Source: a candidate division SR1 bacterium
GTDB taxonomy: Bacteria; Patescibacteriota; Gracilibacteria; Absconditabacterales; Absconditicoccaceae
Direction: 5' to 3'
Assembly (NCBI GenBank): GCA_026397475.1
Contig: JAPLUT010000004.1
Span: 1 to 64,000, forward strand
DNA: 64,000 nt
Both the position numbers and the translations under genes were made by a program. Below, one piece after another: positions 1 through 64,000 of the stretch. A model generated the notes under the pieces. The model was not told the origin of the DNA. It was given only the letters and a program-made list of their open reading frames with translations, and did no database searches. The first letter of the stretch is position 1; every line of letters begins with the position of its first letter.

Positions 1-3000
1 GCGCCAGTATGGAACAATGATAATTTTATCGATGATAGTTTCCGAGTATCTGGGCCTACAGCATCAGAGATCAAGAATGCTTTGTATGGAGATGGGACAT
101 GAAATGCGGATACCACAGCATATACAAAATATCGAACAGGAGCGCTTTGTAATCCAAATATTATGACAGTGACGTATGTCAATTCAGGCATAAACACACT
201 TGCAGCCGTTCCGGCAGCAAATACCATATATGTGTTAAATGGATGAACATATGTTTCTACTACCAACGTTGCTCCAGGAGGAAACTGTATCGCAATCATT
301 TGAAGAAAAAGATCTACGCTTACTCATTCTGCTGTACAAGCAAACTGAGCCGTATACTTAGCGAGTAGACAAAATGTTGTTCTCGATAATTTGGAAATAG
401 ACGCTAAATCAAATGGCACATGATGAACGCATTACTCTACATTGTATGCGATTCAGATTGCAACATTATGAAATAATACTTTAAATAACATAGCAACATA
501 CAATACGAGATCAGCGGGGGTCTATCTTAATATTGCAAGAAATAGCGTTCTCAACAATGTCCAGTCATATAATAATAAGTTATACTGAGTATATATAGCT
601 GCAGGTTCAGATAAAACAATGATAAATAATGTTCAAACATATAGTAATATGTATGGAATATATGACGTGTCGAGTAATATTTTATTTAATAATATTCAGT
701 CCTATAATAATTTGATTGTTTGAATATATATGTCGCTTATAACGGGAAGTAGTATAAACAACGCTCAGACATATAATAATATTAATAATGGAATCTGGTT
801 ATCAAACACGACATGAATTGTTATCAATAACTCTTCTTTATATGGTAATGCTATTAACTGATTGCTGTTCGATGGAGGAACCAATCAAACAAAAATAAAT
901 AATGTTTCCTTGTTCAACAACAGCACTTGATATGCTTCTACGAACGTTGCAACGCAGACGTGAAATTATTATTATGGGACTATAAAAATATTTGCAAACG
1001 GAGACAATAATACTTTTGGTACAAGAATTTTTACTTGATGGTCAGAATATACGGGAATTTGATGGCTTACGTGATCGGTATCAAGAACGGATGTTTTATG
1101 ATGCGATAAGGTCACTAATTCAGATTGATTTTTATATCACCCAACGGATACATCATGTAGTTTTAGGTGAACAGATGGAAGTATGACTATAGATGATATG
1201 AATCAGTCATATTTTTATGGCTCTTGAGTAGCAAATCAAATACAGCCTGTCTATTACACATGATGAACACTAAATTTTTCAAATTTGCCCTATGATCCTA
1301 CTCAAGATATCGGGCAAAAAAATAGTGTTTCATCTCTTTGATATCTCAAATTCAAAGATAATAAATTTTTAACAGATATCACTTGAGTAGCTGTATATAT
1401 GTGATATGATAAAATATGAGCGACGTATCTACTGACATGAGATTTTATGGAATCGCCAATGACGGGAGCCACAACTTGATACAGTCAAAAGATAAATATA
1501 AGTTTAACTTCTTCCACAGGAGAAAAGAATATATATATAACCCTTACCTCATGAGAAAATACAAGAAACTTTGCTAGTAGTATTTTATATATATGACCCA
1601 TATCTAATGCTACCATCCAGAAGTATTTTGGTTATGCCAGTGCATATACTCAGAATCGAGAATACAACTCATGCGATCCAAGAAATATAACTGTAACAAC
1701 AATCAATTCTTGAATAAATACAATACCTGTGGCGCCTGTAGTAAACACTATTTATGTCCTCAATCCCGGGGTTTACACAAGTACGGGTACTAAACCACTC
1801 TTAGAATGTGATGTTATCGCAGGTAGTGGAGATGTATTTCATGGTACTGATATATATAGAGCAAACACTACATTTACAACCACAGACTCGAATAATATAA
1901 TAGATAATATAAAATTTGATTGAAAGAAAACTAGTACATGATTTATGCATGGATGAAATTCTGCAGCGGTATACTCTACATTGGCATCGAATATTACTAT
2001 TAGTAATGTTGATATATACAATCACGTTCTCGGTTTGTCTCGAGCATATTCCAAAAACATTTTGATAGATGATTCTAGTATTTATAATATGTATTCATGA
2101 ACAGTTACTAGTTATTGAATCCGATTCAACGTGGGAGCAAACATAGCTTTGAATAATATAAGGGCATATAATATGTATACCTCTAATATTATTAATTCAT
2201 CTTGAGCTTCAAATATAAGTATAAATAATACTCTCTCTTTCAGTTCTAGGCAACAATCAATAAATATAGCCAGTCCTGCAAACTTTATTATAAACAACTC
2301 TTTGATCTATAATAATGGCTGGACTTGAGTAATAGCCACGACGTCTACCGGTATTATAATAAATAATGTATCTTCTTTTAATAATTCTTGAGCATGATTC
2401 GCTCTTGAAAATAGGAACATTTACTATTGAATCAATAGTTCTTTTGCAAACGTAACGAACGCGCTTCAGTGATTTACGTGATGATTGGAATTATGATACC
2501 TGTGATGGACCACAGGATCATTCGTCTCCACGTGAATAATGAGCTGTGATCAGGTAGTAAATCCTATAGATGCTAGTGGTTCATATTTACAAACCTGAGC
2601 TTTATGTAATTACAAAACATATAATTCTCTCTTTTCGTGATATGTGAATAATGAATATGGATATGTCTATGGAGCAAATATTCCTAATCAGGTTCAGCCC
2701 GTATATTATAAAAACCAAGAAGAGATGCTGAGTGATATATCTTACGATACATGACTTTATATAGCAGAATCTCCTTTGTCTGTAAAGATAGTTATATCAA
2801 GTCATTTGAGTTGATCTTTTGCTACTTCTTCTTTGATAACGCTTAGTGGAACCATAAAGCAGGGATCTTCTTCACTATCTGGTCAGATCATGATTATATC
2901 ATGAGACACAATATCTTGAACAACCGCAGTATCAGATAGCTGAGGTGTTCGGTCTGTGTCAGTTTCTTTGTTGGGACTTGTTAATGCTTTCTCTGTACAA

Positions 3001-3666
3001 ACAACAGATCTTGATGATTGATATATAATAATAAAAAACATTACTATCAATGTTAGTAACGCACTTCCTCTAGTTTCTACGTGATATATATGATTGGGAG
3101 CGACAGGATCAAATGGATGACGTCTATATTATAAATGAACAGTAAATATAAGCGCAAATGTGAGTGATGGAGGAGCATGATTGTCGGGCGATAGCTGTCA
3201 GTATACGACATGAGCATGACGAGCATCAGCGGTATATTCATGAGTCGCTTGATACTGTGAGGCAACATGAATCGTAGGTGGAGACTTAAATATAATCTTT
3301 AGAGTGGCAAATACTTATGGCTCGCTCTGAACCTGAGCAACGGGTACATATCTGTACGATAATACTTGACCATCCATCCCTAGCTTATTATCTCCGAGTA
3401 GTGGGCAGGTGCTATCAACAGGAACTGTAAACTTACTACGAAGTTGATCAGTAGATACTGGGATAGGATTGAGTGGATATATCTGGCAAATAAGCACATG
3501 AAATGCTTTTGCTGTAATTATGAATTCATGATCGATATTTACAAGTGGGGTAACGGTAGATTGACTGACAGACAATAGATATTACTGGAGAGTTTATGCA
3601 TACGATAGATTTGAGAATACATGAGCATGGAGTACAGTGACCTTCAGTCGCGACATGATATATTAG
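1..3666 (+). CDS. Giant beta-helix surface protein (5' end outside window)
   Basis: Reading frame 1 stays open from the window edge to a TAG at 3664 if TGA is Gly; dozens of TGA codons are used. About residues 60-330 and 580-840 hold short repeats of the form NNxQxYNNxxYGIY, typical of right-handed parallel beta-helices (pectate-lyase or NosD-like folds). After these come Ig-like stretches of the pattern GTYLYDNTGPS / LSPSSGQ. The N-terminal block (NALYGDGT, NTIYVLNGGTY) is shared with the minus-strand protein at 37.2-41.7 kb, so the two are paralogs. The signal peptide must lie upstream of the window. It is probably a secreted adhesin or envelope protein; this is inferred from fold and composition only. 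The frame breaks at ~3649 and the protein continues in frame 2. Confidence 0.8.
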
Positions 3667-4699
3667 CGCATGAATAACATGAACGAACGGAGGAAATTTA
3701 TATTACAAATGAACTATTTCTATCAGATCAGAAGTTTCAGACGGATTTGGATGATTGAATTGATCGACATGTGTATATAGCACATGAATAGGATGGGCTA
3801 GTGCTACATATCAGACGACTTATTGTGAAGTAACGTCATTAGCATATACATCAGATCTCACAATTAGATTTAGAATTTCTGACAACGCAGGGAATATAAC
3901 GACCTGAGGAGCAGCGACATATTTGTACGACAATAGTTGACCATCCATGGTCACAGCATTATCACCAAGTAGTGGACAAGCACTCAATACTTGAAATATA
4001 AATTTGATGCGAAGTTGATGAGTAGATACGGGAGTAGGATTGAGTGGTGGCTATGTATGGCAAATAAGTACATGAAATACTTTTGCTCACATACTAAATT
4101 CATGATCGGCATTTGTCACAGGAGCAAGTATATCTTCCTTATCTACATGAACATATTATCGAAGAATCTCTGCATACGATAGATTTGGAAATGTATGAGC
4201 ATGGAGCTCATGATCGGTATTTACCATAGACATAGTTACTGTAAGTTTTGCTATAGCGGGCCCCGCATCTCTTAGTATTGGAAGCCTTCCAACTCCAGAG
4301 TCAACAATAAAGGTAGCAAAAATATTTACTTGAGCTAATGATTATTTTACTATAGCAGATTATATATGAGATGATGCGTGATACTATACCACCTTATCTA
4401 TGGGGAATATGAGCAATCAGTCTTGAAATATATTGAGCAATAATAATATAGCCGTCAAAACAGCTACAGGAGTTATTACTTTGTCATGATCTAGTAACCC
4501 TAATGTGGTATCAGGCATTACTTGATCATATACAACGTTTGGGAATAGTGTTCTTACGTTTATCCAAAGAAATGCTTGAGCCAATGGTGGACTAACATGA
4601 ACCTATGCCATATCGCCTGCTATTGAAATAACGGTACCTGAACTTCAAAGTGTTGGAAATTACTCTGGTACGATGATTTATACTCTCTACCCTAACTAA
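3650..4699 (+). CDS. Frameshifted C-terminal part of the beta-helix surface protein
   Basis: Frame 2 is open (code 25) from about 3554 to the TAA at 4697. From ~3650 it encodes a near-repeat of what frame 1 encodes just before: NGGNLYYKG, YLYDNSGPS, ALSPSSGQ, LMRSGGVDTG and AYDRFGNVGAWS match upstream segments of the same order. Dropping one base near 3649 would join the two frames into a protein more than 1560 residues long. There is no good start codon or ribosome binding site at the junction, so this is a continuation and not a separate gene. The last ~120 residues lack the tandem repeat and may be a final domain. A real frameshift mutation, a sequencing or assembly error, and programmed slippage cannot be told apart here. 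Confidence 0.7.
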
Positions 4700-4806
4700 A
4701 TATATATATATATATACAAAATATTTTCTTGTTGATTAGTCGGTATAAATATATAAATATACATGCAAGTGGTTTGATAAATTATTTTATATTTTTCATT
4801 GTTGTT

Positions 4807-5862
4807 ATGAAAAAATATTTAGGGTCATTTTTGTTTTTGTTGTTTGTGTGCTGATGTTACTTTGCAAGTGTTCAGGCGAGTAGTCTCAAGGATGTGTCGT
4901 TGGAGTATTGTGATACGACAAATAGCACATTAAATTATATTATAAATCCAGAAGTACAAACAGGAATATGTTATATACTAAAAAACGTTTCTAATGAGCC
5001 AGTTATTATGAAAATAAATTTTATTGATGGTACGTTTACTAATGATAAGCGGCAAAATAAGGCATGCTTAGATGAATCAACAAAAGAAAATTTTGGTCAG
5101 TATGTAACCCAGTATAGTGATATCGTGACTCTTACAGGAGGAGAAAGTAAAATAGAGAATGCAAAATTACTCTATCCAAAATGAATGGATGGACAGTATC
5201 ATGGGTGCATAACATATAGTGTTGTAGATATGCCTGTGGGAGAAACATGAGTAAGCTCAAATTTTACTATCTTGATGCGTAAAGCTAAATTTATTGATGT
5301 CTTGGTGGGACATCCAGAAGATTTGATTTGAAGCGTATGACTCAAAGATTTCTCAACGCCATGATCAAAAAATCTTTCTCCAAACTCAAAAATTAGAATC
5401 TACCAAGATCCAGGAGACAATAAATATGTTATTGAAATAACCGTTCAAAATATATGATGAGTAGAAGAAAATATCGTCATTACTGGGGTTGTTTCTAATT
5501 TTCTTACCTATAAAAATACATTTGTAGAAACGCGTAGGTTACTGAAATGACAAGAATTTATCATTACCAAGAAGTTAGATGAAATACCAAATTTTAATTT
5601 ACATGTAGATATCCAATTATCATATACGCCAGTAATTCCTGGGATTACTGATATTGCACCTAAGACAACATCTTTCCATGAAAGTGCAAGTATCTTTATC
5701 ATAAACATAATTACGATTGCTACGGTGATATGAATCTTACTTGTGGTGTTGATTATTGTCTTGCTTATTAGGTCTACAAGAAGAAAAAGAAAACAAGAAT
5801 CACAAGTAATCCCTTGATGAGCGCCTATTGTTCCAACGCCTATTACGCCACTACAATCTTAA
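4807..5862 (+). CDS. Secreted, membrane-anchored protein, paralog of next gene
   Basis: 351 residues with TGA as Gly; stop TAA. The first ~25 residues form a signal peptide (MKKYLGSF then a Leu/Phe/Val core). The ectodomain has a stretch FIDGTFTNDKRQNKACLD followed by NFGQYVT that recurs in the next gene. Near residues 295-325 a hydrophobic segment (IFIINIITIATV... LLVVLIIVLLI) is followed by a basic cluster RSTRRKRK, so the protein should be anchored at its C terminus with most of it outside. The last residues are Pro-rich. A start at the GTG at 4894 would remove the signal peptide and is less likely. A TTGATT-N16-TAAATA promoter may lie at 4732-4759. I do not recognise the family. Confidence 0.75.
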
Positions 5863-5929
5863 AAATGAATAACATTATTATATAAGTGCTGATTAAAACA
5901 AAAAATTTATATACTCTACGATATTTTCC

Positions 5930-6595
5930 ATGAAAAAGTTTCTTTCAGTATTGTTTTTTTCTGGATTTTTATATATATGAAATATAGCATTAGGATCTGG
6001 AACCTGAGACTCCTTTATAAATACTCAAATCGATGGGAGGGTTTTTAATCAGGCAAATTCTGAAGTACAAAACATAGAAGTAAAATTTTGTGAGAATGAT
6101 AGTAAAACAAAAAAATATATTATTACTGCAGGGCAGCAGCAAGATATTTGTTTGGAAATCAGTAATAGTATGGATAAGGATATTCTCGTCTCTATGAGTT
6201 TCGTAGATGGAGCCCTTACCAATGATCAATGGAAAAATAGAGCATGTCTAGGAAATGATCAGAAAGAAAAATTTGGCCAATATGTCACAGGAATAGAAAA
6301 TTCTTTTATAGTTCCTGCCAATGTGAATATAATCAAACATGCACAATTATTGTATCCCCAAACTGCAAAGTGAGATGTCCTTGGTTGTTTAGTCTATTAT
6401 ACCAAAGGCGTCTCTTTATGATGAGTCGTAGATTTTAGTATTCTCATTCGTAGAGCAAAGTTTTTAGATATCATAATTGCGGAGCCATATTTATCCGTAC
6501 ATAGAAAAGAAATTATGCTGCTTAGTATTGGTATATTATGCATATTGCTCTTAATGTGAAGGAAAATATATCGTTATAGAAAATATAAAACATAG
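5930..6595 (+). CDS. Secreted, membrane-anchored protein, shorter paralog
   Basis: 221 residues (code 25; stop TAG at 6593). It has an N-terminal signal peptide (MKKFLSVLFFSGFLY) and a single C-terminal membrane helix (about residues 192-208) followed by a basic tail RKIYRYRKYK. The central part matches the preceding protein (FVDGALTNDQWKNRACLG, then KFGQYVT, then a QLLYP motif after ~25 residues), so the two arose by duplication. It lacks the second half of the larger paralog's ectodomain. They are co-directional with a 67-bp gap and a strong terminator follows, so they may form one transcription unit. Function unknown; surface-exposed by inference. Confidence 0.75.
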
Positions 6596-6630
6596 AAATA
6601 TCTCCAGTAAGATATGTCTGACATAAGAAA

Positions 6631-6660
6631 AAACCACACAACTTCTGTGTGGTTTTTTCT
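6631..6660. terminator. Bidirectional hairpin terminator
   Basis: A 10-bp perfect stem AAACCACACA / TGTGTGGTTT with loop ACTTC has A residues before it and six T after it. It sits between convergent genes (5930-6595 on plus, 6682-7290 on minus) and can serve both. Confidence 0.85.
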
Positions 6661-6681
6661 TACTGTATATTTATTTCGAAA

Positions 6682-7290
6682 TTAATAGGTAAAGGTAAGT
6701 TGTCCAGTATAAGAAGCTGGTGCTTGAGCTGCAGGTATCTGTACCTTGAGCGTGATCTCTTGCGAGAACTTAGAAAGTCATGAACCATTGGATCTTGAAA
6801 CAAAAGTTACAGGAGCAGCTAATGAGGTATTGAACACTCAAGTAGCCGTTAATGGACTTCCTGTACCTACTCGAACAGTCCCTGTATAAGTAATTGCGCT
6901 ACTAGCGATACTTAGTCCGCCAGCCGCAGTCAATGTGGAGCTAGAAAGCGTAACCGTAAAGGAATTTCCAAGCATATCGCTTACGGTAAATCTATGATCT
7001 GAGCTAGATGTCGCTGCTATTTCTGTTAAACTCGCTCCATAGGTTCAAATATCAATACTCGCAGAGCTGCTTCCTGTGAGATGGGTATTAAGTGGGACAA
7101 AGTATCCCCCCATAGTCGTGCCTGTATCTTTAAAAAAGCTGAATGTTCATACTGTGATTCCTAGGGTTGTATCTGTACTGCTAGTGGCAGCAAAAGATGT
7201 CCCAAGATATAATAAAGTAGAGAGCAAAAAAATCCCGACTATAGTTAGTCCAATCATTTTTATTGATCTCTTATTTGAAATGCGTTCCAT
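6682..7290 (-). CDS. Secreted Ser/Thr-rich protein, tandem paralog A
   Basis: 202 residues, stop TAA. The N terminus has a signal peptide or anchor (IKMIGLTIVGIFLLSTLLYL, then GTSFAATSS), followed by a Ser/Thr/Gly-rich, beta-type sequence without Cys. It ends in PASYTGQLTFTY, a closing-strand motif seen in many secreted all-beta domains, including WxL- and camelysin-like ones; that likeness is only suggestive. The neighbour at 7394-8002 is the same length and mostly identical from residue 80 on (SDHRFTVSDMLGNSF is shared). TGA encodes several Gly. It may form a surface layer or filament, but nothing in the sequence proves this. Confidence 0.75.
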
Positions 7291-7393
7291 AAAAAAGATT
7301 TTTTAAATAGTAAATCTGTTAATTCCTTTTTATTATACATAATATATTTTATTTTGCAAATTTTTGTTGACTTTTTTCGTATATGAATTAATG

Positions 7394-8002
7394 CTAATAG
7401 GTGAAGGTAAGTTGTCCGCTATAAGAAGCTGGTGCTTGAGCTGCAGGTATTTGTACCTTGAGCGTGATCTCTTGCGAAAATACAGAGAGTCATGAGGTAT
7501 TGGCTCTTGCAACAAAAGTTACCGGAGTAGCTAGTGAAGTATTGAAGGATCAGGTAGCTGTCAATGGACTTCCTGTCCCTACTCGAACTGTCCCTGTATA
7601 GGTAATTGCACTTCCAGAGATACTTAGTCCACCAGATGCAGTCAATGCTGTGCTAGAAAGGGTAACATTAAAAGAATTCCCAAGCATATCGCTCACGGTA
7701 AATCTATGATCTCCACTAGATGTAGCAGCAATTTCTGCTAAACTTGCTCCATAATTTCATATATCAACAGTTGCAGAAACATTTCCTGTGACATGACCGT
7801 TGAGAGGGATAAAATAAAGACTCATGCTTGTGCCCACATCTTTAGAAAAGGTAAATGTCCCTACGGTTACCCCAAGAACGGTATTGGTAATAGTATCTGC
7901 AAGGGATGTCCCCAAATATAATAGCATAGATAATGAAAAAATACTCATCACAAAAAATCAGATTACTTTGATTGGATTAACTTTCTGTGAGGTATCCTTC
8001 AT
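7394..8002 (-). CDS. Secreted Ser/Thr-rich protein, tandem paralog B
   Basis: 202 residues, stop TAG, the same length as the downstream gene at 6682-7290. An N-terminal hydrophobic segment (VIGFFVMSIFSLSMLLYL) with a likely cleavage site after TSLA precedes a beta-rich domain ending in PASYSGQLTFTY. The C-terminal two thirds are nearly identical to paralog A while the N-terminal region has diverged, which fits an old tandem duplication or partial gene conversion. The start at 8002 is the first ATG after a purine-rich stretch AAGAGAG. The two genes are 103 bp apart and likely co-expressed. Role unknown; secreted. Confidence 0.75.
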
Positions 8003-8268
8003 GATGTACTCTCTTGAGAGATAAATTTACTAAAATTACAAATAATTATAGGTATTTTTTTTTATTTTGCAAATTTTGCTGACTTTTTATCTAATTCGCA
8101 ATTTTTGTAAGAACCCCAAAATTATAGACTATTGGTGTACTGTTTTTAACTAAATAGTTATTATATAACTTTTTTAGAATTCTGGTAGTGTTCTTTCTGA
8201 TATAAATACTGGAAAATTGGAAAAAATTAGCTAAGTAGATATAATTGAAGAGTAGTTTTTTTACTCTT

Positions 8269-9096
8269 ATGCTCATGATGGAAGAAAATAAAGAAAAATA
8301 TGATCGAGATTGACCATTCAAAAGATATTCTAGCAAAGAAGATGAACTTGCTGATATTTTGAAAAAAAAAGCAGAAATCATGAAAAACGATATCGGAACT
8401 TTCAAAAGGATAGCAGAGCAGTATTATGGAACGGGCGGTGTGGCGGAGTATAGTTCTTATACATGAGAAGATATGGAAATATGAAATGCGTCCCATCTCT
8501 ATACCCTGATCAAATACCAAAAGAAGGATCTGCTGGTACAGGTTGGAATATGAGAATTTAACACAGCAGTATTTACAAGAAGAAATATCCCCGAACTTAT
8601 ATGATTTTCTCACAGTCCATTACCCTTGTTTGTAGTAACAGCCCGAGCAGATGAAAAATATAAAGAGAATAATCCAAAAATATTTCTGGATGAACATACG
8701 GTAATATATTCACCCAAGGGAGGGGAGGCAGAACTGCGTATCAATCGCAAACAAAAAGAGCATCCCATCAATTACGGTGATAGTAATGGTATCATGAATT
8801 ATGAAGATGCAATACTTGCAATACAAAATGCACGAATTCATAAATTGTTTCATAATGAAAAGGCATTTGAACAATTCTCGCACAAAATAAAAGAATTGCA
8901 AAAATATAGCTATGAAGAATTAGATAAACGAAGTAAGTTAAATCAAAATTTCCATCAAGATGATGAAAAAAGAGAATTATATAACAAAATCATCTGGTTT
9001 CTATTCGTTTCCGTAGGAAAAAGTATAGAAAGCATGTATGAACTTATCCAATCATTCGATACCCATAAACATCTATTCATTAAACAACACAGTTAG
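8269..9096 (+). CDS. Conserved hypothetical protein
   Basis: 275 residues with TGA as Gly, stop TAG; ATGs at 8275 and 8278 are alternative starts. It is charged and soluble, with no signal peptide or membrane helix. A middle section (LIKYQKKDLLVQVGIGEFNTA, then RRNIPELIGFSHSP, then PLFVVTARADEK) has the alternating beta strands of a compact alpha/beta domain. The C-terminal ~110 residues are mainly helical and Lys/Glu-rich. I do not recognise the family and cannot assign a function. It is followed directly by a repeat element. Confidence 0.65.
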
Positions 9097-9108
9097 CGCT
9101 TAGAATTG

Positions 9109-9264
9109 TTTTGTCTCCCTTGTGACCAAAGGGAATCCCGTGGGATAAAGGGATTTATCTATCTCTAAGATAGAGAAGTCCGAAGGCAGAGGGATTTAAA
9201 TTGTAGATAGAAAATCCTCCATCCGCGAAATGCGGATACCTCCTCCTTCAAAAAGGAGGACAAA
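9109..9264. repeat. Interspersed ~157-bp element, copy 1
   Basis: Begins TTTTGTCTCCCTT and ends AAAGGAGGACAAA, an imperfect terminal inverted repeat. Inside are several short hairpins (TCTATCTctaAGATAGA, ATCCGCgaaatGCGGAT, CCTCCTTcaaAAAGGAGG). A second copy in the same orientation lies at 9644-9801. There is no coding capacity. It resembles a small non-autonomous or REP/MITE-type element. Confidence 0.7.
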
Positions 9265-9338
9265 TAAAGAACACTATCGTTATTACTTATTGATTATTAA
9301 TTGTTAGTTATTAGTTTTTAGTTGTTAACTATTCTATC

Positions 9339-9626
9339 ATGGCCTTATCTTTCGATCTCTTTAAAGTAGTTGATGTAAAAAATCCTAGTAAACATTGCAC
9401 AGAAGTATTTTTTTCTGATGGGAATCAGAATGACCTTAAAATAACTTCTCTAGTGATTTTTGAGCAACAAGTAAAATACATTATCACGGAAGAATATGAA
9501 TCCCATAAGAGAGTGAAAATTTATATCATCGATGATGATTCTGATCCCATTGTGATAGATTTCCATCCTGATGAATATGAGCTGTATGAAGCGTTCTTCT
9601 TAGCCTTGTATAACAAGAATATTTAA
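9339..9626 (+). CDS. Small hypothetical protein between two repeat copies
   Basis: 95 residues, stop TAA. It is acidic (a run IYIIDDDSDPIVIDFHPDEYE near the C terminus), probably a small alpha/beta protein, with no signal peptide. It lies between two direct copies of the 157-bp repeat, so repeat-mediated gain or loss is possible. It has only one Gly and so gives no information on code use. No family recognised. Confidence 0.55.
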   Translation: MALSFDLFKVVDVKNPSKHCTEVFFSDGNQNDLKITSLVIFEQQVKYIITEEYESHKRVKIYIIDDDSDPIVIDFHPDEYELYEAFFLALYNKNI

Positions 9627-9643
9627 ACCTAATTTACAATTTA

Positions 9644-9801
9644 TTTTGTCTCCCTTTGTAAAGGGATTTATCTATCTCTAAGATAGAGATGTCCGGAGGA
9701 CAGAGGGATTTAAATTATAGATAGAAAATCCTCCATCCGCAAAATGCGGATATCCTTTGACTTCGCAAATGACAAGCCTCCTCCTTTAGAAAGGAGGACA
9801 G
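9644..9801. repeat. Interspersed ~157-bp element, copy 2
   Basis: Same order of blocks as copy 1 (TTTTGTCTCCCTTTG, TTTATCTATCTCTAAGATAGAGA, AGAGGGATTTAAATT, AAAATCCTCCATCCGC, AAAGGAGGACA) with small indels, including extra bases near 9755-9775. It ends 55 bp before the ribose-1,5-bisphosphate isomerase gene. Confidence 0.7.
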
Positions 9802-9856
9802 AAAAAGAGATACCATCATTATTCATTCTCAATTTTTAATTATTAATTTGTTTACT

Positions 9857-10795
9857 ATGAATCTTGCTCCTATCAAAAACATTGCTGACGATATTAAGGC
9901 TATCAAGATCCAGTGAGCGACACCTCTTGCTAAGGCAGCTATCGATACATTAGCTAAAGAGATCCAAAAGCAAAAATTTAAATCACTCAAAGAATTTGAT
10001 ACTTTTTTGAAACAAGCCGTTGTTTTTCTCAAACAGGCAAGGGCTACGGAACCTATGCTATTCAATGGACTAAAATACTGCTTAGTGACGTATAAAAATT
10101 TGCTCGCAAAAAAAGCAGATCTCAAAACAATAACCACTAAATTATTCCAAGCATGTAAAAGTTACTTAGGCGATATCGAAAGAGAGGAGGCATTAAGACC
10201 ACTAATAGGAGCAAAGGTAATCAAAAAAAATATGAATATCGTGACGCACTGTCATTCGTGATCAGTTATAAAACTTCTTGTTACTGCACATCAGCAAGGA
10301 AAAAATATCCACGTATACAATACAGAAACTAGGCCCCTCTATCAATGAAGAAAAACTTCTCAAGATTTGGTGAAGGCGGGAGTACCCGACACCATGATCA
10401 CTGATGATGCAGGCCCATTTTTCATAGATAATCTCTATGAGTCAACTACTCATATCGATATGCTAATTATAGGATCTGATGCGATAAAAATAGATGGAAG
10501 TGTATACAATAAAATAGGAAGTTTCTCTCTCGCACTAGCAGCTCGGCATTCTAAAATTCCTGTATATATTGTAGGAAGTTTAACAAAAGTAGATACTGAA
10601 AATACGGTAAAAATAGAACAAAGATCTGGGAAAGAACTCCGACCCGATGCTCCGAAAGGACTTGATATCATTAACTACGCATTTGATAAGGTCCCTGCAA
10701 AATTCATTACCGGCATTATCACTGAATACGGAATTATCAACCCCAAAGATATTAAAAAAGTAGTGAAGAAAAATTGCCCATGGATGGTAAAATAG
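9857..10795 (+). CDS. e2b2: Ribose-1,5-bisphosphate isomerase (eIF-2B alpha/beta/delta family)
   Basis: 312 residues, stop TAG. It converts ribose 1,5-bisphosphate to ribulose 1,5-bisphosphate, the middle step of the AMP pathway described in archaea and some CPR bacteria. The sequence shows the family's THCHSGS motif with the catalytic Cys at residue 132 (the Gly comes from TGA), a DDA motif (TMITDDAG), and IIGSDAI with Asp at 208; these match the Cys/Asp pair known in the Thermococcus enzyme. The length is normal. The next two genes encode RuBisCO and AMP phosphorylase, which makes R15P isomerase far more likely than methylthioribose-1-phosphate isomerase or an eIF-2B-like protein. Confidence 0.9.
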
Positions 10796-10982
10796 AACTT
10801 AGATTTTTCCACTTTCGTAGACAAGAGAACTTAGAACTTAGAAGTCCGAATTTGCCAAGGAATAAAAAATCAGTATAATTAAAATGGATAAATGACCAAA
10901 CGTTAAAATGACCAAATCATAAAAATTAGTAATTCAGAATCTTCTAACCTTAATAATCTTTTAACTTTTTAATCACATTTCA

Positions 10983-12443
10983 ATGGACGTTAGAGAACTC
11001 TTCCCAACACTCAATCCCCACCAGTTAGCATATGTGAATTTAGATTTACCTAATCCTCAAAACGGAGAATACATGCTTTGTGCATTTCATATTATTCCAG
11101 GAGGAAAATTAAACATTCTTCAGGCTGCATGTGAAATGGCGGCAGAATCATCAACAGGAACAAATTTTTTGGTACAAACAGAGACTCCATTTTCACGTGA
11201 AATGAATGCGTTGGTATATAAAGCGGATCTTGAAAAAAACTTAGTTCGAGTAGCTTATCCACGAAGATTATTTGATCGTGGGGGCAATGTCCAGAATATA
11301 TTAACCTATATTGCAGGAAATGTTTTTGGAATGAAAGAAATCCAAGCATTAAAAATTCTTGATGTGCGATTTCCACCTTCAATGTTAGAACAGTATGATG
11401 GACCAAGTTATACTTTAGATGACATGAGAAAATATTTGAATGTCTATGAAAGACCCATTTTATGAACGATTATAAAACCTAAAATGGGACTTACTTCTGC
11501 AGAGTATGCTGAAGTTGCTTATGATTTCCGGGTAGGAGGTGGTGATTTTGTAAAAAATGACGAACCTCAAGCAAATCAAGATTTTTGTCCCTATGATAAA
11601 ATGGTAGCACATGTGGCTGAAGCTATGGCAAAAGCTGTTAAAGAGACAGGACATAAAAAAGTGCATTCATTCAATGTATCAGCTTCCGATTATGAAACTA
11701 TGCTTGCAAGATGCGAGATGGTAGTCAACTCATGAATGGAAAAATGATCATATGCATTTCTTATCGATGGAACAACTGCAGGATGGATGGCAGTGCAGAC
11801 GCTCAGAAGAAAATATCCTGAAGTATTTATTCATTTCCACAGAGCGGGACATGGAGCATTTACGAGACCAGAAAATCCTATCGGATATACGGTTTTAGTG
11901 CTTTCAAAATTTGCAAGACTCGCTTGAGCATCAGGTATCCATACGGGAACTGCAGGTGTAGGTAAAATGGCAGGTACGCCAGAAGAGGATATCACTGCAG
12001 CACATAATATTCTCAATCTCGTAGGTGAAGGACATATTTTCCATCAATCACGAGGGACTATTCCAGAAACTGACAAAGATTTCGTTCACGATGTTCAACA
12101 AGATATTGCACATCATACCGTATTGCAAGATGATTCACGAAGAGCAATCAAAAAGTGTTGCCCTATTATTTCAGGAGGACTTAATCCCACTTTATTAAAA
12201 GCATTTATCGATGTGATGCAAAGTGTAGATTTCATTACTACGATGGGAGCAGGATGTCACGCACATCCGGGTGGAACACAAAAATGAGCAACTGCATTAG
12301 TTCAATCTTGTGAAGCCTATACAAAATGAATAGATATTCATGAATACGCAAAAACGCATGAAGAGCTTGCTCAAGCAATTGAATTCTTTGAGAAAAAAGA
12401 AAATAAAGATTTGAGACATGCCGCAAGAAGAGAAAGTAATTAG
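10983..12443 (+). CDS. rbcL: RuBisCO large subunit, form II/III type
   Basis: 486 residues with six TGA-encoded Gly, stop TAG. It carboxylates ribulose 1,5-bisphosphate to two 3-phosphoglycerate. Active-site residues are present: GTIIKPKMG with the catalytic Lys at 165, GGGDFVKNDEPQANQ with the carbamylated Lys at 191 and metal ligands Asp193/Glu194, FHRAGHGAF, the loop-6 Lys in TGTAGVGKM, and the phosphate-binding SGG and AGCHAHPGG. The KNDE form of the metal site and an insertion after the loop-6 region (about GHIFHQSRGTIPETDKDFVH) are typical of form II/III enzymes of CPR bacteria and methanogens. No small subunit, activase or phosphoribulokinase is nearby, so it should serve nucleotide salvage and not the Calvin cycle. 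Confidence 0.95.
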
Positions 12444-12472
12444 CATTTTATTTTTAAATAGCATTTATAAAA

Positions 12473-13996
12473 ATGAAACAAAAAAAAACATCACATCAAG
12501 CTCTATTTATAGCAAAAACAAAAATTATCGACATCCATGAATGAGATGAATTAGTTGTTCTTATAAATGAAAAAGACGCTTGGCAACATGGAATTACAAG
12601 CATGGATAAGATTTCGCTTATCTACAATAAGAGAGAATTTGTTTTCGATGTAGATATTAGTGATAAGTTTGTACAACGTTGAGAGATAGGAATTTTTCAA
12701 GATATTAAAGAAAAATATGGAATCAAGGGAGGGCAAAATGTTGCTATTACATTTACCAAAAACAGTTCAGAATCTCTTGATGCGCTCAAAAAATGATTGA
12801 CCGGAAAAAGGCTCAATCAAAAAGAGATTTTCGCAATCATGAAAGACATTTCAAATAATAGATTTACGGACATCCTTACCACGTACTTTTCTGCGATGGG
12901 ATTTTTCTTCCCTTCCAAGGATGAGGATCTCTATTGGATGGCAAAAGCTATGGCAGAGACAGGCGAGATGCTTAAGTTTCCAGGAGTAGTGGCAGATAAA
13001 CATTGTATGGGAGGAGTTCCTGGAAATGAAACTACAATGATTATGATTCCTTTGCTTGCTTCATTGGGTATAAAAATGCCAAAAACATTTTCCAAGGCGA
13101 TAACAACACCAGCAGCTACAGGTGAATGTGTAAGTGTGCTTATGAATATTTCATTTAGTAAACCAGAAATTGAAGCATTAGTTAAAAAAAATAACTGTTG
13201 TCTTGTACGAGGAGGAGGATTGGATCTTGCTCCCGCTGATGAGAAACTTATCAAAGTTGCTTATCCACTTTCTATGCAATCTTATTCAAGAACGATAGTC
13301 AGTATCATGGCAAAGAAATTTGCAATGGGAATCAATCATTCGCTTATCGATATTCCTGTAGGACCAACAGCGAAAGTACCAGACATGAAAACAGCAAAAT
13401 GGTTAAAAGAAAAATACATCTATGTAGGAAAAAAGCTTGGGATGAAAGTTCACGTAGAAATCACTCCTGCATTGCAGCCTATTGGTGCTGGTGTTTGAGC
13501 GGTTCTCCAAGTAAGAGAAGTACTCAGAGTCTTACAACAGCATGAAAAAAGACCAACAGATCTTGAAAAAAAAGCAGTATATCTTGCATCCAAAATAATC
13601 GAACTTGTCGGTATGGCAAAAGGTAAAGATGCGGAAAAGCTTGCATACGGACAGCTCATCAGTGGAAAAGCATGGGCGATGATGCAAAAGATTATTTCTG
13701 CACAAGGTGGAGATCCTAAAGTAAAATCTGAAGGTTTAAAATTATGAAAGATTCAAAAGGATATTATAGCAGAAAAAGATGGAAAAGTAAAAAATATCGA
13801 TATGAAACTTGTAAATGTAGTAACAAGAACACTCGGTTCTCCTCTAGATCTTCATTCCTGACTCTATCTTCACAAAAAACTTGGTGACAGCGTAAAGAAG
13901 GGTGAGACCATCTATACGATGTATGCAAATGATGAAGAAAAAATTGGATTAGCAAAAGAATTTTTAGAAGGAAAGAAGATGTACGAGATTAAATAA
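12473..13996 (+). CDS. deoA: AMP phosphorylase
   Basis: 507 residues, stop TAA, 29 bp after RuBisCO. It phosphorolyses AMP (also CMP/UMP) to base plus ribose 1,5-bisphosphate, the first step of the pathway completed by the two upstream genes. The family signature DKHCMGGVPGNETTM lies near residue 176. The N-terminal ~90-residue double-psi-barrel-like extension and ~500-residue length separate the archaeal AMPpase family from ordinary thymidine phosphorylase (~440 residues). RGGGLDLAPAD and the Pro/Gly-rich loop PIGAGVG are further family motifs. TGA encodes several Gly, one in the latter loop. Confidence 0.93.
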
Positions 13997-14039
13997 ATTT
14001 TAAATTTACAATTTGAAATTTTAAATTTAAAAAATAGTG

Positions 14040-15044
14040 ATGACCAGTATAGTAATGACCATGGGTCCGTCAAACAATAGTGATGCACAACTTATTAGAT
14101 GCTATGAAAATGGCATCAGGATATTGAGATTCAATTTTCCTCATTACAATCAAGAGACAACAAAGAGGGATGTAAATGTTGCACATATTGTAGAAAAAAA
14201 AGTAGGAGGAAAATTTCAACTCTTATTAGATACTGAAGGACCAGAAATCAGAACGGGCGTTCTGAAAATGCCAATTACTTACAAGGTATGACAGCTTTTT
14301 AAAATTTATGTCAATGAAAGCAAACGTGACGAAACGTGAATTTTTTGTGATTATCCGACGCTAGTAGAAGACGTGAAAATAGGGACTATTATAAAAATCG
14401 ATGCAGGATTGCTCGAAGCAGAGGTTCTAGAAAAAGGGTCCGAATATATTTTGGTAAAATCCTTAAATGATTTCACGGTTGGGTCAAGGAGGCATCTTAA
14501 TTTGCCAGGTATTCACTATAATCTTCCAGGCATCACGGCAAGAGACAAGGAAAACGTTCTGTTCGCTATTCAGCAAAAATTTGATTACATCGCTTTGAGT
14601 TTTACAAGAAAGGCTGCCGATGTTGAAGAGTTGAGAAGCTTTTTACAGGATAATGGCGGAGATAAAATAAAAATTATTACTAAAATAGAAAATCAGGAAG
14701 GGATTGATAATATCTCAGAAATCATTGATGCGAGTGATATGGTCATGGTTGCTAGAGGTGATCTATGAACTGAGCTTCCTGTAGAAACGATTCCTGGTCA
14801 TCAGATGGATATTGTAAAAATGTGCAAAATAAAAAATACTCCTGTTATAGTAGCGACACAGATGTTGGAGTCAATGATTTCCAATCCGATACCTACAAGA
14901 GCAGAAGTAAGCGATATTTTTTACGCAGTACGCGAAGGCGCTGAATACGTTATGCTTTCATGAGAATCAGCAGTGGGTAAGTACCCACTTGAATGTATCA
15001 AAGTGATGAACAAAGTTATCGTTGAAGCAGAAAAGTATAAATAA
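14040..15044 (+). CDS. pyk: Pyruvate kinase without the C-terminal domain
   Basis: 334 residues, stop TAA. It transfers phosphate from phosphoenolpyruvate to ADP. Motifs: MTMGPSNN at the start, the LRFNFPH loop (usually LNFSH), DTEGPEIRTG, TKIENQEG with the active-site Lys at 215, VARGDLG, ATQMLESM...PIPTRAEVSD and MLSGESAVGKYP. The sequence stops just after the barrel; the ~130-residue C-terminal allosteric domain of usual enzymes (~470 residues) is missing. A GTG at 14037 directly precedes the chosen ATG. Placed after the AMP pathway genes, it would use their 3-phosphoglycerate product via enolase for ATP. Fewer inhibitory controls are expected without the C domain (inference). Confidence 0.9.
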
Positions 15045-15058
15045 ACATTACAAAAATC

Positions 15059-15709
15059 TTAAGATATTTTTTTGGGGAAATAGAGCACGTGCTCTGTTTT
15101 TTCTTTTATACTGTCTACTTTTAGATTACGTTCACTGCCAATATCTACAAATCAATTTTTTATAAAAAAATTATATGCGTATTCTACTTGTTTCTTATTT
15201 ACTGTCATAAGTACTCAATCATAAGAACCCAAAGTAAACTTAAAAAAATCAAAGATTTCCTTCATCATTTTTGTTCATAGTCATTGCTGAGTATGTTTTT
15301 CAAAAACAAAAAAACTCTTTAATTCTAGATATCAATTCTTCGTTTTAAAATTATTGCTTGCAAGCATATCAAGATATTTAGCTTCTTTTTGAAGTGTAAT
15401 TTTATAACTTATGATTCCACAAGGAATATCGTTTACATAAAAGATTTTCGAAACTCTATCAACTCAGTTCTCCTCTAAAACAGAATAGTTTTCATAGAAT
15501 TGGAGGGGTATACCTGCTTGTATCAGCTTATTTCATTTTTTCTTGGCCATTCATTTATCGAGGAGGGTTATGTTTTTATACGGTCAAATATATACGGCGT
15601 TTAATATCTCATGGATATTTTTTTCTATTTTTGAAAGATCTGAGTTCCCTATTTCATGAACATCTCTGATGTTAAAACTATCCTTTTCAGTAGCGGATGT
15701 ATTTATCAT
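15059..15709 (-). CDS. GNAT-family N-acetyltransferase
   Basis: 216 residues, stop TAA. It is convergent with pyk, only 14 bp away. The acetyl-CoA-binding segment is visible: strand LELKSFFVF, then the pyrophosphate loop QQGLGT and helix KMMKEIFDFFKF, then YNFFIKNGFVDIG, the usual penultimate GNAT strand and turn. The ~85-residue N-terminal part has no clear match. The substrate cannot be predicted. Gly in the acetyl-CoA loop is encoded by TGA. The last ~10 codons contain the hairpin that terminates pyk on the other strand. Confidence 0.8.
15082..15104 (+). terminator. Terminator of the AMP/RuBisCO/pyk block
   Basis: The perfect palindrome AGAGCACGTGCTCT followed by GTTTTTTCTTTT. It lies inside the 3' coding end of the convergent GNAT gene. 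Confidence 0.7.
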
Positions 15710-15800
15710 GGATAAGCTTAATGAATAATACCAAGTCTAGTAAATTTAAGAATATTCTTTTGGGGAGAATATTAATATTTTTTGTTCTAAGTTCTAATGT

Positions 15801-15977
15801 CTAACTCCTATACCGTTTCTTTACTCTTTCAAACTGAATCATAATGTGATCATAGGCTTCTCGGCCTATTTTTTTAATTTTTTCAAAAAAACGAGTTCAG
15901 CTATCACTAAGATATGATCATCAGATTACAAAGTCTACAATCCAGTTGTTTAATTTTTTTTCTATATTTTGAAACAT
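15801..15977 (-). CDS. Small hypothetical protein
   Basis: 58 residues, stop TAG, basic and helical (LNNWIVDFVIGGSYLSDSG, then FFEKIKKIGREAYDHI). Three Gly are TGA-encoded and the frame is open only under code 25. It is upstream of and co-directional with the GNAT gene. It could be a genuine small protein or the remnant of a longer one; no family recognised. Confidence 0.45.
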
Positions 15978-16064
15978 TTTTTACAATGCATTAAAACGTG
16001 TACTCTATGTCTCTACATATAAAAAAACTCTTGTAATTATCAAGCCAAAAAACATATTCTGAGA

Positions 16065-17228
16065 ATGAAAAAACGAATATTCATGACAGTCATCTGCTTC
16101 TGCTTAGGAGGTGCTACAAATGCCTTTGAATTTTCTGCTTGTCAAGAAAAACAGTTTACCGTAACTGCATATTATTCTCCAGAAAGTGGCCAAGCATTTT
16201 ATTACAAACCAAGCTTTCAAGAAGAGGTAACGCTCAATGGACAATGATATGTAGGCGCGTCGGGCAAAGAAGTTTTTAACGGAATGCTAGCATGACCCGC
16301 AAGTTATCCTTTTGGTTCTGTGATCTATTTCCCAGGACTTGGTGTAGGAGAGGTCGCTGATAGAGGAGGAGCAATTGTACTCTCGTGAGAAAGAGGCCAG
16401 AGCTGTGATCGTATAGATGTATGGATGGGAAGATGAGAAGAATGACTGATCAGAGCGCTTACTTTTGGTAAAAAAAATATGACTTGATATTTTTGCGATT
16501 GCTCGATAGTACAGTCACCGCCCAAGGATACTCTCTTACGAGAAAATGTTCCTGTACTCAAAAACTTTTTTGATATCGCGGTATGGATAGAGCAACTTGA
16601 GCCGGGAAGGAGTGATATTTGGACACGAACCTTACAAAAATATTTAGTAAAACTTGGATACCTCAACAAAAAATATCGAAATGGTAATTATGAGGAACAC
16701 ACAAAAAAGGCACTTTGTACATATCAAGTTAGTAAAAAAATAATCTCCTCTAGGAGTCCTGATTGTGGTGTGTTTTGAAAGATGACGAGATATATCATGA
16801 AAATGGATATGCAAAGTAAATGATTATTACCACAAAACTTATACGCCACAGGGACATTCGCAAATATTATAGATTGAGCAAAATATTATAATGGTGTACC
16901 AGAAGTTCGGCAATGAGTTGTTTCTGCCGGTGTCGCGAATTATTCATCAGGAGGTCTGAATCCCACATCAACATCCAAGATGTTTCTTTTTTACAGAGCA
17001 TATATTAAATGACAGCAAAGCTCAGAAATAAAAATTCTTCAAAAATTTTTACAATCACAAGGGGTGTATAGCGGAACTATTGATGGAGTATATTCCAAAT
17101 GAGTCGCGGAATCGGTCTATAATTTTCAAAAAAAATATTCACTGATTTCAGACACGGATTCTTGGCTCTTGAGAGGATTTCTTGGGCCTAAAACCAGATC
17201 GAAGATCAACGAACTAAGACAGAAATAA
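16065..17228 (+). CDS. Secreted cell-wall protein: 3D domain plus two peptidoglycan-binding domains
   Basis: 387 residues, stop TAA. A signal peptide (MKKRIFMTVICFCLGGATNA) leads to a 3D domain (double-psi barrel of lytic transglycosylases) at about residues 35-130, with YVGASGKEVFNG, SYPFGSVIYFPG and the Asp motifs ADRGG and DRIDVWMG. Two PG_binding_1 domains follow: LQKYLVKLGYLN...TKKALCTYQ near 190-220 and LQKFLQSQGVYSGTIDGVYS...VYNFQKKY near 325-365. The plan fits a murein-modifying or wall-bound enzyme, with MltA/RlpA/Rpf-type proteins as relatives. Many Gly are TGA-encoded. It stands alone between a minus-strand gene and a non-coding stretch. Confidence 0.85.
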
Positions 17229-17333
17229 TCCAGAATACTATTATAGTATCACTCAAATTTTTCCTGCGTCTCAAATCATTTACTAACCAAATAATTCAGA
17301 AGTATAATGAATGAATTATTGAGTTAGTAAATA

Positions 17334-17380
17334 TATATTCTTCAATCAAAAATATAAAGAATATTTTTGAAGGAGAATAT
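17334..17380. repeat. Imperfect inverted repeat with ~20-nt arms
   Basis: ATATTCTTCAATCAAAAATAT and ATATTTTTGAAGGAGAATAT flank the loop AAAGA. It lies in the 203-bp gap after the 3D-domain gene, beside the minus-strand terminator. It may be a terminator for the plus-strand gene or part of a mobile-element footprint. Confidence 0.4.
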
Positions 17381-17381
17381 A

Positions 17382-17411
17382 AAAAAAAATCCTAGCGAAA
17401 CGCGAGGATTT
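17382..17411 (-). terminator. Terminator of minus gene 17432-17860
   Basis: Stem AATCCTaGCG / CGCgAGGATT with loop AAA. A run of nine A on the plus strand gives the U-tract on minus. Confidence 0.8.
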
Positions 17412-17431
17412 AGAATAAAAACATTCTGGTA

Positions 17432-17860
17432 TTAGTTTTTTCTCTTTTTCTTGATCAGTCGACCCAACGACTTTCCCATAAAATTAAGATGTTTCCCCAC
17501 AGCCTTTTCATTGCTGTTAAATTTTTTGCCACGTTCTGTGGCATTAAATTGTTCCATCCAGGTAGGTAAAGCGTACGCTTCACTAAATCCTTGAGGAATT
17601 TCTATGAAGTCCACTTCAATATCTGAGAAGTTGGGGATTGCTTTAAGGACATCTTCGATTGTCCTTTCATTTTCCTTCCATGCCTCTTGATCTATTAATG
17701 GCTTCAATATAAATATTACATTCTTGAAGTAGTTCTCTTCAGTAATGTTTTTTCTAATTTCTGCCTCTTGCTCTTTTGTGCAAGAAATTGGAAGATTTAT
17801 GAAAGAAAGGACTGGTTTGCCATTGTTCCATAGTATGGAAATAATGATATTTTTTTTCAT
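17432..17860 (-). CDS. TGA-free small hypothetical protein, paralog of 18022-18369
   Basis: 142 residues, stop TAA. It begins MKKNIIISILWNN, and residues 1-85 align with the next minus gene (both have IPISCTKEQEAEIR / VKCTQDEESRIR and a strand near residue 75, IEVDFIEIP / IDVLFMSEA). The C terminus is basic (KSLGRLIKKKRKN). All six Gly use GGN. It has its own promoter and terminator, one of ten such single-gene units in the window. No family recognised; the fold looks alpha/beta and cytoplasmic. Confidence 0.65.
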   Translation of the reverse strand: MKKNIIISILWNNGKPVLSFINLPISCTKEQEAEIRKNITEENYFKNVIFILKPLIDQEAWKENERTIEDVLKAIPNFSDIEVDFIEIPQGFSEAYALPTWMEQFNATERGKKFNSNEKAVGKHLNFMGKSLGRLIKKKRKN

Positions 17861-17885
17861 CTTTTGTTTGTGTTTTTGAACACAC

Positions 17886-17913
17886 AGCTTACATATTAGT
17901 ACATAAAAGTCAA
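17886..17913 (-). promoter_or_regulatory. Promoter for 17432-17860
   Basis: On minus: TTGACT, 16 nt, TAAGCT; then an A-rich leader (CACAAACAAAAG) to the ATG. The -35 and spacing match the other TGA-free units. Confidence 0.55.
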
Positions 17914-17965
17914 CATAGAGTGGAGCTGAGTTGTTTTTTTTTAGTTTAATTGATTATTTTCTAAT

Positions 17966-17991
17966 TAAAAAAAGCCCGGTGAACACACCGG
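17966..17991 (-). terminator. Terminator of minus gene 18022-18369
   Basis: Stem CCGGTG / CACCGG with loop AACA. Seven A on the plus strand precede it, giving a U-tract on minus. Confidence 0.8.
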
Positions 17992-18021
17992 ACCAATGTA
18001 ATGAGGCCTTTTCTTCGTTTT

Positions 18022-18369
18022 TTATTGAAGATTGGGCTTGTTCATATACGTATATAAACTTTTTCTACTGTAGCTTTCTACAGCCACTTCTAATTTAGCC
18101 TCACTCATAAAGAGTACATCAATACTATGACACTCTTCAATCAGTCCTTTTACTTTTCCCAAAAAAGCTTGAGCTTCAGGAAGAGATGGGTTTTTCATAC
18201 CATTTTTAATAATCTCGGTCAAGATACTAGGATCATTTTTTTTGATCTCTATAAGGCATCTAATACGAGATTCCTCATCTTGAGTGCATTTAACGTTCGC
18301 CCAAAAAGTATGTGTAGGCGTTTTCTGATCCTTGTTGTTCACAAGGAATACTAAAATGACCTTTTTCAT
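18022..18369 (-). CDS. TGA-free small hypothetical protein, paralog of 17432-17860
   Basis: 115 residues, stop TAA. It starts MKKVILVFLVNNKDQ and shares the Cys-Thr-x-(Asp/Glu)-Glu segment and following helix with the gene downstream, so the two are distant tandem paralogs, each with a separate promoter and terminator. Three Gly, none TGA. No signal peptide or known motif. It is divergent from the 18555 gene. Possible foreign origin is discussed in the findings. Confidence 0.6.
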   Translation of the reverse strand: MKKVILVFLVNNKDQKTPTHTFWANVKCTQDEESRIRCLIEIKKNDPSILTEIIKNGMKNPSLPEAQAFLGKVKGLIEECHSIDVLFMSEAKLEVAVESYSRKSLYTYMNKPNLQ

Positions 18370-18394
18370 AGTTCTGTTTGTTTTTTGTTTGTAT

Positions 18395-18422
18395 ATCCTA
18401 TATATACTTATAAATCAGGCAA
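18395..18422 (-). promoter_or_regulatory. Promoter for 18022-18369
   Basis: On minus: TTGCCT, 16 nt, TAGGAT; leader ACAAACAAAAAACAAACAG before the ATG. Confidence 0.4.
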
Positions 18423-18554
18423 ATTCAAGCCAAAAAGTATTGTGTAACAAAATAAAAATATGTCACGTCTTTGTGCAGGAAATGGGGTATTTTTTTGATA
18501 AAAGGGTGCTTGATACGTATAATTAGGATATAAGATTTAGTAAAAACTCCTATC

Positions 18555-18833
18555 ATGGAAGAAAAAAAGCAACTCCTCATTAAAGTTCTTACGAAACTCA
18601 TGCCCTATCGAAATTTAGCGGAAGGGATTTTGGCATTAGTCGAGAGTAGCTTCGCGGATGAAAGAACTATGAATGGAATAGTCTTGCTTATCAATCAGTC
18701 CATCAAAACCATCACAAACAGCAAAGAAAAAGAAAAGCTAGAACAAGGGATTGAGTTGATAAAAAAAATACAACAACAAGAAAACAAAGACAAGAAACAA
18801 GAAAATATAGAAGATCTTTTATCTACGATCTAA
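18555..18833 (+). CDS. Small helical protein preceding the EF-hand giant
   Basis: 92 residues, stop TAA. It is highly helical and Lys/Glu-rich (MEEKKQLLIKVLTKLMPYRN, later a KIQQQENKDKKQEN stretch) with no membrane segment. It ends 7 bp before the ATG of the 1089-residue protein, so translation may be coupled and the product may be a chaperone or partner for it (inference). No family recognised. Confidence 0.65.
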   Translation: MEEKKQLLIKVLTKLMPYRNLAEGILALVESSFADERTMNGIVLLINQSIKTITNSKEKEKLEQGIELIKKIQQQENKDKKQENIEDLLSTI

Positions 18834-18840
18834 TCTTTCT

Positions 18841-21800
18841 ATGCCAGGAGAACTCCTCAAACAGATAGATAGAAATAAGGACATTGCGATTACCGGACAG
18901 GAGATCAAAGATTTCCTCGATGGAAAAAATAAAACTTTTCTTCCCAGTGAAAAAAATCTGCAGGATCTGGCAAAAGAAATGGATATTAACCTAAAAGAAA
19001 AGAAGCCTGGAATGTATATAGATGAAAGGGCTCTGTGATCTGCATATGAAGAGATAGCACAAAAGATTATGCAAAATGGAGATTTGACACCCTCAGAGAG
19101 TAAACTCTTGAAGTTATATCTTTATATCAAAAAAGGGAATGCTGATGTAGCCGCGAAGATACTCAAAATAAATCCTAATTACAAAAAAATAGATAAAAAA
19201 AACTCAGTAGATATTTCTCAAAATATTCCACTGCTCAATCAGACGCTTCTGGAGTCACAAAATATGATGATTGATTTTCTTTCAAACATGCAGGCGACAA
19301 TGAAAGCGTCTAGCGATTATAGATTATATAAAAATATTATCAAAAATATTTCAGAATTTTTACAAAAGCATCCTGTGTCAGGATGTTCATCGTATGCTGA
19401 CTATCAGAGCAAAATAAACGCTATGGCTGATTTTTTCAATCAGACCATTCACAGTAATGGATTGCTTATCGGTGGGGGTAAAAATCCTGCGTATAAATAT
19501 TTCCGTGAAAATGCCAGCACGAGTACAGGCTCAGATTCTGTAGGCGTTGAACCGTTTATTAAGTTTGGAAATATTCTAAAATCATTGTGAACGATACAAT
19601 CCGTCAAAGACAAAGAGCAATTAAAATGAGAATATTATGCGACGACAAGAGAAATGTTGGGGGGATGATTTTACGGTACCCAGCAAGGGTTTATGTGATC
19701 ATTCTATCAAAGTGAAAATATGGCAAATCTCCAAGATGATGTTCTTCAGTCAGAAGATTTTAAAAAATATCCTGATCTGAAACTTGTCACGGATTTTCTT
19801 AAAAAGATGAAAGAAGGCTCACTCAAGGACGGACAATCTCAACTATCATGAGAAGAACAATTTGCAACACTTATCAAAAATCTTAATGGTAAGGTTCCTG
19901 TAAATTTTATTTTGCATTTGCAAAAAGTATTTAAAGATGCAAATATGCAAGAAGAGATAGATGCTTTTGTTAAGCAGATAGATGTCTGAAGTTTAAGCAC
20001 TATCGCGATTATGCAAGTGCTGGGAGAACAAGTGAAAAAAAATAATATGCACATTAGCGAACAAGAGCTTTTACAGTGATGCGAGTATTACAAAAAAAAT
20101 GGAGTCTTCCAAGCAAGCATTATGACTTTGTTTGAGATGAATGGAATCGATACTAAAAAAATAAAATCGCTGATACAAGACAAGACAAAAAATTATACAA
20201 TGAAACAATATAATATGATGGTGGCCCAAAGGTTCGCTGCAGTTATGCTAGCATGATCTTTACAGTACGATGATGGAAAGGGAAGAGCAGATGTGTTGAG
20301 TAAAAATAATGCATTATTCAAAATCTACAACGATGTAGAAGGAATAGGACATGAATGAGGAATGGCTGATTCAAGAATTCAAAGACTTAAAGGAATGGCA
20401 GATCAGGTCGCGCTTACTATTGCGATTACTGCACTTTCATGAGGGCTGGGTTCTCTCGCGGCAAGAGGTCTCTTGTGAGGCCTAGAAGCAGCGACGAGCT
20501 GAGGAAGGATAGCTTTGTTTGCAGCGAAGATGATCGTAGAATGATCAGTCTTTCATGCGAGCAATACTTTACTTACATGAGCAATCTCCAACGATTGGGC
20601 TACTGCAGTAGAAGAACTTAAAAGTCCCGCAGCACGAAGTAAAAGTGTTTTGTATATGGGCGTAATGAGTGGGGTAGGAAGGGTATTAAATGCTGGTACA
20701 CTAAAATTATGATCGCCACTTCTTAAGCAAGGAGTGAACCCAAAATATTTCGAGCAACTCAGTAAAGGCTTGCAATTGCCCACAGAAATTGCGGGAATGC
20801 TAGCTACGGATCAAATCGTTTCGCTTACTTTCGACCAGAAGTTACAACATATTACTATGGAATCACTGGTACAAACCATCACTTTGGTTGTAGGATTAAA
20901 AGCGGCGCATAAGATTGTCCCGATTATTTGAGAGCAAGGACCGCTTACTACAGATGAAGTGGAAATTACCGGACAGACGATCAAAGAAGGCGTAGTTACA
21001 GACATTTCTTATCAACAAAAAATCATAAATAGCTTAGATGCAAAGACAGAATATTTATCAAAACTTATAAAAATAAAAAGCAATATAAAAACATATGTCG
21101 CAAAAAATATCCTCAATAGTATCGATGCTGATGTATCAAAGAATCCAAATAAGGACTACTCTAAGTCGCTGCAAGAAGTAAAAAAAACCATAGAACAATT
21201 GCGTCAAGAATGAAAATCATCCCCGAGTTTAGAAAAAAAATATATGGAAATAGAAATAAAAATAAAAAAAACAGAAGAGAAAAAAATAAGTGAAGAAAAA
21301 AATAAAGATCTTTTGGAAAGCGAGATTTTTGATGAAAAAAAGACCAAGGAATTACTAGCAGAAGGGGAAGAGATAAGCCAAGAATTGGAGCATATCGAAG
21401 AAAAGGCAAACGAAATCAAAGATGAACATCAGAGAAATGTTTTTCTTAAAAATTCATTACAAAAGGCGCAATCTTTCTTGCGCGATGTATATGAGGGATA
21501 TGTAAAAAGCAAACTTACTCATTTTAAACATAATATGCATGAAGATCGAAAACTTGCAAAAAAAGATGGGATGCTTTTGAAAGTTGCAGCTACCGTTGGC
21601 ATGCTTTCGCATATCACGTATTTGTGATTTGAAATAAAACATTTTTATCACACCCTGCATCAGTTGTCAGAAGGAACCTATGACCATCTTGATTCAGAAC
21701 AGGTGTCGTCTGTAGGAGAAGCGATATATCAAAGTATGGATAATTTTAAGGAAGCTATTATACATTTAGATCTGAGAATAAAAGATCATATCGATATCGA

Positions 21801-22110
21801 AAAATTTACCACAGAAATTATTTCCCTTGTGGAGTACACCAACAACATTTGAGAATATACAACATATTTGTATGGTTTGTCTATAAAGTATCCGCATATT
21901 GATATTGTTTCTATAGAAGGTATGCTGCCCCAAGTGGGGCCGGTGGGTAATGAACTCCATCTCCAGATCATCAATACTATTGCAAAAAGTTTTGAAAAGG
22001 AATATTATAGCACTGCGGATCGAGGTAGGGTAGATGCTATGATAGAAAAAGCATCTCAGTTGAAGAAAAATATAAGCATGAAATATAAAAAATTATCAGA
22101 CATCAAATAA
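18841..22110 (+). CDS. 1089-residue EF-hand / coiled-coil protein of unknown function
   Basis: One code-25 frame with many TGA codons, stop TAA. Residues 10-21 (DRNKDIAITGQE) form a canonical calcium-binding EF-hand loop. About residues 520-620 are rich in Gly, Ala and Leu (ALTIAITALSGGLGSLAARG, then LFAAKMIVEGSVF), like the hydrophobic hairpins of membrane-inserting proteins. Residues ~774-875 are a Lys/Glu coiled coil (KKTEEKKISEEKNKDLLESE). A short hydrophobic segment lies near 905-920. There is no N-terminal signal peptide. It is followed by two small co-directional genes that may be part of the same system. A secreted effector or large envelope protein is conceivable, but no family is recognised. 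Confidence 0.75.
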
Positions 22111-22137
22111 AAGATTTATCTATTATACATAACCATT

Positions 22138-22623
22138 ATGGGAAAGAGCGATACGAGAGAATTATCAAAACTACGGGTTCCAGAAAATATAGCGATTCAA
22201 GAAAATCCTATAGCAATGGACTTGTTTGACTGATTGAATGAGGGGAGAGAGGAAATAAAAAACATGATCAAAAAAACTATAACTCAGCCTGGTATATGAG
22301 GCTTTATTTTTACAACGATAGGTTTTTTTGCAACAGTAAAGCCAAAGTTGGCGCATGAATTAGTGCAGTACCTGAAAGAGTGAGAAGCGGAAAAATTTGT
22401 ATATCTCTCTTATCAGCATATTTACGATGCGCTAGAAGAGCGTAAGCAGCATTTAAAAATTGAGGATTTTGGTACGCTCTCAAATCCTTGAAAAAAACAA
22501 ATCGATGATGCGGTTGTAAAACTACGTAAGTTGGAATCATTTCTTGTTCCAGGAAATATATCATGGATGCAGGTTCCTACTACGCCCATAGGCCTAGTTA
22601 CTAAAGAATGGGCAGGAGTATAA
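22138..22623 (+). CDS. Hypothetical protein following the EF-hand giant
   Basis: 161 residues, stop TAA, 27 bp after the EF-hand gene and probably co-transcribed. A short hydrophobic stretch around residues 50-64 (GIGGFIFTTIGFFATV) lies between charged helices. TGA encodes several Gly, including one in the GIGGF turn. It could be a small membrane-associated accessory protein of its large neighbour; no homolog recognised. Confidence 0.65.
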
Positions 22624-22715
22624 CCGACTATATGTTCTTCTCAATAAGTATTGACTTTTCTAAGTATAAATATATAAAATATTCAGTAAGTTTTTACTAG
22701 ATTTTTTCTACTGCA

Positions 22716-23165
22716 ATGGCGATCAATACTCAGCCCCAAAACATAGAAGTCCCTAAAGAGGCAATGTATGTGCTTTACAGGTTTCCATGAACGTCAGAAA
22801 AAAACACCCTTCAAAAGACATTACTAATGGATGAATCAGATGTATTGGCTCAATATAAAGTTTCTAAAACATGGAAAGATATTAGAAAGGGGCCATGATT
22901 TTCATATGGAGTATCTTTCAAAGATAGGAATCATAAACTACTTCCCTATACCTACATCATTATTGGAGATACGGTAAGTGACCTCAACGATTTACTAAGC
23001 TTGGAATATGATATCGAGTCTGATCTTGAACAGGCAGAGGCTTCCAATGTCTTGGCACATACAGGATTGAACACCTACATTAAGACAAAGCTTTTGGATA
23101 TATTAGTATACATCCCTTTCGATCCAGCGACAATGATTTTGGTTGCGCAAGAAGAGAAGAAATAA
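22716..23165 (+). CDS. Hypothetical soluble protein
   Basis: 149 residues, stop TAA, 92 bp after the previous gene. It has a mixed alpha/beta sequence with no signal peptide (PKEAMYVLYRFPG, then YTYIIIGDTVSDLNDLLSLE, then VYIPFDPATMILVAQEEKK). Two Gly are TGA-encoded. It may close the EF-hand operon, as the L10 leader starts ~110 bp later. Family unknown. Confidence 0.6.
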
Positions 23166-23275
23166 GAAATATACTATATATATAGGGACCATAAAAAGGT
23201 ATAACCCCGTTTTATCTTTTTTCTTTCAAAAAGACTTGCAATCACCCCCAATTTTCCTATAAAACTTACATCACT

Positions 23276-23328
23276 ACCCAAGACAGTAGGTTGCTAATCG
23301 CATAAAAGTCAATCCCTACCTAGGTTCC
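23276..23328 (+). promoter_or_regulatory. Ribosomal protein L10 leader
   Basis: The transcript upstream of rplJ contains AAGACAGTAGGTTG and, 20 nt later, CCCTACCTAGGTT. These are the two conserved sides of the L10(L12)4-binding kink-turn structure found in front of rplJ in many bacteria. Binding of free L10-L12 complex represses rplJ-rplL. It lies ~120 nt before the ATG and before a terminator-like hairpin. Confidence 0.7.
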
Positions 23329-23352
23329 CATACAAACAGTATTTTTTGTATA

Positions 23353-23378
23353 AGAGCCTTGAAACAGGTCTTTTTTTA
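23353..23378 (+). terminator. Attenuator between the L10 leader and rplJ
   Basis: Stem AGAgCCT / AGGtCT with loop TGAAAC, followed by eight T. It sits downstream of the leader fold and ~70 bp before rplJ, as expected for transcription attenuation by L10-L12. Confidence 0.6.
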
Positions 23379-23447
23379 TTTTAGAGTTTAATAATTCTAA
23401 ATTAATCTTGGATTCTAAATTTTAAATTGTAAATTTACAATAGTAAG

Positions 23448-24083
23448 ATGACTATAACTAAAGGAAAGAAAGATGAATTGTTTGCAAAATACAAGGCAGA
23501 TCTTAAATGAGCTACAAGTGCTATAATTGTAAAGCAAACAGCTGTTCCCGTAACTACTGCTAACAAGATCAGAATAGATATGAAAGCAACAAACGGAGGC
23601 ATGAATATTATCAAAAAAAGAATATTTCTGAAAGCACTCAAAGACGTAGGGCTCGAAGAAATAAATGTAGATGCCTTAGAAGGGTCTGTATTTGCTTTAT
23701 ACGCGCATGAAAATGAATTTGGTCCACTCAAAGTAATCAACAAATATTTGAAGGAGTTTAAAAAAGAAAACAAAGGGTCAGAATTTGTATTCTTAGGAGG
23801 TTGGTTTGAAAAAAAATGGCAAAATGGTGAATATGTTAATGAACTTGCCAACGTACCTACCAAAGAAGAGTTATTATCTAAACTTTGTTATCTCTTCAAT
23901 TATCCGTTACAATCATTCGCTTGTGTACTTAGCGAGATTGCAAAGAAAGAAGGTGGGGCAGGAGAAGTTAAGGCAGAAATAAAAGAAGAAGCAAAAGAAG
24001 AAGTGAAGACAGAAGCAGTAGTAGAAGTAAAAGAAGAGGCTAAAGAAGAAGTGAAAGCAGAAGAAACACCAGCTGCTGAATAA
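23448..24083 (+). CDS. rplJ: 50S ribosomal protein L10 with acidic C-terminal extension
   Basis: 211 residues, stop TAA; usual L10 is about 165-175. Residues 1-165 follow the L10 pattern (KGKKDELFAKYKADLKGATS, VTTANKIRIDMKATNGGMNI, KKRIFLKAL). L10 forms the base of the ribosomal stalk and binds L12 dimers through its C-terminal helix. The last ~45 residues are an unusual repeated Lys/Glu/Ala/Val tail (EEAKEEVKTEA type). One Gly is TGA-encoded. It sits directly downstream of an L10 leader and upstream of rplL, the normal order. Confidence 0.9.
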
Positions 24084-24225
24084 CAACCTTGTACCTGTTA
24101 CTTTATACCTTCTACAAGTTTATTTAAGTTATTTAATCTCGAATTCTACTTGCCAGTACTATATAGTATATGGCACTAGTATATTCGTCATAAATAAAGT
24201 CTTTATATTATAATTGTTTCAAGAA

Positions 24226-24609
24226 ATGGAACTTACAAAGAACGCACAGAAGATAATGGATCTCATAAAAGAGATGAGTGCAGTTGAATTAAATCAATTA
24301 GTGAAAGCTATTGAAGAAGAATTTGGTGTTAGCGCAGCTGCTATGGTAGTTGCTGGTTGAGCTGCAGGAGGTGCTGAAGCAGGTGCTGCAGGAAATGCTG
24401 ATATGGTTAATATTGAATTAACTGATATTGGACAACAAAAAATCTGAGTTATCAAGGCAGTTAAAGAACTTCTTGGACTTGGACTTAAAGAAGCTAAAGA
24501 TTTAGTAGAAAAAGCTCCTACACTTATCAAAGAAAAAGTTAAGTTTGAAGAAGCTGAAGGTATCAAAGCTAAATTAGAAGCTGAAGGAGCTACTATTTCA
24601 TTCAAATAG
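24226..24609 (+). CDS. rplL: 50S ribosomal protein L7/L12
   Basis: 127 residues, stop TAG, normal length. It has an N-terminal dimerisation helix ([20 protein letters not shown]), a Gly/Ala hinge ([13 protein letters not shown]) and a C-terminal domain ([20 protein letters not shown], then [11 protein letters not shown]). It is the stalk protein that recruits translation GTPases. The hinge Gly is TGA. Its 142-bp distance from rplJ contains no gene. Confidence 0.95.
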
Positions 24610-24749
24610 TAATTTTGAATTTTAAAGGAGAAATTTTATTTTTTGAAGCACTATCTTTGTGTTTTTAAATTATAAATTTCAAACCTGCCTGCCGTAGGCA
24701 AGGCTATAAATTTCAAATTCCACTTTATTTATTCAAACCGCAAAAAATT

Positions 24750-25412
24750 ATGAGTATATCTGTAAACGATATAATCGAGGCACAAGCTCATATTGGTACG
24801 CTCAAAAGCGAAGCTCACCCAAAGACTAACAAATATTGGGCAGGAGTTATAAACAATATAGCCGTTATCAATCCTGAAGCAATCATAGAACAGATCGAAA
24901 CTGCTAAAAAGAAAATCCAACAAGCAAAAGCTGATGGGAAAGAAATTTTGGTAGTGTCTGAAAAGAAAATGTATGCAGACGAACTTGAAAAGTTAGGTGA
25001 AAAATATGGATTTAACTATCTCAATTATAAACTTCCTTCTGGATTTTTGACTAATTTTGAGACGCTCAAAAAAAGAATAGAATCTATGAATACTATGGCT
25101 CGTTTTGTGGATACTGAAAACTATCTTTCATTAACAAAAAAAGAACAGTTAGTATATAAAAGAAATCTTGCAAAAGTTTTGAAAATATACAAAGGAGTAA
25201 AAAATCTAAGTAGAAAACCAGAATTGGTTGTCGTGCTTGATGGTCATATGATGGATAACTTCATCAATGAAATAACAAAAACTCCTGGTATTCAAAGCAT
25301 TGTTATCGCAGGAACTAATTTTTCTAGACGATGGGCTGAAGATAGCATTATCCTTGCAAACGTATGAAGTCATAAAAGCGTTGATTTTATCTTAAACAAT
25401 ATGTTTAACTAA
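24750..25412 (+). CDS. rpsB: 30S ribosomal protein S2
   Basis: 220 residues, stop TAA. S2 motifs: the AQAHIGTLKSEAHPKTNKYW start (normally GxHFGHxTRRWNPKM), NLAVINPEAIIEQIETAKKK-like helix, LPSGFLTNFETLKKR (normally W.GGtLTNf.Ti), RKPELVVVLDGH and the closing FILNNMFN. It is somewhat diverged and shorter than usual (~240). As in most bacteria it is linked to tsf, here with one membrane protein gene between. Confidence 0.88.
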
Positions 25413-25465
25413 ATTTTAACGTATAAGAATTGCTTGAAGCAATTTATCTTCTCTATTGGATGTAT

Positions 25466-25921
25466 ATGGAAGAAACAAAAGTATCAGAAACCGCAACTGC
25501 TCCAATTATTATGGATGAGCCTTCTCAAGAGGCGTATATCCCTAGTAGTACGGAGAAAAAGAGAGCAGTAATGATGTATCTTCTTATGGGGATCATTGTT
25601 GTAGCATTCAATAATCAGAAGAAAAGTGATTTTGAACAATTTCATCTCAAGCAGTCATTGGGATGGTGGGCAGTATTTCTTCTTCTCGTGGTGGTAACTT
25701 CTATATTTATGTTTATTCCGATAATCAAATATCTTCCTATACTAATAGTAGTTATTATGGTTATTTTCTTAGGCATTTTTATAAAACGTGCTCGAGACGG
25801 TAAATATACTATCGCACAAGAAAATAAATTAGCGATATTTGTAGCTTTAGGAGAGCGAATTATGACTCTCTTTGAGGTAAATAAGGAAAATCAAACAGAA
25901 TGAAAAATGAAAAATGAATAG
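25466..25921 (+). CDS. Multi-pass membrane protein (DUF4870/Tic20-like)
   Basis: 151 residues; TGA at 25901 is read as Gly and the stop is TAG at 25919. The ATG at 25460 is an alternative. After a ~30-residue Thr/Glu/Pro-rich N terminus there are three hydrophobic segments (about 36-48, 66-86, 88-106). The motif FEQFHLKQSLGWW before helix 2 is typical of the DUF4870/Tic20-like group of small integral membrane proteins. The final codons run into an interspersed repeat, so the C terminus may have been altered by it. It lies between rpsB and tsf, an unusual place for a membrane protein. Confidence 0.7.
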
Positions 25922-25997
25922 TGAAAAATGTCGGAAAAATATTTTTTAATAGGAAAAGATACCTCCATTATTCATTATTAATTTTAAATTATTAATT
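25901..25997. repeat. Interspersed inverted repeat, copy a
   Basis: Left arm AATGAAAAATGAATAGTG, right arm CCATTATTCATTATTAATTT. Members of this AT-rich hairpin family also occur at 31686-31797, 35741-35845 and 52600-52711. Confidence 0.55.
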
Positions 25998-26807
25998 ATG
26001 TTACATATGTGAAATATAGAATTATTGAAGCAGTTAAGAGAGATGACTTTTGCTCCTATCAAGGACTGTAAAGAAGCCTTGGCTGAAGCGGGTGATGATC
26101 TAGAAAAAGCGCAAGAGGTTCTTAAGAAAAAAGGAATCGCAAAGGCAGGTACGAGAGCTGAAAGAGAAACTAAAGAAGGAATCGTAAAGATAGTAAAAGT
26201 TGATGAAAAAATAGTTGGACTCAAGCTTTTGTGTGAAACTGATTTCGTGGCAAAAAACGAAAATTTTCAATGATTGTTTGATTCTGTGCTTGCAAAAATA
26301 GCTAAAAGTACAAAAGAGGTAAACGCATTTGAAGATTTGGATCCTGCGATAGCAAAAGACATAGATGAAGAAGTAAAGGAATTTATGGGAAAAACAGGAG
26401 AAAATATGAATATTAATCAGGTTTTGGTGACAACACAAAAAGCATTTATCTATAATCATCCAGGAAATAGAGTGTCTTCACTTATTTTCTTCGAAGGAGG
26501 AAATGATGAGGTTGCTAAAGAACTTGCTTTACAGGTAACTGCTATGAACCCTACATATGTTTCATTTGATCAGATAGACGCCAATGAAATAGCAAAAATG
26601 AAAGAAGAATTCGGTGCAGAACTCAAAGCTGCTGGGAAACCAGAAGCGATGATTGCTCAGATTGTTGATGGAAAAATCAAAAAATCACTAGCAGATGTCG
26701 TGCTTCTAGAGCAAGAATGTATCAGAGACGGATCAAAAAAGGTAAGAGAAGTTCTTCCGGCTGATATGAAGGTAACAAAATTTATAAGAATCGCTATTTG
26801 AAGCTAA
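25998..26807 (+). CDS. tsf: Elongation factor Ts
   Basis: 269 residues, stop TAA; 26007 is an alternative ATG. It is the nucleotide exchange factor of EF-Tu. Motifs: LLKQLREMTFAPIKDCKEAL (normally VKELRekTGAgMMDCKkAL), DLEKAQEVLKKKGIAKAG, LKLLCETDFVAKNENFQ, MNPTYVSFDQI and the later VLLEQECIRDGSKKV. The usual Thr-Gly-Ala-Gly of the first motif is Thr-Phe-Ala-Pro here. Two or three Gly are TGA. Linked to rpsB as normal. Confidence 0.93.
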
Positions 26808-26848
26808 GAATATAGTACAATTGGTTTTAAAACTTAAAAAAGGTAATT

Positions 26849-27415
26849 ATGCAAAAGTATGAAGTAGTATTGTTGGTTGATGCGTCTTTATCAGAAAACA
26901 ACCGCAAGGAAGTGGTTTCTGAATTTGAAAAACTCATCAAAAAAAATATCCTCCAAGAGGATGCTATGGGACTACAACAATTGGCCTACAATTTGGGTAA
27001 TAAGGCTTGAAATGATAAGGCATATGTATATTCATATTATGTTGAGGCGGAAGCTGAAGACTTGGATATGCTCAAAAAGAATGTCTTGTATAATAAGGCA
27101 ATCAAGAGATATTTCATTTTCAAAATGGATAAATCCAACGAATTCCTTACTTTTGCAAAAGTAAATGCTGAACTTAACGCTGTTATAGAATGATGGGATG
27201 CTAAGAAACTTTGACAAAAAGTTAACTTTTTTAGTGATAAAAAAAATGCTAAATACATAAATCGAAAATCAATAATGATGTTAAAAAAATATATTACAAG
27301 ATTTGGTGACATCAAACCAAGAGAATATACTTGAAATCCAGTAGGAACGCAAAAGAAGCTTAAGACGGTAATTCTTAGAGCGAGAGAACTATGATTTATA
27401 GCATATAAAAAATAG
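26849..27415 (+). CDS. rpsF-rpsR: Fused ribosomal proteins S6-S18
   Basis: 188 residues in one code-25 frame, stop TAG, preceded by AAAAAGGTAATT. Residues 1-115 are S6 (MQKYEVVLLVDASLSENNRK, AMGLQQLAYNLGNKAG, YVYSYYVEAEAEDLDMLK, AIKRYFIFKM). Residues 125-188 are S18 (VNFFSDKKNAKYINRKSIMM, LKKYITRFGDIKPREYTG, KLKTVILRARELGFIAYKK). Between them is only a short linker with TGA-encoded Gly. S6 and S18 are separate proteins that pair on the 30S platform; in most bacteria rpsF, ssb and rpsR are separate genes in a row. Here ssb is gone and the partners are covalently joined. The fusion exists only if TGA is read through. Confidence 0.9.
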
Positions 27416-27515
27416 AGGTAACAACTAACAGTGAACAGTTAACAATTATTGAAAGAATACATAAAAATACCATCACTGTTAACTATTAGTTATTAGTTGT
27501 TAGTTGTTAGTTAAT
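27416..27515. repeat. Inverted repeat of TAACAACTAACA / TTAGTTGTTAGTT type
   Basis: GGTAACAACTAACAGTGAACAG on the left and CACTGTTAACTATTAGTTA plus TTAGTTGTTAGTTGTTAGTT on the right can fold into a long hairpin. A similar TTGTTAGTTATTAG stretch precedes the 9339 gene. Confidence 0.5.
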
Positions 27516-27545
27516 ATTCAAATTTATCATTTATCATAAAGGAAG

Positions 27546-27701
27546 ATGGCTAGTAAATTAAGGAGAGTAAGAAAATATTCTCGAGATAAAAGAATAGGTA
27601 AACATGGGTTTAGAAAAAGAATGGAGACGGCAGGGTGAAGAGCTGTTCTTAGCAGAAGAAGACAAAAGGGAAGAAAACAATTAACTCCTCAAAGAGCCTA
27701 A
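27546..27701 (+). CDS. rpmH: 50S ribosomal protein L34
   Basis: 51 residues, stop TAA, SD-like AAAGGAAG just before the ATG. The L34 signature GKHGFRKRMETAGGRAVLSR then RRQKGRKQL is complete; one Gly of the GGRAVL turn is TGA. The start is slightly longer than the usual MKRTYQPS form. In most bacteria rpmH lies next to rnpA at the origin; here it sits between S6-S18 and rpoB. Confidence 0.95.
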
Positions 27702-27817
27702 TTAGCTTTTTGAATTTTTTTTGTGTTAGTCTACCGAATATATGGGGTGAAGAAAATTATTGCCTATCTTATGCATAGACCATATTCGTTGTTTATTTTC
27801 TTATCACAGATAACCTT

Positions 27818-30800
27818 ATGAAATCAAAAAAAAACTCTCAAGCAAAGAAAGAAACAAAAAAGACTAAGAAACCTATTAAAGTAAATAAATCTGTGGCAAA
27901 AAAAACAAAGCCGGTAGTAAAAAAGAAAAAACCTGTGGCAAGGCCAGTTAAGAAGGCTGCAGTTAAAAAAACTATAGTTAAAAAAGCGCCCATTAAGTCT
28001 ATAGTTAAATCAGCCAACAAGCCTATTGCTACCCCAAAAAATATCGTGAGCAGAAATAGTGAGGCAGTAAGCAAGCCCGTTAAAACTTTCAACAAACCAA
28101 TCAAAGCGAGCAAAATACCAGAAATATTTAAAGATTTCTATAGAGAGTGAGATAGAATATTTTTACGTAGTCCTAAAAAATTCGCCTCATTCCCAGATCT
28201 TCTCGATCTTCAAAAAAGAGGGTATGATGATTTTATTAAAAAATATATCAATAAAATTTTCGGTAATATCAATCCGGTTTGGGATATTGCATGAGAAAAA
28301 ATGTATGTAGAAATAGATGATATTAAAATATCTGATCCTATTGATGATGCAAAAACTTGTAAGAAAAAAGAATTAACATACGGAGGTATCATTACGGGTA
28401 AAGTAAAATTAAATGAGGTGCATGATGATGGAAAGAAAAAAACAGAAAAAACTTTGTTTAGTAAGCGCGCAAACATAGGTATATTGCCACTTATGACGCC
28501 ATCAGCTTCATATATTATCAATGGGGTAGAGAGAGTAATTATCTCACAAATTATCAGATCATACGGTATATTTTTTGCTAAAAAAGAATTTAGATATTCT
28601 TTCAAAGTGATCCCTGAAAACGGACCATGGTTGGAAGTACAGACAGAGAAATCTGGAGTAGTTGTAGCAAGGATAAATAAATCTAGAAAATTTCCCATTA
28701 CGACATTATTGAGAATATTTGGAGTAGAAAACGATGAAAACATTAGAGCATTTTTCAAAGATTGTTTTGATGAAGAAGATTTTAATTATTTAGAAACTAC
28801 TCTTAAAAAAGATACGACAACAGATGCATTATCAGCAGCTGAATTTGTATATAACAAAATTAGACCAGGAGAATTGATTGATCCTGAAAGTGCGCTCAAT
28901 TATATCAAAAACCAATTTCTTTCTACAGAAAGGATTTTTGTTGGAAGAATCGCAAGAAGAAAAATAAACGCAAAACTTGGACTTAAAAAACCATTGGATG
29001 GAGATATCGCAAATGTTTTTGATGGAGAAGATTTAGTGGGAGCATTAAAATATCTTTTCAATATTTCAAACTTAAAAAAATGATATCATACAGATGATTC
29101 TGATCATCTTTCCAATAAACGTATTAGATCTATGGGAGAAATTCTCTACGCGCATCTTCAACCCGTGATGAGAAAATTTGTTAAAAGTATTAAAGGAAAA
29201 CTTAGTATCCTTAATCTTGAAAATCCACTTAAGATTACTGATTTGGTAAATTTCAAGATCGTTGATAATGCAGTTAAAAGTTTTTTTGCTACTTCTCAGC
29301 TTTCTCAGTTCTTAGATCAAATTAATCCATTATCAGAGATTGAACATAAAAGAAGAATTACTGCCCTTGGGCCTTGAGGTCTCAAAAGAGAAACGGCTAA
29401 ATTTGAAGTGCGTGACGTACATCCTTCACATTATGGAAGAATATGTCCTATCGAAACGCCGGAATGACAAAACATTGGATTGGTAATTTATCAGTCATTA
29501 TATTCTCGTGTAAACGACGAATGATTTTTGGAAACTCCAGCACTCAAGATTTATCGTGAAATACCAGCAAAAATAGAAGTATTGATAAATAGAATTGCTC
29601 ATCGTGATATCCACGAATTAGATGCAAAAGGAAAAGAACTTAAGACCGTAATCGTAAAAGAAGACCATTATATTGATGCTAAGGCAGCAAAAGAAATAGA
29701 AAAGACTTATGGTAAGCTTGGAAAATCTATAGGAGTAAAACCATTCTTTACTGACGAAGTAGAGTATATTTCTCCAGAATTAGATGAAAAATGTTGTATA
29801 GCTGATGCTACGACGCCTATTGATGCTTACAATAATATTACAGAAGTTCGTGTAGCTGCAAGACAGTTTAATGAGATGGGAATGTTCCATGTGAGAGACG
29901 TTACTCATGTAGATGTTAATCCTTCACAAATATTTTCACCAAATACATCATTAATTCCATTCGTAGATCATAACGATGCGGTGCGTGCCTCTATTGCGAC
30001 AAATCAGCAAAGACAAGCATTACCATTACTCAAAAATGATGCTCCGTTAGTAGGGACAGGACTTGAAAGAGATATTGTTCAGATGACTCATGCGGTAATC
30101 AAGGCAGAAGCAGAATGAGAAGTTATCTATGTAGATGGAAAAAGAGTAAAAGTAAGATACAAAACAGGAATCAAAGAATATCCATTAATCGTATTCGCAA
30201 GATCAAATAGTAAGTCATGTATGACACAAATACCTAGAGTTTCTCTTGGTGAAAAACTCAAGAAATGAGATCTTATTGCAGAAGGACCATGTTCTGTAAA
30301 TGGAGAAATGGCACTCGGAAAAAACCTCAGAGTAGCGTTTATGCCATGGAAAGGATATAACTATGAAGATGCGATTGTGATTTCTCAAAGATTAGTAAAA
30401 GATGATGATTTGACGTCAATTCAAATCGAAGAATATGAAATAGAGGTAGCTGATACTAAACTTGGGCCTGAGGAAACAACTAACGATATTCCTGGTGTTT
30501 CTATGGTTAAACTTAGAAATTTAGATGATGATGGGGTAATCAGAATTTGATCTATCGTCAAATGATGAGATATTCTAATAGGAAAAATTACACCAAAATC
30601 TGAAGGAGAACTTACTCCAGAAGAAAAGCTTATTCAAGCGATATTTGGAGATAAATCAAAAAACGTAAAAGATACATCATTATATGTCCCATCAGGAAGT
30701 AGCGAAGGAAAAGTAATTGATGTTGTTATCCTCGACGCTAAAAAATGAGATAATTTGATGGCAGGAGTAAGAAAGAAGATAAAAGTTTATGTTGCAAGTA

Positions 30801-31681
30801 CAAGAAAAATAGAAGTCTGAGATAAGTTAGCTGGAAAGCATGGAAACAAAGGTATTATTTCTATTGTAGTACCAGAAGAAGATATGCCATTTACAGAAGA
30901 CGGAAAGCCAATCGATGTAGTACTTAATCCGCTTGGAGTAATCTCTCGTATGAACATGGGACAGTTATTCGAATCACAACTTGGGTTTATTGCAAAACAT
31001 TTTGGAGTGCAATTTGCAGTTCCTACATTCTCTAAATTTTCGTCAGAAGATTTGACGGAATTTACTAAAATGTGTGGTATGGAAGACTTAAAGTTCAACA
31101 TTTATAATGGAGAAGATGGTAGAATATACGATCAAAAGGTAACTGTTGGATATATGCATATTCTCAAGCTTGTGCATATGGTGGAAGATAAAATCCATGC
31201 AAGATCTGTAGGACCATACTCATTGATTACTCAACAACCACTTGGAGGAAAATCTAGACAAGGAGGTCAGAGATTCGGAGAGATGGAAGTACGGGCACTA
31301 GAAGCTTATTCTGCAGTATATACTCTTCAAGAAATGCTTACCGTTAAATCAGATGATGTTATCGGAAGAAATAAATTATATGAATCTATTATCAAGGGGC
31401 AGAAACCAAAGATTGGTGGATTACCTGAATCATTCAATCTATTAATATTCTTATTCAAATGATTGTGTCAAAATATAGAGCCATTGAGTATAGAAGAACT
31501 TGAAATTGTTCAAGAAGATAGAATCAAAAAAATAGTTAATCTATGACTTTCAGGAGTAATGAAGAGTACCGTTACTGTGGAAGGAGAAGAAACGGTAACA
31601 GATGAAGATATTGCTCAAGAAAAAGAAGAAATTATCGACAATGTTATCCAAGAAATGCAAGATTTCTGAGAACTAGAGTAA
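27818..31681 (+). CDS. rpoB: RNA polymerase subunit beta with Lys-rich N-terminal tail
   Basis: 1287 residues, stop TAA, about 20 TGA-encoded Gly. The core follows Rpo[21 protein letters not shown] near 120, [101 protein letters not shown], and [20 protein letters not shown] near the end. The first ~110 residues are an added Lys/Ala/Pro/Val tail ([19 protein letters not shown] style) like histone H1 or basic nucleic-acid-binding tails. The ATG chosen is the first in frame; a later start would remove the tail but none has a better context. It is 145 bp before rpoC and probably co-transcribed. Confidence 0.95.
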
Positions 31682-31685
31682 AAAT

Positions 31686-31797
31686 AATTAAAAATGAAAA
31701 ATGAAAAATGAATAATGTTGGAAAAATATTTATTAAATCAGAATAAAAAAGTACCAACATTATTCATTATTAATTATCCATTATTCATTAAGTTTCG
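31686..31797. repeat. Interspersed inverted repeat, copy b
   Basis: AATGAAAAATGAATAATGTTGG and CCAACATTATTCATTATTAA can pair over about 16 bp. It fills the rpoB-rpoC gap. Confidence 0.6.
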
Positions 31798-31826
31798 TCA
31801 TTTATTTTCTTACTAAGGATATTAGT

Positions 31827-35663
<3,837 letters not shown>

Positions 35664-35740
35664 ATTTAAGCATAATTATCAAAGTAAGGCTTGAAAATAG
35701 TACGGAAATTGCTATACACAAGCCTACATAATTCCAAATA

Positions 35741-35845
35741 ATGAAAAATGAACAATGAAAAATGAAAAGTATTGGTATTTTTTAATAAATACTTTGTATC
35801 ATTATCCATTATTAATTGTTAACTATTCATTAATTTTAGTTGTTA
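35741..35845. repeat. Interspersed inverted repeat, copy c
   Basis: AATGAAAAATGAACAATG and CATTATCCATTATTAATTG around GTATTGGTATTTTT. It lies in the rpoC-rpmA gap. Confidence 0.5.
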
Positions 35846-35858
35846 GTTATATTGTAAA

Positions 35859-36140
35859 ATGGCACACAAAAAAGCTGGTTGATCGGCAAAAAATCTTAGA
35901 GACTCGAAACCAAAGTATAGATGAGTCAAAGTATTCGGAGGACAAAATGCGGTCGCTGGAAATATTATCATCAGACAAAAGGGGTCAAAATATGAATGTG
36001 GAAAAAATACCTACTTAGGTAGTGATTTTTCTGTTCATGCAAAAATTGATGGAACTGTTATCTTCAGCAAAAAGAAGATATCTAGATTTGATGGAAGAAA
36101 ATACCTCAAGACGGTAGTTGATATTACACCATCAGCATAA
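35859..36140 (+). CDS. rpmA: 50S ribosomal protein L27
   Basis: 93 residues, stop TAA. The L27 N terminus MAHKKAGGSAKNLRDSKPKY is intact with the second Gly of KAGG encoded by TGA, then GVKVFGGQNAVAGNIIIRQK and the C-terminal strand region. No cleavable Firmicutes-type N-terminal extension is present. Usually rplU precedes it; here it is replaced by rpoC. Confidence 0.95.
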
Positions 36141-36181
36141 TTTAAATTATTCAATACTCTTTTAATTATTACATATAAGTA

Positions 36182-36412
36182 ATGACAATCGGACCAAAAA
36201 AGAAAATTTCCCAATCACAAGGGCGCCAAAGGCATTCTACATGGGAAATGTTAAATATCAAAAGAATGGTAAATGCACACAAAATTTCTACATGCAAAAA
36301 TTGTGGAGCTAAAAAACTTTCTCACAGAGTATGTCCTGTTTGTGGATACTACAAAGGAGTACAAGTAATTACTATAAAAACTAAAAGCAAAGATACTGTA
36401 GTAGATGCTTAA
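36182..36412 (+). CDS. rpmF: 50S ribosomal protein L32
   Basis: 76 residues, stop TAA. It has PKKKISQSQGRQRHSTWEML (the normal start is VPKRKxSKSRrdmRRa), then a four-Cys zinc ribbon CKNCGAKKLSHRVCPVCGYY and the YKGVQVI ending. L32 helps stabilise the 50S subunit near the peptidyl-transferase entry. 41 bp after rpmA. Confidence 0.92.
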   Translation: MTIGPKKKISQSQGRQRHSTWEMLNIKRMVNAHKISTCKNCGAKKLSHRVCPVCGYYKGVQVITIKTKSKDTVVDA

Positions 36413-36484
36413 ATATAATATATCCTGTTGCCCCCAAAGGGTGACTTGTACTGAAGTCGATCTTTAGTTTCTCTTACTGTCTTC

Positions 36485-37045
36485 ATGAATATAAGAGCAA
36501 GAATCAATGCGAGAAAAATAGTACTTTCCTATTTGTATCAGCATTGTTTTTTTGTTAATTTACTTTTGGAAGACAAGGTACTTACGGATTCATTATTTAT
36601 AGATTATATTTTCAAAACTGATAAGTGAATGTACGATGAAGAAAAAGAAAAACTTAAGGGAGAGATAAAAAAGCACGTAAAACTCTATACTGCAGAAGAT
36701 TTCAAAGAATTTATTGACTGTTTTTTTGATGAACGGGCTGGGGAAGACATAGATTTTGATTACATCGCAAAAGTCGGAACTACGTTTCATAAATATATTA
36801 CAACTATAGAAACACAGGTTAATACTTATGCGCAGACTTTCCAATATGCGCAGATGGATCCTTTGGATCAAGCAATATTCCTTCTTGGGTATACGGAGTG
36901 GAAAGAGCTCGAGACGCCAAAAGAAGTGATGATCAACGAAATGATAGAACTCGCAAAAAGATATTCTGACGAATGAGCGCCTAAGTTACTTAATGGTATT
37001 ATGCACAAGATAATATTGGCGGGAACTGAAGAAATCAAGGCATAA
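36485..37045 (+). CDS. nusB: Transcription antitermination factor NusB
   Basis: 186 residues, stop TAA. The N terminus RINARKIVLSYLYQ matches the RNA-binding helix RRxAREhALqaLYq. The C-terminal half has MDPLDQAIFLLGYTEWKELE, then PKEVMINEMIELAKRYSDEG and APKLLNGIMHKI, the standard NusB helices. It is longer than usual (~140) because of a Lys/Glu-rich middle. Two Gly are TGA. It ends the r-protein/RNAP block before a terminator; nusA lies at 60 kb. Confidence 0.85.
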
Positions 37046-37054
37046 CAAAATATC

Positions 37055-37091
37055 TAAAAAACAGATGAGCATCTCAGCTTATCTGTTTTTA
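37055..37091 (+). terminator. Terminator of the r-protein/RNAP block
   Basis: AAAAACAGATaAG-type stem: AAAAACAGAT ... ATCTGTTTTT with the inner GAG/CTT region as a loop; T5 and A5 flanks make it bidirectional. Confidence 0.8.
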
Positions 37092-37166
37092 AAAATTATA
37101 AATTCTTTTATCCACGAATGTAGAAAATTATTTTTTTTATAAATTTAAAATTTAAAATTCAAAATT

Positions 37167-40100
37167 CTACTTGTTATTATTTCTAATAAATGTTTGGATC
37201 TCTGTAAGCGTAGAAAAGTATCTTACTTTCATGAGTTTGTAGGACATGTATCATCTGTCAGTTCTATATATTATATAGTCTTTTCCATTTGGGGTAGTAT
37301 AGGTTTGTGGGGTGAAAGTAACGTCAATTTGGTGACTTCGAATGGCTTGAGGTATGTTGTTATTATCGATAAAATTGCGAAGTTCCGCGATGCTACTAAA
37401 ATATCTATTTACAGTAAACTCAGTTGAGCTATATCATTGGGATCCATATTGGATAGTATATACTTTTCCGTTTGGAGCAATATGTCTATTTGGATTTGCA
37501 TTAGTAAACATAAGCGATGAATTACTATAGGTGTTGATATGACAATCTCCAGGATTTTTAGAATCGATATATCTAGTAAGTGAATCGCGATTTGCAAAGT
37601 ATGTGATTACTCTGAATGTCGGTGAAATATATGCTAATTTTGTGTTATCAAAACTTACAGGATATTGTTTGCAATTTGGAGCGGTATGTACTCAAGTATT
37701 TACTGCTATATTCCCTCCTATTGCTCAACTGATAAGTGTTGCTAAGTATTCAAGATTACAATCATGAGTAAATCCTATTTGGTCAGTGAGCATGCTTTGC
37801 ATAGTATACAAGAATTCATTAAACCTGCTTAAGTCTCCTGTATAGTTTTGCACTAATTCATTAAATATGGATTGGGTAGCGAGCATTTGCGTATCTGATA
37901 ATGAGCAGCCTGTTCATGGTTTAGTCGTTACTCCAAATGCTAGTGTTCTATTTGCTAAAGTAAGTACTCAAGTAATTGTTCTGCTATAGATACTACTTGA
38001 TCTAACCGTCATACCTATAGTATCTCCATTTTGGACAAAAGTTCCTGTTCCTCTATTGCTTCCATTTTTAGAAAGTGTGGCGTTCGCATCAGTACTTGCC
38101 CAAATCATGAGACCTGGTTTGATGCCATCAAGAATAATGGTGCTCGAGTCATATTGTGTTGATAGATTCGCATTATTTATCCCTGTAAGATGTCGTCCCG
38201 TAGAATTTATAGCTTTAAAGTATCCGTTATTGCTTCGAGAAGAGTAGTTACCGTCTCTATCTTTTCCTCTTATTCTCAAATAATATCTATTAGTAATCGT
38301 GCTAAAGTTGGTCCTTGGCGCACCCATAGTATCTGTAGTGGTGGATATAAATCATGTATTCACGATGCTTGAAAAGTTGCTATCGTCTGCGATTTCATAG
38401 GCATATCAAGCTAATCATGATCAGGTATCTACACTCGCGTTCCATTCAAATGTTATAAAGAACATTTCTTCTCCACTGAGCGGATAGGTAAGTATTGGAG
38501 CTGTCGGTGGTGTTACGTCAGATCATTTTGTAGTGATAGTGAACATTCAAGTTCATAGTCCTATAGTTACGTATCAGGTAATGGTTTGTGTATATCATGA
38601 TGTTGAAAGTACTAATGCTTTTATTTGGTTTCCATTATATACGAGTAGTCCTGCTGTTCAAGAATTAATAAGCGTTGTCCCAGAATATATTTCTAGTCTT
38701 CCAGATGCACTAGTAGGGTCGAAAGTGATGGATGATAAAACCCCAGTTTCAAGACCCGATACTGTTATGGTACTTCCTGTTAATGTATTTAAAGGTACGC
38801 TTGTAAGGCTGCTGAAAGTAAATGATCAGCTAGTAGGCGTTTGGATAAAGTTTCTTGTGGTTACAGAAAATCATGTAGTAACAGATCAGATAGTTATTGT
38901 ACCCGTTATGGTCTGATTATATCCTGTTCTTGTAAGTACATTTATTTTTATAGTATCTCAATTATTTGCCAATCAGGTGAGTCCAAAGTTGCTTCCGCTT
39001 ATGGTGAGGTATCCGGAGCTTGTGCTAGGATTGAAACTCAAGGTAACAAGCACAGGAGTATTTATCGTCCCTGCGGTATATACGTTAGTAGTATACCAGC
39101 TATTTAATTCTGCTGTACCACTTCATACAAAACTTACTGCTTCTGGAGTATCGTCCCAGATAGCGAATATTTCAGCAATATATTTGCTTGCATTATATTG
39201 CGAAGGAATTTGCACAAGGGCATTTCCGGCATCATACCTAACGGGGACTTTTTGTTTGTACATACTCAATCCAAATGCATAGTTTACATAGGTATTGTAA
39301 GATGACTCAAATGCAGATACATATCAAATATCATTACAGTACGTGCCAAGGAGTGTTGCTCAGTTTCCAGAAAGCGTTGGATTACTCGCATCTAAACATG
39401 ACATCGTAGTGTCTCCTGTACTTAGTACTCCCGCATAGGCAAACAATCCAGCCGCACCAGCAGAAAGAAAACTATCGTTAGCATTTGTTCCATCAAGATT
39501 ACCTCATGTGTTATCAAAAAGTTTTAATTCTCAATAAAATTTATTTCCTACAGAATTATATAGTGTTTGGATACCTACACCATTATGATATATTTTCACA
39601 TCATTCAATACGTTTCCAGAAGCATTTTTTAAATAAATACCTGCATCGCTATTATTGTAGATAGCAGCTCTATTTATTATGTTCTCTTGGGTAGTAAGAT
39701 CTCAGAAAACTCCAATCATATTATTATAGGACTGAAAGTTGTTCATGGTGTTTCTATTTGATCCATTAGCAAACCAGATTCCATAAGATCCATTATTATA
39801 AGTTTGGGTATTGTTGATTACATTATAATTAGATGCATAATACAAATGAATACCAGCTGCGGAATTATTAAATGCTTGGGTATTTATGATCGTGGTGTGA
39901 TGCGATCCAAGTCCAAGATAAATTCCATAAAGAGAGTTATTATACACTTGAGCATTATTGATGGTATTGTTATTCGTAGTTCCATCAAATTTTATTGCTA
40001 TTTGTGCTTTTGGAGAAGAAAGCATAGTACTATAGAACAATCCATCAACCTTGATGCTATCTATAATAATATTGCGTTTGTTGCTTGCGTACAGCATATT

Positions 40101-41729
40101 GCTTATTCCTACGGTGCTTGATTTGGTAAATCTTGTATCATTGTTTCCTATAAGAGCGATACAGTTCCCATTGAAAATGAATCCGTTTCCTGTCGAGCTC
40201 GTAATGGCAGATCTGTATTCTCCACCTGTAAGAAGATATATTGTATGATCTTCAAATTTATTATTTGCCGTAGTAAATGATCCCGGAGTAAGTGTTTTTA
40301 CCAAAAATGCTGAAAGTGAACATCAGTTAGTCTGCCAGTTTTGGGTAAATGTAGATCATGATCAGAAATATTGGTTAACAAGTAGCTGTTGATCGATAGG
40401 CAAAGTAGAATCAGGTTCGGCAATATATCTACTAGCGATATAGTCAGGGTATTCCATCAATGTGCTTCCATCAAAAACAATAGGGGCAATTTGTTTTAAA
40501 ATATTTCATCCAAAGATATATCTTATTGGGTTTTTATTTTGATTGAATGTTGATTGTGTCCCTCTCAGTGATGATAAGGTAGTTCAGCTCAAGAGATATT
40601 GTCCGCTTCCATTCTGTGGATTTGTAAATCGTTCATAATCTAGACTCACGGATCAGGTATCTAATGATCCTTCTGTTCGTGAAGAAACAGGTATAATCGA
40701 ATCAAAAACAATTGTTCCCGTGCTGATATCTGTCGTGTTGTTAAAAAATCTTAACAATCAATATCCTGTTGCATATCCTCATGGGAAGGTATCTAGTCCC
40801 GTATCGTTATTGTAAAAAGAGACGTTATTGATGATACTATCAGAGATATGTAGTCCAATATTGTTATTATAAAATACTGAATTGTTTATAGCTCAATAAA
40901 TTATGGAAGGGAACCATCATCATGGACCATCCATTCAAATAGTATTGTTAAATACTTGCGAATTGCTTAATGAAAGAGCGATTGCTCTTATACCTCCTGT
41001 ATTATTATATATCAAAGAATTGTTGATATTAAAGTATGCTCATATCGCTCATATGACATTATTATAAATTCTTGAATTACTAATGCTGTTTATTGCTGAT
41101 CATCAAAAAGAAACGATCCCTCATCATACCGTATTAGATATAGCGATATTGTTGATGCTGTTATTCGTCGTAGAACTAATATCTACTCATGTAGCAGCTC
41201 AATTTCCATTTATTTTTATGTTATCTATAATGGTTTTATCTTTGTGGCTATCAACAATAACCGGAGATATTGTACTATTGCCTGGTTTGATGAAGACGTC
41301 TCCTTTACCAAGAAAAGCAGAACAGTTTCCATTCAAGACGATAGGGGTAGTTAAGGTATAGCTTCCTGCATTAAGGATATATATAGTATTGGCAGCTCAA
41401 GTAAATCAAGCAAATCCTGTAGAGAGAGTTACGATATTTGTCGGAATACAACTTCCTGTCCATAGTCTTGTATATGCTGTTGCGCCTGGAGTTCCATCTC
41501 CAAATAATGCGTACATGATATTCGCATTTGTAGGGCTTTGATCCCAAAAATCATTTGTTAAAAATCCTCACCATTGCCAGCTTGCAGAAGTTTGACTCAA
41601 GATGTTTGATGCTCATCGAAGCATCCCAATAATTGCTAATGCAATAATTGCAAAAGCATGATGAATCTTCTTATGAAAATTTTCAATAAGCGATTCAGGA
41701 TGTTTGATGTGATGGAAAGGTGATTTCAT
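37167..41729 (-). CDS. Giant beta-helix surface protein (1520 residues)
   Basis: One code-25 frame, stop TAG. It has a basic N terminus (MKSPFHHIKHPESLIENFHK) then a hydrophobic signal/anchor (AFAIIALAIIGML). Residues ~110-700 form two parallel beta-helix blocks (NTIYILNAGSY, NNTQTYNNGSYG, NTINNAQVYNNSLYG repeats). Ig/fibronectin-like domains follow (APILTYPLSGEEMFFITFEW, then RYYLRIRGKDRDGN). From ~1250 there is a helical Cys-containing module and a Tyr/Asn-rich tail with repeated APNGK-x-Y and GYMSYKLMKVRYF motifs, shared with the upstream neighbour. It is probably a secreted adhesin or envelope protein. It is a paralog of the protein at the left edge of the window, but that one lacks the C-terminal module. 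Confidence 0.85.
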
Positions 41730-41787
41730 GGGATGATAATTTTAAGTTTTAAATTCATAACATTGTTCTGTATACTTTCTAATTGAA

Positions 41788-44508
41788 TTATCGTCTACTT
41801 GGATTGTTGGCATCGATATATTTTTTTATGTCGGTAACTGTTTGATAGTATCTTACTTTCATAAGCTTGTATGACATATATCATCTATCGGTTTTATATA
41901 TTCTATATTCTTTTCCATTAGGCGCTGCATAGGTAATAGGAGTAAATGCAGTATCTACAGTATGTGTCCAAATATCTTTTGCTGGATTTTTTAAGTCAAC
42001 ATACATGCTGATGCTTGAAAGAGAGTCGAAGTATTTAGGACTAGCAAACTCTGTTGCAGAATATCCACCATATTGTCAAACAAAATGATATATTTTTCCA
42101 TTAGGCGCTATGTGCTTCATGGGATTGGAAATATCGTTAGTTCGAAAACTTGTTGTATAGGTGTTGATATGACAATCTCCTGGGTTGTAAAAATCAAGAT
42201 GTCTAATCAATGATTCGCGATTCACAAAATAGTATCTATTAATCATGTTGGGTGCGTAATAAGCTTGTTGTGCTGTATCATATCATATGCTATATTCTTT
42301 ACAGTTTGGCGTGATATGATTGTTCGTATCGATACCTCCTTCGAAACCAAGATCAGCTTGAATCAAAGTAAGAAGATATTCTAGAGTACAACTATTGCTT
42401 AGGCTTGTTTCGTCTTGTACCATGCTCTGGAAAGTAGTTAAGAATTCAGCGAGCTTAGATATGTCATTATTGTATTGTGATTTCAGTGTCTGATACATAT
42501 TTTGAATAACAAGTTTTTCTCCTGCACTCAAGATACAATTACTTAATTTCGTAGTTAAAGAAAATACTCAAGTAAGTCAAAGAACATGGAGTTCTGAGCT
42601 AACTGTTGTATTGTAGGTGTTGCTAGAAATCATTTCTATATATATAGTATCGCTTGAAGTTACTATCCCTGTGGTTCAATTTCCTCCCGTAGTATTATTT
42701 ATAAATAACATTCATCTTGAAATATCTATCAGGGTAGGTCAGGTGAGCCCAAGAATATAAATAGGATCAGATTGATAAACTCTATCAAGATCAACATTTC
42801 TTAGCCATATCGTTGGAGTTACAATAAATATTCATGTTGAAGATGCACAGTATTGATTAGAAGTAGTAAATGTAAGTGTTGAAGATGCTCATGACATGCC
42901 GAAATTATCTATGGCTAGTATTCTTATATAGTAAGTTCCTAAAGAGAGTAATGGTGTATTGATGCTGATAGATGTGATGGTATTTGCTACCGTTCAGCTC
43001 ATCATCAATCATGTTGTCATGCCGCTATTATTATAAATTTCATATTTGTATTGGAGGAGTCAGATTCCACTATCAGTTGCTGCTGTTCGTGATACCGTAA
43101 GCGGAAGTGACGAACAAATATTCGTCTCTGTTGTTGTAGGAAGAGTGATGGTAGGTGTGGTAGGTGCAAGAGTATCTACATAGACTCTTTTAGCAGAATC
43201 TGTATAGCTACATGATCATGTCGTATATGTGCTTCAGAAATAATTCCAATTATTAGTGATGATAAGAGAAATAGGTAAGATTGAAAAATTGAAAATTCAT
43301 GTACCTACATAATCACCTGAAAATGGATTCTCAAGATAGCTTCCAGAAACGTAAAAGTATGCGGGCTCAGTAACTCATAATTGCATCAATATCCCCGTTC
43401 TGTTTGTATAATATGTCCCTAATGATTGATTAGTAACAAGACTTCCAGAAGCTGAAGCAAAGCTGATCTCTCATTGAAAATCTGGATTACATCATGTTCA
43501 TTCGGGAGCTACTACTCAAGTGCCTCATACATGAAATGATATATTGTTTCCACATTGAGGACCAGGACCACCTACTCATTGTACTGTACATGTTGCTATA
43601 TAATCTCAAGTGCTTAGACCAGAACCATACATCCAAGTCCATGAATTTGCAGTAGTGATAGCTCATGTTTGATAGAGAGGAGAAAATCCTCCAGAAAGAA
43701 ATACGCTAAGAATATATCCTTGTACGTTTGATCCATAACATGAAAAGGTCATATCTGTATGTGTTGGAATAATTACAGGAGGAGTAGAGGGAGAAGAATC
43801 AAAATTTTGACACCAAGGAACGTTCATATTTACTTCTGCGATACCTCAGTTGCTATCAAATATAAATCCGCTATGTACTCATCAGGTAAGAATTCTTAAG
43901 TTATGATCAAAGGCGATTGTAGTAAGTGCACCACTAATTGCATTGCCGGTAAAATCATATGCTAATCATGCAATCGTACGAAATCTTTCTGATCAAAAAA
44001 GATAATCTATTTGCCCATAAACATCATTGGCATTAGGAGTATATCCTCAGCTTAATGTGCTACAATTGGTAAACAGTCCGTTACTCATGGTCATGGTTTC
44101 ATATCACGATCACTGTCCGCTCAGAATAGAAAGATTCCCTGTATCTAAAGGCCAAATTCTTCGCCCTCTTTGGTTGTTGTAGTAAATTCATCTCAAGTGT
44201 CCGGTACATTCAATAGCTTGGGCGCTATTATTGATCGTAATCTCTTGGGGAGTAGAAAGAGTTTCAATATCTTGCCAAAAGACAATACCTACGAAATTAT
44301 TTCATCAAAATCTAAAATATGTATTTGAGTAATATCCTGAGTTGAACCATCAAGAGAACATAGTCTGAAGACTATTTTCAAAGGGAAGATTCTCAGCATG
44401 GATAAGCTTCATGCTTGCCATAAATATGCCACAAAACAAGAAGGCCCCCAAAAGAAGCTTGCTTATACTTGGCATTTTGCGATAGTAATGAGTGATTTTG
44501 TTGATCAT
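41788..44508 (-). CDS. Large secreted Ig-like protein sharing the C-terminal module
   Basis: 906 residues, stop TAA. It has a signal peptide (MPSISKLLLGAFLFCGIFMA; an ATG 11 codons upstream is used as start). There is no beta-helix; the middle holds several Ig/fibronectin-like domains (TPTITLPTTTETNICSSLPL, then SLGTYYIRILAIDNFG). The last ~300 residues match the downstream protein: CTLEYLLTLIQADLG, NPGDCHINTY, HIAPNGKIYHF, APNGKEYRIYKTDRGYMSYK. The genes are 58 bp apart and likely share the promoter at 44543-44570. Functionally a surface protein, by inference. Confidence 0.82.
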
Positions 44509-44542
44509 TATAGCGATTCAAACAGTAAAGACGTATAGTACT

Positions 44543-44570
44543 ATTATATCCTCGCTAGGTAAATAATCAA
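44543..44570 (-). promoter_or_regulatory. Promoter of the 41.8-44.5 / 37.2-41.7 kb surface operon
   Basis: On minus: TTGATT, 16 nt, TATAAT. The -35 overlaps the U-tract of the upstream terminator. Confidence 0.6.
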
Positions 44571-44608
44571 AAAAACACTGTCTTTGCTCCTAGATTAGAT
44601 TGACAGTG
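44569..44608 (-). terminator. Terminator of murL
   Basis: Stem ACACTGTC / GACAGTGT with a ~19-nt loop; an A-run on plus gives the U-tract on minus. It lies 67 bp after the murL stop. Confidence 0.7.
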
Positions 44609-44674
44609 TCTGTAAAATATTTGTGGTATGTATTATTGTTTGTCGGGCAAAAGACAAAATTTCTTTTGAAATAC

Positions 44675-46144
44675 TTATAGTGGCAAAATATTTTGAAATA
44701 TCTTTGCTATATGGGTATCTTCATGATAGGTTGTGAGAAGTTTTTTCTCGAGATTAATAAGGTCATTCTGAGAGAGTTTAGGCAATATATCATTTTTGAA
44801 AAATTCCATAATCGGGGAAGTCTGTAAATTATTTTTTCAGAAATCTGATCTTAAAATTTTTTCATACTGAAGATACATTCCATAGGTGACTTCTTCATTG
44901 GTTCCCACACATTCAAAGGGTTTGATTCCATCGACGCCAAGAAGATTTTTATATAAGGGAAGTAATTCGCTATTTTCATACAATTCTTGTCCAAAAATTG
45001 TCTGCGTATCTTCATCGCTTATAAAAGGTCTCAATGTAGTGTATACAAAAGCGCATTTAGGACAGATTCCACATCGACGATGATCTGTGGTTTTATTTTT
45101 TTCTATAATTTTAAAATTATTGTTACAGCTACTAAAACTATCAAAATAATGACGATGCTGAGCAAATAATTTAGCTATTTTTATCTCATACATTCCCCTC
45201 AATAAACTAAAATATTCTATATCAGGAGAAATATGTTTTTTTATATACGCATTAAAGTCTGATTCAAACTGATAGCTTTTGCTTCGTTGATGGTTGATCT
45301 CTATCCCATCCAAAAAGGTATTTCCCTCGTTGGCACTTTTCTCATTAGACATAATAATATATCTATAGTCATAGAGATATGCTGCAGCAACAAGGACAAA
45401 TGCTATAATCCCGCTGATAGGGACATGTCCATTATAATATCATTGCTGGTTCATATCAAAAAGTTTAGCGTCCATCGTCCTCTGCATAATCAATCTTGGG
45501 GCTCAAACCTTGTCGCCTACGACCTTGTGGAGATAGTAATCTTTTCCAAATGTAGAAGTGTAAAAAGGAATATTCATTGTTTTTACAAGTTCTATGCTGA
45601 CGAGACTATCTTTGCCTCATCCAAGAGCAATCATGGGAAGTTGTGAGGAAGAGGAGAATAGATTTTGAGCTATTTTTTCCCCTCAGCTAACGAAATGGAT
45701 GAAGTCCTTAGGAGAGAGTTTGTTGGTATAGAAAAATTCTCCTAGTCCTTGGGTGTAAAATGTTTCCCGGAATTTCTGCTGATCTGTATCAATTGTCCCC
45801 TTTTCTATAACTAAATTCTTGGTAGGAAAAAGTTTATAATAGCTAATCCCCAGCGCTAAAGAAAGAGGGAAGAGGAGGGTGGTTATGATGTCTGGGTCTA
45901 TGCTTTTTATGGCTGTAAATTCTGGGCATGAAAAATCGATAGTTTCTGTAAAATCAACTTCGTGATCGAAAGAATAAAAAAAAGAGGCCTTGAGGGTCTT
46001 TGAATCGAAATTATATCAGGTAAAATAGAAGCTATCAAAACTTTTCATTTCCCATAGAGGAATAATAAAGCTATAGTAGGGCTTTATACTAGCCATTGAG
46101 GCAGAAAAATCAAGTAAATACGCCGAAGTATTCATTCACGGCAT
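44675..46144 (-). CDS. murL: MurL-like UDP-MurNAc-L-Ala-L-Glu epimerase
   Basis: 489 residues under code 25, stop TAA. Family features: an N-terminal strand-rich part (YFTGYNFDSKTLKASFFYSF, then EVDFTETIDFS), then the nucleotide-binding ALGGGKDSLVSIEL (one of its Gly is TGA), MSNEKSANEGNT, a zinc-like CGICPKCAFVYTTLRPF and the typical KPFECVGTNEEV. MurL is known to epimerise the terminal L-Glu of UDP-MurNAc-L-Ala-L-Glu to D-Glu in an ATP-dependent way, working after a MurD variant that adds L-Glu. The divergent murD 450 bp away supports this role. I rate the family call good and the exact reaction likely. Confidence 0.8.
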
Positions 46145-46171
46145 TGAGATGTAATTTAGATCACAAATCTA

Positions 46172-46199
46172 TTGACATTGCATAGGAAATATATATAAA
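46172..46199 (+). promoter_or_regulatory. Promoter for the 44-residue membrane protein
   Basis: TTGACA, 16 nt, TATAAA, followed by an A-rich leader to the ATG at 46245. Confidence 0.6.
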
Positions 46200-46244
46200 A
46201 GTAAAACAAATAATAAAGTAAACAAAAAAATAAATTAGAAAAGT

Positions 46245-46379
46245 ATGCTACTAAGTTTTTTTACAACAAACAACCTGCCTCTAGTATTTGGAATCCTATT
46301 TATAATCGCCTTTTTGGGCGTTATTGTCAAAACAAGTTTTTGGCCAAAAAGAAAAACGGAAGAATTGGACTCCCAGTAA
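46245..46379 (+). CDS. 44-residue single-pass membrane protein
   Basis: MLLSFFTTNNLPLVFGILFI then IAFLGVIVKTSFWPKRKTEE: one hydrophobic helix (about residues 11-28) and a basic, then acidic C terminus; stop TAA. It has a clear promoter (16-nt spacing), an A-rich leader and a terminator, which is the main evidence that this short frame is expressed. Both Gly use GGN. It stands between the divergent murL and murD genes. Function unknown. Confidence 0.55.
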   Translation: MLLSFFTTNNLPLVFGILFIIAFLGVIVKTSFWPKRKTEELDSQ

Positions 46380-46414
46380 AAGAGGACAAAACACCACCAG
46401 TAGTATTAATATTT

Positions 46415-46440
46415 CGGCCTGTATTAGGCCGTTTTTTTTT
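46415..46440 (+). terminator. Terminator after the 44-residue gene
   Basis: Stem CGGCCT / AGGCCG with loop GTATT followed by nine T. Confidence 0.85.
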
Positions 46441-46445
46441 ATCAC

Positions 46446-46532
46446 ATAGAAATTCCAAAATAATTTCTATTCAACTGCGCTGGATAAAAACGACGTGAAA
46501 GTTCTTTATGGAACTTTCTGCGTCTTATTTTA
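46446..46532. repeat. Structured ~87-bp repeat, copy 1
   Basis: ATAGAAATTccaaaatAATTTCTAT, then GCTGGATAAAAACGACG, then GAAAGTTCtttatgGAACTTTC and GCGTCTTATTTTA. The same order of blocks is found at 63187-63273 with compensating changes in the stems (AGTTC/GAACT here, AGTTTC/GAAACT there). Confidence 0.65.
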
Positions 46533-46597
46533 AATTGCATTTTCTCAGCAAAATAGTATGGTTAACACCGACAATTCTTATATCTTTTTTTCGAGAT

Positions 46598-47980
46598 ATG
46601 ATAGCTTTTGAAAAATATATGAATAAAAAAATTGCTATTCTTTGATATGGAAGGGAGGGGAAATCTTCTCTGCATTTTCTTTTGAAAATCGGTGTGTCTT
46701 CAAAAAATATTACTATTCTAGATGGAGCAAAAAAAATAGAATGACTGGCTAAGGAGTTTGAGTACCTGACTAGCACTTTTGGCACGGATGCTGACTTTAA
46801 TATTATCCTTGGAAATAATTATCTGGATACTCTCAAAAAATTTGATCTGATTATCAAAACTCCAGGTATATCACTTTACAACGAAAAGGTTTCTCCTTAC
46901 AAAGGAAAGATTACTTCTCAAGCTCAAATATTTTTTGATTACTATCAAGGAAAAATTATTGCAGTTTCCTGAACTAAAGGAAAATCAACTACCTCTACTT
47001 TGACCTATGAGACGCTCAAGCATGCAGGAAAAGATGCTATCTTGATAGGAAATATATGAAATCCTATGCTTGATTATCTCGATATAAAAAATCTTGCATC
47101 GCAAAAAGATCAATATGCTGTCATAGAAACATCAAGTTATATGCTAGAATGACTTACTAAGAAAAACTATATTAGTATGTTATTAAACATTTACTCTGAT
47201 CATATCGATCGACATGATGGATTTGAAAATTATAAAAATGCGAAGCTCAATATCCTCAGGGGAAGTGAGCATAATCTCATCAGAGACGAAATCGTAGAAA
47301 ACAATACTTTCAAAGATAAAAATATCCGTAGTTTTTGATACGCAGGAAATTATTTCTATCAAGAAGGAAAATTTTATGCAAATAAAAAGAAGGTGTTCGA
47401 TACCCATGCCATCATCTTGGAATGAGAGCACAATATGATGAATATCTCTGCCGTGATAGGAGTCTGTGATATTATGAAAATAAAATATAAAGTACTAGAA
47501 GAAACGATAGCAAAGTTTAAATGACTCCCTCATAGGATGGAAAAAATATGAACCTATGGTTGAATTATTTGGATTGATGACGCTATTTCTACGACTCCAG
47601 AAAGCACCATTCAGGCGATTCAAACTTTTGGGAAACAGATAGATACTATTTTTCTTGGAGGGACAGATAGGGGATATGTTTTTGATGATTTGATTACTTG
47701 TATATATGATTACGGAATTAGAAATGTCGTTGTTTTTCCTGATTCTGGAAAAAGAATAGCAGAAGCAATTAAAAAGAAGGATATGCCTGCCGGCAAAAAA
47801 ATGCTCGGTATAAAAATACTGCAAACCAAGTCCATGAAAGAAGCGGTAGAATTTGCCTATAAAAATACAAAAAATGGTAAGATATGCCTCTTGTCAACAG
47901 CCTCACCAAGTTATAGTGTACGAAAAAATTTTGAAGAAAAATGAAATCTTTTTCAACAATATAGTAAGGCATTAGTTTAA
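46598..47980 (+). CDS. murD: UDP-N-acetylmuramoylalanine-glutamate ligase
   Basis: 460 residues, stop TAA; the ATG at 46619 is an alternative. The Mur ligase order is present: an N-terminal Rossmann-like domain ([20 protein letters not shown]), IIKTPGIS, the ATP loop [10 protein letters not shown] with its first Gly at residue 125 encoded by [36 protein letters not shown], the C-terminal-domain [20 protein letters not shown] and LLSTASPSY. It adds glutamate to UDP-MurNAc-L-Ala. Pairing with a MurL-like gene suggests it may use L-Glu like MurD2; this is inference. Confidence 0.9.
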
Positions 47981-48011
47981 TAATATGTCGTCTATGGTGA
48001 AGCAAAATACA

Positions 48012-48039
48012 TTGACTTTAGCCGCGAAATAAGTAAGTA
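48012..48039 (+). promoter_or_regulatory. Promoter for 48065-48448
   Basis: TTGACT, 16 nt, TAAGTA, then the leader AAACACAAACAAAAG. Confidence 0.55.
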
Positions 48040-48064
48040 TATAAACACAAACAAAAGAATATTT

Positions 48065-48448
48065 ATGGATAGAAAACGGATTTTTAATGTCGCTGAGCTT
48101 GCTCACGAAGCCGAATTGCAAGCTATGAGGGAATTCATAGCAAAACACAAGTTCTGCGTTATAGAGCTTGATGAAACAACAATGGCCAATCCTATTCTAA
48201 GGGCAATGGCTATGAGAAGTTTTGATCACTACAAACATGTCGCTGTGATCGTACCTCCTCAAGGAGGATGCGCCGCATTCAATGCGGTGATCGATGGCTC
48301 TTCGAGCCATATAGACAAGAGGATGCTTCCTCACAAGGAAATCCCGAATGTTTTTCATCCCAAAGTGCATAGTTTTTTTTCTTCTCTTAAGGAAGAAGGT
48401 CTTGATTTTCAAATCAGGGGCATGCACACAATCGTATACAAAATATAG
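48065..48448 (+). CDS. TGA-free hypothetical protein
   Basis: 127 residues, stop TAG. It is a soluble alpha/beta protein (FIAKHKFCVIELDETT, HYKHVAVIVPPQGGCAAFNA, GLDFQIRGMHTIVYKI) rich in His. All five Gly use GGN. It has its own promoter and terminator, like the other TGA-free units, and is placed between murD and an isochorismatase-family gene. No family recognised. Confidence 0.6.
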   Translation: MDRKRIFNVAELAHEAELQAMREFIAKHKFCVIELDETTMANPILRAMAMRSFDHYKHVAVIVPPQGGCAAFNAVIDGSSSHIDKRMLPHKEIPNVFHPKVHSFFSSLKEEGLDFQIRGMHTIVYKI

Positions 48449-48478
48449 TCCGGTATTTCCGAACTATTTTTTTTTGTT
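48447..48478 (+). terminator. Terminator after 48065-48448
   Basis: ATAGTcCGG tattt CCGaACTAT followed by nine T; the stem starts inside the stop codon. Confidence 0.8.
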
Positions 48479-48541
48479 TTGAAAACAAATACTAAATCAG
48501 TATGCTCTATTTTACACAAATTTATTTGATTGTTCTAAAAT

Positions 48542-49048
48542 ATGACAGAAACTGCATTAGTGCTTATCGACTATCAAACAGAGTGGACCAATCCAGAAAG
48601 CGAAAATTATGTAGGCGACGTACAAGAACTTATTGGTAAGGTAAACTACCTTGTTGATCATGCGAGAACAAGAGAATATAAAATAATATATATTAAACAT
48701 AGAGAGCCTGATTGATCAGAATATTTCTGATCAGACACAAAATTTATCCCCGAATTGAAGGTGGACGATACGGATACGATTATCACCAAAAATAAAATCA
48801 GCCCTTTTTATACTACGTCATTAGAAGCAGAACTGGTAGGAATCAAGCAGGTTATTGTTTGTTGAATACTAACGAACCTATGCGTAAGAAGTTTCATCCA
48901 AGATGCTTATGATAGAGACTTTAAAATCACCGTCATCAAAGATTGTTGTATAGCCCACACAGAGGAGATCCAGGAATTTACATTTTATGATCTTGCTCAG
49001 ACGAGAGAAGAGATAGAATTTATAAATTTAAAAGAGTTCGTAGAATAA
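48542..49048 (+). CDS. Isochorismatase-family (cysteine) hydrolase
   Basis: 168 residues, stop TAA. The catalytic triad pattern is visible: Asp in ALVLIDYQTEW (residue ~10), Lys in TKNKISPFYTTSLE, and Cys in VIVCGILTNLCVRSFIQDAY (LCV Cys), followed by VIKDCCIAH. The family includes nicotinamidases and other amidohydrolases; nicotinamidase is plausible but not shown by a specific residue. Three Gly are TGA, so it is a native gene between two TGA-free units. Confidence 0.85.
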
Positions 49049-49070
49049 GAGCATATACCACGCAATGCGC

Positions 49071-49098
49071 TTGATATTTGGCAGGAAATCTGTATGCT
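49071..49098 (+). promoter_or_regulatory. Promoter for 49136-49621
   Basis: TTGATA, 16 nt, TATGCT; leader AATAAATAAAAAAACC. Confidence 0.45.
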
Positions 49099-49135
49099 TT
49101 TGACCTAAATAAATAAAAAAACCAAAAAAAAATTT

Positions 49136-49621
49136 ATGAAAAAAGTAATAATTATTATCGCGCTTGCGCTTGGCTGCTACCTAAAAATAACTGCGCAGTC
49201 GTTATCTCCAGAACTAGAGGAGATTACTTTCCAACTGGAACATTTTCAAATTCAACTTCAATCTTCGAAGCTAGATGACCAGCAAACTAAGCAGATTATC
49301 GGGCAGATAAGAGACTTGGCTAAGAGAAAAGATAGCCTAATGGCTCTTTCTCTTAAAGAAAATGAAGTAATCATACTGACAAGTATGGTAGAAAAAGGCG
49401 GTTACTTGATCTGCTCACAGGCGACCATTATGTACAATGAAAAGCTTCCTTATGTGGAAGCAATCATCTATAGTGATGCCTTCGGCCCTAACAAAAAGAT
49501 TAGCCGAAAGGTTAAGTACAAAAAAGGCCAAGTAATTAAATTTAAAAAGGGAGAGAATTATATTGCATTACAATCTCCAACAGGCAAAACATTAAATCAA
49601 ATTAAAGAGTTTATGCCCTGA
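49136..49621 (+). CDS. TGA-terminated secreted protein in foreign island
   Basis: 161 residues, ending in TGA at 49619. A signal peptide MKKVIIIIALALGCYLKITA is followed by QSLSPELEE, with the x-Ala-Gln cleavage region common in Bacteroidota. Residues 25-70 are a Gln/Leu-rich helix, followed by a small beta-rich domain (GGYLICSQATIMY to YIALQSPTGKT). The eight Gly all use GGN. A perfect hairpin terminator begins 26 bp after the TGA; in code 25 the protein would instead gain 18 residues read through the terminator to a TAA at 49673. That makes TGA the intended stop and suggests import from a standard-code organism. Family unknown. Confidence 0.65.
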   Translation: MKKVIIIIALALGCYLKITAQSLSPELEEITFQLEHFQIQLQSSKLDDQQTKQIIGQIRDLAKRKDSLMALSLKENEVIILTSMVEKGGYLICSQATIMYNEKLPYVEAIIYSDAFGPNKKISRKVKYKKGQVIKFKKGENYIALQSPTGKTLNQIKEFMP

Positions 49622-49647
49622 TTCATCCCTAAAATCAACAAATTTTT

Positions 49648-49673
49648 TCTCCAGTTCCCTGGAGATTTTTTTT
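49648..49673 (+). terminator. Terminator after 49136-49621
   Basis: Stem TCTCCAG / CTGGAGA with loop TTCC, then T8. Confidence 0.85.
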
Positions 49674-49675
49674 AA

Positions 49676-50019
49676 ATGAGACAATAGAGTCTTTCAGGGA
49701 CGATCCCTCCAAAAATTTATTTATTTACAAACGCTCCGCTAGGCTCACTTTTGGCATTACCCCAAAAGTAAGCAAAAACTCTAGCCAGATGCGAAACTCA
49801 GAATGGAATCTTTATATATACATGACCTACCAACTCGACTCCGTCCCACCTATGGTGGGGCCCACTTCGTCTCGTTCTATTTTACTTCTTTATCTCCATT
49901 TGGATTACTATCTCGTGGCGTGCATCTGGCCACAGCAATATAGCTATTTTGGTTTCTTATATATAAAATATTAGGAGATAAATTTATTCCTAGTAATTTT
50001 CTCCTGAAATTTTCTATAC
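49676..50019. other. Non-coding stretch between the two island genes
   Basis: About 340 bp without a convincing gene on either strand. It has several small inverted repeats (ACTTTTGGcattacCCCAAAAGT near 49748-49770; CCCACCtatGGTGGGG near 49846-49861) and looks less AT-rich than its surroundings. The style resembles intergenic DNA with hairpin elements; no known element identified. Confidence 0.4.
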
Positions 50020-50046
50020 AAAAAAAGCCTCTCAAATACGAGAGGC
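50020..50046 (-). terminator. Terminator of the T9SS-type protein gene
   Basis: Stem GCCTCT / AGAGGC with loop CAAATACG and A6 on plus (U6 on minus). The first base after the stem is 2 nt from the gene's TGA stop. Confidence 0.88.
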
Positions 50047-50048
50047 CA

Positions 50049-51986
50049 TCATTTTACAATGATTTTTATTATTGTTTGGTTTCCATCCTGAGCAAGTATG
50101 CTCAAAAAATAAATCCCAGAACTCAGCTCTGGATGAAGGAGATTATGACCGATACTTGTCGTTTGGAAAACCGTACGACCTACAACATCAGTTATAATGA
50201 TTCCAATTTCCTCACTGCTTTCTACGTTTAGTTCATCCGAGAATGGATTTGGCCAAACGCTATAGCTTGCATTAGATGCACACTCAACAACGATTAGTGG
50301 GAACAGCTCTTCGTGCCCATTGTAATCTGTCTGTTTCAGGCGGTAATACTTTATCCCATGACTTTCTTCAAGCGACAGCTCATAATTATTGGTCCAGCTA
50401 CTGTTTCCAGCGCCTTGGACTTTTTTTACAAGTTGCCAATGTATCGCGTCAGTACTTTTCTCAATACTGAAGTAATCATTGTTGGTCTCTGTAGCAGTAC
50501 TCCACTTAAGTACTATCGTACCTGCTTCGCAGCTTCCTGTAAAGGAAAGGAGCGAGATGGGTAGAGGATCAGTAGGAAAGTAAAGTTTTACTATCCAGAA
50601 GTCAAAAGATGTTCCGCCAGAAGTCCCGTGATGCCCTGATACTTGACCACCACTAGATGCAGAATGTCCAGCAATGATATATCCACCATCACTAGTTTCC
50701 TGACCTGATAAAGCCTGATCGCTCGAAGTTCCTCCTAATGACTTTTCCCATTGAATAATTCCTGCATTATCAAGCTTTATAACCCAATAGTCAGTACCAC
50801 CAGAAGGAATAGGATGCTTTCTATTGCCTACAATGCTATCAATAGATGCAGAATATCCGACAAGAATATAACCACCATCCGATGTTTGTTTGATAGAACG
50901 TGCGTTATCGCTTCCACTTCCTCCTAATGATTTCTCCCATTGAATAGTATCTAAAGACGGATTAAGTTTTACAACCCAATAGTCAGTACCACCAGAGGGA
51001 ATAGGGTGTTTTCTGTCACTAAGGATGCTATCTGAATTTGAACTTCCAGCAACGATATAGCCACCATCCGATGTTTGTTGGATAAAATATGCATTATCAC
51101 TTCCGGTTCCTCCGATAGATCTTTGATGTTGAATGGTGTCTAGAGATGGATTAAGTTTTACAATCCAGTAGTCTTCTAGAGATGTCCCATGATGCGCCGT
51201 GATGTTGATATCAGTCGACGATGACCATCCAGCAACGATATAACCACCATCCGATGTTTGTTGAATAGATGTTGCTTTATCGCTACTCGTTCCACCCATA
51301 GATCTTTGATACTGAATTATTCCAAGACTACTAAGTTTTACAATCCAATAATCTTCTGATCCTATATGTCCAGAAACATTCACATCGTTAGAAAGTGAAT
51401 ATCCAGCAACGATATAACCACCATCCGATGTTTGTTGAATAGCTGTTGCTCTTTCGTTGTTCGTTCCTCCTAATGACTTTTCCCATAATATGGTTCCTGA
51501 AGGATCTAATTTTACTATCCAATAGTCTTCTGCTCCTGGACGAGGAGTTGAAACGTTGAAATTGTTAGAATTTGACCATCCAGCAACGATATACCCACCA
51601 TCTGATGTTTGTTGAACAGCATTGGCGACTTCGTTATTAGACCCACCATAGGATTTTTGCCAAAGAGTGTCGCCTAATGAAGTAAGTCTCACAATCCAGT
51701 AGTCGCTACCTCCATGACGCATAGTTACATAACCATCCGCGGTATTTGAACTGTTTCCTACAACGATATAGCCACCATCCGATGTTTGTTGAATACAAAA
51801 TGCGTTTTCTAACGCTGTACTCCCTAAGGATTTTTGCCATTCGATACTAGGTGCTTGTGCATACAGCATTACCGTTCCTAAAAACAGCAATGTTACAATA
51901 AGTTTCTTCCAAGGCGAAGAAGTAGCCGCTTCTGAGTTTAATTTCCACGAGCTAGGACTTCTTTTAAGATTTAACATATTTTTCAT
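50049..51986 (-). CDS. T9SS-sorted repeat protein, standard-code gene
   Basis: 645 residues, stop TGA. A signal peptide near residues 20-48 (KKLIVTLLFLGTVMLYAQ) precedes about nine ~50-residue repeats of the pattern TSDGGYIVAGxS ... DYWIVKLxxxG ... WEKSLGGS, a family common in Bacteroidota. A fibronectin-like part follows (LLSFTGSCEAGTIVLKWSTA), then a type A T9SS sorting domain (VWPNPFSDELNVES to LSSGIYFLSILAQDGN). All 71 Gly use GGN. If TGA were Gly, translation would run through the terminator to a TAA at 49971, adding 26 residues. No T9SS machinery is seen here, and this transport system is not expected in Absconditabacteria. An upstream ATG at 52028 overlaps the promoter. Confidence 0.88.
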   Translation of the reverse strand: MKNMLNLKRSPSSWKLNSEAATSSPWKKLIVTLLFLGTVMLYAQAPSIEWQKSLGSTALENAFCIQQTSDGGYIVVGNSSNTADGYVTMRHGGSDYWIVRLTSLGDTLWQKSYGGSNNEVANAVQQTSDGGYIVAGWSNSNNFNVSTPRPGAEDYWIVKLDPSGTILWEKSLGGTNNERATAIQQTSDGGYIVAGYSLSNDVNVSGHIGSEDYWIVKLSSLGIIQYQRSMGGTSSDKATSIQQTSDGGYIVAGWSSSTDINITAHHGTSLEDYWIVKLNPSLDTIQHQRSIGGTGSDNAYFIQQTSDGGYIVAGSSNSDSILSDRKHPIPSGGTDYWVVKLNPSLDTIQWEKSLGGSGSDNARSIKQTSDGGYILVGYSASIDSIVGNRKHPIPSGGTDYWVIKLDNAGIIQWEKSLGGTSSDQALSGQETSDGGYIIAGHSASSGGQVSGHHGTSGGTSFDFWIVKLYFPTDPLPISLLSFTGSCEAGTIVLKWSTATETNNDYFSIEKSTDAIHWQLVKKVQGAGNSSWTNNYELSLEESHGIKYYRLKQTDYNGHEELFPLIVVECASNASYSVWPNPFSDELNVESSEEIGIIITDVVGRTVFQTTSIGHNLLHPELSSGIYFLSILAQDGNQTIIKIIVK

Positions 51987-52009
51987 ATTTGTTTTTATTT
52001 GTACCGATA

Positions 52010-52037
52010 TATATAAGGAAATTGACATAATTTACAA
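52010..52037 (-). promoter_or_regulatory. Possible promoter of the T9SS-type gene
   Basis: On minus: TTGTAA, 16 nt, TATATA, then the leader ACAAATAAAAACAAAT before the ATG at 51986. Confidence 0.4.
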
Positions 52038-52092
52038 GTAATGTTTGATATATTGGGCTGAAAAACAGCTTTTTGGCTTTACCTGTAAAAAT

Positions 52093-52120
52093 AAAAAAAT
52101 ATTGCCGTAAAGGGCAATAT
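52093..52120 (-). terminator. Terminator of nrdR
   Basis: Stem ATATTGCC / GGGCAATAT with loop GTAAA; A7 on plus gives U7 on minus. Confidence 0.85.
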
Positions 52121-52143
52121 CTTTGGTAGTAGGAGAACGAAGT

Positions 52144-52578
52144 CTAATCGATAAACTTTTTAAAGTCCTTGAGATTATCAAAAGATTTATATACGGATGC
52201 AAATCTTACATAGACTACAGGATCCATTTTTTTTAATGCTCTGAGGACATCATCGCCAATTTCTTTGGAGGTGATTTCGTTTTTATCTATAGACCATTCT
52301 GCTTCGAGATTGTTGATAAGATTTTCTATTTGCTCTCTATCGATTTCTCTTTTTGCAAAAGCTAAGAGAATCGCTTTTTTAAGCTTTTGTCTGTCATACA
52401 TTTCTTTGCCCCCATCTTTTTTGATAACGACGAGCTCAGTAAAGCCTTTTCTTTCGAAAGTCGTAAATCTATGTTGGCAGTATTCACATTCTCTTCTTCT
52501 TCTGATACTTTGACCATCTTCAATGACTCTTGAGTCGATGACTTTAGTTTCCATACTCTGACATTTTGGGCACTTCAT
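52144..52578 (-). CDS. nrdR: Transcriptional repressor NrdR
   Basis: 144 residues, stop TAG. Its N-terminal zinc ribbon has two Cys pairs (MKCPKC and CEYCQHRFTT) with SRVIEDGQSIRRRRECEYC between. The ATP-cone follows (VIKKDGGKEMYDRQKLKKAI, later VYVRFASVYKSFDNLKDF). It represses ribonucleotide reductase genes in response to ATP/dATP by binding NrdR boxes. Full-length and typical. No TGA codon, but it has only five Gly. Confidence 0.95.
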   Translation of the reverse strand: MKCPKCQSMETKVIDSRVIEDGQSIRRRRECEYCQHRFTTFERKGFTELVVIKKDGGKEMYDRQKLKKAILLAFAKREIDREQIENLINNLEAEWSIDKNEITSKEIGDDVLRALKKMDPVVYVRFASVYKSFDNLKDFKKFID

Positions 52579-52599
52579 GACTTTATATTAGATAAATAA

Positions 52600-52711
52600 A
52601 TGAATGATTGATGATGAATGATGAATAATTTTGGTATTTTTTTTATAAATAAATAGTTTCCATTACTCGTCCCGAGGGAGTATTAATCATTAATTTTTAA
52701 TTATTAATTAT
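52600..52711. repeat. Interspersed inverted repeat, copy d
   Basis: TGATGAATGATGAATAATTTTGG on the left and TATTAATCATTAATTTTTAA on the right, in the nrdR upstream gap. Confidence 0.45.
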
Positions 52712-52713
52712 TT

Positions 52714-54924
52714 TTATTGTGGCATGAGGAACCTCTTATTATAATACGTAATATTTTTTATAAATCATTTGAATCGTAAGATATCTTCACTGATAATTTT
52801 TTTCCTAATTTCTTCAAGGCCTTTCTTGCCAGAAAATGCTATTCGATTATCGTAGCCTATTTTGAGATACTCCTTATTATCATCTATTTCTATCCAGTGC
52901 TTAATAATCTCATTGAAGTCTGCTTGGAGATCGTTGATGATTTTTATTATTTTTTTATGGTAGTATTCGTCGATATTTAATATGTCTTGAACGTATATAT
53001 TCAGTAAAAGATCAGGTGAAAATTTAGTATTTTTTATTTGTGCTTGATCTCTTAGATAGGTAATATAAATGAGAAATCATGAAAAGGTCTCTCTTATGGA
53101 AGAAAAGATTCCCAAGATTACCATATCAGAATACTCTTTTTTGAGGTTGATTTTATTTTCCACAATTGCTCTAAAAAATTTTTTACTGATCCGAAAATCT
53201 AGGTTATATATATTTTCTTTGATATGATAGATATCTGACTCGCTAAGTCCCTTATTCAATATTTTAATAAAATTTTTCTGTTCCAAATTTTCAGCAATGT
53301 CTTGATATACTGAGAGTATAAATTGAGCATCTGAAAGTTTTACCATCTCAGAAATTTCTTGTCCTATGAGTCATTTAAATATCTCTATTATTTTTTTATT
53401 TTTGATATAGAGTCTTATATCCTTCGGATTAATATCCTGTAAAATCGTAGCAATGCAGGTCTCATCAAAAGATTTGAGAAGGCTAATATTGGAGTAAATG
53501 TTCTTGATATCCGTTTTGTGAGGCAAGAAAAATTTTTGTTTTCCTGCTCTTACATTTTCTGAGGTATGTTTGTAGAAGAAAACATTTTTCCCGTATTGAT
53601 AGAGGAGTCCTCCATAATACAATAAGGTATTGTTTTTTTCTTTTTTTTCTCCATCTGAAGCACTTATTCCTTGGATAATGGGTTTTCTAAATAGCCTTAA
53701 AAAGAAGTTATCGCCCCTAGAAACTCGTGATCATCAAATGAGGGTAATATAAAAATTTAATATTTTTTCCATCATCTTAGATTCTTTTTTTATCCTCTCC
53801 GGTATTTTGAAACTTTCAATATTTTCTACATCTTCTCCTATCGAGGACATAAGATCATTCAGATCTTCTTTGATTTCTCCGTGAGCATCTTGATCTCTAA
53901 AAACCGTAATAATATATTTTTGTACGCCTCAGAAAAAATTCTTTTTGAAATTTCTATAGTCGGTAATGTAGAGTAAGAAGTCTTCTAGCTGAGTATCATC
54001 TTTACGGAAGCTTTTGATGAATCCATCAAGTATTTTTTTATCAAAAATTTTGGAAATTACCGTGTCGGTAATCAAAAACATATCAGAATCGATAAAAAGG
54101 TATCTCAATAGAATGTCTGCAGGAAGCACAGATTGCATGATTTTAGTTTCTACGCTAGAAAAGGTTTTTTTACCCGTATATTCTTTGTGGTTTGCGACAA
54201 ATTCTGCATAAATACTTTTTGCATCACCTTTAAGCTCATCATAAAACAATCGAGAATAGAAGTCTTTATCAGTTACATCTTCATGCACGAAGATATCGTT
54301 AAAATTTTTATATACAGCAAAAAGAAGGAAGAATAATTCTATATGATTGAGTAATTCTTTTTTTAGTGTTTTGATAATCACGGGATCGGCTTTTTTTCAC
54401 GTTTGTTGAAAAACAAATTCATAAAAAGAGAACATGGTTTCGACAAACCAGTTATAGTTAGTTTCCCTGTCCGTGTACGGGAATACTTTAATCCTTGAAA
54501 GAAAAACAAAACTTAACAAAAAAATAGTATAGAGAAAATTGAGATAATATTCTGGCGGATATGCCCTAAAAATATCCTTTACATAAAGCGCTGCTACCAA
54601 AGATAAATTGTTAGCGACATTTGCTGGAGAGAAAAATCTATAGCCATTAAGGTTTGCTGTAGAGCAGTAGCCATAATAGGTATCCATATCTTTTGCTTTT
54701 ATATTATTGTTTTCTCCAAATCAAATTTTAAACTCAAAAGGATCGATCGCAATATCGAAAATATTCAGTTTATAATTTTCTACAATTTTTCTATTGATGA
54801 CAGAAAAAAACTCTTTTGTTGAAATAAACGAAATAAACATGCTTGCCGGATTAATGGTCTGTGAGATTATTTCGTCAGGGAAAAGTGACAGAAGAACTCT
54901 TTTGAAGAGTTGCATATTGGGCAT
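52714..54924 (-). CDS. 736-residue hypothetical protein
   Basis: One code-25 frame, stop TAA. It has no signal peptide. The sequence is Lys/Phe/Ile-rich and strongly helical. One clear hydrophobic segment (EYYLNFLYTIFLLSFVFLSR, about residues 125-145) may be a membrane helix. Few Gly, some TGA-encoded. The ATG at 54924 is 16 bp from the FKBP lipoprotein gene stop, so the two are probably co-transcribed (FKBP upstream). I do not recognise the family. Confidence 0.65.
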
Positions 54925-54940
54925 TTAAAGCGTTAAAATA

Positions 54941-55444
54941 TTATTGTTTGGCAAGAATAGTGATTTTGAATTGTAGCGTCTCTCGTGTTTGTCTAGGATT
55001 TATATCAAAGAGGACAAGGGAATTCCCATTCGCGTCTTTTTCAGTTCATTTTACGATTCCTTCGATATCTCCTAGTTTCTGCATCTTTCAGTTTTCTGGT
55101 TTGATGCTGAGCTTGTCAAAGATAAGTTGAGAAATTTTTTGTATCTTGTTCGTGTCATACATTTTTCCATATCATTTTTCAGGCGTGATAGAAACGGTTT
55201 TGGTAGCTCATATTTTCATTCCCACAACATCTTCATCGATTCATACAATAACTTGTCATGATCCTACAGTAAACATCAGGGGAGTCTGCTCTGTATTTTG
55301 ATCGAAAATCTTTCCGTCAGGGAAAGTGGCAATATAACTAATAGAAATTAAATCTCATGATTTTACCGTATTTTTATTGGCACATCATGTAATTACAAAA
55401 GCACAAAGTGATGCAAGAAACAAGAAACTAACAATTTTTTTCAT
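54941..55444 (-). CDS. FKBP-type peptidyl-prolyl isomerase lipoprotein
   Basis: 167 residues, stop TAA. A lipoprotein signal FLASLCAFVITGCANK has lipobox ITGC, whose Gly is TGA-encoded. The FKBP core follows: GDLISISYIATFPDGKIFDQ, PLMFTVGSGQVIVGIDEDVV, GMKIGATKTVSITPEKGYG, then a SlyD-like flap and a C-terminal strand (LQFKITILAKQ). It should act outside the membrane in folding of secreted proteins, of which this genome encodes many. Catalytic aromatic positions are only partly conserved. Confidence 0.87.
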
Positions 55445-55512
55445 GGTTTTGTTTTATAGGGGATAAATACTATTATATTTAAGCATATATGCTAGCAATT
55501 CAATTCAAAATA

Positions 55513-55929
55513 TTATTTACTGATCTTGTTGAGGATAAACTTTTTCCAGGATTCTTGAGGACTATTCACCGTTTTATCTTGATAATCCACATAAGGCGTA
55601 GTGCTTGTGCTTCAGCTATTTGCTTGTTGCTTTTGATACATATCCTCAAACTTGATAATATGCTCATTATCCAAAAGCATATTGTTCTCATGTTCCAAAA
55701 AGTATTTTGCATAGTCAGACTTTTCGTAATTTACTAAAAAGTTCTGAGTAAATGCAAGTTCATCCGTTTTTACGACTTGTTCTAAATTTGCGCTCTCGAT
55801 AGCTGTTTCTATAGATACATAGTTTACATATGTCCTAATCGCAAGTATCATAGCAAAAACATCCAGAACAAGAATTCCGTATTTGATGCGATTTGGATAT
55901 TTTCTAAGCAACGCTTGTATATACTCCAT
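55513..55929 (-). CDS. Small membrane-anchored hypothetical protein
   Basis: 138 residues in code 25 (one TGA near the end), stop TAA. A single membrane helix lies at about residues 18-38 (YGILVLDVFAMILAIRTYVN) after a basic start, and the rest is helical and Glu/Asn-rich. The topology is N-in with an external C-terminal domain, or the reverse. It is upstream of the FKBP gene in the same direction. No family recognised. Confidence 0.6.
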
Positions 55930-55982
55930 AAATTTAATGAATAATGAATAATGAATGTATTTTTTTTGGTGATAACCATTTT

Positions 55983-56594
55983 CTAAATTCTAGCTGTGCT
56001 TTTTACGTAGCACTCTGTATTGCTGGATCGAAGATATCATATGTATTTCTCTGCTGGAATAAACTTGTATGGTAATGCAGTCTTGGGTTGAGAAAAGAGA
56101 ATGACGGAATTATATTTTTTCTTTGAAAGATTAGCTTTTGCGACACAAGTATCAAGGTCTCCCGATAAGATTATTTTATTATATGTAAGATAGGTATTCA
56201 ACAATTGTTTATGACAGACATCGATATTTTTGATAAATATAATGCGATCTTTGATATCCGGAAGTGTTTTTATAGCTTCTAAGCATAACTTTTCATCATC
56301 GTCATGAATAATAATTATCTGTTTATCTTTATTTTTTATAAGTTCAGCAGTATTGTTTACAACAATCGTTTGTTGCACAAGTGGTTTAGTATCCGTATAA
56401 AATTGTTCTTTCGCTTGAGGATATCAGGTAAAGAGAAGTATTTTTGATCACTGTAAAGCAAGATTTTCTATGAGTATCATAGAATAATTAGACCCTCATT
56501 CTTTGGGTGCATAGTGAATTAACATAGGGAGCCTTTCTTCCTCAAAGCGATGAAGGGTATCTCCGAGTTTTAAAAAATCTATAGTATTGGACAT
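55983..56594 (-). CDS. Hypothetical protein, possible degenerate RecA/KaiC-like fold
   Basis: 203 residues with several TGA-Gly, stop TAG. It has alternating strands and helices (SMILIENLALQGSKILLFTG, KQIIIIHDDDEKLCLEAI, NKIILSGDLDTCVAK, YNSVILFSQP) like a P-loop-type alpha/beta sheet, but the loop APKEGGSNYS lacks GKT/S. It may be a non-hydrolysing sensor or accessory protein. It is divergent from mutL across a 219-bp AT-rich gap that I see no gene in. Confidence 0.55.
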
Positions 56595-56813
56595 AAGACT
56601 AGTATAAAATATAAAGTTTAGGTCCTAAGTTTTTCAGTCTAAAATCTACATTCTAATTATCTTTAAGTATTGTTATTCTTGGTTGAAAATTCAAGCCAAA
56701 ATAATACAAATTGGAATCTTATTAAGATTAAAAACTTATTAAGATTAAAAGATTGTGATTCCTGTTTTGTTAATATTTTAATCTTCCAAATATTTTAATA
56801 TTTTAATTAATTT

Positions 56814-58538
56814 ATGCCCATCCGCAAACTCCCAGAATATCTCATTAACAGGCTCAAAGCAGGTGAAATAGTAGAAAGACCAGCTTCTATACTCAAAGAA
56901 CTCGTAGAAAATAGTCTAGATGCTTGAGCGACAACCATCAAGATAGATATTCATGATGGGGGAAAATCGCTTATCAGTGTCGAAGATAATGGATCGTGAA
57001 TAGAGCTTTCAGATATGGATTTGTTATTTGAAAGATATGCGACTTCTAAGATTCATGGAGAACAAGATCTTTTCAATCTCAGTAGTTATGGGTTTCGCTG
57101 AGAAGCTTTGGCAAGTATAGCAGAAGTTAGTAAAACGACAATTATTTCCAAGACTGAATATAGCGAAATAGGAACGAAAATTACCAAATTATGAATGGAT
57201 CCGATTATCAAACACCAACCCGTAGGATTCGTTCATGGAACTTTAGTGACCATTCAAGACCTCTTTTATAACGTGCCCGCAAGACTAAAGTTTCTCAAGT
57301 CCTCACAGACAGAATTTTTCTATTGTTATAATTATGTGGTAGACATAGCTCTTATGCATCCCGACAAAACATTTATTTTCAAGAAAAGTGATAAAATAAT
57401 TTTTGATCTTCAACCGAGAGATTCTTTGATGGAAAGGATTATGGATATTTACAAAAAGGATCGATCGAAACATATCAAAGAAATAACTCATCAAGGAGAA
57501 GAGTTCTCTCTATATGGTATCGTGGGAAATGCGCAATTGCTTTTTGGATCAGCAGAAAATATAAAAATCTATGTCAACAAAAGGCCAGTTCAAGACAAGG
57601 TTATAAGAAAAGCACTCATGGATGCTTATTACAGACAAATAGCCCCAGGAGAATATCCGCTAGCGCTTTTGATGATAGATGCGAAACCGAGTTTCGTAGA
57701 CGTCAACGTACATCCCAGAAAGCTCGAAGTGAAATTTGCTGATTCTAGAAAAGTATACGATGCCACATATTCCAACGTAAAAAATGCTTTATGAGAAAGT
57801 AGAATCTCTACGATAAGCCAGCAATTCTCTAGGATGGAAATGCCTTCGGGTGTTCCTCCTGAATCAGTATCTATGTTTGGTGTTCAAGATTTTGGGAATG
57901 TGTCTCAGCCAAATATAGCACAGGCAAATGGCTTTCAATCTAATGAGTCAGAACAACTTCGAGAAAAAGAAATAGGGGAGTATAAGGTACTAGGACAACT
58001 TCGAAATAGTTACATTATATTAGAATCTAGTGATGCGCTCTATTATATCGATCAGCATGCATTAGCAGAAAGAATATTTTTTGAAAAAATGAAAGCATCT
58101 CTAAAAGATTCTGGATGACCCGCTTCAGAGATTCTTCTTCAGCCTATTACCATAGATATTGCAAAAATCCCAGATCTTGACCAGAAGCTTGATGAGATTA
58201 ATCTGCTCGGTTTTGATGCTTCGCTTATAGGAGAAAATAAAATTGCTCTCTACTCCGTTCCGCAAATATTTTCTGTATACAAAATAGATATGGAAAAAGT
58301 GTTTAACCATATTCTATATTTAGAAGAAATTACTTTCAATACTATTTTAGACAATATATTTGCTACTCACGCATGTAAAGTTTCCATCAAAGCAGGGGAT
58401 AGGCTTTCCTTGCCAGAGATGGCTAATCTTGTAAAAGATTGATTTACCAACATTTCAGGACTTTTTGTCTGTCAGCATGGAAGGCCATTTTTTATCAAAA
58501 CAGAAAAAAAAGATATCGATAAATTTTTTGATAGATAA
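56814..58538 (+). CDS. mutL: DNA mismatch repair protein MutL
   Basis: 574 residues, stop TAA. N-terminal GHKL ATPase: IAGRIVEK-type [29 protein letters not shown], the ATP-lid motif YGFRGEALASI (its Gly is TGA-encoded) and [14 protein letters not shown] ~50-residue linker follows. The C-terminal dimerisation/endonuclease part has [13 protein letters not shown] (DQHA-x2-E-x4-E metal motif), [12 protein letters not shown] and CQHGRPFFI. It is therefore a nicking-type MutL, as in bacteria without MutH. No mutS is in the window. Confidence 0.95.
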
Positions 58539-58548
58539 AAAAAATGCT

Positions 58549-59040
58549 ATGAAAAAAGATCGTAAAAAGAATAGATTAGAAATGTTTTTGTATAAGGAGG
58601 GATATTTTTTTGTGACTATTAACGTTCAAAACCACGTGTCTGCTTTTTGACAGGTAATTGAAGATGAAATGAAGCTCAATCGGTATGGAAAAATAGTAGA
58701 GGAGTGCTGGTTGCGATTAGCACAACAATATAATTACATATCCTTGATGGATTTTGTTATTATGCCAAATCATGTGCATGCAATAATAGATATTGATCGT
58801 GATATCGTAGGGAACGGTCGCGACCGTTCCTTACAACCAAAGAGGAAAAACTTGTCATCTCTCGTGGGGGCATTTAAAACAATATCTTCGAAAAAACTCC
58901 ATGAAGCATGACTCCAATCTTTCAAACGACAAAAATCTTTTTACGATCACGTTATCCGTAACGAACAAGACCTTTTGAGAATCCAAGAGTATATTCAATT
59001 GAACCCCTATAAACGAAAAAATGATGAGTATTATAGGTAA
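58549..59040 (+). CDS. REP-associated tyrosine (Y1/TnpA-like) transposase
   Basis: 163 residues, stop TAA, 10 bp after mutL. The HUH motif NHVHAII and the catalytic-Tyr region SFYDHVIRNEQDLLRIQEYI then QLNPY identify the single-strand Y1 transposase family (RAYT). These domesticated enzymes act on REP-like hairpins and are usually single-copy. Two Gly are TGA-encoded, so it has been in this lineage long enough to be adapted. The coding sequence contains a 20-bp perfect palindrome at 58811. Confidence 0.88.
58811..58830. repeat. 20-bp perfect palindrome inside the RAYT gene
   Basis: GGAACGGTCGCGACCGTTCC reads the same on both strands. It encodes part of a Gly-Asn-Gly-Arg-Asp-Arg-Ser loop after the HUH motif. 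It may be a REP-like target that has entered the gene. Confidence 0.8.
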
Positions 59041-59053
59041 TTAATAATATATG

Positions 59054-59755
59054 TTATTCATATTTTTTTTGCATAGCGGCGATTTCTTCGTGAGTGAATC
59101 ATAAATATCTGAAAATAATATCTTCAAAAACATCCTTGCTCAGGGTATTGTTGAAATGAAAAATTTTACGTAAAAGAAGTATATTTATATTCTCTTTTTT
59201 AAAGTCAGGTACGTTCTTTTTGGCTTCTTCCAAAAGGGTTATAAGTTTTAATGTATCCCCAGAATAATAGTTCTCTGAATAGAGCGTTCGGTCAATTTTG
59301 CCATCCTCATCTTTAAACTTATTGCCGATGAATGAACAGGTAGATAATAAATCGGGAATGTCTAGTCCAAGGGGATTTTTTGTGATATCATAGGTATTGT
59401 TTAATGCGCTCGTAATATAAAAAATACCAAAGTCTTCTCTTACCATGCGTAAATATTTTTTATAATCCTCGGGTTTCAATTCGAGTTTAGATGATACAAC
59501 ATAATAATATCTTTCCATAAGAGTGAGAAATGACATATCTTTGGGGGAAAGAGGTGTTTTTTTTAGTGTTACTATCCTTTTGAGGATCTTAGAAAATTCT
59601 TCCAACCAAAGGTTTTGAGTCTCCTTATTTTGTTGTTCAGGTCTTTTTATTTTCATAATTTTCATTACCTCATCTTTCATGCCAGCTAGAAAATGTTTGA
59701 GATCTTCGCGATTAGATAGGTCTGGAGCAATAACTGAATGGATATTCATAGTCAT
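59054..59755 (-). CDS. Hypothetical helical protein
   Basis: 233 residues, stop TAA (code 25; one TGA near the end). TTG at 59764 and ATG at 59749 are alternative starts. All-helical and Lys/Leu-rich (KDEVMKIMKIKRPEQQNK, LTLMERYYYVVSSKLELK, ILLLRKIFHFNNTLSKDVFE), no membrane segment, no known motif. It converges with the RAYT gene at a 13-bp gap. Function unknown. Confidence 0.6.
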
Positions 59756-59888
59756 AGGTATCAATGAAAAAGATAAATATGTCTCATTATATTTTGATGA
59801 AATATAATTTTGATGTGATAAAAACGTTCTTAAAATTTTTCCATTTTTTTATCTCTTCTCAAGTATACTCACAATGATGCATTTTTGC

Positions 59889-59979
59889 AAATTTCTAAAA
59901 GAAATTCGTAAACAAATTTCTAAAAGAAATTCTAAAAGAAATTCTAAAATAAATTTCATAAATAAATTTACAAATAAAT
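59889..59979. repeat. Short tandem repeats of AAATTTCTAAAAG type
   Basis: At least four degenerate copies of AAATTTCTAAAAGA / AAATTCTAAAAGA, then AAATAAATTT variants, in the 275-bp gap before nusA's end. Irregular spacing excludes a CRISPR array. Confidence 0.6.
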
Positions 59980-59984
59980 AAGCA

Positions 59985-60017
59985 AAGAATCGTCCACTTT
60001 CGGGAACGATTCTTTTT
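59985..60017. terminator. Hairpin terminator at the nusA 3' end
   Basis: AAAGAATCGT / ACGATTCTTT stem, ~10-nt loop, with T5 on plus and weaker U-richness on minus. It lies 14 bp beyond the nusA stop. Confidence 0.6.
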
Positions 60018-60030
60018 GACATGTCTTTGT

Positions 60031-61059
60031 TTATCTAATTTCTATCTGGTATCCTGTAAGTTGAGTTGCTAGTTTTACATTAGAAGCTCATTTTCCGATA
60101 GCGAGAGCTTTTTGACTTTCTTCCATAGTTACGATAGCTTTATTATCAATGATTTCTACATTCCCTATTTGAGCTGGTTTAAGACAATTCTTAATCAACT
60201 GAACAGGATCTTCAGAATCTTCTACGAAATCTATTTTTTCTCCATCAAGTAATGAGAGAACGGTATTGATTCTGTCTCCCTTGCTTCCTACCATAACTCC
60301 GACAGGATCAACTTTTTCTTCATTAGAATACACGATAATTTTTGTTCTCTTTCCTGGAATTCTTACAATCTTTTCGATAGCAACGATACCTTCTTCAAGT
60401 TCTGGTACAATCTTTCTCAAGATAGCTTCGATGTACTCAGTAGTAGATTGTGTGATTTCAAGAATAATTCCTCATTGTCCTTTAGAAATCTGTTTTAATA
60501 ATACAAATATTTCTTCTCCGGGTTCATACATTCTATTTGGAATTTGACCATCGGGTTGCAATACTACAGCGGTTCCCTCAACATCAAGGATAATACTATC
60601 TGCATGCACTCTAATAACTCTTGCTTTCAAAAGTTCCCCCTGTTTATTTTGAAACTTCTCGTAAAATCTTTCTCTTTCAATAGCTTTCAAACTTTGTTTA
60701 ATCGTTTGTGCAGCAGATTGAGCGGCGATTCTAGAAAGTTCAAGTGTCTTAGGCGTGATATCTATCAACAATTTTTCTCCCATAGTAACATCTTTTCTGA
60801 TTTTCTTCGCATCGGCGAGAGTGATTTGTTGTTCAGCATCTTCAACTTCTTTGGATACTTCAAGTTCTCTATAGATAGTTACGGTACCATCATTTTCGAT
60901 ATTTACCATTACTTCAGATTTTTTATATTGAGGAAAATCTTTCTTAAATCCAGACTTGATGCCTGCTTTTACAATCTCAAGCACTTGGTAGGGATCAAAC
61001 TTGTAATCGTCTACAAGAGCCATAATAGCAGCTTGGATACTTTTTCCATCTAATTTCAT
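60031..61059 (-). CDS. nusA: Transcription termination/antitermination factor NusA
   Basis: 342 residues, stop TAA. N-terminal polymerase-binding domain (FDPYQVLEIVKAGIKSGFKK), S1 domain (GELLKARVIRVHADSIILDV, PNRMYEPGEEIFVLLK), then KH1/KH2 with RMYS-like RKIVPELEEGIVAIEKIVRI, PGKRTKIIVYSNEEKVDPVG, VGSKGDRINTVLSLLDGEKI and VTMEESQKALAIGKGASNVK. A start at an upstream in-frame ATG (61203) would add a run without homology, so 61059 is preferred. It has no C-terminal acidic repeats. It pairs functionally with nusB at 36.5 kb. Confidence 0.95.
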
Positions 61060-61081
61060 GTTTTTTTTTGGAGTAAATAAA

Positions 61082-61107
61082 AAATAAGATAATCTTGTTA
61101 TCTTATT
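61082..61107 (-). promoter_or_regulatory. Hairpin in the nusA 5' leader
   Basis: AATAAGATAA / TTATCTTATT with loop TCTTG, about 25 bp upstream of the nusA ATG. It could be an autoregulatory attenuator (NusA acts on hairpins) or chance in AT-rich DNA. Confidence 0.35.
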
Positions 61108-61164
61108 AAGTCTATAGTAGAAGAATATGTTTTTGATGTAAATTTGCAATACCATTTCTGCTAA

Positions 61165-61189
61165 CAAAAAAAGGGGCGGAAACCGCCCC
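61165..61189 (-). terminator. Terminator of 61194-61565
   Basis: GGGGCGG aaa CCGCCCC with A7 on plus (U-tract on minus). The same type follows the other three genes of this cluster. Confidence 0.9.
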
Positions 61190-61193
61190 AATG

Positions 61194-61565
61194 TTATTTG
61201 CAAATTTTAATAATCTTGATGTATCTGAGGAATATCCCCCAAGATATAATTTGATGAACTTGACCAATAGTAACCTTTAAGTTATAGGGCGATGAGTCGC
61301 TGCTAAGAATAAATTTACCATTGAAATGTCCTAGGGAATCATTGTTTTGCTTAAATTCATACTTACCAAGCAAAAAGTTGTTTCCTGGCTTTGTTTCAGT
61401 CAATTGGAATAAGTAGGTATAGGGATAGCTTTCAATAAACTTAAGAGAGTCGCTAAGACATCTCATGCTATCCAATCGTTGTCCAATTTCATTTTGAGTC
61501 GCTTGGTAGCGGTTTTGGCATCCAGCCAAACAGATGATAGCGATTGCTAAAATTATTTTTTTCAT
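61194..61565 (-). CDS. TGA-free lipoprotein
   Basis: 123 residues, stop TAA. The lipoprotein signal MKKIILAIAIICLAGCQNR has lipobox LAGC. The rest has a helical start (QNEIGQRLDSMRCLSDSLKF) and a beta-rich domain (YTYLFQLTETKPGN, GKYEFKQNNDSLGHFNGKF). Eight Gly, none TGA. Own promoter and terminator. Organisation resembles the lipoprotein at 61672 (a coiled N terminus, a Cys at about residue 45, then strands with KYEF/GHEF), so the two may be distant paralogs. Function unknown; membrane-anchored, external. Confidence 0.65.
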   Translation of the reverse strand: MKKIILAIAIICLAGCQNRYQATQNEIGQRLDSMRCLSDSLKFIESYPYTYLFQLTETKPGNNFLLGKYEFKQNNDSLGHFNGKFILSSDSSPYNLKVTIGQVHQIISWGIFLRYIKIIKICK

Positions 61566-61591
61566 AATAATTAGTTTTTGTTTATGAGTCT

Positions 61592-61619
61592 TTTATATCT
61601 ATTCTACCACAAAAGTCAA
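61592..61619 (-). promoter_or_regulatory. Promoter for 61194-61565
   Basis: On minus: TTGACT, 16 nt, TATAAA; leader AAACAAAAACTAATTATT. Confidence 0.65.
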
Positions 61620-61623
61620 TAAA

Positions 61624-61649
61624 CAAAAAAAGGAGCGGAAACCGCCCCC
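61624..61649 (-). terminator. Terminator of 61672-62073
   Basis: GGaGCGG aaa CCGCcCC with A7 on plus. Confidence 0.85.
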
Positions 61650-61671
61650 AAAGTTATTATTTTTTATAAGC

Positions 61672-62073
61672 TTAAGAATTATCCTTTAGCTTAAGTTCTC
61701 CCTTGCATATTTTTCTTATATGCATCGTTTGTGTAGTTCCTTCTGCTGGCATTACTGTGATTACAAGATTGTAATCTACATAAGACATTTTTAAGTCGGA
61801 GGTGAGGATATATTCCCCAGAAGCAGCCATGTCACTCATAAAGTTAAACTCATGGCCTCCAAACGATACCGTCCGGTCAGACACCTTTGCTGAATTGCTA
61901 AGCCTCTCAAATAAATAATTGTAGCTTATCCAACTAACATCAATTGATCCGCCACATTTGAGGTTGTCTAACTGCTGTTGTAAATCATCCTCCTTTTGAG
62001 AGATTTCATTTTTTTTTGATTGGCAGCTCACCAAACAGGTAATAGCGATTGATAAATAAATTAGTTTTTTCAT
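61672..62073 (-). CDS. TGA-free lipoprotein
   Basis: 133 residues, stop TAA. The signal MKKLIYLSIAITCLVSCQSK has lipobox LVSC. A Gln/Asp helix (KEDDLQQQLDNLKCGG) precedes a beta domain (YNYLFERLSNSAKVSD, GGHEFNFMSDMAASGEYILT) ending in a Lys-rich tail. Seven Gly, none TGA. It is an independently transcribed unit beside similar ones. The Cys in LKC and later IRKICKG may pair. Function unknown. Confidence 0.65.
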   Translation of the reverse strand: MKKLIYLSIAITCLVSCQSKKNEISQKEDDLQQQLDNLKCGGSIDVSWISYNYLFERLSNSAKVSDRTVSFGGHEFNFMSDMAASGEYILTSDLKMSYVDYNLVITVMPAEGTTQTMHIRKICKGELKLKDNS

Positions 62074-62099
62074 AATGATTCATTTTTGTTTATATAATT

Positions 62100-62127
62100 C
62101 TTATATTGATTTTACAGTAAAAGTCAA
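62100..62127 (-). promoter_or_regulatory. Promoter for 61672-62073
   Basis: On minus: TTGACT, 16 nt, TATAAG; leader AAACAAAAATGAATCATT. Confidence 0.65.
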
Positions 62128-62131
62128 TTAA

Positions 62132-62157
62132 CAAAAAAAGGGGCGAAAACCGCCCCC
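62132..62157 (-). terminator. Terminator of 62164-62436
   Basis: GGGGCG aaaa C-GCCCC type stem with A7 on plus. Confidence 0.85.
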
Positions 62158-62163
62158 AAAGAT

Positions 62164-62436
62164 CTAATGATAGATTAGCTTTAGGATAACAATAAATAAA
62201 CAGCCTAAAGCGTTAAATGCAGTCCCCACGACAAATATTCGATTCTTTATAATAAAGAAACCGTAACAGATGCCATTGATGTTAAGTAGAGTAAATATAA
62301 CAAATGCTATCAACGAAATGCCTTGGGCATTACTGTTGATTATAATTTTTATTCCTTGGATAAAGAAGGCAACTCCACTTATTACAAAGCCAATGGCAAA
62401 GAGCCATTCACAAAATTTCAATGCTATTTTCCCCAT
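62164..62436 (-). CDS. SemiSWEET/PQ-loop-like small transporter
   Basis: 90 residues, stop TAG, three membrane helices: about 10-32, 39-60 and 68-88. The pattern of helix 1 with GVAFFIQGIKIIINSNAQGI then SLIAFVIFTLLNINGICYGF and KNRIFVVGTAFNALGC follows bacterial SemiSWEET half-transporters (about 85-95 residues, two copies pair to make a sugar channel), where IQ replaces the PQ signature. Substrate unknown. Nine Gly, none TGA; own promoter and terminator. Import of sugar would suit a symbiont with limited metabolism, but this is inference. Confidence 0.65.
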   Translation of the reverse strand: MGKIALKFCEWLFAIGFVISGVAFFIQGIKIIINSNAQGISLIAFVIFTLLNINGICYGFFIIKNRIFVVGTAFNALGCLFIVILKLIYH

Positions 62437-62465
62437 AATAATTATTTTTTTTGTTTATGGTATAT

Positions 62466-62493
62466 AGTATATATAATCGAAAACAAAAGTCAA
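62466..62493 (-). promoter_or_regulatory. Promoter for 62164-62436
   Basis: On minus: TTGACT, 16 nt, TATACT; leader AAACAAAAAAAATAATTATT. Confidence 0.65.
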
Positions 62494-62519
62494 CAATGTT
62501 TTTTGTAATTCTTGCCAAC

Positions 62520-62546
62520 AAAAAAAGGAGGGGGGAAACCCCCTCC
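62520..62546 (-). terminator. Terminator of 62551-62922
   Basis: GGAGGGGG aaa CCCCCTCC with A7 on plus. Confidence 0.9.
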
Positions 62547-62550
62547 AATG

Positions 62551-62922
62551 TTATTTTTCTTCAAGTCTCGCTAACTCCATGGTTTTTGCCAGAAGCAAGC
62601 TTTGGATATACAAGCAGGGCTTGCAGTTCCCAATAATCTTTTCGGCTTCATTCATCTTTTTTATGGCCTGCCAGTAGTCTTCACTACCAGTTGTGGTAAA
62701 CTGGAGATCGTGAGAAACTCCTACTAAAGATTCGTTTAAATATCCCGGAAGATATTTTTCCGTAACCGCATCTTTAATCTCTTGTAAAACGGTTATTTCC
62801 TGCTGGAGTTGTTTAATCTTTGTTGGCTTTGAGTCGTCATAATACGTGGTATATATTACAGCAACACCCACCAAGAATATAAGAAAGACTAAGAAGATTA
62901 CTAAAATTTTTGTTCCGCTCAT
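62551..62922 (-). CDS. TGA-free membrane-anchored coiled-coil protein
   Basis: 123 residues, stop TAA. An N-terminal membrane helix (KILVIFLVFLIFLVGVAVIY) precedes a coiled coil (KPTKIKQLQQEITVLQEIKD) and a helical end with two close Cys (GNCKPCLYIQSLLLAKTMEL). CxxC with flanking helices could bind metal or form a disulfide. Six Gly, none TGA. First gene of the cluster, with its own promoter. No family recognised. Confidence 0.65.
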   Translation of the reverse strand: MSGTKILVIFLVFLIFLVGVAVIYTTYYDDSKPTKIKQLQQEITVLQEIKDAVTEKYLPGYLNESLVGVSHDLQFTTTGSEDYWQAIKKMNEAEKIIGNCKPCLYIQSLLLAKTMELARLEEK

Positions 62923-62949
62923 GATTGTTTTTTTTATTTGTGTGACTTA

Positions 62950-62977
62950 CTTATATTTATTTAATATAAAAAGTCAA
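62950..62977 (-). promoter_or_regulatory. Promoter for 62551-62922
   Basis: On minus: TTGACT, 16 nt, TATAAG; leader ACAAATAAAAAAAACAATC. Confidence 0.65.
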
Positions 62978-62992
62978 TGAATAGATTTTATA

Positions 62993-63020
62993 TTGCAATT
63001 ATTCTATATTTATATAAAAG
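62993..63020 (+). promoter_or_regulatory. Promoter of the candidate small RNA
   Basis: TTGCAA, 16 nt, TAAAAG, divergent from the preceding promoter. Expected transcript start is near 63027. Confidence 0.45.
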
Positions 63021-63026
63021 ATATGC

Positions 63027-63136
63027 AACTTATCGGATGTTGATACATTCGAAAGTTACCTCATCCTCCAGATGGAGTTAATGGTTTACAAGTATTTCAA
63101 AGTGTTTAATTTTAACATCGAAGTTCGGAGAGAGGG
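63027..63136 (+). ncRNA. Candidate structured small RNA
   Basis: The stretch between a promoter (62993-63020) and a terminator (63137-63164) has paired ends: AACTTaTCGgATGTT at 63027-63041 can pair with AACATCGAAGTT at 63114-63125. Inside, GATAC/GTAT(T), ACC/GGT and a CTCC-agat-GGAG hairpin follow in nested order, so the RNA would fold as one long rod. The SRP RNA signature (GGAA tetraloop, AGCAGCC side) is absent, and it is not tRNA, 5S, 6S or tmRNA by motif. A 28-codon frame from ATG 63023 exists, but that ATG precedes the expected transcript start. Confidence 0.4.
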
Positions 63137-63164
63137 CCTCTTGTGCATATCGCAAGAGGTTTTT
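63137..63164 (+). terminator. Terminator of the candidate small RNA
   Basis: CCTCTTG tgcatatcg CAAGAGG followed by T5. Confidence 0.8.
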
Positions 63165-63186
63165 CCTTTATAAAAACTTTTATCCC

Positions 63187-63273
63187 ATAGGAATTTCAAA
63201 ACATTCCTATTCAGCTGAGCTGGATAAAAACGACGTTAAAGTTTCTTATTGAAACTTTCGGCGTCTTATTTTA
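63187..63273. repeat. Structured ~87-bp repeat, copy 2
   Basis: ATAGGAATttcaaaacATTCCTAT, GCTGGATAAAAACGACG, AAAGTTTCttattGAAACTTT and GCGTCTTATTTTA in the same order as copy 1 (46446-46532). It includes the hemW stop codon and on minus ends in CGTCGTTTTTA, so this copy can act as the hemW terminator. Confidence 0.65.
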
Positions 63274-64000
63274 TAGCTTTTGTAACAAGTCCGTAATAAG
63301 GGAATTGGAGACATTCATTCCTTCTTCAGTCAGTTTAAGTTTTGTTCCATCAAAGAAAGTTAATCCTTCCTTAGTATATTGTTGTAATAATCATTCATAA
63401 TGCGGGACGAGCGCCGAAGTAAATTTTCCAAGGTCAGCGATTCCTTCGTGGGTTCTGAGTCTGAGAAAAAATTCTTCAATTAATAAATCTGATGCATTCA
63501 AGGTTTGGACTTTTGATTCGTCTCTCCATTTTCATTCCATATATTCTTTCATATTACAGGTATTCGTCCAACGCTTCTTTTCAAAGAAGGAAGAAGCTGA
63601 AACTCATACCCCGATATAGGGTTCTAAAGTTCGATACACCATATTATGGATAGACGCTTTCCCGGCGTGAGCAAAGTTAGAAATTTCATATCTTAAAAAT
63701 CCCGCATCTTCAACCATGCCTTTGAGGATTAAAAACTCTTCCATGATTTCATCATCAGTTCCATGATACAGTATGGGAGTGTGTTTATGCTCGATATTTT
63801 CTAAAGTGTAGACAGAAACACTATCAATATATCAACTCGCTAAAAATTTCTGAAAAAAATCACGCTTAAATTCATGCCAGAGTTGCTTAAATCAGTTCTT
63901 GCTGACTTGAAATTTTCCAAATGCAATAAAGTCAAAATTCATAACGTTGTTTTCCTGTTTTAGTTGTACAAGGGATCTAAGAAAATCTACAATACCAGAA
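63271..64000 (-). CDS. hemW: HemW-like radical SAM protein (N-terminal part outside window)
   Basis: 243 residues are visible; the start and the radical SAM Cys cluster lie beyond the window edge. Stop TAA. Visible features: SVSVYTLENIEHKHTPI, MVEDAGFLRYEISNFAHAGK, SIHNMVYRTLEPYIGVGVSA and a C-terminal winged-helix-like part (RLRTHEGIADLGKFTSALVP). These match the HemN/HemW family, where YEISNFA and HN..YW....Y.GvG are standard; here the Trp of YW is Arg. HemW binds heme and delivers it; true coproporphyrinogen oxidase activity is less likely. Several Gly are TGA. Confidence 0.82.

What the first reader, a model, noticed from the sequence alone, without database searches (positions are those of the whole stretch)
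49050..52060. Three-kb island with standard-code genes, including a T9SS-sorted protein, in a UGA=Gly genome
Seen: two neighbouring genes (49136-49621 plus, 50049-51986 minus) contain 79 Gly and no TGA, both end in TGA, and each TGA lies next to a strong hairpin terminator. Under code 25 both would be translated through their terminators. Both signal peptides end in x-Ala-Gln as in Bacteroidota, and the larger protein carries a typical type A T9SS sorting domain plus Bacteroidota-type TSDGGYIVAG repeats. The flanking genes (isochorismatase family, murD) use TGA as Gly. Inference: recent gene transfer from a Bacteroidota host or neighbour, or a misjoined assembly. If transferred, expression would give C-terminal extensions of 18 and 26 residues, and the longer one would bury the T9SS signal.
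Basis: partly seen in the sequence, partly recalled or inferred. Interest (0 to 1): 0.85.

Follow-up and report, generated by a model that had tools for sequence, protein, structure and literature searches.

The report
Host-dialect secreted genes in recoded bacterium
A tiny bacterium that reads UGA as glycine, and probably lives on other bacteria, keeps a set of surface-protein genes written in the standard code and with the start, export and sorting signals of Bacteroidota; relatives have kept such genes that way over long evolution, as if they are meant to be made inside a Bacteroidota host.

Summary
The 161-aa gene (49136-49621 +) and the T9SS-tailed gene (50049-51986 -) hold 79 GGN glycines and no TGA, in a genome where TGA supplies 29% of Gly. 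Both stop at TGA next to hairpin terminators. They form a 3.1-kb insert between two genes that are direct neighbours in relatives.

T9SS-tailed genes occur in 31 of 49 genomes of the family. In TGA-using genomes, 55 such genes have 0 TGA in 2809 Gly. Several families are syntenic, diverged to 30-69% protein identity and turned over most Gly codons, yet never used TGA: 0 of about 1,300 changed Gly pairs, against 71-92% in native genes. Recency cannot explain that. These genes also carry Bacteroidota-type translation starts (A at -14..-11, -6, -3), signal peptides (x-Gln), codon preference and TGA stops at Bacteroidota frequency. Native secreted genes, and T9SS-tailed genes that do use TGA, have T-rich native leaders. 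No RF2 or SprA was found. Promoters look native (TTGACW-N16-TATAAT).

Best reading: a parasite gene set maintained for translation and T9SS export in Bacteroidota host cells. The class is well supported; host translation is inferred (about 0.4).

The parts
49049..52143 (.). Inserted stretch between the isochorismatase gene (48542-49048 +) and nrdR (52144-52578 -)
   Evidence: In G004, G008 and G003 the two flanking genes are convergent neighbours about 70-107 bp apart; G002 and G007 have other small genes in the gap
49071..49098 (+). Promoter-like site TTGATA-N16-TATGCT upstream of the 161-aa gene; spacing 16 as in native promoters of this lineage
   Evidence: a consensus match only, and the scan as a whole is not above shuffles
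49102..49135 (+). A-rich leader (translation initiation region) of Bacteroidota type
   Evidence: Sequence; class statistics
49136..49621 (+). 161-aa secreted protein, TGA-free (0 of 8 Gly), signal peptide MKKVIIIIALALGCYLKITAQ|S, TGA stop at 49619-49621
   Evidence: no Pfam family over its cut-off; no relative in the genus
49648..49665 (+). Terminator hairpin TCTCCAGttccCTGGAGA + T8 after the TGA stop
50026..50047 (-). Terminator hairpin GGCCTCTCgtatTTGAGAGGCT + T run directly after the TGA stop of the tail gene
50049..51986 (-). 645-aa repeat protein (TSDGGYIVAG repeats) with T9SS type A sorting domain, TGA-free (0 of 71 Gly), TGA stop at 50049-50051
50052..50258 (-). T9SS type A C-terminal sorting domain (PF18962, TIGR04183), residues 577-645
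51855..51986 (-). N-terminal signal sequence ...PWKKLIVTLLFLGTVMLYAQ, Gln at or next to the cleavage site (Bacteroidetes Q-rule type)
   Evidence: Translation; rule in PMC5837995
51987..52004 (-). A-rich leader ACAAATAAAAACAAAT before the start codon
52010..52037 (-). Weak promoter-like site TTGTAA-N16-TATATA
   Evidence: Sequence; weak match, tentative

Best explanation
The two genes are recent members of a gene class found across this UGA=Gly lineage: secreted, mostly Ig/PKD/repeat-type surface proteins, often with a T9SS tail, that are kept in the dialect of Bacteroidota although they sit in the recoded chromosome. SHOWN by sequence: no UGA-Gly codons, in-frame UGA used as a stop in some members, Bacteroidota-type translation starts, x-Gln signal peptides, T9SS tails and Bacteroidota-shifted codon choice. 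These differ from native genes of the same genomes, and absence of UGA, start type and tail persist in syntenic families whose other Gly codons have turned over. INFERRED: the messages are made from the parasite's own promoters, but the protein is made by standard-code ribosomes of an attached Bacteroidota cell. It is then exported by that cell's Sec and signal peptidase I and placed on its surface by its T9SS, where it may mark, hold or shield the occupied host. How mRNA or DNA crosses is unknown. The window island is one such cassette, newly inserted between the isochorismatase gene and nrdR.
For: Gly codon turnover: conserved Gly columns with changed codons involve TGA in 71-92% of native orthologue pairs but in 0 of 1056, 0 of 224 and 0 of 37 in three tail families and 0 of 267 in operon partners. 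Synteny at rpsL-rpsG in seven genus members and three other genera, and at two more loci. The Locus 2 family is one clade against Bacteroidota (SH-aLRT 97); Bacteroidota hold only 30-40% partial homologues. Stops: 5 TGA of 55, close to AT-rich Bacteroidota 28 of 226. No RF2 found: one RF1 with a PAT motif, the other RF-1-domain protein is a 141-aa ArfB-like one. Leaders of syntenic members: A at -14..-11 82%, at -6 86%, against 32% and 37% in native secreted genes, p = 7e-17 and 6e-5, matching F. johnsoniae (PMC6847099). T9SS-tailed genes that use TGA have native T-rich leaders. x-Gln signal peptides 39 of 51 vs 21 of 69, a Bacteroidetes-specific trait (PMC5837995). Codon shift correlates with Bacteroidota, r = 0.70; native subsets 0.02 +/- 0.24. 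Tails keep the PNP, G and terminal Lys motifs, yet SprA is absent with a positive control. Native secreted proteins use TGA.
Against: Promoters look native: TTGACW-N16-TAnnnT, not Bacteroidota TAnnTTTG, so transcription is probably in the parasite and a route for mRNA would be needed; none is known to me. 50 of 55 genes stop at TAA or TAG, so most could also be translated correctly in the parasite. The five TGA-stop genes are singletons, so they may be recent arrivals. No host has been identified and nothing was tested at the bench. Signal peptides and starts were called with simple rules. The survey looked only around T9SS-tail hits.
Confidence: 0.42

Rival explanations
1. Recent horizontal transfer. 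The two window genes came lately from a Bacteroidota donor and simply have not had time to acquire TGA codons or lose their TGA stops; the first reader's view.
For: Empty site in relatives; no genus relative of the 161-aa protein; TGA stops; GC about 40% against about 34% around; Bacteroidota homologues.
Against: Explains the window island at most. Syntenic members with 30-69% protein identity and mostly changed Gly codons have 0 TGA. The 161-aa gene has a native-type promoter-like site.
Confidence: 0.2
2. Bilingual or mobile gene pool. Such genes move again and again between Bacteroidota and the recoded lineage, and only code-neutral versions survive in both, as proposed for phages shared by code-11 and code-25 hosts (Liu et al. 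2023, PMC10746230).
For: Absence of TGA as Gly and mostly TAA/TAG stops; Bacteroidota-like codon choice; precedent in phages.
Against: Conserved positions next to rpsL and at two other loci, own-lineage clades, closest relatives of the syntenic families in the same genus, native-type promoters.
Confidence: 0.18
3. Translation in the parasite itself, with UGA avoided for an internal reason, for example expression in a life stage when the UGA-reading glycine tRNA is scarce; A-rich leaders simply give strong initiation, and the T9SS tail serves as a generic surface module.
For: Native-type promoters; 50 of 55 genes end with stops that work in the parasite.
Against: Does not explain x-Gln signal peptides, conserved T9SS tails without SprA, TGA stops at Bacteroidota frequency, or the Bacteroidota codon shift. 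Ribosomal proteins rpsL and rpsG, expected to be highly expressed, use TGA (3 of 11 and 3 of 10 Gly).
Confidence: 0.17
4. Misjoined assembly or Bacteroidota contamination in the bin.
For: No reads could be mapped. Some short zero-TGA contigs in other bins (for example G085:C16, G060:C17, G213:C252) do look like contamination.
Against: The gene class is embedded between TGA-using genes in long contigs of many independent genomes, including the single-contig genome G040, and at conserved sites.
Confidence: 0.03

Closest known systems
Code 11-compatible phages of Gracilibacteria and Absconditabacteria (Liu et al. 2023, PMC10746230)
   Different: Those are phage genomes; here chromosomal, syntenic genes for secreted proteins with Bacteroidota translation, export and sorting signals
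T9SS type A cargo proteins of Bacteroidota (TIGR04183, PF18962)
   Same: Sec signal peptide with x-Gln, Ig/PKD/repeat body, canonical C-terminal domain with PNP and terminal Lys
   Different: Encoded by a UGA=Gly bacterium in which the T9SS translocon gene sprA was not found
Agrobacterium T-DNA genes (own knowledge)
   Same: Works like: genes carried by one cell but built to be expressed in the cell it attacks
   Different: No DNA-transfer border, relaxase or T4SS was searched for or shown; promoters here look parasite-type
PTD-repeat surface protein shared by a gracilibacterium and Colwellia (PMC6851277)
   Same: Surface protein in a code-25 bacterium resembling one in its possible host; TGA not used in the repeat region
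   Different: One repeat shared with a gammaproteobacterium, alternative coding confirmed around it, no T9SS tail described

Membership tests
T9SS type A cargo (TIGR04183 / PF18962) | C-terminal sorting domain over the curated cut-off | tested here: met
   PF18962 39.1 bits (cut-off 27); TIGR04183 37 bits (cut-off 23)
T9SS type A cargo (TIGR04183 / PF18962) | N-terminal Sec signal peptide | tested here: met
   By inspection and simple hydrophobicity rule...WKKLIVTLLFLGTVMLYAQ; no dedicated predictor was run
T9SS type A cargo (TIGR04183 / PF18962) | A T9SS in the cell that makes it | tested here: not met
   SprA_N (PF14349) not found in G000, G005, G040, G050, G119; Bacteroidota control E = 1e-157. 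Other T9SS parts not searched
Genes of a code-25 (UGA=Gly) genome | UGA used as Gly inside the gene | tested here: not met
   0 of 79 Gly against 29% in the contig
Genes of a code-25 (UGA=Gly) genome | Terminates at UAA or UAG | tested here: not met
   Both window genes end at UGA; only RF1 and an ArfB-like protein found, no RF2
Bacteroidetes Q-rule exported proteins | Gln directly after the signal peptidase I site | tested here: met
   ITAQ|S and LYAQ|A; class 39 of 51 against 21 of 69 in native secreted ORFs; exact cleavage sites not proven
Bacteroidetes translation initiation region (PMC6847099) | A enriched at -14..-11, -6 and -3, no Shine-Dalgarno | tested here: met
   Class 76%, 78%, 67%; native secreted genes 32%, 37%, 45%
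Bacteroidota promoters | TTG / TAnnTTTG at -33 / -7 | tested here: not met
   No sense-strand enrichment; instead TTGACW-N16-TAnnnT
Recently transferred gene | Insertion absent from close relatives | tested here: met
   Empty convergent site in G004, G008, G003; true for the window island, not for the class
Host-expressed parasite gene | mRNA or protein present in host cells | not testable with these tools
   Needs co-culture, imaging or proteomics

The most novel reading that the evidence does not exclude
Recoded episymbiotic bacteria keep a gene set in their hosts' language: transcribed from their own promoters but translated by Bacteroidota ribosomes and displayed on the host surface by the host's own T9SS. 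It would be a bacterial counterpart of parasite genes expressed by the host, and the genetic code would act as a marker of the cell in which a gene is meant to be translated.
Probability: 0.35. Interest if true: 0.97.

Novelty: categorically new. Interest (0 to 1): 0.88.

Why it matters
If true, one bacterium programs another's ribosomes and secretion system, and reassigned codons become a built-in reporter of where a gene is translated. Even without that step, a chromosomal gene class kept free of a reassigned codon, with foreign start, export and sorting signals, is unexplained by known amelioration of transferred genes. It also points to Bacteroidota as hosts of these uncultured bacteria, which fits the moderate co-occurrence of Absconditabacteria with Bacteroidetes in one set of metagenomes (PMC8406219), and gives a sequence test for host identity in other recoded or CPR lineages.

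Tried and rejected
Simple recency of transfer: rejected for the class by Gly-codon turnover and synteny. Contamination or chimera: rejected for most members by TGA-rich flanks in long contigs. TGA avoidance as a property of secreted proteins: rejected, native secreted proteins use it. Avoidance through high expression: rpsL and rpsG use TGA. Own T9SS: SprA not found with a positive control; the first search had no positive control and was repeated. Bacteroidota promoters: not found. My first impression that codon usage was simply ameliorated to native was corrected by a direct comparison with Bacteroidota. Target-site duplication at the insertion: only A-rich chance repeats of up to 11 bp. Phage relatives of the 161-aa protein: none. 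Rfam over 48400-53400: nothing. In one tree G003 and the G119/G233/G191 group are not firmly joined with the genus clade; one clade is not rejected (p-AU 0.58).
Full report
WHAT WAS CHECKED. The window is contig C8, bases 1-64000, of a 1.17-Mb genome in 8 contigs, 99.6% complete. In its ORFs TGA supplies 484 of 1,662 Gly codons (29%). The genome has one RF1 with a PAT motif and one short ArfB-like RF-1-domain protein; no RF2 was found. A tRNA with a UCA anticodon is present in the single-contig relative G040.

THE ISLAND IS A REAL AND RECENT INSERT. In G004, G008 and G003 the isochorismatase and nrdR genes are convergent neighbours about 70-107 bp apart. Here 3.1 kb with exactly these two genes lie between them. 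No target duplication is visible. The 161-aa protein has no relative in the other eight genomes of the genus.

IT IS NOT ALONE. The own genome has a second T9SS-tailed gene, on contig C2, last of three tandem secreted genes (259, 490 and 699 aa) with 0 TGA in 176 Gly, directly upstream of rpsL-rpsG; four large native secreted genes upstream of them use TGA for 29-41% of Gly. A class-wide search found such tails in 46 of 288 genomes and in 31 of the 49 listed members of the own family, one to six per genome; in a wider Patescibacteria sample they are rare. I fetched over 80 of these loci. In genomes where TGA is common, 55 tail genes with at least 10 Gly hold 0 TGA in 2,809 Gly codons, while flanking genes in the same genomes use TGA for roughly 14-72% of Gly. 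Selecting on zero TGA defines the class. The tests below compare it with controls.

RECENCY DOES NOT EXPLAIN IT. The tail gene at rpsL-rpsG is syntenic in seven genomes of the genus, and tail genes sit at that site in genomes of three further genera. A second locus is shared by G001, G002, G004 and G005, and a third by G018, G040 and G206. Identities run from 69% down to about 30%. In aligned positions where both orthologues have Gly with different codons, native genes of the genus involve TGA in 71-92% of cases. The tail families show 0 of 1056, 0 of 224 and 0 of 37, and the 259/490-aa operon partners 0 of 267. Pairs are not independent, but zero is absolute. For the Locus 2 family the recoded members form one clade against Bacteroidota (97 SH-aLRT); for Locus 1 the genus forms a clade (91) and one clade of all recoded members is not rejected (p-AU 0.58). 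In 295 and 395 Bacteroidota genomes only partial homologues were found, mostly at 30-40% identity over long stretches.

FOREIGN SIGNALS AT EVERY STEP FROM TRANSLATION ONWARD. (1) Starts: leaders of the class are 62% A and 5% G. A peaks at -14..-11 (76%; 82% in syntenic families), -6 (78%; 86%) and -3 (67%; 68%). Native secreted genes have 32%, 37% and 45%, and conserved native genes with sure starts 35%, 46% and 38%. This is the pattern shown by ribosome profiling in Flavobacterium johnsoniae (PMC6847099). (2) Stops: 41 TAA, 9 TAG, 5 TGA, against 155, 43 and 28 in AT-rich Bacteroidota loci. The five TGA stops lie 1-11 codons after the matched domain and are followed by hairpin and T run. (3) Codon choice deviates from native in the direction of Bacteroidota (r = 0.70; random native subsets 0.02 +/- 0.24). 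(4) Signal peptides: 39 of 51 TGA-free against 21 of 69 TGA-using secreted ORFs show [AGS]Q after the hydrophobic core; Gln after the cleavage site is a Bacteroidetes-specific rule (PMC5837995). (5) The T9SS tails keep their motifs across divergence, although SprA, the T9SS translocon, was not found in five genomes tested with a positive control.

A NATURAL CONTROL. A few T9SS-like tails occur in genes that do use TGA (G050, G151:C2, G151:C15, G176:C4, G004:C5:70492). Their leaders are T-rich like native genes and most lack a Bacteroidota-type signal peptide. So the tail alone does not go with absence of TGA; leader type and code go together. Three other apparent exceptions (G014:C24, G014:C2, G147:C5:386439) have their TGA codons before the true start.

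TRANSCRIPTION LOOKS NATIVE. TTGAC-N16-TAnnnT is enriched on the sense strand before class genes (15 against 1 at spacing 16) and the same spacing of 16 stands out in native upstream regions; the Bacteroidota TAnnTTTG element is not enriched. The 161-aa gene has TTGATA-N16-TATGCT.

INTERPRETATION. The class itself is well supported (I would put about 0.9 on it). What it is for is inferred. The features (code, stop, start, codon choice, signal peptide, sorting tail) each make sense in a standard-code Bacteroidota cell, and several are useless or wrong for a recoded cell without RF2 and T9SS. I therefore favour expression in a Bacteroidota host, with the parasite supplying transcript or gene by an unknown route (0.42). 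Rivals are a perpetual exchange pool of bilingual genes, parasite translation with UGA avoided for an internal reason, and, for the window island alone, plain recent transfer. The native-type promoters are the main point against host expression from delivered DNA, and the lack of any known route for mRNA the main point against delivered transcript.

LITERATURE. No held paper has both Gracilibacteria and type IX secretion, and the four with Patescibacteria and T9SS are unrelated by title. The nearest idea is code-compatible phages of these bacteria (PMC10746230). Absconditabacteria co-occur moderately with Bacteroidetes in one set of metagenomes (PMC8406219). The library holds open-access papers only.

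LIMITS. Draft genomes, mechanical ORF calls, simple signal-peptide and start rules, non-independent orthologue pairs, a survey restricted to tail loci, and a tail search that would miss some tails with TGA at conserved Gly. No reads, no expression data, no known host. That the organism is a parasite or episymbiont is taken from what is known of code-25 CPR bacteria, not shown here.

Noticed in passing
Native genes of the lineage, e.g. rpsL in L087, L089, L125, L136, L150: Native translation starts have no Shine-Dalgarno but a T-rich leader with a recurring TTTA/ATTT stretch around -20..-12; the native initiation signal looks unusual.
   Followed up: partly
G176:C20:13987-15279 (L157): Asparaginyl-tRNA-synthetase-like gene with 0 TGA in 31 Gly in a TGA-using genome; not secreted, perhaps a recent transfer.
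   Followed up: no
G119:C4:145679-148708 (L125): 1010-aa membrane protein with 0 TGA in 57 Gly directly downstream of a T9SS-tailed gene; may belong to the class without being a T9SS cargo.
   Followed up: no
G770 (four places) and G602:C12, other classes of the phylum: T9SS tails also occur, rarely, in other Patescibacteria; possible hint of Bacteroidota hosts there too.
   Followed up: no
G085:C16, G060:C17, G213:C252, G020:C62, G124:C153 and similar short contigs: Short contigs with T9SS genes and no TGA in any ORF; probably Bacteroidota contamination in those bins.
   Followed up: partly
window 82-3666: 1194-aa ORF with 73 TGA among 134 Gly codons (54%), far above the genome mean; TGA share varies widely between native genes (14-64%).
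   Followed up: no
window 48065-48448: 127-aa ORF without Pfam match, 0 TGA in 5 Gly, GC3 higher than neighbours; origin unclear.
   Followed up: no
window 49680-50025: About 350 bp without an ORF between the two island genes, with a GC-rich inverted repeat (CCCACCTATGGTGGG near 49846-49860); could be the remains of a larger cassette.
   Followed up: no
G000:C2:198952-209076 (L087 353-10477): Run of four large native secreted proteins (DUF11 and beta-helix domains) just upstream of the TGA-free operon; possibly one surface locus with a native and a host-dialect part.
   Followed up: partly
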